Positions 1 to 36,106 of a DNA stretch of 36,106 nucleotides are shown one piece after another; positions within the stretch are counted from its first letter, which is position 1, and each line of letters opens with the position of its first letter. Both the position numbers and the translations under genes were made by a program. The DNA comes from Candidatus Eisenbacteria bacterium (lineage in GTDB: Bacteria; Orphanbacterota; Orphanbacteria; Orphanbacterales; Orphanbacteraceae). The stretch is from positions 1-36,106 of the forward strand of contig JAFGGD010000057.1 of the NCBI GenBank assembly GCA_016930695.1. The letters are read 5' to 3'. The notes beneath the pieces were generated by a model. It worked only from the letters and a program-made list of their open reading frames with translations, did no database searches and was not told the origin of the DNA.

Positions 1-63
1 TCGCGCGGCCATTTCTCACGCACCTCGAGAGGTGGGGGCCCCCGTCCCGCCCCTTCTCCTCGA

Positions 64-206
64 AGGATCACGCCGTCCGTCCGGGGAAGAAGCGGAGAGG
101 ATGGCTCGGCCCTTCGGTCCCGGATTCTCTCCGAGCGAAGCGAGGAGGTATCCGGCACCGAAGAGGATCACGCCGTCCGTCCGAGGAGGAGGCGGAAGAG
201 TTGGCC
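64..206. repeat. imperfect direct repeat, two units 100 bp apart
   Basis: A 20-base block (AGGATCACGCCGTCCGTCCG) occurs at 64-83 and again, identical, at 164-183, exactly 100 bp later. A further purine-rich stretch of about 23 bases after each copy matches at most positions, giving about 43 bp of imperfect repeat. The rest of 1-245 holds no convincing gene. The only plus-strand ORF here (32-235) has no recognisable protein features. A GC palindrome (GGGGGCCCCC) lies at 34-43 and a small hairpin (CACCT/AGGTG) at 21-34. Two units are too few to call an array. This may be the remnant of a tandem duplication upstream of the prs operon. Confidence 0.6.
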
Positions 207-245
207 CCCACAGGTCCCACGCACCGGACGGCTGAAACTAACCCC

Positions 246-275
246 TTGTAATTTTTGATGATACTCCGGTAGAGT
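246..275 (+). promoter_or_regulatory. possible upstream promoter of the prs operon
   Basis: TTGTAA at 246-251 and TAGAGT at 270-275 are separated by 18 bp. Each hexamer matches four of six sigma70 consensus positions. It lies in a locally AT-richer stretch about 115 bp upstream of the stronger promoter at 361-389. It could be a second start site for the same operon or a chance match. Confidence 0.3.
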
Positions 276-360
276 TCCTTTCGCCGGGTGGGGGCCGCTT
301 CGTTTCAGCCCGCTTCCCAGGCGGAGCCGTAACTCCTTTTCCGGCTTGGCTTCCTTTTGC

Positions 361-389
361 TTGACCCGCCCATTCGTGATCCATATACT
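361..389 (+). promoter_or_regulatory. sigma70-type promoter of the prs-rplY-pth-hppA operon
   Basis: TTGACC at 361-366 and TATACT at 384-389 are separated by exactly 17 bp. Each matches five of six consensus positions. Transcription would begin near 396, leaving about 40 nt of leader before the prs ATG at 435. The hit also excludes the longer upstream reading of prs, because a start at 357 would lie upstream of the transcription start. No other strong promoter is visible before the terminator at 8986, so this site may drive ten genes. Confidence 0.8.
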
Positions 390-434
390 CTATGTTCTGT
401 GTCTGGAAAGGGCGCGGTGTGTCCGGAGGGGGGC

Positions 435-1367
435 ATGAACGGCAGCATGAAGATCTTCTCGGGACTGGCTCATCAGGAGTTGGCCGGCAGAATCGCGAAG
501 GCCGCCGGAACGGGCCTGAGCAAAATACAGTTGGGACGTTTCGCCGATGGCGAGATCTCGGTGATGATCGGGGAAAACGTCCGAGGCGTGGACGCCTTTA
601 TCGTCCAGCCGACATTTTCACCGGCGGAAAACCTGCTGGAGCTTCTCCTGATCGTGGATGCGCTTAAGCGCGCATCGGCGAAGCGCGTCACGACGGTGAT
701 CCCGTATTTCGGGTACGCCCGCCAGGACAGGAAAGACCGGCCGCGCGTGGCGATCGCCGCGAAGGTGGTGGCCAACCTGATCGCCGAGTCGGGAGCGGAT
801 CGCGTGCTGGTGATGGATCTCCATTCCAGCCAGATCCAGGGTTTCTTCGACATTCCGGTGGATCATCTCTACGCGGCGCCGGTGCTGGTGGAGTTCTACC
901 GGGAGCGCGACATTTCCGATCTGGTGGTGGTCGCGCCGGACATCGGGAGCGTGAAGATGGCGCGAGCCTACGCCAAACACCTGCATGCGGGTCTCGCCGT
1001 CATCGACAAACGCCGCCCCCGCGCGAACGTGGCGGAGGTGTACCACGTCATCGGCGCGGTGAAGGACAAGAACGTCCTGATCGTGGACGATCTCGTCGAC
1101 ACCGCCGGCACGATCGTGGCGGCCGCGGCTCGGCTGAAAGAGGAGGGGGCGCGTACGATCTACGCCTCCTGCACCCACCCGGTTCTCTCCGGTCCGGCGG
1201 TGGAACGCCTCGAAAAATCGGAGATCAGCGAGGTCGTGGTATCCGACACGATCCCGCTCCGCCGCGAGTGCGCGAAGATCCGGGCCCTGAGCGTGTCCGG
1301 GCTTCTCGGGGAGGCCATCCTCCGGATCCACCGTGAGGAGTCGGTCAGTTCCCTGTTCGTGGAGTGA
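435..1367 (+). CDS. prs: ribose-phosphate pyrophosphokinase (PRPP synthase)
   Basis: Makes 5-phosphoribosyl 1-pyrophosphate and AMP from ribose 5-phosphate and ATP, feeding purine, pyrimidine, NAD, His and Trp synthesis in the cytoplasm. The ATG at 435 follows GGAGG with a 6-nt gap and gives 310 residues, the normal family length. The frame is open upstream to 357, but that would precede the predicted transcription start. Family blocks are clear: the N-terminal FADGEISV segment, PYFGYARQDRK (catalytic and ATP region), the metal-site block DLHSSQIQGFFDIPVDHL, and the PRPP-binding loop VLIVDDLVDTAGT. The usual DLHAGQIQGFF reads DLHSSQIQGFF here, a mild variant. It is the first gene of the operon and lies directly upstream of rplY and pth, an arrangement seen in many bacteria. 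Confidence 0.97.
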   Translation: MNGSMKIFSGLAHQELAGRIAKAAGTGLSKIQLGRFADGEISVMIGENVRGVDAFIVQPTFSPAENLLELLLIVDALKRASAKRVTTVIPYFGYARQDRKDRPRVAIAAKVVANLIAESGADRVLVMDLHSSQIQGFFDIPVDHLYAAPVLVEFYRERDISDLVVVAPDIGSVKMARAYAKHLHAGLAVIDKRRPRANVAEVYHVIGAVKDKNVLIVDDLVDTAGTIVAAAARLKEEGARTIYASCTHPVLSGPAVERLEKSEISEVVVSDTIPLRRECAKIRALSVSGLLGEAILRIHREESVSSLFVE

Positions 1368-1442
1368 GTTCATTCATCTCTCCGGGCCTCGGGCGGCACG
1401 GAGTATCGCGCGGGAGGCCGGATCCTCCCGGGGGTTCGAACG

Positions 1443-2117
1443 ATGCAGAGAGCGGAATTGCAAGCGATCTCTCGGCGGACCGAGAGGCCAAGCGACATCA
1501 AGCGGCTCCGGGCGGAAGGGGTCGTCCCCGGAGTGCTGTACGGCTTCGGTGAAGAGGCGAAGCGGATCCAGGTCAAGATGGACGACCTCCATCCGGTTCT
1601 CAAGAAGAGTCACGGAACCACCCTTCTCATCGATCTCCGTCTGGACGAGGAGAAGGACCCCGTGGTGACGGTGATCCGCGAGGTGCAACGGGATCCGTTG
1701 ACCCGCAAGATCGTCCACTGCGACCTGCTCAAGGTGGACATGAACCGGAAGTACAACGTGACTGTGCCGGTGGTCGTGATCGGGGAATCGCCGGGCGTGA
1801 AAACCTACGGCGGCATTATGGATCAGCACGTCCGCGAGGTCGACATCCGGTGCCGTCCCCTCGAGATTCCCGAGAGCTACGTCGTCGATGTGTCCAAGAT
1901 GGAGATCGGCGACTCGGTTCGGGTCGGCGAACTCGCCCACGGACACGAAGAGATCCTCACCCGTGAGGACGTGACGGTCGTCATGATCGTCCCGCCGCGG
2001 ACGATGGCTCTGACCGACGAAGAGGCGGCCGAGGCGGCCGAGGGCGCCGAAGGCGAAGAGGGCGAAGAGGGCGCCGAGAAGAAGGCCGAGGGAGAATCGG
2101 CCGAAAAGTCCTCCTGA
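1443..2117 (+). CDS. rplY: 50S ribosomal protein L25, long CTC/TL5-type form
   Basis: Binds 5S rRNA in the central protuberance of the large subunit. The 224-residue product is the long CTC/TL5 type: an N-terminal L25 beta-barrel (about 1-95, with the RRTERPSDIKRLRAEGVVPG block and a conserved LYGFG), then a C-terminal TL5 beta domain (about 96-185), then a low-complexity Ala/Glu/Gly-rich acidic tail (about 190-224). The start is ATG at 1443, after a weak purine-rich ribosome site (GGGGG, 1430-1434). It sits 75 bp after prs and 32 bp before pth, with no promoter or terminator seen between, so co-transcription is likely. Confidence 0.95.
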   Translation: MQRAELQAISRRTERPSDIKRLRAEGVVPGVLYGFGEEAKRIQVKMDDLHPVLKKSHGTTLLIDLRLDEEKDPVVTVIREVQRDPLTRKIVHCDLLKVDMNRKYNVTVPVVVIGESPGVKTYGGIMDQHVREVDIRCRPLEIPESYVVDVSKMEIGDSVRVGELAHGHEEILTREDVTVVMIVPPRTMALTDEEAAEAAEGAEGEEGEEGAEKKAEGESAEKSS

Positions 2118-2149
2118 TCCGTTTTCTCCGATCCGATCGGGAGGGAACT

Positions 2150-2748
2150 TTGCTCGCGGTGATCGGTCTCGGCAACGTGGGGTCCGAGTACGAGGACACG
2201 CGCCACAACGTCGGTTTCCGGGTCATCGAGGCGCTTGCCGGCGAGGGGACCCGCCTGGAACGGCGGGACACTTATCGGTTCATCGGCGGCCGGATCGGGG
2301 GGCGGCGGGCGCTGCTCGTCGAGCCGACCGTTTTCATGAACCGGAGCGGTATCGCCGTCGCCCGGTTGATCGGGGATTTCGATCTGACGCCGTCGGACAT
2401 GCTCGTGGTGTCCGACGATGTTCATTTGCCCCTCGGCAGGATCCGTATCCGCTCCGGGGGAGGAGACGGAGGCCAGAAGGGTCTGGCCTCGATCATTCGA
2501 TCGATCGGGACGGAAGACTTCCCGAGACTTCGGCTCGGCGTCGGATCTCCGGGTGGCGGCGTCGACCTGGCCGATTACGTTCTGGACTCCTTTGACGCCG
2601 GGGAGCGGGAGGAGGCGGAGCGGATGATCGACCTCGCGGTTCTCTGCGTGAGAACCTGGGTGACGGAGGGAGTCGCCCGGGCGAGGGACCGCTGGAACCG
2701 TACGCAACCCCTTTCCGAAGGGCACGAGGAAGGAGAGGCATCGAAGTC

Positions 2749-2752
<4 letters not shown>
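2150..2752 (+). CDS. pth: peptidyl-tRNA hydrolase
   Basis: Hydrolyses the ester bond of peptidyl-tRNAs released prematurely from ribosomes, freeing tRNA for reuse. The product is 200 residues, typical for the family. The start is a TTG at 2150 after GGGAGGG (2140-2146). The Pth N-terminus follows at once: IGLGNVG with conserved Asn9, then TRHNVGF with His19 as the catalytic histidine (His20 in E. coli). FMNRSG and the [18 protein letters not shown] block, which includes the catalytic-dyad Asp and the HNGL-loop equivalent, are intact. The stop overlaps the hppA start (ATGA at 2749-2752), so the two are probably translationally coupled. Confidence 0.96.
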
Positions 2753-4785
<2,033 letters not shown>

Positions 4786-4801
4786 AAGGAGGTTCGGTCG
4801 G

Positions 4802-5377
4802 TTGGCGATTTACGAATCCATGGTTGTTTACGGTGGCCGTCTGGAAGGCCAGGAGATCGAGGAACAGATCTCCAAATTCCAGAAAGCGATCGAGACGGGC
4901 AAGGGCGAGATTCACAGCATCGAGAGGATGGGGAAGAGACACCTCGCCTACGAGATCATGCGGAACCAAGACGGTTACTACACGGTGTTTCATTTCCAGG
5001 CGGAACCGAAACTGATCGCACCGCTGCAACGCTCTCTGCGTCTCAACGAATCGGTACTCCGTCACATCGTTCTCCGCAAGGACAAGTTCCCCGAGGGACC
5101 GACCGTAGCGGTGGAAGAAGTGGCTACCGCGGCCGCTTCGGCCCCGCCTCACGCCGCGGAGGCGGAACCCGTCGCGCCGCGCGCGCAGGAGGCGGAGACT
5201 CCGGCGGAAGAAGTCCCCGCGGAGACCGCCGCCGTTCCGGAAACGGCGGAAGCGCCCTCCGAGCAAGCCGATGCGGCCGGCGCCGAGGCCGAGACGGAGG
5301 AGCCGGAACCGGCCCCCCGCGCCGAGGCGGAGGCGGAAGCGGAGGAGCCGGAGAAGCCGAAAGAGGGAACCGAGTAA
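4802..5377 (+). CDS. rpsF: 30S ribosomal protein S6 with long acidic Ala/Glu/Pro tail
   Basis: Binds the 16S rRNA platform as a heterodimer with S18. The start is TTG at 4802, preceded by AAGGAGG at 4785-4791. The S6 ferredoxin-like fold covers about residues 1-97 ([13 protein letters not shown] near the start, [36 protein letters not shown]). The product is 191 residues, nearly twice the usual 95-130, because of a 90-residue low-complexity tail of Ala, Glu, Pro and Thr. E. coli S6 is known to receive extra C-terminal glutamates after translation; here an acidic extension is encoded. It heads the classic rpsF-ssb-rpsR-rplI cluster. Confidence 0.95.
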
Positions 5378-5406
5378 GACCCGAACCCTTCACGCGGCGG
5401 ATACGC

Positions 5407-5420
5407 CGGCCGAAAGGCCG
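5407..5420 (+). other. small GAAA-loop hairpin in the rpsF-ssb gap
   Basis: CGGCC-GAAA-GGCCG forms a perfect 5-bp stem capped by a GNRA tetraloop in the 139-nt gap between rpsF and ssb. The rest of the gap is GC-rich, has the octamer CCGGCGGG twice (near 5470 and 5487), and ends with a good ribosome site (AAAGGAG) before ssb. There is no T-tract, so it is not a typical terminator. It might stabilise or segment the mRNA. Confidence 0.35.
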
Positions 5421-5516
5421 CTGCCGCACGCTCATCCTGGGAGAGCGACGACCGGTCCATAAGAAAGCCCCCGGCGGGGTCGATCCCGGCGGGAGCGAAG
5501 GAAAGGAGAAAACCAG

Positions 5517-5963
5517 ATGGCGGACGTACGGCTGGGTACGCTGAACAAAGTTCTCCTGATCGGTAGGCTCACTCAGGATCCGGAGATTCGATATACCCCC
5601 TCGGGCGCCGCGGTGCTCAACATGCGGTTGGCCGTGAACCGGCGTTACCAGGACCAGGGCGGCGAGTGGCGGGACGACACCTGCTTCGTGAACGCCGTGG
5701 CCTGGCAGAAGACGGCGGAACGGCTTTCCCAGGTCCTGAAAAAAGGGAGCGCGGTGCTCGTCGAGGGGCGGCTCCAGAGCCGTTCCTGGGAGACACAGGA
5801 CGGACAGAAGAGAACCACGATCGAGGTGAACGCCAACAGCGTGCAGAACCTCGATCGTCGGGATTCGTCATCGCCGGGCGGTCCCCCCGCCGATTCGAGC
5901 GGTCCGTCCGCCGATTCGGGCGGCGATTTCCCCGGCGACTCGGACGACGACATCCCGTTCTAG
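5517..5963 (+). CDS. ssb: single-stranded DNA-binding protein
   Basis: Coats single-stranded DNA in replication, recombination and repair and recruits partners through its C-terminal tip. The 148 residues start at ATG 5517 after AAAGGAG. The OB fold spans about 1-112: [60 protein letters not shown], and the closing [11 protein letters not shown] Gly/Pro/Ser/Asp linker follows, then the canonical acidic tip DDDIPF, which binds SSB-interacting proteins. It lies between rpsF and rpsR, as in many bacteria. Confidence 0.97.
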
Positions 5964-6012
5964 AGACGGGGTCCCGCCGGCCGGGTGGGACCGAAACCGT
6001 ACAACACGGCCG

Positions 6013-6049
6013 CGGGCGCCTCTTGGCGCCCGTCGCGAGAGATTCTCGC
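6013..6049 (+). promoter_or_regulatory. two consecutive hairpins just upstream of rpsR
   Basis: Hairpin 1 is CGGGCGCC-TCTT-GGCGCCCG (6013-6032), a perfect 8-bp stem. Hairpin 2 is GCGAGA-GAT-TCTCGC (6035-6049), a perfect 6-bp stem. The second ends 2 nt before the rpsR ribosome site AGGAGG (6052-6057). Neither is followed by a T-tract, so these are not simple terminators. In many bacteria the S6:S18 complex regulates this operon through an mRNA structure in the rpsF leader. A structure here could tune rpsR translation or mark an RNase processing point. The role is inference. Confidence 0.5.
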
Positions 6050-6067
6050 ACAGGAGGAAAGATCGTT

Positions 6068-6304
6068 ATGGCGAGACCTCGAGGCGACGACCGACGAGGC
6101 CGACGCAAGGTCTGCCGGTTCTGCGTGGACCGGATCAAAGAGATCGATTACAAGGACGAGAGACGATTGCGCCGTTTCATTACCGACCGGGGGAAGATCG
6201 TGCCCCGGCGGATTTCCGGAACCTGTGCCCGCCACCAGAGGATGCTGACCACGGCGATCAAGCGGGCGAGACAGGTGGCGCTGATTCCGTACCTCGGCGA
6301 GTGA
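6068..6304 (+). CDS. rpsR: 30S ribosomal protein S18, zinc-ligand (C+) form
   Basis: Partners S6 on the 30S platform. ATG 6068 follows AGGAGGAAA (6052-6060) and gives 78 residues. The frame is open much further upstream, but that part overlaps ssb and does not resemble S18. Family blocks include CRFC, the IDYKD segment, [25 protein letters not shown] and the [10 protein letters not shown] end. Cys16, Cys19, Cys53 and His56 form the spacing expected of the metal-binding C+ version of S18. That cysteine set is absent from C- paralogues such as E. coli S18. The gene sits between ssb and the YybS-like gene. Confidence 0.96.
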
Positions 6305-6323
6305 TTTCGGCGGAGAGAGGGCG

Positions 6324-7295
6324 ATGACGGGCTTCGGGGTTACCCGCCCCTTACCCGGCTCCTGGATTCTTTTCGGAGCCGGGGCGGTCCTCGTGGCCGG
6401 GTCCGGGATCGGTGCGTTCCCCGAGTTGCTCGGGAGACTGGCCGGTCCGCCCGTGCTCGTTCTGCTCTATCGGATCCGCCCCACTCGGGCGGTCTGGGCG
6501 ATCGGAGCCGGTCTGCTGATCCTCCTCGCCCTCACCCGCGACCCCGCGCCTCTGTTGCGGATCGCGCTCCCGCTCGGGCTTTCGGCCCTGCTTTTAGCGC
6601 GGGGCATTCTACGGGGGGGAAAGCCGGTACGGGTGGTTTTCGAAGCGACGCTCCCCTTCCTGCTCGCTTCGCTCCCTTTCTTTCTCCACCCGGAGACGCG
6701 GGCGGAGCGGGAGGCGGAGGCGGAGAGAAACGTCGTTCGGACGATCGAGTTATACCGGGAGTTGGGCACGGAAGAGGCGGTGCTGAAGGAATGGGAGGGG
6801 ACGGTTCGCCGGGTCGGCCACGCGGCGACGGCTGTCGAGCCGGCCGTCGGGTTCCTGATCCTGGCCGCCTTCACGACCGTTCTCTACAGGATCACCACGG
6901 GGCTTCTCGCCCGTTACGGTCTTGAAACGAGGCGGATCGCGCCGTTCCGGTACTGGCGCGTCCCCTTCGGGTTGGTGTGGGTTTTCGCGGCGGGTCTCGC
7001 CGGCGTGCTGATCGGAGGATCACCCGTCGGCGAGACCGGCGCGAACCTGCTCTGTTTCTCCGCCGCCGTCTTTTGGATCGACGGTCTGGCGGTGTTGATC
7101 TGGCAGTTCCGGAGCAGGAGGATTTCCGTTCCGATACAAGTCGTCTTTTTCACCGCATCGGCGCTTTTGGTCTTCCCTCTCTTTCTGATCATGACCATCG
7201 GCGCCGGGCTGATCGACGCGTGGGTCGATTTCCGCCACCTCGAATCGGTGGACGGTGGACCCCAAAAAAGGGAAAGCGAGGGGCGTGACTCATGA
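6324..7295 (+). CDS. YybS-like (DUF2232-type) polytopic membrane protein
   Basis: The 323-residue product has about eight hydrophobic segments. An amphipathic charged stretch (about 128-165, Glu/Arg-rich) separates two membrane blocks. Its size, topology and position between rpsR and rplI match the DUF2232/YybS family, found at the same locus in Bacillus. The biochemical function of that family is not established. The start at ATG 6324 follows GGAGAG (6311-6316). The stop overlaps the rplI start (ATGA, 7292-7295), so the two are likely translationally coupled. Assignment rests on context and topology as much as on sequence, so it could be another membrane family inserted at this place. Confidence 0.7.
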   Translation: MTGFGVTRPLPGSWILFGAGAVLVAGSGIGAFPELLGRLAGPPVLVLLYRIRPTRAVWAIGAGLLILLALTRDPAPLLRIALPLGLSALLLARGILRGGKPVRVVFEATLPFLLASLPFFLHPETRAEREAEAERNVVRTIELYRELGTEEAVLKEWEGTVRRVGHAATAVEPAVGFLILAAFTTVLYRITTGLLARYGLETRRIAPFRYWRVPFGLVWVFAAGLAGVLIGGSPVGETGANLLCFSAAVFWIDGLAVLIWQFRSRRISVPIQVVFFTASALLVFPLFLIMTIGAGLIDAWVDFRHLESVDGGPQKRESEGRDS

Positions 7296-7735
7296 AAGTG
7301 ATTCTGCGGGAAGAGGTGGAGAGTCTGGGCGGGCGCGGGGATCGGGTGAACGTTGCCCGGGGATATGCCCGTAACTTCTTGATTCCCAAGGGTTTCGCGG
7401 TTGAGGCGAATCCCGGGAACGAGCGGATGTTCGACGAGGAGGAGAAGCTCCGCAGCGTGCGCGAGAACAAGACGCTGCGTCAGGCGGACCGGCTCGGCGA
7501 CCGGCTGAAAAAGGTCTCGGTCACGGCGGCCGTCCAGGTCGGCGAAGAAGACCGGCTTTTCGGTTCCGTCACCGCCCATGACATCGAGGAGCTTCTGAAG
7601 GCGCAGGGATTCGCCATCGACCGGAAGCGGATACTGCTCGACGAACCGCTCAAGAGTCTGGGTGTGTATACGGTACCGATCAAGCTACACAAAGACGTGG
7701 ACTGCGCGATCAAGGTTTGGGTCGTCAAGAAGTAG
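7292..7735 (+). CDS. rplI: 50S ribosomal protein L9
   Basis: Two-domain protein that stretches from the base of the L1 stalk and affects reading-frame maintenance. The N-terminal domain is textbook: MKVILREEVESLGGRGD, then VARGYARNFLIPKGFA. A long Glu/Lys/Arg-rich connecting helix (about 45-75) follows, then the C-terminal domain with LFGSVTAHDIEELL, and KSLGVYTVPIKLHKDV near the end. Length is 147 residues, normal for L9. It starts inside the stop of the YybS-like gene and ends 31 bp before the foldase lipoprotein gene. Confidence 0.97.
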   Translation: MKVILREEVESLGGRGDRVNVARGYARNFLIPKGFAVEANPGNERMFDEEEKLRSVRENKTLRQADRLGDRLKKVSVTAAVQVGEEDRLFGSVTAHDIEELLKAQGFAIDRKRILLDEPLKSLGVYTVPIKLHKDVDCAIKVWVVKK

Positions 7736-7766
7736 ACCGGAACCCGCCGAACAAGGAGTAAATGCC

Positions 7767-8939
7767 ATGAGGCGATTTGCCGCCCTTCTTCTGCCGGTTT
7801 CCCTGTTCGTTCTCGCCTGCGGCGGGTCGGGTGGGGACGGTGAAGTCGTCGCCGTCATCGGCGACCGTTCCATCACCACGAGGGACGTGGACCGCCGTCT
7901 TGCCGAGATGCCTCAGAGGATTCAAGGGGAATTCGTCGGGCCGGAGGGGCGAAAAAAGCTGATCGAGGGCTTGATGGACGAGGAGGCTTTTCTGCTCGCC
8001 GCCGAGGAGCAGGATCTGGAGAAGAACCCGGAGGTCAAGCGACAGATCGATTCCGCGAGACGACGCGTGTTGATCCAGGCTTACTACAACCGGGAGGTCG
8101 TCCCCTACACGCAGATGACCGAAGAGGACATGCGCGACTACTACGACGAGCACATGGATCTCTTTACCCGGCCCGAGGAATCGGAGGTTCGCCAGGTGGT
8201 GGTCGAATCCGAGGAGACCGCCGCGCGGGTCCGGCGGATGCTGTTGGATGGGGCGACCTGGGAACACGTCGTGGGCAAATACTGCACCGATTTACCCACG
8301 AAGAAAAGGAACGGCCGCATCGGCCCGGTCCAGAAGAACGCCTCCATTATTCCGCTCGTCGGCACCTCCGCCGAGCTGAGCCGGTGCATCGACACCCTCA
8401 CCATCGGCACCATTTCGCCGGTGATCAAGGGGCCGAAGGGGTATCACGTCTTCACCGTGGAGCAGAGGAACGCGGAGGCGGTGATGCCTTTCGAAAAGGT
8501 GCAGGAGACGATCCGGCGAAACTACGCGAGCGCATTCGCCGAGGAGGTCCGCAAGGCGAAGGTGAAGGAACTGCATGAGAAGTACGGCTCCCGCATCCTG
8601 AAGGACCCGACGCAGGTGGTGGAGTCGGAAGAGCTGGACGAGGATCGTCAAGCGGCCAAGATCTTTCAGCTCGCTCAGAACGCCACCGATCCGCTGCAGA
8701 GGATCAAGTATTACGACGAGATCGTCCGGAATCATCCGGATGACCCTTACGCCTGCGAAGCCCAATTCATGATCGGTTTCGTCTACTCCGAGGAACTCCA
8801 CAACTTCGATCGAGCCCGCGAGGCTTTCGAGAAGGTGCTGGCCCGGGGCGGCGACGGATGCAAGCAGGAACTGATCGATTCCGCCACCTGGATGCTGCAG
8901 AACATGGGCGGTACGCCGCCGGAGTTCAACGAGGACTGA
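7767..8939 (+). CDS. SurA/PrsA-like peptidyl-prolyl isomerase lipoprotein with TPR-like tail
   Basis: Probable periplasmic, membrane-anchored folding factor. ATG 7767 follows AAGGAG (7753-7758) and gives 390 residues. An earlier in-frame start would overlap rplI and lacks a signal peptide. The N-terminus is a lipoprotein signal (hydrophobic run, then LFVLAC with Cys18 as the lipidation site). A SurA-N-like helical region (about 27-125) is followed by a parvulin/PPIC-type domain (about 130-245: EEDMRDYYDEHMDLF, NGRIGPVQ, ISPVIKGPKGYHVFTVEQ). Residues about 290-380 look like tetratricopeptide helices (YYDEIVRNHPDDPYACEAQF and a second unit). The parvulin active-site residues were not verified, so chaperone activity without isomerase activity is possible. 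It is the last gene before the terminator. Confidence 0.85.
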   Translation: MRRFAALLLPVSLFVLACGGSGGDGEVVAVIGDRSITTRDVDRRLAEMPQRIQGEFVGPEGRKKLIEGLMDEEAFLLAAEEQDLEKNPEVKRQIDSARRRVLIQAYYNREVVPYTQMTEEDMRDYYDEHMDLFTRPEESEVRQVVVESEETAARVRRMLLDGATWEHVVGKYCTDLPTKKRNGRIGPVQKNASIIPLVGTSAELSRCIDTLTIGTISPVIKGPKGYHVFTVEQRNAEAVMPFEKVQETIRRNYASAFAEEVRKAKVKELHEKYGSRILKDPTQVVESEELDEDRQAAKIFQLAQNATDPLQRIKYYDEIVRNHPDDPYACEAQFMIGFVYSEELHNFDRAREAFEKVLARGGDGCKQELIDSATWMLQNMGGTPPEFNED

Positions 8940-8985
8940 GGCGGAGGGGCGAATACGATCGGGGCGAAGCGGATACGCGCAACCG

Positions 8986-9016
8986 GGCCGGCGTCCCACG
9001 GGCGCCGGCCTCTTTT
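8986..9016 (+). terminator. rho-independent terminator of the prs operon
   Basis: GGCCGGCG (8986-8993) and CGCCGGCC (9003-9010) form a perfect 8-bp GC stem around a 9-nt loop, followed at once by TCTTTTGTT. It lies about 47 bp after the stop of the foldase gene and upstream of the next promoter, as expected for an operon end. Confidence 0.85.
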
Positions 9017-9042
9017 GTTCCGGAGCGTTCACCGCCGCCGTC

Positions 9043-9071
9043 TTGACTTTCCCTTTGGGATCGATTACCTT
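9043..9071 (+). promoter_or_regulatory. sigma70-type promoter of the bifunctional-nuclease gene
   Basis: TTGACT (9043-9048) and TACCTT (9066-9071) are separated by 17 bp. The predicted start near 9078 leaves about 40 nt of leader before the TTG at 9119. It lies directly after the upstream terminator, which supports an independent transcription unit. Confidence 0.7.
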
Positions 9072-9118
9072 CCGAAAGCAGGAAACTCCCCCAGGCTAAA
9101 CAGAATAAGGAAAAGCAC

Positions 9119-9610
9119 TTGTCGGAGTTGGTGGAAGTGAAGGTCAGCGGGCTTGCGCTGGATGAGCGCAGCCGGTCGCCGGTGGTTCTGCTCCAGGAAC
9201 TGGGAGGCACCCGTGTACTCCCCATTTGGATCGGAGCGCCGGAGGCGAACTCCATCGCCATGGAGCTGGCGGGGAAGAAGTTCCAGAGACCTCTCACGCA
9301 CGATCTCCTCCGAACCGTCATCGAGGGCCTCAAGGGGACGATCCGCAAGATCCTCATCACCGACCTGAAGGACGGCACCTTCTTCGCTCGGATCCTCATC
9401 ACACGCGACAACGATGTGATCGGCGTGGACGCCCGTCCCTCCGACTCGATCGCCCTCGCGCTCCGCGCGCATTCCCCGATCTTCGTCTCCGAGGAGCTTT
9501 TCCAGCCCGGCCTGGAGGGGACCGAGGCGGACGAGGAGAAGAAGAAGGACCAGATTCGGGATTTCCTCCGCAACCTTCCGCCGGAAGATTTCGGCAACAT
9601 CGCCCCTTAA
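9119..9610 (+). CDS. bifunctional nuclease family protein (DUF151/BFN)
   Basis: The 163-residue product matches the BFN domain family (DUF151), present in many bacteria and plants. A few members have been reported to have DNase and RNase activity; most are uncharacterised. Hallmarks are visible: RSPVVLLQELGGTRVLPIWIG near the N-terminus, the EANSIAMEL helix, RPLTHDLL, and VDARPSDSIALALRAHSPIFV, the most conserved block. A charged C-terminal tail (about 133-163, Glu/Lys-rich) follows the domain. The start is a TTG at 9119 preceded by AAGGA, with its own promoter at 9043-9071. It runs toward the minus-strand amidase gene. I see no strong terminator in the 76 bp between them. Confidence 0.85.
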   Translation: MSELVEVKVSGLALDERSRSPVVLLQELGGTRVLPIWIGAPEANSIAMELAGKKFQRPLTHDLLRTVIEGLKGTIRKILITDLKDGTFFARILITRDNDVIGVDARPSDSIALALRAHSPIFVSEELFQPGLEGTEADEEKKKDQIRDFLRNLPPEDFGNIAP

Positions 9611-9686
9611 GAACCGAAGCGCTTTCGTTGTTTCCTCGAGAGGTCTTTTCTTCGCCGCTCTTCCGCCTCTTTTCCGGCCGGGCACG

Positions 9687-11909
9687 TCAAGGAACGAGGA
9701 TCTCGGCGCCGGGCTGGGTTTCGACGACGCGCGTTTCCCAGGCGCCGTCCCTTCGGATGCGAAGCATCCATTCGCCCGGACCGGGAAGGACGACCCGGAG
9801 GACGTCCGTCCGGCCGGGGCCGAAGGAGACCCTGTCGTCGACGCGGATTCCGTCTCCCCCGGCGAGTCCGGGGAAGAGGAGCGTGGGGCGCGTTTCGGGA
9901 GAAGGGTCGAGCCGGAGGCGGATCCCCTCGGCGATCGCCGCCGCGACGCAGCGGAGGAGCGCCCGTCCGCCGGGATTCTCTTCGCCCGGGGGAGGAAGGA
10001 GAATGCGGAGCGCCGGGCAGGGGGTTTCGCGTAACACACGATCCGCCGCCGGCCGCGCCGGAACCGGCCGCCCGAGAAGACGCTCCATCTCCGCGGCGAC
10101 CGATCGGGCGAGTGGTTCCCCCCGGCGGCTTCCCGGATGGTGGCGGACTTCGTAATCCGATCCCGTGTCGAGTGTGATCCAGTAGTCCGCCCCCCTTGAC
10201 CGGGCGAGGGGGATTCTTCGCTCTTCGGGAACGGGGAGCGCTCCTTCCCGCGTGAGGGAAGGAAGGGCGCCCCAAAAGCGCAGGATCTCCTCGATATCAC
10301 GGGCGGCGGCGAGAAGGATCGCGGAGGAGGGGCGCGCGCCGTCGTCACCGCGCCCGGCGGGGTCGATCAGCACGGCGAGCCGGTCGAGTGGGGGCGGAGG
10401 TCCGGCGATACGGAGCGTGTCGATCGCGGTGCCCGACGCGGCGAAGCGGGCGCATGGGAGTCCGGTCCCCTCGACGCGCGCCCCCATCCCCGACGCGGGC
10501 GCCCGGGCGAGACCGAGCCATCCGTCCGGGCCGGTCGTTCCGGCGAGGGAGTCGCCGATCCAAACCACGGTTCCCGCCGCCGGTTCCCCATCGGGCCCGA
10601 GGACGAAGAGGAGGGCCGCGGGGGATTCCAGGTCGGACTCCTCCAGCGGTGCGCGGAGATCGAACTCCTCCCCGCGAACGCGAAGAACCGCCGGAAGAGA
10701 GTCCGGCGCCGCGGCGAGGGAGATCACACCCCCCCGCGCGGTCCCCGCCGCCGCCGGACCGGCCCCCTCGACCGTGACCCTCTTCCCCTCGGCGGCCGGA
10801 AGACCGCGGTGGTCCTCCAGGCGGACGAGGAGGTGGACCGTCTTCTCTCCCGGCGCGCGCAATCCGGAGACGGTCGCCCGCGCCGGCGGAGGATCCACGA
10901 CGAAAACCCTTTCCCCGAGCGCAGCGGCGTTCCCTTCCCGGTTGCGGGCGTGGAGCGTGACGCGGTGCGGTCCCGCCGCGAGCAGGGCGGGGAGCGCCGC
11001 GCGAACCGACCCGGCCGCCGGATCGAAACGCGTCTCCAAACGCCGGCCGTCGAGAAGAACCCGCACCGACGAGGGATCGACGCCCGCGTGACCCGTCTCA
11101 TCCAGCGCGGAGCCGCTGAAGAAGAAGTCGCCGGGCAGGCGGATCGTTCCGGCGGGAGCGTCGATCCGCGTTTCCGGGACGCCCCGGCGGAAGTAGTCGA
11201 CGATGCCGAGGAAGTACGCCTCCGCCTCGAGCCGCTGTTTCTCCGCGAGCGCCAGCTTCTTCTCGACCGGCGGGTGGGAGAGGTAGGAAGGCTCGCCGAG
11301 TACCGCCGTCCAGCGCGCGTTCCGGAGAACGGCGTAGTTGCCGGCGCGCGCCTCCCCATCCACGATCCCCAGGTTGCGCGCCAACGCGGCGTGAATCCGG
11401 CGCGCCGCGTCCTCCGATGCCTCGTCCCCTTCCCTGTAATACGTCTCCACGCGGTTCCGGGAACGGTTCGTATCCGCCGCCGCGTTGTGGTGGATCGAGA
11501 GGAAGAGGTGGGGACGAAGAGAGTCGGCGAAGGCGATGCGCGCCGCCAGGTCCTTTTCGAGGGCGGCGGCGGTGGTGTCGCCGCCGGCGAAATCCCGGTC
11601 GGCGGCTCGTGTGAGCCGCGCGTCCGCTCCCGCCTCGGTCAGGAGCCCCCACAGATAGAGGGCGACGCCCAGGTTGGCGTCCTTCTCCGCCATCCCGCCG
11701 GCCCCGACGGCGCCGCTGAAATCGCCGCCGTGTCCCGGGTCGATCACGATTCTCTTCCCCAACAGGCAGTCACGGTCGAATTCCGCCGGCCGGTCGACGA
11801 GCGCCCTGTAGAGACGGTCCAGGTCCGGTTCGGGCGGCGGTCCGCCGCAGGCGGCGAGCAGGAGGAGCGGGAGGAGGAAGAGCGGCGGCGGCGTTTTCCA
11901 CGGCTTCAT
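9687..11909 (-). CDS. N-acetylmuramoyl-L-alanine amidase lipoprotein with a second degenerate amidase-like domain
   Basis: Cleaves the amide bond between peptidoglycan glycan strands and stem peptides. The 740-residue product starts with a lipoprotein signal (PLLLLAAC, Cys21), implying membrane anchoring. The Amidase_3 domain spans about 53-240. Zinc ligands His60 (IDPGHGG), Glu75 (AEKDANL) and His140 (SIHHNA) and catalytic Glu206 (GEPSYLS) are all present. Residues about 255-505 look like beta-rich, Ig-like segments (one includes VRVLLDGRRLETRFD). Residues about 508-665 resemble a second Amidase_3 fold without its metal residues: LIDPAGRG replaces IDPGHGG and YWITLDTGS replaces the SIHHNA strand. 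A short beta tail ends the protein. It is convergent with the BFN gene and divergent from the dehydrogenase gene. No clear ribosome site precedes the ATG. Confidence 0.88.
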   Translation of the reverse strand: MKPWKTPPPLFLLPLLLLAACGGPPPEPDLDRLYRALVDRPAEFDRDCLLGKRIVIDPGHGGDFSGAVGAGGMAEKDANLGVALYLWGLLTEAGADARLTRAADRDFAGGDTTAAALEKDLAARIAFADSLRPHLFLSIHHNAAADTNRSRNRVETYYREGDEASEDAARRIHAALARNLGIVDGEARAGNYAVLRNARWTAVLGEPSYLSHPPVEKKLALAEKQRLEAEAYFLGIVDYFRRGVPETRIDAPAGTIRLPGDFFFSGSALDETGHAGVDPSSVRVLLDGRRLETRFDPAAGSVRAALPALLAAGPHRVTLHARNREGNAAALGERVFVVDPPPARATVSGLRAPGEKTVHLLVRLEDHRGLPAAEGKRVTVEGAGPAAAGTARGGVISLAAAPDSLPAVLRVRGEEFDLRAPLEESDLESPAALLFVLGPDGEPAAGTVVWIGDSLAGTTGPDGWLGLARAPASGMGARVEGTGLPCARFAASGTAIDTLRIAGPPPPLDRLAVLIDPAGRGDDGARPSSAILLAAARDIEEILRFWGALPSLTREGALPVPEERRIPLARSRGADYWITLDTGSDYEVRHHPGSRRGEPLARSVAAEMERLLGRPVPARPAADRVLRETPCPALRILLPPPGEENPGGRALLRCVAAAIAEGIRLRLDPSPETRPTLLFPGLAGGDGIRVDDRVSFGPGRTDVLRVVLPGPGEWMLRIRRDGAWETRVVETQPGAEILVP

Positions 11910-11915
11910 GGGGTC

Positions 11916-11945
11916 ACGCTAGCACCCTCCGCGCCGGATCGTCAA
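11916..11945 (-). promoter_or_regulatory. possible promoter of the amidase gene, giving a leaderless mRNA
   Basis: Read on the minus strand, TTGACG (complement of 11940-11945) and TAGCGT (complement of 11916-11921) are separated by 18 bp. Transcription would begin at about 11909, the first base of the amidase ATG. The -35 is good and the -10 is weak. The lack of a Shine-Dalgarno-like sequence before this ATG fits a leaderless transcript, but the call is tentative. Confidence 0.3.
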
Positions 11946-11975
11946 CGGCGGCGCGTCTCCCGTCTCCGGATTCCC

Positions 11976-12015
11976 TTTTCCGTTCTCTCCTTTTCGGTTA
12001 GGATAGACCGGTCTA
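11976..12015 (+). promoter_or_regulatory. candidate promoter and palindromic operator of the dehydrogenase gene
   Basis: TTTTCC (11976-11981), a 17-bp gap, and TAGGAT (11999-12004) make a moderate promoter. A perfect 12-bp palindrome, TAGACCGGTCTA (12004-12015), starts at the last base of the -10 and covers the expected transcription start. That position suits a dimeric repressor. No regulator gene is adjacent, so the binding protein is unknown. Confidence 0.4.
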
Positions 12016-12081
12016 CGTGAAAAACCGCTATCGGACCGGCCCGGGCGCCGCGTCCGCGGATGATAGAGGGGGCAAACACAC

Positions 12082-13263
12082 ATGAAGCGAACCATCGTGT
12101 CGATGCCGGGGGACGGCATCGGAAAGATCGTGTTGGACGAGTCGATCCGCGTGTTGGACGCCGTGGGTTTCGACGCGGAATACGTGCACGCCGACATCGG
12201 CTGGGAGTTCTGGCGCAAAGAGGGGAACCCCCTTCCGGACCGCACCATCGATTTACTGGAGAAGCACGGCGTCGGCCTCTTCGGCGCCATCACCTCCAAA
12301 CCGAAGGACAAGGCGGCGGCGGAACTCGACCCGTCCCTCCGGGACAAGGGTTTCGTCTACTACAGTCCCATCGTGCGGCTCCGGCAGCACTTCGATCTGG
12401 ATATCTGCATCCGTCCCTGCCGTTCCTTCGAGGGGAATCCCCTCAACTTCGTGCGCCGCACGTCGGGCGGCGGCTACGAGGAGCCGAAGGTGGACGCGGT
12501 GATCTTCCGGCAGAACACGGAGGGTCTTTACGGCGGCGTGGAGTGGACCGATCCGCCGCAGCAGGTTTACGACGCCCTGATGACTCACCCGAAAATGAAA
12601 CAGTTCGCGAGCGCGCCGAAGGCGGAACTGGCGGTTTCCACCCGGATCTTCACGCGCGGGGCCTGCGTGAGGATCGTGCGCGCCGCTTTCGAGTACGCGA
12701 AGAAGTTCGGCTATAAAAGCGTCACCATCTGCGAGAAGCCGAACGTGATTCGCGAAACCTCCGGCATGCTCCGGGCGGTGGGCCGGGAGATCCACTCCTC
12801 TTTCCCGGGCATCGAGCTTTGGGAGACGAACATTGATGCCCAAATGATGTGGTTGACCAAAAACCCGGAGGACTACGGCGTCCTCGTGTCGGGAAACATG
12901 TTCGGCGACATCGTCTCCGACGGCTTCGCCGGTTTGGTGGGCGGCCTCGGGTTCGCCTGCAGCGCCAACCTGGGCCGCGGGGTCTCCATCTTCGAACCGA
13001 CCCACGGGTCGGCGCCGAAATACGCGGCGCTGGAGCCGTCCATCGTGAATCCGATCGCGATGATCCTCTCCGCCTGCATGATGCTCGATCATCTGGGCGA
13101 CACCGAGAGGGCCGAGCGAATCCGCGGCGCCGTAGCGGCGGTCGTGAAAGAGGGGAAGGTCCGCACCTACGACATGGCCCGCCTCCACGGAGGCCCGGAG
13201 GCGTTGGGCGCGGGGGCCGCGTCGACCGGTCAAATGACCGACGCGATCATCGACCGCCTCTAG
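12082..13263 (+). CDS. isocitrate/isopropylmalate dehydrogenase family protein, probably isocitrate-type
   Basis: Beta-decarboxylating dehydrogenase that oxidises a 2-hydroxy acid with NAD(P)+ and a divalent metal. The 393 residues carry the family signature intact: PGDGIG near the N-terminus, LRQHFDLDICIRP, FRQNTEGLYGG, CEKPNVIRETSG, the metal-binding block SGNMFGDIVSDGFAGLVGG, and the cofactor loop EPTHGSAPKYA. Lys313-Tyr314 occupy the positions of E. coli Icd Lys344-Tyr345, which favour NADP+; NAD+-dependent relatives usually have Asp-Ile. The substrate loop SPIVRLR keeps Ser95, but Ile97 replaces the Asn of E. coli Icd (SLNVALR). Isocitrate is likely, though homoisocitrate or another malate analogue cannot be excluded. 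ATG 12082 follows GAGGGGG. It is a single-gene unit, closed by the terminator at 13303. Confidence 0.85.
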   Translation: MKRTIVSMPGDGIGKIVLDESIRVLDAVGFDAEYVHADIGWEFWRKEGNPLPDRTIDLLEKHGVGLFGAITSKPKDKAAAELDPSLRDKGFVYYSPIVRLRQHFDLDICIRPCRSFEGNPLNFVRRTSGGGYEEPKVDAVIFRQNTEGLYGGVEWTDPPQQVYDALMTHPKMKQFASAPKAELAVSTRIFTRGACVRIVRAAFEYAKKFGYKSVTICEKPNVIRETSGMLRAVGREIHSSFPGIELWETNIDAQMMWLTKNPEDYGVLVSGNMFGDIVSDGFAGLVGGLGFACSANLGRGVSIFEPTHGSAPKYAALEPSIVNPIAMILSACMMLDHLGDTERAERIRGAVAAVVKEGKVRTYDMARLHGGPEALGAGAASTGQMTDAIIDRL

Positions 13264-13302
13264 CGGCGTGACGCCGGGCGACCGGCGCGCGGGCGTTTTC
13301 AC

Positions 13303-13337
13303 GGGGGCGGACCGGGCGGTCCGCCCCCGCTTTCATT
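13303..13337 (+). terminator. rho-independent terminator after the dehydrogenase gene
   Basis: GGGGGCGGACC (13303-13313) and GGTCCGCCCCC (13318-13328) form a perfect 11-bp stem with a 4-nt loop (GGGC), followed by GCTTTCATT. The T-run is short but the stem is very stable. It separates the dehydrogenase unit from the eight-gene run that starts at 13355. Confidence 0.75.
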
Positions 13338-13354
13338 CGGGAAGGATGGACCGA

Positions 13355-14392
13355 ATGTCGACCGAACCGATCCGCGCGATCGCCCTTTTTTCGGGCGGCC
13401 TCGATTCGATCCTGGCGGCGCGGATCGTTCGCGACCAAGGGATCGACGTCATCGCCGTCCACTTCGATATCGGCGTCTGTCCCGGTCCGGGCACGCGGAG
13501 GGTGCTCGACCCGGAAGCTCCGGAAGAGGAGCCGGCCGCCGTCGCCGCCGGTCGCCGGATCGGGCTCGCCGTCGAGACGGTGGATCTCTACCCCGCGTAT
13601 TGGGAGACGCTGGTTCGTCCCCGGCACGGGTACGGCTCCGGATTCAATCCCTGCCTGGACTGCAAGGTCCACATGCTCCGCGCCGCCGCGGGCCTGATGC
13701 GGGAGAGGGAAGCGCGTTTCGTGATCACCGGCGAGGTGATCGGCCAGCGGCCGATGTCGCAGCAGAGAAACGCCATGCGCATGATCGAGAAGGAGAGCGG
13801 TTTGGACGGGCTTCTTCTCCGGCCCCTCTCGGCGCGCCTACTCGATCCGACCTTGCCGGAGCGGGAGGGTTGGGTGGACCGGGAGAGGCTGCTGGAGATC
13901 GCCGGCCGGGGGCGCAAAGAACAGATGGCGCTCGCCGAGCGCTTGGAGATCGGCGAGTACCCGTCCCCCGCGGGTGGTTGCTGCCTGACCGAGCCGGTCT
14001 TCGCCGCGCGGATGCGGGATTATCTGGAACACCGCGGCGAAGAGGAAGCGCCGGATCTTAGGGAGATCCACCTGCTCCAGCTGGGGCGCCACTTCCGCCT
14101 CTCGCCGCGGAGCCGCGCCGTGGTCGCCCGCGACTCGGGGGAGTGCCGCCTTCTCGACCGGAACGCCGACCTGGGCTGGCGGTTGGAGGCGGAGGCGCGC
14201 GGTCCGGTGACGCTTGCGCTGGACGGCCCCGGCGATTCGGATCTCCTCCTCGCCGCCGCGATCACCGCCGGCTACGGCGACGGCCGAAACGACCCGCGCG
14301 TTCCGGTTCGGATCACCCGCGGGGAGCGGGAATGGGGCGTCGACGCGGCGCCTCTCTCGAAAGAGGAAGCGGCCCGTCTCCGGATCGGATGA
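13355..14392 (+). CDS. PP-loop ATP pyrophosphatase, tRNA-thiolation-like (ThiI/MnmA-related)
   Basis: The 345-residue product has a PP-loop SGGLDS at residues 13-18, which activates a substrate by adenylation. Cys100 and Cys103 (NPCLDC), the TGEVIGQRPMSQQ block (125-137) and PAGGCCLTEP with Cys209-Cys210 recall a family often annotated as ThiI-like or 2-thiouridylase-like tRNA-modifying enzymes in deeply branching bacteria. The cysteines are candidates for sulfur transfer or a metal site. The C-terminal 110 residues (LLQLGRHFRLSP onward) resemble the DUF814/NFACT-R-like extension seen in such proteins. The start at ATG 13355 has GGGAAGGA upstream; ATG 13346 and GTG 13268 are alternatives, the latter lying before the terminator. 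The substrate is unproven. It is the first gene of the run leading through dcd and selA. Confidence 0.75.
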   Translation: MSTEPIRAIALFSGGLDSILAARIVRDQGIDVIAVHFDIGVCPGPGTRRVLDPEAPEEEPAAVAAGRRIGLAVETVDLYPAYWETLVRPRHGYGSGFNPCLDCKVHMLRAAAGLMREREARFVITGEVIGQRPMSQQRNAMRMIEKESGLDGLLLRPLSARLLDPTLPEREGWVDRERLLEIAGRGRKEQMALAERLEIGEYPSPAGGCCLTEPVFAARMRDYLEHRGEEEAPDLREIHLLQLGRHFRLSPRSRAVVARDSGECRLLDRNADLGWRLEAEARGPVTLALDGPGDSDLLLAAAITAGYGDGRNDPRVPVRITRGEREWGVDAAPLSKEEAARLRIG

Positions 14393-14425
14393 CGCCGGCG
14401 CCGGGCTCCCAAGAAAAGGAACGCC

Positions 14426-14986
14426 ATGTCTGTGAAATCGGATCGCTGGATACGCCGGATGGCGCTCGAGGCGGAGATGATCCGCCCCTTCGAGGAGGGG
14501 AAGGCGCGCCCGGGGGTCATCTCCTACGGGCTTTCCTCGTACGGCTACGACATCCGTCTCGCCGACGAATTCAAGATCTTCCCGGACGTGTACGGCTCGG
14601 AGGTGGATCCCAAGGCGATCGCCCCGGAGCGTTTCCGCGAATTCCGGGGGGACATATGCGTGATCCCGCCCAATTCCTTCGTGCTGGCGCGCACGCTGGA
14701 GTACTTCAAGATTCCGCGCGGGGTGATCACGGTCTGCGTCGGCAAGTCGACATACGCCCGCTGCGGAATCATCGTCAACGTGACTCCCTTCGAGCCGGAG
14801 TGGGAGGGGTTCGCCACACTGGAGATCTCCAATACGTCGCCCCTTCCGGCGCGGATCTACGCCAACGAGGGGATCGCCCAGATCCTGTTCTTCGAGAGCG
14901 ACGAAGTGTGCGAGGTCTCGTACCGGGACAAGGCGGGGCGCTACCAGGCCCAGAAGGAGATCACCCCCGCGAAGGTGCACGGTTGA
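14426..14986 (+). CDS. dcd: dCTP deaminase
   Basis: Converts dCTP to dUTP and ammonia, supplying dUMP for thymidylate synthesis. A minority of the family also hydrolyse dUTP (bifunctional type). The 186-residue product carries the trimeric dUTPase-like fold motifs: SSYGYDIRL (N-terminal), GKSTYARCG with the conserved Ser and Arg, the catalytic-Glu block [28 protein letters not shown] and the C-terminal GRYQAQ nucleotide-binding segment. ATG 14426 follows AAAAGGA. It lies 33 bp after the PP-loop gene and 65 bp before selA. Mono- versus bifunctional activity cannot be settled by reading alone. Confidence 0.93.
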
Positions 14987-15051
14987 AGGCCGGCTCCGGC
15001 CTCTGCTAGCTTGAACCTCGGACGGCCGGGCCGCCCGGAAGGAAGAAGTCG

Positions 15052-16479
15052 ATGGACGAGGATCGTTCTCCTCTTTTTCGCGTTCTCCCGTCGGTGGAGA
15101 AGCTGCTCGCGGACCCCGAGGTGGGGCGCGCCCTCGAGGGGGTGCCGCGGGCGGTGGCGGTGGAGGCGGTTCGTCTCGCCGTGGAGCGGATGCGGGAGAG
15201 GATCCGCGGCGGGGAGGCGCCCGCCGGGGCGGAACTGGCGGCGGCGGGGACCTACGCCGCCCGCGCCCGAGAGGAGGCGCGAAGACTGCTCCGCCCATCC
15301 CTCGGGCGGGTGATCAACGCCACCGGCATCGTGATTCATACCAATCTGGGGCGGGCGCCGGTCGCGCCGGAGGCGTTCGAGCGCGCGCGGGAAGTGGCGA
15401 CGCGGTATTCCAACCTGGAGTACGATCTGGAGCGAGGGGCGCGGGGATCGCGTATGGTCCACGCCGAGGCGCTCCTCCGCCGTCTCACCGGCGCCGAGGC
15501 GGCGCTGGTGACCAACAACAACGCCGCCGCCGTGCTGGTGTCGCTGAACGCTCTCGCCTTCGGCAGGAAGGTGGTGGTCTCCCGCGGCGAGTTGATCGAA
15601 ATCGGCGGGAGTTTCCGGCTGCCGGAGATCATGCAGGCGAGCGGTGCGATTCTCTGCGAGGTGGGGACGACCAACCGAACCCATCCGGAGGATTACCGGC
15701 GCGCCCTGGACGACAAGACCGCCCTCCTCATGAAGGTTCACCTTTCTAATTTCCGGGTCGAGGGTTTCACCGCCGCCGTCGCGGCCGACGAGTTGGTCCG
15801 GATCGGCGCCGAGAGAGGAATCCCCCTCCTCTACGATCTCGGAAGCGGCGCCTTCGCCCGCACCGGCCCCGGCGGGGAACCGACCGCTCCGGAGGAACTG
15901 GGGAGCGGCGCCGCATTGATCACCATGAGCGGCGACAAACTCCTCGGCGCGGTGCAGGCGGGGATCATCCTGGGAAAACGGGAGGTTGTGGATCGAGTCC
16001 GGAAGGCGCCGATGATGCGGGCGGTCCGGGTCGACAAGATCACGCTCGCCCTTCTGGAGGCGACCCTCACCGCCTACCTCGATCCGGACCGGGTGGTCGA
16101 AAACGTGCCGGTTTTGCGTTTGATCTCACGTCCCCTTCGTGATATCCAAAAGGATGTGGAAACCCTGCGCGGATCGATCCTGAGGCGCGCGGGCGATGCC
16201 GTCCATACGGAGATCGTGGAAGGAGAATCGGAGGCGGGCGGAGGGGCGATCGGCCAGCCGCCCATACCCACCGTTCTGCTCGCGATATCCATCGACGGCA
16301 TGCGTCCCGAGGCGGTCGCCGCCGCCCTGCGCGGCGCGGATCCTCCGATCGTCGCGCGTGTGCGCGAGGACCGGATCCGGATCGATCCGAGGACGCTTTT
16401 CCCCGAGGAGATCGCCGTGGTGGCCGACACGATCGTCCGTATCGCCGCGGGTGGGGGACGGAGGGGGGAGGTCGTATGA
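15052..16479 (+). CDS. selA: L-seryl-tRNA(Sec) selenium transferase
   Basis: PLP enzyme that converts seryl-tRNA(Sec) to selenocysteinyl-tRNA(Sec) with selenophosphate. The 475 residues are the normal SelA length. Seen in order: an N-terminal helical domain with LPSVEKLLADPEV, the INATGIVIHTNLGRAP motif, TGAEAALVTNNNAAAVLVSL, RGELIEIGGSFRLPEIM, EVGTTNRTHPEDY, YDLGSGAF, and TMSGDKLLGAVQAG with Lys296 as the PLP lysine (Lys295 in E. coli). The start at ATG 15052 follows GGAAGGAAG. Its stop overlaps the next start (ATGA, 16476-16479). No selB, selD or tRNA-Sec gene lies in the window, and no selenoprotein is apparent, so the rest of the pathway must be elsewhere. Confidence 0.95.
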   Translation: MDEDRSPLFRVLPSVEKLLADPEVGRALEGVPRAVAVEAVRLAVERMRERIRGGEAPAGAELAAAGTYAARAREEARRLLRPSLGRVINATGIVIHTNLGRAPVAPEAFERAREVATRYSNLEYDLERGARGSRMVHAEALLRRLTGAEAALVTNNNAAAVLVSLNALAFGRKVVVSRGELIEIGGSFRLPEIMQASGAILCEVGTTNRTHPEDYRRALDDKTALLMKVHLSNFRVEGFTAAVAADELVRIGAERGIPLLYDLGSGAFARTGPGGEPTAPEELGSGAALITMSGDKLLGAVQAGIILGKREVVDRVRKAPMMRAVRVDKITLALLEATLTAYLDPDRVVENVPVLRLISRPLRDIQKDVETLRGSILRRAGDAVHTEIVEGESEAGGGAIGQPPIPTVLLAISIDGMRPEAVAAALRGADPPIVARVREDRIRIDPRTLFPEEIAVVADTIVRIAAGGGRRGEVV

Positions 16480-17900
16480 GCGGCAGAGTCGACGGCGCCT
16501 CTCCGACGCCTTTCGATGGCCCGGTGAGCGTGGTTCTTTCCGGGCCGGCGGGAGATCGCCCCGTTCCCGTCGATCTCCCCTTCGTTCCGGAGGCGGAGGC
16601 GTTCTTCGACGACCTTCTCGACCGGATGGACCGTCCCGCCGGGCTTCCGCGGCTCCTCTTCGTTTCCGACGGGGGATCCGGAAGGGACGCGGGACTCGCG
16701 GCGGTCGCCCTCGCCCGGCGCGCCGCCTCCCGAGGGATGGACGTTCTCTTGGTGGACGCCTCTTTCCCGTCTCCGGCGCTCGGCAAGCCTTTCCCCTATC
16801 AGCCCGAAGAGGGCTTGGCCGACGTGGTCCTCTGGGGCGCCTCCCTTCAGGCGGCGATCCACAAGACCAGGGACGAGAGGATCCGGGTGGTGAACATCGG
16901 ATCGCCCCCTCCCGAGCCGGAGAAGTTCTGGGATTCCGAGGAGGCGGAAGAGGCGCTCCGTGCGATGCGCGCCGAAGCGGCTCTGACGATCCTGGTCGGG
17001 CCGATCCGTGATGGAGAGGGGGGGGAATCCCCGCTTCTCGCGAAATGCGATCGCGCCCTTCTCGTTCGGAAAGGCGCGGCGGACGCGCCGGCCCGTCCGG
17101 AATCGCCCGATACGGCGAAGGTGATCGAGATCGTGTTGGAGGAGGAAGGGACGGACGCCGGCGCGGCCTCCGAGGCGATCTCGTCGCCGCCGGAAGCGGA
17201 GGATCGTGCCGAGGGGACGCGGATTCCGGTGTGGAGGACCATCGGAATCTTCGCCGTCGTCTGCGTGGTCATCGGCTTTGTCCTCTCCTATTTCTATTTG
17301 AACCGCCGGGGGGACGCGGAGCGGGGCGAGGGAGTCGTCGCGGAGAGATCCGCCGAAGTCGCGCCGGCGCGGGACGAGACGGAACGGCGGGCTCTTCCCG
17401 AGGCGGCGGAGGGAACCGGCGGGGAGACCGACGGTACGGAGGAGACGCCCGTCGCCGGAGCGGAAGAGGAGACGCCGGGAGAGGCGGAGGGCGCGGATGA
17501 GGGTGTTCCCGCCGGCGGCGGCGAGGAGGACGCGGTGGAAAGCGAGGCCGTTTCCGCCGCGCCCGTTCCGGAGGAGCGACCGGCCCAGACGCCCGGAGAG
17601 CGGGCGGCCGCGCCGCCCCCCGCCGCGCCGCCGCCGGCGGAGAGAGGCGCCGAAGGTCCCGTTTTCGGCGTGCACGTGGAGTCTTTCCCGACCCGGGAGG
17701 ACGCGGAGCGCGCGAGCGTTCGCTTCCTCGATGGGGGAGAGACGGTGGAGATCGTGGAAAAGCCCATCCCCGGAAAGGGGACCTGGTACCGAATCGTCCT
17801 CGGGCGTTTCGCCGGTTCGCGGGAGGCGCGGGCCCACGCCGAGGAGGCGAAGGCGCGATTCGGTCTCGACTACGTTCTCGTGGTCCGTTTGGACGGGTAG
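16476..17900 (+). CDS. membrane protein: degenerate P-loop-like domain, one TM segment, acidic linker and SPOR domain
   Basis: A 474-residue protein with an unusual layout. Residues about 55-200 look like a MinD/CpsD-type nucleotide-binding fold (RLLFVSDGGSGRDAGLAAVA, then MDVLLVDASFPSP). However, the Walker A Lys-Thr/Ser is missing (SDGGSGRDAG at 64-73), so ATP binding is doubtful. A single membrane segment (about 254-275) is followed by some 115 residues rich in Ala, Glu, Gly and Pro. The last 80 residues (FGVHVESFPTREDAE to the end) fit a SPOR domain, which binds denuded peptidoglycan glycans at division sites. The predicted layout is a cytoplasmic pseudo-ATPase tethered to septal wall. 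It overlaps selA by 4 nt and sits 33 bp before smc. Confidence 0.7.
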   Translation: MSGRVDGASPTPFDGPVSVVLSGPAGDRPVPVDLPFVPEAEAFFDDLLDRMDRPAGLPRLLFVSDGGSGRDAGLAAVALARRAASRGMDVLLVDASFPSPALGKPFPYQPEEGLADVVLWGASLQAAIHKTRDERIRVVNIGSPPPEPEKFWDSEEAEEALRAMRAEAALTILVGPIRDGEGGESPLLAKCDRALLVRKGAADAPARPESPDTAKVIEIVLEEEGTDAGAASEAISSPPEAEDRAEGTRIPVWRTIGIFAVVCVVIGFVLSYFYLNRRGDAERGEGVVAERSAEVAPARDETERRALPEAAEGTGGETDGTEETPVAGAEEETPGEAEGADEGVPAGGGEEDAVESEAVSAAPVPEERPAQTPGERAAAPPPAAPPPAERGAEGPVFGVHVESFPTREDAERASVRFLDGGETVEIVEKPIPGKGTWYRIVLGRFAGSREARAHAEEAKARFGLDYVLVVRLDG

Positions 17901-17933
17901 GGCGTCCCGCGTCGCGGGGCGGTGGAGGCACCG

Positions 17934-20900
17934 ATGTATCTCAAAAAACTTGAAATCTTCGGTTTCAAGTCCTTTATGAATAAATTGCAAGTCGAGTTCG
18001 GCGAGGGCCTCACCGGCGTGATCGGCCCGAACGGCTGCGGCAAGTCCAACATCAGCGACGCCATCCGTTGGGTTCTGGGGGAGCAGAACGCCCGTCTCCT
18101 CCGGGGCGAGACCATGGACGACGTCATCTTCAACGGTACGCGCAACCGGAAGCCTCTCGGCATGGCCGAGGTTTCCCTCACCATCTCCAACGCCAGCCAC
18201 ATGTTCCCCATCGACTATTCCGAGATCCGCGTGACCCGCCGGGTCTATCGGTCCGGCGTCAGCGAGTACCTGATCAACAAGAGTCCCTGTCGTCTGAAGG
18301 ACGTGAAGAATCTCTTCATGGACACCGGTCTCGGGAACTCCTCCTACACGCTCCTCGAACGAAACATGGTCGACAACCTCTTGAACAACACCTCCGCCAA
18401 CCTCCGCTTCATGCTGGAGGAGGCGGCGGGGATCATGAAGTACAAGACCCAGGAGAAGATCGCCGTCCGCAAGCTGGACGCCACCGAGAACGATCTGCTT
18501 CGCATCCGGGACATCGTTTCGGAGGTGGAGAAGAGGGTCCGCTCGCTCAAGCGTCAGATCGGAAAGGCGCAGAGGCACAACGAGTTGACCGCGGAGATGC
18601 GCGACCTGATTCGCCGGACCGGCGTGCTGGAGCTGCGGCGGCTCCGCGGGGAGGAGACGGAGAGGAACCGCCTGCGTGAAGAGGCGTCGCGGAAGATGCA
18701 ATCCTCGTCCGGCCGGGTGGCGGGCGTGGAGGCGGAGATCGAATCTCACCGGCTCGGACTCCGGGAGAGGGAGGAAGAGCTGAAGGGGGCGCAGGAGGCG
18801 CTGGACGAGACGGAAGGACGGATCGAGAAGATCCAGAGCGAGTCGCTCGTTCTCGGCGAGAGGGAGAAAGGACTCCACGAGAGGCAGGAGCGGATCGAGC
18901 GGGAGATCGAGGAGCGGAACCAGCGGATCCGGGAGACGGTGGAGCTGCACTGGAAGAAGTCGGAGGAAGAGGAGGAGGCCACCCGGGAGATCCGCCGGTT
19001 CGAGGGGGAATTGGAGACGAAGCGCGGGGAGAACTCCATCCTCCAGGAGCGCGTCGGACGCGCCAAGAAGCAGCTCCTCGAGCGTAAGCAGATCACCCTC
19101 GATCTTTTCCGGGGGGAGTCGGAGAAGCGGAACGTTCTGGGGAACCTGGAGACGCAGCTGCACGACCTGACGGAGCGCGGCGGCGAGCTGGAAACGCGGA
19201 TCGGCTCCCTGGAGGAGGAGGAACGCGGCCTGTCGGTGCGTTCCGCCGAGGCGGAGGAGGCCTTCGAGCGCGCATCGACGGACGCGCAGCGGCTGCGCGC
19301 CGAGCGGAATGGCGCGGAGGAGAACCTGGAGAGGACCCGGGCGAGGCGAAACGAAGTGGGGGAGAGCCTGGTGCTCCACCAGGGGAAACGGGAGAGTCTC
19401 GAATCGACCCTTCGTTTTCTTCTCAAGCTTCAGAGCGAATACGAGGGTTACCGGGACGGCGTGCGCAGCCTGCTCACCGAAAACCCCGCGCCCGGATCGG
19501 TGCTCGGCGTGGTGGGCGAGCTGATCGAGGTGGACCCGCCGGAGATGCTCCCCGCCTTCGAGAACGTTCTCGGCGAGGCGCTCCAGTGCGTGCTCGTCCG
19601 CGAGGAGGGGGAGGCGCTCGATCTGCTCCGTTTCCTCCGGGAGAACGAGAAGGGATGGGTCTCCCTCGTTCCGCAGGACCGCTTCCGCGGCGCGCTACCC
19701 GAGACGCCGGCGGAACTGCTCGGCGAAGAGGGAGTCATCGGCACGGCGGAGCGCTATGTCCGCGGCGGCGACGGCCTGCGCGACGTGATCCGCTTCCTCC
19801 TCGCCGACGTCGTTTTCGTACGCGACCTGGGGACCGCCCGGCGACTCGCCCGTGACGGCCGCTACCGGGACTTCCGTTTCGTCACCCCCTCGGGCGAAGG
19901 GGCGGCGCACCCCGGTTTTCTCTTCGGCGGCCGGTCGAGCCGCGAGGGGGTCGGTCTCTTCGAGAGGCGCAGCCGGATCGCGGAGTTGGAGTCGGAACTG
20001 AAAGAGGCGTCGATCCAACTCGGGGATCTGATCGAGGCGAAGAGAAAACTGGAAGAGACCTTCACCCGTTCCCGGGACGAGCGGGACCGGATCATCGTCG
20101 ATCTGGACCGGGCGCAGAGCCGCGTCGAGGAGGACGGCCGGGAGAGGGCGCGCCTCCGAACCGCTCTCGAGAACGCACGGGAATCTCTCGGCCGTACGCG
20201 CGAGGAGCGGGACCGGATCGCCGGGCAGGCCGAGGAGGTCCGCCGTCGTCTCGATGCGGTCCACTCCGAAGTGGTGACCATCGGCGCGGACGGCTCGGAG
20301 GCGGATCGCTCTCTCCGCGAGATCGAGGCGGAGATGGTGGAGCTGGAGATGAAGCGCGAGGAGGGGAGCCGGCTTCTCGGCCAAGCCCAGGTAAACCTCG
20401 CCGAGGCGGAGGGGCGCAAGAAATCCCTCGAGGCCGAAGTGACCTCCCTCGCCCGTTGGGAGCGCGAGCTGGGCGATGAAATCTCCCGGAGGCGGGAGGA
20501 ACAGCAGGCGAACCGCGGGAGCCTGGAGGAGATCGCGGAGCGGCTCGCGAGCCTCGGCCGGGAAGAGGCGGAGCTCGCCAGCCGCCGCGAGGAGGAGACG
20601 ACCCGTCGCGACGAGATCCTCGGTGAGGTGAACCGTGCGGGCGGCGAGATCCGCCGACTCGAGGACTCGGTCCGCGAGGACCGGCGGTTGAAGGAGGAGA
20701 GCGCCGAGGAACTCCATCGACAGGAGATGCGTCTCCAAGAGATCCGCCTGCAGAGGGAGAACCTGCTGGAGAGAACCGACGAGGAGCTGGGCGAGAGAAT
20801 CCGGGAAACCGACGAACTCCCGCACGCCGAGGGGGATCTCGACGAGACGGAGATGCGGGCGAGGATCGGCGAGCTGCGCGACGGACTCCGCCGGCTCGGC

Positions 20901-21554
20901 CCGGTCAACCTCGTCGCCCTGGACGAGTTCGACGAGGAAAACGAGCGGTACGAGTTCCTCCGCGGCCAAGAGGAGGACCTGGTCCACGCCCGCGATTCGC
21001 TCAAGGAGACGATCCGCACCGTGGACACCAAGGCGCGGGGGCTCTTCATGGAGACCTTCGAGAAGGTCCGCTCGAATTTCCATGAGACATTCACCACTCT
21101 TTTCGAGGGAGGGGAGGCGGATCTCCGGATGGCCGACCCGGACAATCCGCTCCTGAGCGAGCTGGAGATCGTCGCCCGGCCGGGTCAGAAAAGACCCCAG
21201 AAGATCGCCCTCCTCTCCGGCGGCGAAAGAGCCCTCACGGCGATCGCCATCCTCTTCGCGCTCTATCTGGAGAAGCCGAGCCCCTTCTGCATTCTCGACG
21301 AGTTGGATGCGCCTCTGGACGAAGCCAACGTGGGCCGCTTCCTCCGTATGCTCGAGCGTTTCCGCGAGAAAACCCAGTTCGTGATCATCACCCATAACCG
21401 GCAGACCATGGAAGGGACCGATTATCTTTACGGCGTCACCATGGAGGAGTCGGGCGTTTCACGGGTGGTCTCGGTCCGGCTCGGCGGGAAGCGCCTCTCC
21501 GCCGAGGAGGAGGCGGAGAGGATCGAGATGATCGAGACGCAGCAGGGCGCTTGA
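17934..21554 (+). CDS. smc: chromosome segregation protein SMC
   Basis: ATPase that folds and segregates chromosomes together with ScpA and ScpB. ATG 17934 follows GGAGG (17924-17928), giving 1206 residues; an in-frame GTG at 17922 is less likely. The head has MYLKKLEIFGFKSF, Walker A GPNGCGKSN (about 31-39) and the LLEEAAGIMKYK block. Long Glu/Arg-rich coiled coils flank a hinge at about 504-650 (GSVLGVVGELIEV and following). The C-terminal head has LLSGGERALTAIAILFALYL (signature motif near 1093) and Walker B CILDELDAPLDEANV (near 1120). All ATPase motifs are intact. The ftsY start follows the stop by 1 nt, a pairing common in many phyla. scpA and scpB are not in this window. Confidence 0.96.
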   Translation: MYLKKLEIFGFKSFMNKLQVEFGEGLTGVIGPNGCGKSNISDAIRWVLGEQNARLLRGETMDDVIFNGTRNRKPLGMAEVSLTISNASHMFPIDYSEIRVTRRVYRSGVSEYLINKSPCRLKDVKNLFMDTGLGNSSYTLLERNMVDNLLNNTSANLRFMLEEAAGIMKYKTQEKIAVRKLDATENDLLRIRDIVSEVEKRVRSLKRQIGKAQRHNELTAEMRDLIRRTGVLELRRLRGEETERNRLREEASRKMQSSSGRVAGVEAEIESHRLGLREREEELKGAQEALDETEGRIEKIQSESLVLGEREKGLHERQERIEREIEERNQRIRETVELHWKKSEEEEEATREIRRFEGELETKRGENSILQERVGRAKKQLLERKQITLDLFRGESEKRNVLGNLETQLHDLTERGGELETRIGSLEEEERGLSVRSAEAEEAFERASTDAQRLRAERNGAEENLERTRARRNEVGESLVLHQGKRESLESTLRFLLKLQSEYEGYRDGVRSLLTENPAPGSVLGVVGELIEVDPPEMLPAFENVLGEALQCVLVREEGEALDLLRFLRENEKGWVSLVPQDRFRGALPETPAELLGEEGVIGTAERYVRGGDGLRDVIRFLLADVVFVRDLGTARRLARDGRYRDFRFVTPSGEGAAHPGFLFGGRSSREGVGLFERRSRIAELESELKEASIQLGDLIEAKRKLEETFTRSRDERDRIIVDLDRAQSRVEEDGRERARLRTALENARESLGRTREERDRIAGQAEEVRRRLDAVHSEVVTIGADGSEADRSLREIEAEMVELEMKREEGSRLLGQAQVNLAEAEGRKKSLEAEVTSLARWERELGDEISRRREEQQANRGSLEEIAERLASLGREEAELASRREEETTRRDEILGEVNRAGGEIRRLEDSVREDRRLKEESAEELHRQEMRLQEIRLQRENLLERTDEELGERIRETDELPHAEGDLDETEMRARIGELRDGLRRLGPVNLVALDEFDEENERYEFLRGQEEDLVHARDSLKETIRTVDTKARGLFMETFEKVRSNFHETFTTLFEGGEADLRMADPDNPLLSELEIVARPGQKRPQKIALLSGGERALTAIAILFALYLEKPSPFCILDELDAPLDEANVGRFLRMLERFREKTQFVIITHNRQTMEGTDYLYGVTMEESGVSRVVSVRLGGKRLSAEEEAERIEMIETQQGA

Positions 21555-21555
21555 G

Positions 21556-22446
21556 ATGAAAGGCTTTTTCGGTAATCTCCGGAAGGGGCTCGGGAAAACC
21601 CGGGAGAATCTGATCACGTCGCTCCGGCGGGCGGTGGAGTCCCCGGACGACGAGGAGCGCTTCGAGGAACTCGAAGAGGCGCTGATCCGCGGGGACGTGG
21701 GTGTTCGCGCCGCGCGCCGCATTCTGGAGCGGGTCGAAGAGCGCGGCGGCGATCCCTGGGAGGCGATGCGCGAAGAGGTGGAGCGGATCCTGGTCGGCCC
21801 GAACGGCGCCCTCCCCCACCCGCCCCGGACCGACAAACCCCACGTGATCCTTCTCGTCGGCGTCAACGGTTCGGGGAAGACGACCACCGCCGGCAAACTG
21901 GCGGCGCGGCACGCCGCCGAGGGGAAACGGGTGATCCTCGCCGCCGCCGACACCTTCCGCGCCGCCGCGATCGAACAGTTGCAGGTCTGGGCGGACCGGA
22001 CGGGCGTGGAAGTGATCCGCCAGGAGCGGGGAGCCGACGCGGCGTCGGTCGCCTTCGACGGACTGTCCGCGGCGATCGCCCGGGGCGCGGATTTCCTCGT
22101 GGTGGACACCGCCGGCCGTTTGCAGAGCCGCTCCAACCTGATGGAAGAGCTGAAGAAGATCCGGCGGGTTCTCGGCAAACACGGCGAACGTTTTCCGCAG
22201 GAGACCCTGCTCGTGCTCGACGCCACCGCCGGCCAAAACGGCGTTTCCCAGGCGCGGCGTTTCCTCGACGTCGCCGCCGTGGACGGCATCGTCCTCACCA
22301 AGCTGGACGGCACCGCCAAGGGGGGCGTGATCCTCTCCATCCGTGAGGAAATCGACCTGCCCGTCCGATACGTGGGGGTGGGCGAGAGCGAGGAAGACCT
22401 TCTGGAGTTCTCGCCGAAGGAGTTCGCCCGGGCGCTCTTGGACTGA
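21556..22446 (+). CDS. ftsY: signal recognition particle receptor FtsY
   Basis: SRP-receptor GTPase that docks ribosome-SRP complexes at the membrane translocon. The 296 residues comprise an NG core with only a short N-terminal extension, no large acidic A domain as in E. coli, and an N domain of about 1-85. GTPase motifs are complete: GVNGSGKTTT (G1, 102-111), ADTFRAAAIEQL (G2), DTAGR (G3, 184-188), TKLDGTAKGG (G4, 248-257) and YVGVGESEEDLLEF (closing motif). It starts 1 nt after the smc stop, so the two are probably coupled. The short form presumably binds the membrane through its N-terminal amphipathic helix (MKGFFGNLRKGL). Confidence 0.96.
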   Translation: MKGFFGNLRKGLGKTRENLITSLRRAVESPDDEERFEELEEALIRGDVGVRAARRILERVEERGGDPWEAMREEVERILVGPNGALPHPPRTDKPHVILLVGVNGSGKTTTAGKLAARHAAEGKRVILAAADTFRAAAIEQLQVWADRTGVEVIRQERGADAASVAFDGLSAAIARGADFLVVDTAGRLQSRSNLMEELKKIRRVLGKHGERFPQETLLVLDATAGQNGVSQARRFLDVAAVDGIVLTKLDGTAKGGVILSIREEIDLPVRYVGVGESEEDLLEFSPKEFARALLD

Positions 22447-22478
22447 CCGGTCCGGGAGGGCCGTTGGGAGGGAGACCC

Positions 22479-24146
22479 TTGCCGGAAGAAATGAAACGAC
22501 AGTACGAGGTTTTCCTCCGCACCGTCACCCGAACCCAGGAGTTCGAGACCCTTCAAGAGAAACTGGACACTCTCGCCGCCGGAATCGTGGAAGCCCAGAC
22601 CTGGCGCCGCGCCCTCATCTCCCTCTTCGACGAAAACTGGAACGTGACGCGGATCGGGTCGGCCAACGTGGACCCGGAGGATCTGAAACGGATCCGCCGT
22701 CGCCCTCCCCTCTCTCCGGAGGAGAGAAAAAAGCTGTTCGACGAGCGCTATCGTCTCGGCCATTCCTTCTTCATCCCCCACGACGACGTCGACTCGAGGG
22801 AGATCCTGAAAAAGGGGTTGGCGAGCCGCAGGGACCGCTCCGAGTTCGTGGATTGGCACCCGAACGACGTCCTTTTCGTTCCCCTTCACGGCAGCGGGCA
22901 TCGCATCATCGGCACTCTTTCGGTGGACGACCCCAACGACGGCCGCCGTCCCACGGCCGAGTCGCTCCGCATCATCGAACTCTTCGCCCGCGAGGCGGCG
23001 ACGTGCATCGAGACGAGTCTTCTCATCGACGAGCTGAAGAAGACCCGAACCTACCTGCAGACCCTGATCGAGGACTCGCCGGACGCGATCATCACCACCG
23101 ACAACATGGGGAACGTGGTGGTCTTCAACGGCGGCGCCTCCCGGCTGCTCGGCTACGGACCGGACGAGATCATCGGCAAGCCGGTGCTGAACCTGTACGC
23201 CTCCAAAGAGGACGCGAAGCAGGTCATGTTCGCCCTCCGCGCCCGCCGCTCCGGCGGCGAGTCGGGAAAGATCTCCAACCACGAGACGACGGTCCGCGCC
23301 AAATCGGGCGAGGAGATTCCGGTCAGCCTCTCCGCGTCCATCCTGCGCGACCCGGAGGGACGGGTGATCGGCACCGCCGGCATCTCCAAGGACCTCCGGC
23401 CGATGCGCAAGCTCGAGACGGAGCTGATCAAGGCGGAGAAGATCGCCACCCTCGGCGAGGTGGGCGCCATGCTCTCCCACGAGGTGAATAACTTTCTCGA
23501 GTCGATTCTCTCCGCCTGTGAGCTTTCGCACCGTTTTCTCGGCGACAGCGAGGTGAAGTGCGTTCTCGACGAGAAGGGGCTGAAGCGGGAGGTGGAGAAG
23601 GAGAAGTACCGGCTCCGGGTGATCCAGGAAGAGGCGCTCCGGATCGGGCAGATCACCGAAAAGCTTCAGCTCATGGCGAAGGGGAAGGAGTACAAGACCA
23701 AGAAATACCTCGACGGCGTGGCGATGATCGACGTGGATAAGAGCCTGGAGAAGCTGACCGAGGCGAAAGAGATTCGCGTGTTGGTCGCCGACGACCAGCT
23801 CCACGTGCGCAAGTTCCTCAAGGAGATCCTGGAGGACGACGGCTTCACGGTGGACCAGGTGGAGGACGGTGAGGAGGCGATCGAAGCGGCGCGGAACGGA
23901 AACTACGACCTGCTCATCAGCGATATCCGCATGCCGGGAAAGAACGGCAACGAGGTGGTGGCCGCGCTGAAAGAGATCGCGCCGGATCTTCCGGTGATCC
24001 TGATCACCGCTTACGGGTATGATCCCTCCCACATCGCCGTGCGGGCGAAGCGGGAGGGTGTCGTGGACGTCCTCTACAAGCCCTTCGACCTCCGCAAGCT
24101 GAAGGAGGCGATGAGCCGCGCCCTCTCCGGGCGCACCGCCGGTTGA
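22479..24146 (+). CDS. GAF-PAS-DHp-REC signalling protein without a recognisable kinase ATPase domain
   Basis: A two-component-type protein of about 555 residues. The start is probably TTG 22479, 7 nt after GGAGG (22467-22471); TTG 22464 and ATG 22491 are in frame. Order: GAF-like sensor (about 15-185), PAS domain (about 190-310, with PDAIITTDNMGNVVVFN and LLGYGPDEIIGK), an H-box helix with His334 (GAMLSHEVNNFLESIL), a second helix (about 375-405), a short linker, then a REC domain (about 431-555). REC has the acidic pair in VLVADDQ, Asp482 (LLISDIRMPG), a Thr in LITAYG and Lys in VLYKPFD. The N, G1 and G2 boxes of a HATPase_c domain are not visible between DHp and REC. It may be a phosphotransfer module served by another kinase. 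It lies 32 bp after ftsY. Confidence 0.8.
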   Translation: MPEEMKRQYEVFLRTVTRTQEFETLQEKLDTLAAGIVEAQTWRRALISLFDENWNVTRIGSANVDPEDLKRIRRRPPLSPEERKKLFDERYRLGHSFFIPHDDVDSREILKKGLASRRDRSEFVDWHPNDVLFVPLHGSGHRIIGTLSVDDPNDGRRPTAESLRIIELFAREAATCIETSLLIDELKKTRTYLQTLIEDSPDAIITTDNMGNVVVFNGGASRLLGYGPDEIIGKPVLNLYASKEDAKQVMFALRARRSGGESGKISNHETTVRAKSGEEIPVSLSASILRDPEGRVIGTAGISKDLRPMRKLETELIKAEKIATLGEVGAMLSHEVNNFLESILSACELSHRFLGDSEVKCVLDEKGLKREVEKEKYRLRVIQEEALRIGQITEKLQLMAKGKEYKTKKYLDGVAMIDVDKSLEKLTEAKEIRVLVADDQLHVRKFLKEILEDDGFTVDQVEDGEEAIEAARNGNYDLLISDIRMPGKNGNEVVAALKEIAPDLPVILITAYGYDPSHIAVRAKREGVVDVLYKPFDLRKLKEAMSRALSGRTAG

Positions 24147-24150
24147 CCTC

Positions 24151-24963
24151 GTGAACGCCCCCACCCGCCGGTACAACGCCCGCGTGACCGCCCGGGAGGA
24201 AACCGCGCCGGGCCGCCTTCTTCTCCGCGTTCTCCCGGACGCTCCCCACCGGGTCTTCGAGCCGGGACAGTACCTCCCCCTCGGCCTCTTCGCCCGCGAA
24301 GGGCGCGCCGGCGACGTCCCCCCCGCTTCTCCCGATCCGCCCCCGGACAGGCTCATCCGCCGCCCCTACTCGATGACCTCCCGCCCCGATGAAGGGGAAC
24401 GCGAGTTCTACATCTCTCTCGTCCCCGACGGGGCGCTCACCCCCCGCCTCTTCGCGCTCCGCGCCGGCGATCCACTCTGGATCGCTCCCGTGCCGCGCGG
24501 CGCCTTCACCGCTTCCCCCGTTCCCCCGGACCGCGGTCTCATTCTCATCGCCGCGGGCACCGGCGTCGCCCCCTTCGTCTCCATGATCCGCAGTCGCTCC
24601 GCCGGTGATCCGCGCCGCTGGGCGCTCCTCCACGGCGCGCGCCGCGCCGGCGAGCTCGGCTTCCGCGAGGAACTGGAGAGCTCGGCCCGCGGCGACGGCC
24701 GCCTCCTCTACTTCCCCGCCGTCACGCGCCCCGGCCCGGAGGAGCGCTGGAACGGACCGATGGGCCGGGTGAACGTCTTTCTCGACGACGGGTCCTTCGA
24801 GCGCGCCTTCGGTGAAACGATCGAACCGGGACGCCATCACGTGTTTCTCTGCGGCGCGCCGGATATGGTGCACGATCTGCGGGAACGCTTCGAAGCGCGC
24901 GGCTTCACGCTCGCCGACGAAGAGACCGGTTCGGGCGGCGACCTCCACGTCGATTCCTTTTAG
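24151..24963 (+). CDS. ferredoxin-NADP+ reductase family flavoprotein
   Basis: FAD-dependent oxidoreductase of 270 residues, expected to move electrons between NAD(P)H and a ferredoxin or flavodoxin. The FAD-binding barrel has RPYSMTS (71-77, the RxYS motif), preceded by FEPGQYLPL. The NAD(P)-binding half has LIAAGTGVAPFVSMIRS (132-148) and FLCGAPDMVHDLRERF. There is no [2Fe-2S] cysteine cluster at the C-terminus, which argues against a PyrK or phthalate-reductase type. The start is GTG 24151, only 4 nt after the preceding stop and without a clear ribosome site, suggesting translational coupling. A proline-rich insertion (about 54-66) precedes RPYS. The redox partner cannot be read from context. 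It is the last plus-strand gene of the run and convergent with the transporter. Confidence 0.82.
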   Translation: MNAPTRRYNARVTAREETAPGRLLLRVLPDAPHRVFEPGQYLPLGLFAREGRAGDVPPASPDPPPDRLIRRPYSMTSRPDEGEREFYISLVPDGALTPRLFALRAGDPLWIAPVPRGAFTASPVPPDRGLILIAAGTGVAPFVSMIRSRSAGDPRRWALLHGARRAGELGFREELESSARGDGRLLYFPAVTRPGPEERWNGPMGRVNVFLDDGSFERAFGETIEPGRHHVFLCGAPDMVHDLRERFEARGFTLADEETGSGGDLHVDSF

Positions 24964-24975
24964 TCTTATCTATCC

Positions 24976-26730
24976 TTAGAAGGGCCAGAAGAGGGGGATC
25001 AAAAGGCTCCCGATCGCCCAGATCAGTATCGTCAGCGGTCCGCCGACGCGGAGGAAATCGCGGAAGCTGTACCCGCCCGGACCGTAGACCAGCAGGTTGG
25101 TTTGATAGCCGAGCGGTGTGGCGAAGGAGGCGGACGCCGCATAGGCCACGGTGATCAAGAAGGGGCGCGCGTCGACGCCGAGGGAGGCGGCCATGCTGAT
25201 GGCGATCGGCACGAAGAAGACCGCGGTGGCGTTGTTCGAGAGGAGGGCGGTCACCAGCGACGTCACCAGGAAGAGCGTCGATAACGCCGCCCGGGCTCCG
25301 TACATTTCGCCGACCCGCACCAGGGGCTCGGCGATACGGGCCGCCGTCCCGGTGATCTCCAACGCCTGGCCGAGGGCGAGCGTTCCCGCGATCAGAATCA
25401 GGATCGGCCAGTTCACCGATCGGTACGCCTGTCCCGGCGTGAGGCAGCCGGTGAGGAGCATGAGGAAGGCGCCCCCCAGAGACGCCACCTCCATGGGAAC
25501 CACGCCCGTGGAGAGGGCGAGCATCACCACGAGAAGGATGGAGATGGCGATGGGCGCCCTCTTCCGATTGATGAACAGCTCGTGGATCCCCTCCATGAGA
25601 AGGAAATCCCGGGTGTCCGAGATCTCCTCCACGCTCTCCTTGCCGCCGAAGGCGAGGATCACGTCGCCGGGCCGGATCACCATCTCCGAGACCCTTTTCC
25701 GGATGTGGCGGCCGCCGCGCATGATCGCGATGGGGACCAAGTCCGCCCGTCGCCGCAGGCCCAGATCGCGGACCCGGCGGGAGACGAACCCCGAATCGGG
25801 AGGAACCACCAGCTCGACGAAGCTCATGCTCTTCGGCTCGAAGCGGGCGCGGCCGTCCAATAGCCCGGGGAGGATCCGGACCCCCTCGCGGCTCTCCACC
25901 TCGGCGATGTCGTTGATGTTCCCTTGCAGTATAAATAAATCCCCCTCCTGGACGGTCCTATCCTTGAAGGGGGGCCAGATCATTTCCTCGTCCCGCACCA
26001 GGGCGAGCACCGTCGGACCGGTCTTGCCGAACACGTCCAACACCGGCTTCCCCGCCGCCTGCGATCCCCAGAGGATCTCGATCTCGGTGACGAACTCCCG
26101 GACCGGATCCCGCGTGGTGGTGAGGGTGTGGTGCTCCGGGAGGAGGTGCCTTCCCAGCGTGAGGAGGTAGATCCCGCCGATCAGGAAGAGGAGAATCCCC
26201 GCCTTGGTCATCTCGAACATGGCGATGGGGGGCTGGCCGTGCGTTTCGGCGAGCGTGCTGACCAGAATGGTGGTGGAGGTGCCGATCAGCGTGCAGGAGC
26301 CGCCGAGCATCGAGGCGTAGGAGAGGGGCATCAGCAGTTTGGAGGGGAAAATGTGCTGCTCGCTGGCGATGCCGAGGAGGATGGGGATGAAGACGATGAC
26401 CACCGGCGTGTTGTTCAGAAACGCCGAAACGGCGCCCACTGAGAGGATGGTGAGCAAGAGGATGGCGGTGGCGTTTCCGCGGGAGAGGTCGATGATGCGC
26501 CGGGCCACGAAACCGACGGCGCCTGTCCGCAGGATCCCCTCTCCGACGATGAAGAGGGAGCCGACGGTGATGACCGCCCGGCTGGAGAAGCCGGCCACGG
26601 CGTCGCCCGGCGAGAGGATGCCGGTCAACGCGAGCACGAGCAGGATGCCGATCCCCACCAGATCGATGGTGAGCAGCTCGAAGACGAGGGCCAGGAAAGC
26701 GACGATGAGCAGGGTGATGACGACGATCAT
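24976..26730 (-). CDS. SLC13/DASS-type anion transporter with two central RCK-C (TrkA_C) domains
   Basis: A 584-residue membrane protein of the divalent anion:Na+ symporter class (SLC13/ArsB-CitM superfamily). Two membrane halves (about 1-205 and 395-584) flank a soluble centre with two TrkA_C-like modules (about 215-300 and 300-385; [15 protein letters not shown] and [14 protein letters not shown] mark the two). The paired re-entrant signatures are visible: [13 protein letters not shown] with LIGTSTTIL in the first half, and [15 protein letters not shown] with [16 protein letters not shown] in the second. This layout is common in bacterial sulfate or dicarboxylate carriers; the substrate is not identified. 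A hairpin CGGCCCG-TCGT-CGGGCCG (26793-26810) lies in the leader. The 133-bp gap to the sulfatase-like gene upstream shows no clear terminator. Confidence 0.85.
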
Positions 26731-26863
26731 CGGCCTGTACGACCCCCGGGAACGCGTCCCTCGCGGCCCGACCGAAACCGCCCGGATTGAGGCGGCCCGT
26801 CGTCGGGCCGAACGGAATCATGGTAACGAAACGGCGCCGTCCGGGACAAGGAATCCCACGCGG

Positions 26864-28288
26864 CTATAGGTATCCCAATCCTTCCAACATCTCGCGGGTG
26901 GACGGATCGAGGGACTCCGCCGGCGCGGTTTCGCGGGCGGGCCGTTTCTCCCGCCACCGGAACAACTCGTGCCTCAATCGGGAGAGCGGGTCCGGGTCCG
27001 CCCCGTCGATCCGGTTGATCCTTTCCTCCGGGTCGTCGGAAAGCCGGTAGAACTCCTCTCCCCCCTCCGTGTCGAATACGTATTTCCACTCACCATCGGT
27101 CACGGCGATCCGTTCCCCCGAAAGGCGCGGCGGCCGCGGCTCGTCGTCGTAATCGGGCGTGAAGAAAGCGGCGTTCCTTTCTTGGATTCTCTCCGCTCCA
27201 TCCGGCGTCACCGGCGGTTCCTCGATGACGGCGTAGCGGCGCGGTTCCTCGGTCCCCTCGAGGAGCGGAAGGAGGGAGCGCCCCTCCGCCGTAGGGGGAG
27301 TTCCGGCGCCGAGCAGATCCGCGACGGTGGGGAAGAGGTCCAGGGTCTGCACCGGCGCGCCGATCCGCCGCCCCCCGCCGCCTTCGCCGGCGCTTCTCTT
27401 CCAGAGGAAGACGATCCGGGCGGCGGACTGATAGAGCGAGTTGACGTGTTCGAGAAAGACGCCGTGGTCGAAAGCCTCGCCGTGATCGCTGAGCACGAAA
27501 ATTTCCGTGTCTTCCCAGAACCCCTCCGAGCGGAGCGCGTCGAACAGACGGCCGGTCCAATAATCGGCGTAGCGCACCTTGCCGGCGTAGAGGGCGTGGA
27601 TTCGATCCCGGTCGGCGGCGGTGAGCGGCCGCTCCGATTCGAGGATCTCCTGGATCTTACCGGACATCACCGGTCCGTCGTAGGGGGGGAGCGGCGGGAA
27701 CCCTTCTTCGCCCTCTTCCCATTTGTAGGGGAAGTGGGGATCGAAGAGGTGAACCCAGAGGAAAAAGGGGCGGGTCCTGTCCCGGCCGCGGAGCCAGGCG
27801 AGGGTTTCCTCTATGGTTTCCCGGCCGGGACGGGAGCGGCGGCCGTCGTCGGGCGGTTCGCCGAAGGTCTCGAATCCGCGCCCGAAACCGGATTTCGGGG
27901 TGAGCAGCCGGACGCTGGTGAAAGCGGCGGTCTGGTAGCCCCGCGCCAGAAGGAACTCCGAGAGGAGCGGCTCCTCCTCGGGGAGATCGTCCTGATTCCC
28001 CATCACGCCGTGGGTGCGCGGGTAGCGGGAGGTGAGCATCGACGCGTGGGAGGGCTTGGTGATCGGCGCCTGGCAGTAGGCGTGCTCGAAGACGATCGCC
28101 TCCCGGGCGAATTCGTCCAGGACGTGGCCGCCGTCGCCGCCGTAAAAAGCGAACCGGTCCGTTCTCGTCGTATCCAGAGTGAGGAGGAGGATGTTCGGCC
28201 GGTCCCGGCCGCCGCAGCCGGCGGTAAGAAGGGCGAGGAGGACGAGCGCGGTCCGCGCGAATCGGACGGGGATGGATCTGCCGCGCAT
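26864..28288 (-). CDS. sulfatase-fold (alkaline phosphatase superfamily) lipoprotein with Thr nucleophile
   Basis: Probable surface or periplasmic hydrolase of 474 residues. The chosen start (complement of 28286-28288) follows GGAAGGAGCGGAGG and puts the lipoprotein signal at the N-terminus (LLALLTAGC, Cys25); the longer reading adds 31 residues without a signal. The superfamily fold is clear: NILLLTLDTTRTDR (metal Asp39), the nucleophile loop at 75-86, HLFDPHFPY, and FVLSDHGEAFDHG with metal Asp-His. True sulfatases have C/S-x-P-S-R. Here the loop reads T77-K-P-S-H, so Thr is the likely nucleophile, as in phosphodiesterases and phosphoethanolamine transferases of the superfamily. The closing segment (SLDPSTREMLEGLGYL) is typical of bacterial 'sulfatase' lipoproteins. 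Substrate unknown. It is divergent from nadE. Confidence 0.85.
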   Translation of the reverse strand: MRGRSIPVRFARTALVLLALLTAGCGGRDRPNILLLTLDTTRTDRFAFYGGDGGHVLDEFAREAIVFEHAYCQAPITKPSHASMLTSRYPRTHGVMGNQDDLPEEEPLLSEFLLARGYQTAAFTSVRLLTPKSGFGRGFETFGEPPDDGRRSRPGRETIEETLAWLRGRDRTRPFFLWVHLFDPHFPYKWEEGEEGFPPLPPYDGPVMSGKIQEILESERPLTAADRDRIHALYAGKVRYADYWTGRLFDALRSEGFWEDTEIFVLSDHGEAFDHGVFLEHVNSLYQSAARIVFLWKRSAGEGGGGRRIGAPVQTLDLFPTVADLLGAGTPPTAEGRSLLPLLEGTEEPRRYAVIEEPPVTPDGAERIQERNAAFFTPDYDDEPRPPRLSGERIAVTDGEWKYVFDTEGGEEFYRLSDDPEERINRIDGADPDPLSRLRHELFRWREKRPARETAPAESLDPSTREMLEGLGYL

Positions 28289-28367
28289 CGCCTCCGCTCC
28301 TTCCATGGGCGTATCCCCAGGGTCGGACGGATGATAGCAGAGCCCACCCGGCTTTGACCAGTCGCGC

Positions 28368-28397
28368 TTGACCCGTTCCATCCCTCCGGACTAGGCT
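28368..28397 (+). promoter_or_regulatory. sigma70-type promoter of nadE
   Basis: TTGACC (28368-28373) and TAGGCT (28392-28397) are 18 bp apart. Transcription would start near 28404, leaving about 113 nt of leader before the nadE ATG. That leader contains the overlapping mini-ORFs at 28462-28520. The site lies in the divergent gap between the sulfatase-like gene and nadE. Confidence 0.6.
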
Positions 28398-28461
28398 GGA
28401 GTTTCGAGGGCGCAATACGGACCACGATCGAAGGAGAAGATTCCCGCGCGGCGCAGGGAAA

Positions 28462-28520
28462 ATGTCGTACCGTGTTCCCCGAACGGAAAGGTGCTTCTCA
28501 TGAAAAGGCGGGCGCGATGA
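28462..28520 (+). promoter_or_regulatory. two overlapping mini-ORFs chained to the nadE start
   Basis: ATG 28462 opens a 13-codon ORF (MSYRVPRTERCFS) whose TGA (28501-28503) overlaps ATG 28500. ATG 28500 is preceded by GGAAAGG (28485-28491) and opens a 6-codon ORF (MKRRAR) whose TGA (28518-28520) overlaps the nadE ATG at 28517. Both junctions are ATGA. The best ribosome site in the region serves the hexapeptide, not nadE. This could be a translational-coupling leader or chance. An alternative is that nadE starts at GTG 28472, in frame. Confidence 0.35.
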
Positions 28521-30232
28521 AGCTCCGGATCGGTCTGGCGCAGATCAACACCACCGTCGGCGATCTCCACGGCAACGCGGAGAGGATGATCGAGCGCGCC
28601 CTCGTCGCCGAGGAGGCGGGCGCCGACCTGGTCGCCTTCCCGGAGCTGGCCGTTTCCGGATACCCGCCGGAGGATCTTCTCTTTCGCGGCGACTTCCTGG
28701 AGGGTTGCCGCGACGCGGTGGAGAGGATCGCCGCCTCATCCGGGGAGGCGGCCCTGGTGGTCGGATTCCCCGAGAGAGACGGCGAGGGTGTGTATAACGC
28801 CGCGGCGATTCTTCAGAGGGGACGGATACGGGGGGTCTACCGGAAAAACGTGCTTCCCAACTACGGCGTCTTTGACGAGAACCGCTATTTCCGATCCGGA
28901 TTCAGGGGGATGCTGCTCGAAATGTCGGGCGCCCGGATCGCGATTCATGTCTGCGAAGACTCCTGGCGGAGCGGCGGCGCGCCGGTCGAGCGCGTGCGCG
29001 CCGCGGGAGCCGGCCTGCTGCTCAACATCTCCGCCTCCCCCTACTCCATGGGGAAGATGGAGATCCGGCGGCGGACGCTCGCCGAAGCGGTCGCGGTGGG
29101 CGGGGCGCCCGTCGCTTATGTGAACCTGGTGGGCGGACAGGACGAGTTGGTTTTCGACGGCGGAAGCATCATCGTCGGCGCCGGGGGCGCGGTGTTGGCT
29201 GAGGCGCGGCGTTTCGAGGAGGACCTCCTCCTTTACGGTTTGGACTTCGGCGGCACGGCCGCCGCCGAATCCCGGGACGACGCGGATGGGCGCGCCGGAA
29301 CGTGGGACCGGGTTTCTCTCGTTCCCCGTTCCGGAGGAGAACGCCCGCCTCTCTCCGCCGCTCCGGTCGAGCGGATCGGCGCGGACGAGGAGGTGTACCG
29401 CGCCCTCCTGCTCGGGACGCGGGACTACGTCCGCAAGAACGGATTCCGGCGCGTGGTGGTCGGCGTGAGCGGCGGGATCGACTCGGCGCTGGTGGCGGTG
29501 ATCGCCCGGGACGCCCTCGGCGGGGAGAACGTGATCGGCGTGACCATGCCGAGTCGCTTTACCAGTGAAGGAACCCGTGGGGACGCGGACGCCCTGGCGG
29601 AGCGGCTCGGCATGGAGTGGATCGCTCTCCCCATCGAGCCGGTGGTCCGCGCCTACGAGGAACTTCTCGCCGGTCCCTTCGCCGAGAGGGAGCCGGACGT
29701 GACGGAGGAGAACATCCAGGCCCGGGTGCGCGGGAATCTCCTCATGGCGCTCTCCAACAAGTTCGGCTGGCTCGTCCTCTCCACGGGGAACAAGAGCGAG
29801 ACCGCCGTCGGTTACTGCACGCTCTACGGCGACATGGCGGGCGGACTGGCCGTCCTGAAGGACGTGCCGAAGACTCTCGTCTACCGATTGGCGCGTTGGA
29901 GGAACGCTCGGCCGGACGGTCCCGTCATCCCCGAGGGCATTTTGGAGAGGCCGCCGACGGCGGAGCTGCGGCCGGATCAAAAGGACTCGGACTCCCTCCC
30001 CGAGTACGACCGGCTCGATCCGATCATCGAGGAGTACGTGGAGAGGGACGCCGATCCGAGACGGATCGCGGAACGCCTCGCCGATCCGGAAACGGTGCGC
30101 CGGGTGGTCCGGCTGGTGGACGGGAACGAGTACAAGCGCCGCCAGGCGCCTCCGGGAATCAAGATCACGCCGAAGGCTTTCGGCAAGGACCGGCGGATGC
30201 CGATCACCAACCGTTACGGCGGCGGCTTCTAG
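28517..30232 (+). CDS. nadE: glutamine-dependent NAD+ synthetase
   Basis: Last step of NAD+ synthesis: amidates deamido-NAD+ with ammonia from glutamine hydrolysed in the same protein. The N-terminal nitrilase (CN hydrolase) domain spans about 1-255, with the catalytic triad Glu43 (FPELAVSGYPPEDLL), Lys110 (YRKNVLPNYGVFDE) and Cys146 (HVCEDSW). The C-terminal synthetase domain (about 290-571) has the PP-loop SGGIDSAL at 318-325, TMPSRFTSEGT, the STGNKSETAVGYCTLYGD block and ELRPDQKDSDSLPEYDRLD. ATG 28517 gives 571 residues, normal for the family; the frame is open to a GTG at 28472 that adds 15 residues without family similarity. It has its own promoter (28368) and shares a bidirectional terminator (30289). 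Confidence 0.96.
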   Translation: MKLRIGLAQINTTVGDLHGNAERMIERALVAEEAGADLVAFPELAVSGYPPEDLLFRGDFLEGCRDAVERIAASSGEAALVVGFPERDGEGVYNAAAILQRGRIRGVYRKNVLPNYGVFDENRYFRSGFRGMLLEMSGARIAIHVCEDSWRSGGAPVERVRAAGAGLLLNISASPYSMGKMEIRRRTLAEAVAVGGAPVAYVNLVGGQDELVFDGGSIIVGAGGAVLAEARRFEEDLLLYGLDFGGTAAAESRDDADGRAGTWDRVSLVPRSGGERPPLSAAPVERIGADEEVYRALLLGTRDYVRKNGFRRVVVGVSGGIDSALVAVIARDALGGENVIGVTMPSRFTSEGTRGDADALAERLGMEWIALPIEPVVRAYEELLAGPFAEREPDVTEENIQARVRGNLLMALSNKFGWLVLSTGNKSETAVGYCTLYGDMAGGLAVLKDVPKTLVYRLARWRNARPDGPVIPEGILERPPTAELRPDQKDSDSLPEYDRLDPIIEEYVERDADPRRIAERLADPETVRRVVRLVDGNEYKRRQAPPGIKITPKAFGKDRRMPITNRYGGGF

Positions 30233-30288
30233 ACTTCCGGCGCCCGGGGGCGCGCGCCATTTCCGCGAGATTGAGGGATGAAAGAGAA

Positions 30289-30324
30289 ACGCCCCCGGCC
30301 GATCGACCGGGGGCGTCTTCGTTC
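30289..30324. terminator. bidirectional terminator between nadE and the first secreted-protein gene
   Basis: ACGCCCCCGG (30289-30298) and CCGGGGGCGT (30307-30316) form a perfect 10-bp stem with an 8-nt loop. Toward plus it is followed by TCTTCGTT; toward minus by TTCTCTTTC. It therefore can end nadE (plus) and the secreted-protein gene at 30343-31368 (minus), which converge here. Confidence 0.8.
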
Positions 30325-30342
30325 CAATCGATTAGGCGCGGT

Positions 30343-31368
30343 CTAGCGCCATTTCTTCTTCACTTTCCCCCAGGTGCTCTTCTGCGTGGCGGTGCCGGCG
30401 CAGGTGATGTCACCGGTCAGGGAGTAGTGACCGTAGCCGCTACCGTAAGCGTCGACGATCACATAGTAGGTGCCCGGAGCCAGCGTGGCGATGATCTGTT
30501 CCACGCCGCTCACCGTCGCGTCCGCGCCGACGACGCAGCTGTTGATCGGATCGGCGCAATCGGTCACGATGTAGAGGGAGTTGTCGAAGCTGCAGCTGTA
30601 GGTGAGATCCACGTCCGCGCCGCTCGGCAGCACCATCTTGTAGACCACGTCGTTGCCGAGTGCTTGATATCCGGTGCAACTGGTGCCGTACTCGCCGGGC
30701 GAGTAGTCGTCGGCGGCCAGCTCGGTGCTGCCGCTGACGTTCACCGGCCCGCAGGGGAGAACGATGGCGCCGTCGCAGGTGTCGTTCTCCGGCGGCGGCG
30801 GCGGCGTGTAGCCCCCGTTGATCGCCACGGCGTCCAGGTGATGGTCCGCGCCGTCGTCCCCGACGTAGCGGAAGCCGATCTCCACGGTCTGGCCGATGTA
30901 GGAGGAGAGGTCGATGTCGATCACGCCCCACTCGAAGTCGCCGCCGGTCCAATCGTTGTAGAAAGACCAGGCCATCACGCCGTTCACCCATACCTGGAAG
31001 TCGGCGTTCATCGTCCAGTAGGGGCTTCCCATGGTGGCGAAGACGAGGTGGTTCTCACCGGAGGCGATCGCGTAGCTGAACTTCAGCCACTCGTCCTGGG
31101 GAGTTCCCGCCTGCCACCCGATGTATGCGCCGTAAAGCCCCTCATAAGGATAGGAATCCTGCCCCCAGGTATAGGAGGCGTTGGTGATCGTCGTCGTCCA
31201 GCCGACCGGCGGGAAGGTGTTCTCGAACCCCTCGAAGTAGTCCCGCGTGTACGACACCATGTGATGCGGCGTCGGGTACAGTCTGTGTTTGGGGTGCTCC
31301 ACTTTTTCCGCCCAGGCGGTTCCGGCGAGGAATACGCCGATGACGAGGAGCGCTGCCAGTTTCTTCAT
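30343..31368 (-). CDS. secreted paralogue A: anchor-J-like domain, six-Cys PPC-like domain, WGxVK C-terminal tail
   Basis: A 341-residue exported protein of unknown function. The signal peptide (1-20) ends AGTAWA. Residues about 45-186 fit the 'choice-of-anchor J'/cleaved-adhesin type of beta-sandwich: FEGFENTFPPVGW, ASYTWGQD, ATMGSPYW, then VGDDGADHHLDAVAI. A proline run (189-193) leads to a PPC-like domain (about 195-323). It has six cysteines shared with the two neighbours (198, 206, 231, 271, 278, 323), plus Cys259, which the neighbours lack. Repeated features include CDGAI, DDYSPGEYG, TDCADP, VVGAD and PGTYYVIVDAYG. It ends TWGKVKKKWR, a tail shared by all three. The ribosome site is AGAAGGAGAC upstream of the ATG. 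It is the most divergent of the three. Adhesion or carbohydrate binding is plausible but unproven. Confidence 0.85.
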   Translation of the reverse strand: MKKLAALLVIGVFLAGTAWAEKVEHPKHRLYPTPHHMVSYTRDYFEGFENTFPPVGWTTTITNASYTWGQDSYPYEGLYGAYIGWQAGTPQDEWLKFSYAIASGENHLVFATMGSPYWTMNADFQVWVNGVMAWSFYNDWTGGDFEWGVIDIDLSSYIGQTVEIGFRYVGDDGADHHLDAVAINGGYTPPPPPENDTCDGAIVLPCGPVNVSGSTELAADDYSPGEYGTSCTGYQALGNDVVYKMVLPSGADVDLTYSCSFDNSLYIVTDCADPINSCVVGADATVSGVEQIIATLAPGTYYVIVDAYGSGYGHYSLTGDITCAGTATQKSTWGKVKKKWR

Positions 31369-31663
31369 TCCCGTCTCCTTCTCACCATTTTGGATGATAG
31401 GGGGTTGCGTCTAGACCGGGTTTGCCGGCCTGTCGGGTGTTCTCCGGCCTCGTCTCCTCGAGGACCCCTTCATCGGCGTGAAGGCACGCCGCGCTTCCCA
31501 GGCACGAAGGGGCGACTCGGGCGGAGGAACGGCCACTGGCTATGTATCGGACGACGGAGCGGGAAGTTGAGGGCGGATGGCGAGAATTTCGGCGGTGGGG
31601 GGCGGTGGGGGTTGGACGGGTTCGGCGAAGATTTCACCCCGCCGCCCGTTGGTGGGGCGAATC
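31369..31663. other. non-coding gap between paralogues A and B
   Basis: About 295 bp without a supported gene. On the minus strand it holds the leader of paralogue A: a GCCGGCC block at 31424-31430, about 55 bp upstream of its start, and a weak -10-like TATCAT (complement of 31395-31400). I could not pair the latter with a good -35. Plus-strand ORFs running through here are the antisense of paralogues A and B. Confidence 0.5.
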
Positions 31664-31700
31664 GGGTAAAAGAAAACCCCCCGGTCCGGAGACCGGGGGG
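31664..31700 (-). terminator. rho-independent terminator of secreted paralogue B
   Basis: CCCCCCGGTC (31677-31686) and GACCGGGGGG (31691-31700) form a perfect 10-bp stem with a CGGA loop. On the minus strand it is followed by TTTTCTTTTACCC, a strong T-tract. The 24-nt hairpin differs at only two positions from the one after paralogue C (33034-33057), consistent with duplication of gene plus terminator. Confidence 0.9.
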
Positions 31701-31739
31701 CGAATCGATTCTTCCTCGTGGAGCCTTCTCCGGCGATCC

Positions 31740-32786
31740 CTAGCGGTACATCTTCTTCACCGCGCCCCAGGAAGTCTCCTCCGTGTTCACCGTGCAGTCG
31801 ATGAGCCCGGTCAGCGTGAATGTTCCGCTACCGCTGTAACCGTCCAGAATCAGATAATAGGTCCCGGCGTCGAGGGTGGTGGAGATCGTCTCGGTGTCGC
31901 CGGAAAAGGTGGCGTCGGCGCCGATGACGCAGGTCCCCTCCGGGTCGGCGCAGTCGGTCACGATGTAGAAGGATCCGTCGTTGGCCGCGGTGTAGTAAAG
32001 GTCCACCACCGTCGCCGCGCCGAGCGTGATGGAGTAAACCACGTCGTTGCCGCTGGCGGAGTACCCGGTGCAGCTGTTGCCGTACTCACCCGGCGAGTAA
32101 TCGTCGTTCGCCAGCTCCGTGCTCCCGCTGACGTTCACGTTGCCGCAGGGAAGGGGAATGGCGCCGTCGCACAAGTCGTTCTCCGGCACTTCGGGAGGAG
32201 TCACACCCCCGCCGATGCAGACGTAATCGAGATGGTGGTCCGCGCCGTCGTCACCGGCGTAGCGGAAGGTGATATCCACCGTCTGGCCGTTGTAGGCGGA
32301 CAGATCGATATCGTACTCCTCCCATACGAAGGTGCCGCCCTGGTTCTCCAAGGAGTAGTCGAACATCTCCGCGCCGTTCACCTCGACGGTGAGGTTGGCG
32401 TTCGACGACCAGTAGGGGCTCCCCATAGTGTAGAAGGTGAGGTGATCCTCGCCGGCGGCCGAATTGATCAGGTGCGAGAAGGAGAGCGTCTCGTCCTGCG
32501 GGTTCCCCACCTGCCAACCCACTTTCGCCGCATAGGATCCCTCGTAGGAGGAGGCGTCCTTAAACCATGTGTACGAGGGATTGGTTGTCCCCAGCGTCCA
32601 GCCGGCGGGCGGGAAGGCGCCTTCGAAACCCTCGCAGCTCTCCCGCAACTGCACGTCGTGTTGCGGCGTCTGGTAATCACAGTACCGGGGATGGTCCGGC
32701 TTGTTCACCGTGATGTTGCTTGCGGCCGCGCCGCCGGCCACCACGAGGAACAGGCCGAGGACGATAATCGTTACTGCTCGTTTCAT
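31740..32786 (-). CDS. secreted paralogue B: anchor-J-like domain, six-Cys PPC-like domain, WGxVK C-terminal tail
   Basis: A 348-residue exported protein, paralogous to its neighbours. The signal peptide is about 1-22 (hydrophobic core TIIVLGLFLVVAGGAAA). The anchor-J-like domain (about 50-192) carries CEGFEGAFPPAGW, SYTWFKD, YTMGSPYW, WEEYDIDLSAYNGQT and AGDDGADHHLD. The PPC-like domain (about 200-330) has the six shared cysteines (CDGAI, PCG, SCTGY, DCADP, TCVIGAD, DC). Extra cysteines in the N-terminal part (RYCDYQ, ESCEGF, VCIGGG) could form a further disulfide. It ends SWGAVKKMYR. The ribosome site GAGGAGAAG precedes the ATG. It is closer to paralogue C than to A; their 3' halves are near-identical at nucleotide level in places (for example near 31800 and 33153). 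Function unknown. Confidence 0.85.
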   Translation of the reverse strand: MKRAVTIIVLGLFLVVAGGAAASNITVNKPDHPRYCDYQTPQHDVQLRESCEGFEGAFPPAGWTLGTTNPSYTWFKDASSYEGSYAAKVGWQVGNPQDETLSFSHLINSAAGEDHLTFYTMGSPYWSSNANLTVEVNGAEMFDYSLENQGGTFVWEEYDIDLSAYNGQTVDITFRYAGDDGADHHLDYVCIGGGVTPPEVPENDLCDGAIPLPCGNVNVSGSTELANDDYSPGEYGNSCTGYSASGNDVVYSITLGAATVVDLYYTAANDGSFYIVTDCADPEGTCVIGADATFSGDTETISTTLDAGTYYLILDGYSGSGTFTLTGLIDCTVNTEETSWGAVKKMYR

Positions 32787-32830
32787 GCTCTTCTCCTCTT
32801 TTCACCGTTGCCGGTGTTGGGGGGTTCGAT

Positions 32831-32847
32831 CCGGCCGGTGCGGCCGG
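32831..32847 (-). other. leader hairpin upstream of secreted paralogue B
   Basis: CCGGCCG-GTG-CGGCCGG is a perfect 7-bp stem with a 3-nt loop, 45-61 bp upstream of the paralogue B start, within a 244-bp gap. No clear promoter is recognised in the gap. A related GGCCGG-rich run precedes paralogue C (34190-34209) and a shorter GCCGGCC precedes paralogue A. Confidence 0.4.
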
Positions 32848-33023
32848 TTCCCATCTCCTTTCGACCGGTCCGATCGGCGGCGGGATGTTTCACCCGATGT
32901 GCCGGGAGGACCGGCGGAGCGGGAAACTTACGCTCGGATTATCGGAAGAGGGGGGCCGATTGTTTAGCCGGGGAGGAGATGGGTGAGGATCGGTCGTTGA
33001 AGGGGGGGAAAGGGGGCCGCGCG

Positions 33024-33060
33024 GGAAGAAAAGCCCCCCGGTCCGAGGACCGGGGGGCTT
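33024..33060 (-). terminator. rho-independent terminator of secreted paralogue C
   Basis: AAGCCCCCCGGTC (33031-33043) and GACCGGGGGGCTT (33048-33060) form a perfect 13-bp stem with a CGAG loop. On the minus strand it continues into TTCTTCC. The core is almost the same as the paralogue B terminator. Confidence 0.9.
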
Positions 33061-33092
33061 TCGTCGAACGGACGGTTCTCTGGGCGGAAGAC

Positions 33093-34124
33093 CTACCGGA
33101 AGAGGGTCTTCACGGAGCCCCAGGAGGCATCCTCGGTGCCGCTGGTGCAGTCGATGAGCCCGGTCAGCGTGAACGTGCCGCTGCCGCTGTAGCTGTCCGC
33201 GATCAGATAGTAGGTGCCGGGGTCGAGTGTCGTGACGATCGTCTCGGTCTCGCCGGTAAAGGTGGCGTCGGCGCCGATAACGCAGGTGTTCACCGGGTCG
33301 GCGCAGTCCGTCACGATGTAGAAGGAGCCGTCGGCGGTGCTGGTGTAGTCGAACTGCACGTCCGTCGCCGCGGTCAGGGTGAAGACGTAGGTCACGTCGT
33401 TTCCGGCCGCGGAGTAGCCGGTGCAGCTGGTGCCGTACTCGCCCGGCGAGTAATCGTTGGTGGCGTACTGGGTGTCGCCGGAGAGATCGACCGCGCCGCA
33501 CGGCATGACGATGGCGCCGGCGCAGGTGTTGTTCACCGGCGGATCCGGAATCACGATGCCCCCACAGATGCTCACCGCGTCGAAGTGGTGATCCGCGCCG
33601 TCATCGCCCGCGTACTTGAAGGTGATGTCGATGGTCTGGCCGTCATAGGCGGACAGATCGATGTCGTACTGCTCCCACACGAAATCGCCGCCCTGGTTGT
33701 CCAGGTAGTAGTCGAACACCACCACGCCGCCCACGTCGACCGTGAAGTCGGCGTACGCCGACCAGTAGGGACTTCCCATGGTCGCGAAGGTGAGGTGATC
33801 CTCGTCGGCGGCGGAGTCGATCGTGTACGTGAAGGCGAGCCGCTCGTCCTGGGGCTCTCCGGACTGCCAGCCGACCCAAGCCGCGTAGGTGCCCTCGTAA
33901 GATGACGTGGCGTCCTGCATCCAGGTGTAGGTCGCGTTGGTGATTCCCTGGCCCCAGCCGGCGGGCGGGAAGGTGCCTTCGAAGCCCTCGAAGTAGGCGC
34001 GGGCGCCGACGCTCGCGTTGAAGGGCGTCGGGGACGGATTGAACTTGGGATGATCCACCTTCTCGGCGTAGGCGGCGGTAACCGCGAAGGCGGCCACGAC
34101 CAGAAGCACGATCAGTTTACGCAT
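33093..34124 (-). CDS. secreted paralogue C: anchor-J-like domain, six-Cys PPC-like domain, WGxVK C-terminal tail
   Basis: A 343-residue exported protein. The start (complement of 34122-34124) follows GGAGGAAAG and places the signal peptide (MRKLIVLLVVAAFAVTAAYA) at the N-terminus. A longer frame to 34265 adds 47 residues with no signal. The mature start EKVDHPKF echoes EKVEHPKH of paralogue A. The anchor-J-like domain has YFEGFEGTFPPAGW, ATYTWMQD, ATMGSPYW, WEQYDIDLSAYDGQT and AGDDGADHHFDAVSI. The PPC-like domain has the six conserved cysteines, DDYSPGEYG-type (NDYSPGEYG) and TCVIGAD. The last residues are SWGSVKTLFR. It has its own terminator. It is probably the upstream member of the array, though each gene appears separately terminated. 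Function unknown. Confidence 0.85.
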   Translation of the reverse strand: MRKLIVLLVVAAFAVTAAYAEKVDHPKFNPSPTPFNASVGARAYFEGFEGTFPPAGWGQGITNATYTWMQDATSSYEGTYAAWVGWQSGEPQDERLAFTYTIDSAADEDHLTFATMGSPYWSAYADFTVDVGGVVVFDYYLDNQGGDFVWEQYDIDLSAYDGQTIDITFKYAGDDGADHHFDAVSICGGIVIPDPPVNNTCAGAIVMPCGAVDLSGDTQYATNDYSPGEYGTSCTGYSAAGNDVTYVFTLTAATDVQFDYTSTADGSFYIVTDCADPVNTCVIGADATFTGETETIVTTLDPGTYYLIADSYSGSGTFTLTGLIDCTSGTEDASWGSVKTLFR

Positions 34125-34143
34125 GTTTCTACTTTCCTCCATG

Positions 34144-34172
34144 CCGCGTTTGATCTCGTATTTTAAACGCGG
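34144..34172 (-). other. inverted repeat in the leader of paralogue C
   Basis: CCGCGTTT (34144-34151) and AAACGCGG (34165-34172) form a perfect 8-bp stem with a 13-nt AT-rich loop, 20 bp upstream of the start codon. As RNA it would sit just before the ribosome site GGAGGA. As DNA it could be an operator. The AT-rich loop reads TAAAAT on the minus strand, a possible -10, but I see no convincing -35. Confidence 0.45.
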
Positions 34173-34189
34173 CGTCCCGAGTGAACGGC

Positions 34190-34209
34190 GGCCGGCCGGC
34201 CGGCCGGCC
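34190..34209. repeat. tetranucleotide repeat (GGCC)5 upstream of paralogue C
   Basis: Five perfect GGCC units form a 20-bp self-complementary tract, 66-85 bp upstream of the paralogue C start. Short tandem repeats like this can change length by slippage and so vary promoter spacing. In a GC-rich genome it may also be chance. Confidence 0.7.
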
Positions 34210-34668
34210 TCTCCCATACAAAAAAACGAAGCCGAAACCTCTAAAAACCGTGGTTCATCAACCAAGAACCGTCAACGGACGCGATGGCGCCTCTCGGGAT
34301 CTTGATCGGGAACAACTCCATGTTGGATAAGAAGTTCACATGGGCTCCAGACGGAGCCGGCACGGTTTACGATAAAACAACCCCACCCCGTTTCCGGTTC
34401 GGAAACGGAAAAACCACCATTCCGTAGAACGACTCTCTGTCGGCTCGTGGTGCTTGATGTCGCTTGGGGAAGCGTTTGAATGTGCGATACGAAACGACAG
34501 TCTATCATAAAGGTGCTCCATTAGCAAAGGTTTTTTACGTTCCGACGTCGCTTTTTTGTGTGTCATGGATCTCGCGCAGCCCGAAAGGTCCCGTTCGTCC
34601 GCCCCCGCCCCCCGCACTCGCGCGGGTTCTTCCCTCCGGACACGGTGGTTTCCCCGGGAGGGAAAGGG
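34210..34668. other. relatively AT-rich non-coding stretch
   Basis: About 460 bp with visibly lower GC than the flanks and no supported gene. Short ORFs on both strands (for example 34272-34508 and 34336-34617, minus) have no family features and no good ribosome sites. Hairpins seen: CCGTTTCCG-GTT-CGGAAACGG (34388-34408, perfect 9 bp) and GGCTCC-AGAC-GGAGCC (34343-34358). Neither has a following T-tract. A TATGAT at 34669-34674 could be the -10 of the glycosyltransferase gene, but its -35 (TGGTTT, 34646) is weak. Confidence 0.5.
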
Positions 34669-34691
34669 TATGATCGGCGTGGAGAAAAGAG

Positions 34692-35480
34692 GTGCCGGTG
34701 GAGAAGATCGCGGGAAAAGTGACCGTCGTCATGCCCGCCTTCAACGCGGAGGCGACTCTGGAGCGCACTTTCCGGGACATCCCGGAAGGGGTGGTGGACG
34801 AGATCATCCTGACCGACGACGGCAGCGCGGACAGGACCGCCGAGATCGCCGGGCGACTCGGCATGGTCGTCCTCCGGCACCAAGAGAACCGGGGGTACGG
34901 GGCGAATCAAAAAACCTGCTACGATGCGGCGCTCGCCCGCGGCGCTACCGTGGTTGTGATGATCCACCCCGACTACCAATACGATCCCCGCGTGATCCCC
35001 TTCGCCGTCGGCTTTCTCGATACGGGCATCTGCGACGTGGTGATCGGCTCCCGCATCCGCACCCGACGGGAAACGCTGGACTCGGGGATGCCGGCCTGGA
35101 AATACGTCAGTAACCGCGCTCTTACTTTTATTGAAAACTTATTATTGGGACAGAACTTAGGAGATTTTCACTCCGGCTTTCGCGTCTTCCGCCGGGAGGT
35201 CCTCGAGACGATCGACTACCGCGGGAATTCGGACGATTTCGTCTTCGACACCCAGGTCCTCGCCCAGGCGGTCTTTTTCGGATTTCGTATCGGCGACGTG
35301 CCGATCCCTTCCCGCTACTTCCCGGAAGCCTCTTCGATCGGGTTCCGGCGGAGCGTGACCTACGGGCTTCAGACACTCGGCGTGATGGGGAGTTTCCTTC
35401 TGCATCGCGCCGGTTGGATCCGATCGCCTCTTTTCCGGCGGGCCGTCGCCGCGGGCGCCTCTTCACCTATCTCCTCTTAG
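34692..35480 (+). CDS. family 2 glycosyltransferase, polyprenyl-phosphate sugar transferase-like
   Basis: A 262-residue GT-A fold enzyme, probably transferring a sugar from a nucleotide donor to a lipid phosphate or glycan at the inner membrane face. Conserved blocks: [15 protein letters not shown] (donor entry), [26 protein letters not shown], and [11 protein letters not shown] in place of the usual DADLQ-type metal motif. IGSRI and [15 protein letters not shown] follow, then an [16 protein letters not shown] segment. A hydrophobic C-terminus contains no clear transmembrane pair. The start is GTG 34692 after GGAG (34681-34684). An AT-rich patch (35117-35170) with three TTA leucine codons interrupts the otherwise GC-rich reading frame. 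No other cell-envelope sugar genes are adjacent. Confidence 0.85.
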
Positions 35481-35561
35481 AGAAACCGGTTGGACGAACC
35501 GGGCCCGGCCCGGCCTTCTTCGGCCCGCGCGGGGTCCCATGCGGCCGGCCGTATTTTGGGG

Positions 35562-35590
35562 TTGATAACCAGACATTTGTGTAGTATGTT
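35562..35590 (+). promoter_or_regulatory. sigma70-type promoter of the 85-residue protein gene
   Basis: TTGATA (35562-35567) and TATGTT (35585-35590) are separated by 17 bp. The predicted start near 35597 is followed at once by GAGGGA and the ATG at 35614, so the leader would be only about 17 nt. A small hairpin, CCGGTT/AACCGG (35486-35502), lies upstream after the glycosyltransferase stop. Confidence 0.65.
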
Positions 35591-35613
35591 GATGGTGCCG
35601 AGGGAACCGAATC

Positions 35614-35871
35614 ATGCGTGTGGAATCGATCGGGGAGAGGATCAAGGTGCGGGCCGATTTCGAAGGGGGGCGGGTGACACCGCTCCTTTTCAAACGGAAC
35701 GGCCGCAGGCATCGGATCGGGGAGGTGAACCTCCGTTGGGAGGATCGGGAGGGGGGGCGGAAGCTGCACTATTTTTCCGTGACCGACGACGCGGGAGACG
35801 TCTACCAGCTGCATCTGGACGGCGCGGACATGGAGTGGCGTCTGGACTTCGTTATGCTCGAGGGGGCGTGA
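35614..35871 (+). CDS. small conserved-looking protein of unknown function (85 residues)
   Basis: ATG 35614 follows GAGGGA with 8-nt spacing and has its own promoter. The 85 residues look like one compact beta-rich domain: alternating strands VRADFEGGRVTPLLFKRNG, HRIGEVNLRWEDREG, KLHYFSVTDDAGDVYQLHLD, and MEWRLDFVML. No signal peptide, membrane segment or cysteine is present. The pattern of a positively charged N-terminal strand, a W in the middle and a WRLDFV-type end resembles small domains of unknown function found in several phyla (DUF6504-like, tentative). Its stop codon forms the first base of the long inverted repeat that follows. Confidence 0.7.
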   Translation: MRVESIGERIKVRADFEGGRVTPLLFKRNGRRHRIGEVNLRWEDREGGRKLHYFSVTDDAGDVYQLHLDGADMEWRLDFVMLEGA

Positions 35872-36034
35872 TTCACGGAAGGATTCTGCTGCGGGTTCGA
35901 TACGCGAGCTGAGAGGCCGGTCTTCCTTCGCCCTCTTCCTCATCGTAGCTAGGGCTACGATTCCGGGAGCGGGCTCGTCCAGACCGGCCTCTCAGCTCGT
36001 GTCCCGAATCCTCGCGACGAATCCTTCCGCGAAT
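35871..36034. repeat. 164-nt near-symmetrical inverted repeat (long hairpin)
   Basis: Two arms of about 79 and 81 nt pair around a 4-nt centre. Outer block: 35871-35886 pairs with 36019-36034, 15 of 16 positions. Middle block: the 19-nt CGAGCTGAGAGGCCGGTCT (35905-35923) pairs perfectly with 35981-35999. Inner block: ATCGTAGC (35942-35949) pairs with GCTACGAT (35954-35961), loop TAGG. The two intervening segments are nearly equal in length on both arms (18 versus 19 nt each), giving internal loops. No T-tract follows. Candidates are a MITE-like element, a structured RNA, or a recombination or protein-binding site. Confidence 0.85.
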
Positions 36035-36052
36035 CCCGCCCCGGGAGTGCAT

Positions 36053-36106
36053 GGGAAAGGGGGAGAGGGAAGAGGGGGAATAAGGATAGAGAAAAGAGAA
36101 AAGAGA
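36053..36106 (+). repeat. polypurine tract at the window end
   Basis: 54 bases of G and A with only two T interruptions (36081 and 36087), reaching the window edge. It begins G-rich and becomes A-rich. Such tracts can form triplex or unusual duplex structures, or mark a leader region. What lies beyond is not visible. Confidence 0.7.

Follow-up and report, generated by a model that had tools for sequence, protein, structure and literature searches.

The window (the whole 36,106-nt stretch of DNA analysed) carries three adjacent minus-strand genes, A (30343..31368), B (31740..32786), and C (33093..34124), encoding predicted exported proteins of 341, 348, and 343 aa, respectively. As the initial annotation had it, all three have the same order of parts, namely a signal peptide, a choice-of-anchor J-type domain, a PPC-like domain with six cysteines in common, and a common C-terminal tail. 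Their pairwise protein identity of 59–65% is well beyond chance and bears out the description of the genes as diverged tandem copies. Signal peptides were assigned from the sequence and a simple signal-peptide rule to approximately residues 1–20 of A (31309..31368), 1–23 of B (32718..32786), and 1–20 of C (34065..34124). The proteins end in ...STWGKVKKKWR (A), ...TSWGAVKKMYR (B), and ...ASWGSVKTLFR (C), and a pattern match together with a conservation profile delimits a candidate C-terminal tag formed by the last 15 aa, stop codon excluded (30346..30390, 31743..31787, and 33096..33140; these features, and those given below, are all on the minus strand).

Each gene has its own intrinsic terminator, again as first described: a strong hairpin followed by a T-run is located 3' of A at 30287..30318 (−30.3 kcal/mol, z=−4.8), of B at 31676..31701 (−26.7 kcal/mol, z=−3.9), and of C at 33030..33061 (−34.3 kcal/mol, z=−4.9), with 90% identity over 29 nt between those of B and C. 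The N-terminal region up to the FEGFE motif is indeed the most variable, as A, B, and C agree there in 22% of alignment columns, compared to 52–56% in the domains. The claim of long, near-identical nucleotide stretches and a recent duplication of B and C did not survive comparison of the two genes: they share 72.6% of nucleotides overall and 65% at third codon positions (dS ~0.60), and no exact match between them is longer than 29 nt. The related suggestion that the family expands by duplication of gene plus terminator is left with partial support, as the local cluster fits it and other tail-bearing families also occur in tandem, but the duplications are not recent and a genome search found only three full-length members, A, B, and C.

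The first domain was identified with the NCBIfam choice-of-anchor J model (NF038128, cut-off 30) at 30826..31239 in A (residues 44–181, 31.7 bits) and 32238..32633 in B (residues 52–183, 35.5 bits); the equivalent region of C, at 33573..33995 (residues 44–184), scores 20.8 bits, below the cut-off, but C as a whole protein is 65% identical to B. The six-cysteine domain lies at 30397..30786 in A, 31791..32183 in B, and 33144..33536 in C, the copy in B being placed by its common cysteines and alignment with A and C. Only A gives a match to the Pfam PPC model (PF04151), with 15.2 bits against a gathering score of 25.9, whereas B and C give none. Matches to known families are above the cut-off for the J domain of A and B, but not for that of C or for the PPC-like domain. 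Pfam Cleaved_Adhesin (PF07675) had no match in this genome, although the control was likewise silent.

Structure prediction was similarly of use for one part of the protein. The full-length AlphaFold model of A has a mean pLDDT of 54, and its fold matches were left unused for this reason. The model of the six-cysteine domain of C (mean pLDDT 64), to be read cautiously, resembles collagenase PPC/collagen-binding domains, which have the best target-normalised TM scores among the matches listed (0.76 for 5sv5, 0.77 for 1nqj, and 0.73 for 1nqd; rmsd 3–4.4), while the matches with lower E-values include other beta-sandwich domains. A sequence profile of the domain makes weak contact with the same three collagenase chains. 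The profile matches therefore place the J domain in a known, curated family, and the second domain, judging by the predicted model, looks like one known by fold, differing from PF04151 in its sub-cut-off score and its six conserved cysteines. The layout initially called novel is accordingly built of one known element and one that looks known; the combination of J, PPC-like domain, and tail itself was seen in A, B, and C alone among the seven genomes searched.

The same genome has another tandem pair of genes and a weaker candidate that share just the PPC part and the tail with A, B, and C, and relatives have likewise kept genes for PPC plus tail, but not the combination of J and PPC. It is plausible that the three proteins are putative surface or matrix binding modules, or a surface adhesin family. 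The flanking genes of the window (1–30232 and 34692–35480) encode an H+-pyrophosphatase, an amidase_3 lipoprotein, SMC, a PAS/response regulator protein, a CitMHS transporter, a sulfatase, NAD synthase, and a family 2 glycosyltransferase; none of the C-termini read among them bears the tail.

The tail follows the consensus A-T-E-x-[TSA]-[ST]-W-[GST]-x-[VIL]-K-x-[LM]-[FWY]-R, with SWGxVKxLFR as the last ten residues, and is situated at the C-terminus or up to ~4 residues from it. We searched for it at the DNA level with the pattern WGx[VIL]Kxx[FYW and some others]R-stop, using the reversed pattern as a control. There are 30 such places in the 3.78-Mb genome to which the window belongs, 11–38 per genome (199 in total) in seven genomes of its phylum, and 13–35 per genome (181 in total) in eight other genomes, several of them named Ca. 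Eisenbacteria or Krumholzibacteri(ot)a, with no match to the reversed control in any of these sets. When the residue after W was left free, which added SWS and SWT forms, the seven genomes yielded 262 matches against one in the control. Some relatives prefer SWS/SWT over SWG (71 broad versus 32 WG matches in genome G002), and none of these forms was listed for the genome of the window.

A strict pattern applied to 84,980 species retrieved only 12 stretches, from Candidatus Eisenbacteria, Krumholzibacteriota/Krumholzibacteriia MAGs, two other bins, and a further one that is labelled Fibrobacter sp.; the pattern was based on GC-rich codons, and the tail would escape it in AT-rich lineages. The eight other genomes counted above are those from which these 12 stretches come. 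The same strict pattern gave no match in 2.9 million viral contigs, which served as a negative control. The genome behind the bin labelled Fibrobacter sp. IMS_BF (DYDD01000014.1) has 30 tail matches and SprA; it may be mislabelled, or the tail may extend to Fibrobacterota. Neither Pfam nor NCBIfam has a model that matches ten isolated tails, even at E-values up to 10, and among open-licence papers we found none on the motif, nor on sorting signals or type IX secretion (T9SS) in Eisenbacteria or Krumholzibacteriota.

For a closer view of the carriers, 78 non-redundant tail ORFs were collected from sampled stretches of the genomes with the tail. A signal peptide was recognised in 75/78 of them, compared to 159/853 other ORFs of ≥200 aa, by a home-made rule that is crude and against a background that includes spurious ORFs. 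The carriers are small (median 226 aa), and single linkage sorts their bodies, with signal peptide and tail removed, into 34 unrelated families. These include beta-helices, LTD, X25, DUF642, ice-binding-like adhesive, NTF2-like, and PPC domains, as well as members of the NCBIfam families choice_anch_A, choice_anch_C, choice_anch_J, and DVUA0089; proteins with a lipobox, and thus already membrane-anchored, also bear the tail. A transmembrane (TM) helix is absent: 2/78 ORFs have a KD19 window that reaches 1.6 within their last 60 residues. Structure models predict the tail to be disordered. The idea of a special amphipathic helix was discarded, as its hydrophobic moment of 0.54 is equalled by 13.5% of shuffled sequences.

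Conservation was assessed at positions −14, −13, −10, −3, and −2, which the search pattern leaves free or constrains only loosely. Pairs of proteins with unrelated bodies agree at these positions in 61% of cases, compared to 7% at positions −29 to −20, and pairs within a family whose bodies have diverged to less than 40% identity (mean 29%) are identical there in 76%. The unrelated bodies, the contrast in conservation, and the near-terminal position lead us to regard the tail as a C-terminal element under selection on unrelated exported proteins, and its reading as a genuine tag is well supported by these sequence comparisons. This also revises the initial annotation, in which the tail was a feature of the three paralogues: it is common to A, B, and C, but occurs genome-wide on unrelated exported proteins too. 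That the tail would have no function of its own and reflect the common descent of an ordinary paralogous family holds for A, B, and C among themselves; as a general explanation it is scarcely credible, given the 34 body families that share the tail and the mere 7% agreement immediately upstream.

The position of the tail is not absolute. A variant in which LFR is followed by a codon other than stop occurs in only 17 places in the seven genomes, and in 8/10 such loci that were fetched, the frame stops within 1–4 residues, while another is a fused duplicate. L112, where a string resembling the tail stands at residue 96 in a frame of 344 codons, is probably a chance match. In neighbouring genes of two genomes (G005 contig C13 and G006 contig C84; loci L109, L110, and L114) the tail is followed by a short extension (FRKVL, FRRVFR, or FRDLF), so the final Arg need not be the last residue. 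Five fused-duplicate NTF2-like/DUF4440 lipoproteins from three genera (L019 and L020 in the genome of the window, two genes at L079, and L111) have an internal tail, SW[GT]A[VI]Kx[LV]F[RH], at the junction of the two halves, and it is kept even where the halves share 37–39% identity. Since these proteins retain an internal copy, the tail need not be strictly terminal; the retention supports a function, with or without cleavage. Tandem pairs or quartets of diverged tail paralogues were seen at L024, L083, L078, L074, L088, L031, and L013/L014, among them four tandem genes at L078 and a related pair at L024 (genome of the window) and L083 (G005). The A/B/C array is one case of this habit among tail families.

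All genomes with the tail, 7/7 of the phylum and 8/8 others, encode SprA (SprA_N), which is found in 0/14 control genomes; this co-occurrence is not independent evidence of a link, as T9SS may be universal in these lineages. The seven phylum genomes have 100–148 matches each to the T9SS sorting-domain model TIGR04183, and 0/7 have an exosortase EpsH (PF09721). The NCBIfam matches of 47 tail proteins include neither TIGR04183 nor other T9SS sorting domains. In genomes G003 and G004, however, homologues of the PPC domain occur in proteins of 879–915 aa that end in a T9SS type-A/FlgD-like C-terminal domain (CTD; TIGR04183 22.1 and 23.3 bits, cut-off 23), whereas in G000, G002, and another gene of G003 the homologous PPC domain is followed by the tail. 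As its PPC relatives end there in a type-A domain, the tail occupies the position of a sorting signal. Choice-of-anchor families owe their name to the fact that the sorting signal at the end of their members varies from species to species.

Similar tags are known from other bacteria. In PEP-CTERM, GlyGly-CTERM, and MYXO-CTERM systems, many unrelated exported proteins per genome have only a C-terminal homology region in common (PMC3237569, PMC11980579), and for other systems there is a report of functional internal sorting tags (PMC11980579). The tail resembles the signals read by exosortase, rhombosortase, and myxosortase in being a short C-terminus common to many unrelated signal-peptide proteins, and in its internal occurrence in fused proteins. 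Unlike those signals, which are tripartite (motif, TM helix, and basic cluster), it has no TM helix, and for PEP-CTERM there is the further difference that exosortase is missing from the seven genomes; the absence of the defining helix places the tail outside this group. With the T9SS CTDs of types A, B, and C (TIGR04183, TIGR04131, NF033708) it shares the C-terminal position, the lack of a TM segment, Sec export, the unrelated bodies, and the same genomes, and homologous domains bear either one or the other. It differs in that those CTDs are Ig-like and ~70–80 residues long, while the tail has ~10–15 conserved residues ending in [LM][FWY]R and matches none of their models. The tail would thus belong to the general kind of C-terminal sorting signals, as a variant not described before, or form a new class if it has its own machinery; it has the look of an address label used in protein sorting.

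Taken at the level of sequence, then, the tail is shared above chance, conserved, free of a TM helix, and located where sorting domains are found. We infer its reader and the delivery that follows Sec export, and consider it likely that A, B, and C belong to a large exported set with a short C-terminal sorting signal, for which the T9SS translocon or an accessory factor is the likeliest reader. Tail proteins would be exported via Sec, and a putative receptor dedicated to the tail, either periplasmic or in the outer membrane, would then recognise it and bring the protein to the surface or exterior of the cell; cleavage may accompany this step. Reading after Sec export is suggested by the signal peptides of the carriers and by a tag too short and too polar for a stop-transfer anchor, and since lipobox proteins with the tail are already anchored, a role in routing (to the cell surface, for instance) is more probable than one in anchoring. 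The receptor may be the T9SS translocon itself, or a T9SS accessory factor accepting a minimal signal on small cargo in place of the ~70–80-residue Ig-like CTD; A, B, and C would then be paralogous cargoes that have diverged, each with a J and a PPC domain. The case for T9SS as the exit route is circumstantial, and T9SS is favoured because it is present in every genome with the tail and because homologous domains carry either signal.

A sorting signal for dedicated machinery unrelated to T9SS would agree with a tail that has no resemblance to T9SS CTDs, leaves TIGR04183 unmatched in all 47 proteins, and falls far short of the length of an Ig-like fold, and also with the size of its carriers (median 226 aa, compared to mostly several hundred residues or more in the listed T9SS-tailed frames). 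We nevertheless regard it as somewhat unlikely: homologous domains swap CTD and tail, every genome with the tail has SprA, and these two facts make one shared exit the simpler reading. A little less doubtful, and tentatively entertained here, is that the tail defines a new TM-less class of sorting signals with its own recognition and processing machinery, shared by several candidate phyla and operating beside T9SS.

Retention at a docking site, either a dockerin-like scaffold or a lipid/LPS surface, would make the tail a binding peptide and not a transport signal. Its aromatic, hydrophobic, and basic residues (W, V, L, and F with K and R), its predicted disorder in models, as a docking peptide would show, and the internal copies kept in fused duplicates are all consistent with this. 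However, the amphipathicity of the consensus is unexceptional (reached by 13.5% of shuffles), lipoproteins with an anchor of their own bear the tail too, and no scaffold was identified, which makes docking quite improbable in our judgement. The extreme C-terminal position, the conserved aromatic residue, and the terminal Arg could also suggest a quality-control or degradation tag for a periplasmic PDZ-type protease or chaperone. Encoded and strongly conserved tags on dozens of structural and binding proteins are unlikely degrons, though, and the placement of the tail agrees with that in choice-of-anchor families, so we give this explanation very little credence. Our preferred reading therefore remains that of a short sorting signal, most likely read by T9SS or a factor associated with it.

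From C-terminal sorting tags one can read which proteins are placed on the surface of a bacterium, and here a code of ten residues labels dozens of proteins per genome, mostly of unknown function, in lineages without a cultured model. A genuine tag would allow the surface proteome of these lineages to be predicted, tell small tail-bearing cargo apart from large cargo with T9SS CTDs, and provide a search key for a receptor or sortase. If it is T9SS that reads the tail, the signal would be much smaller than a folded CTD and would help to define what the T9SS translocon recognises.
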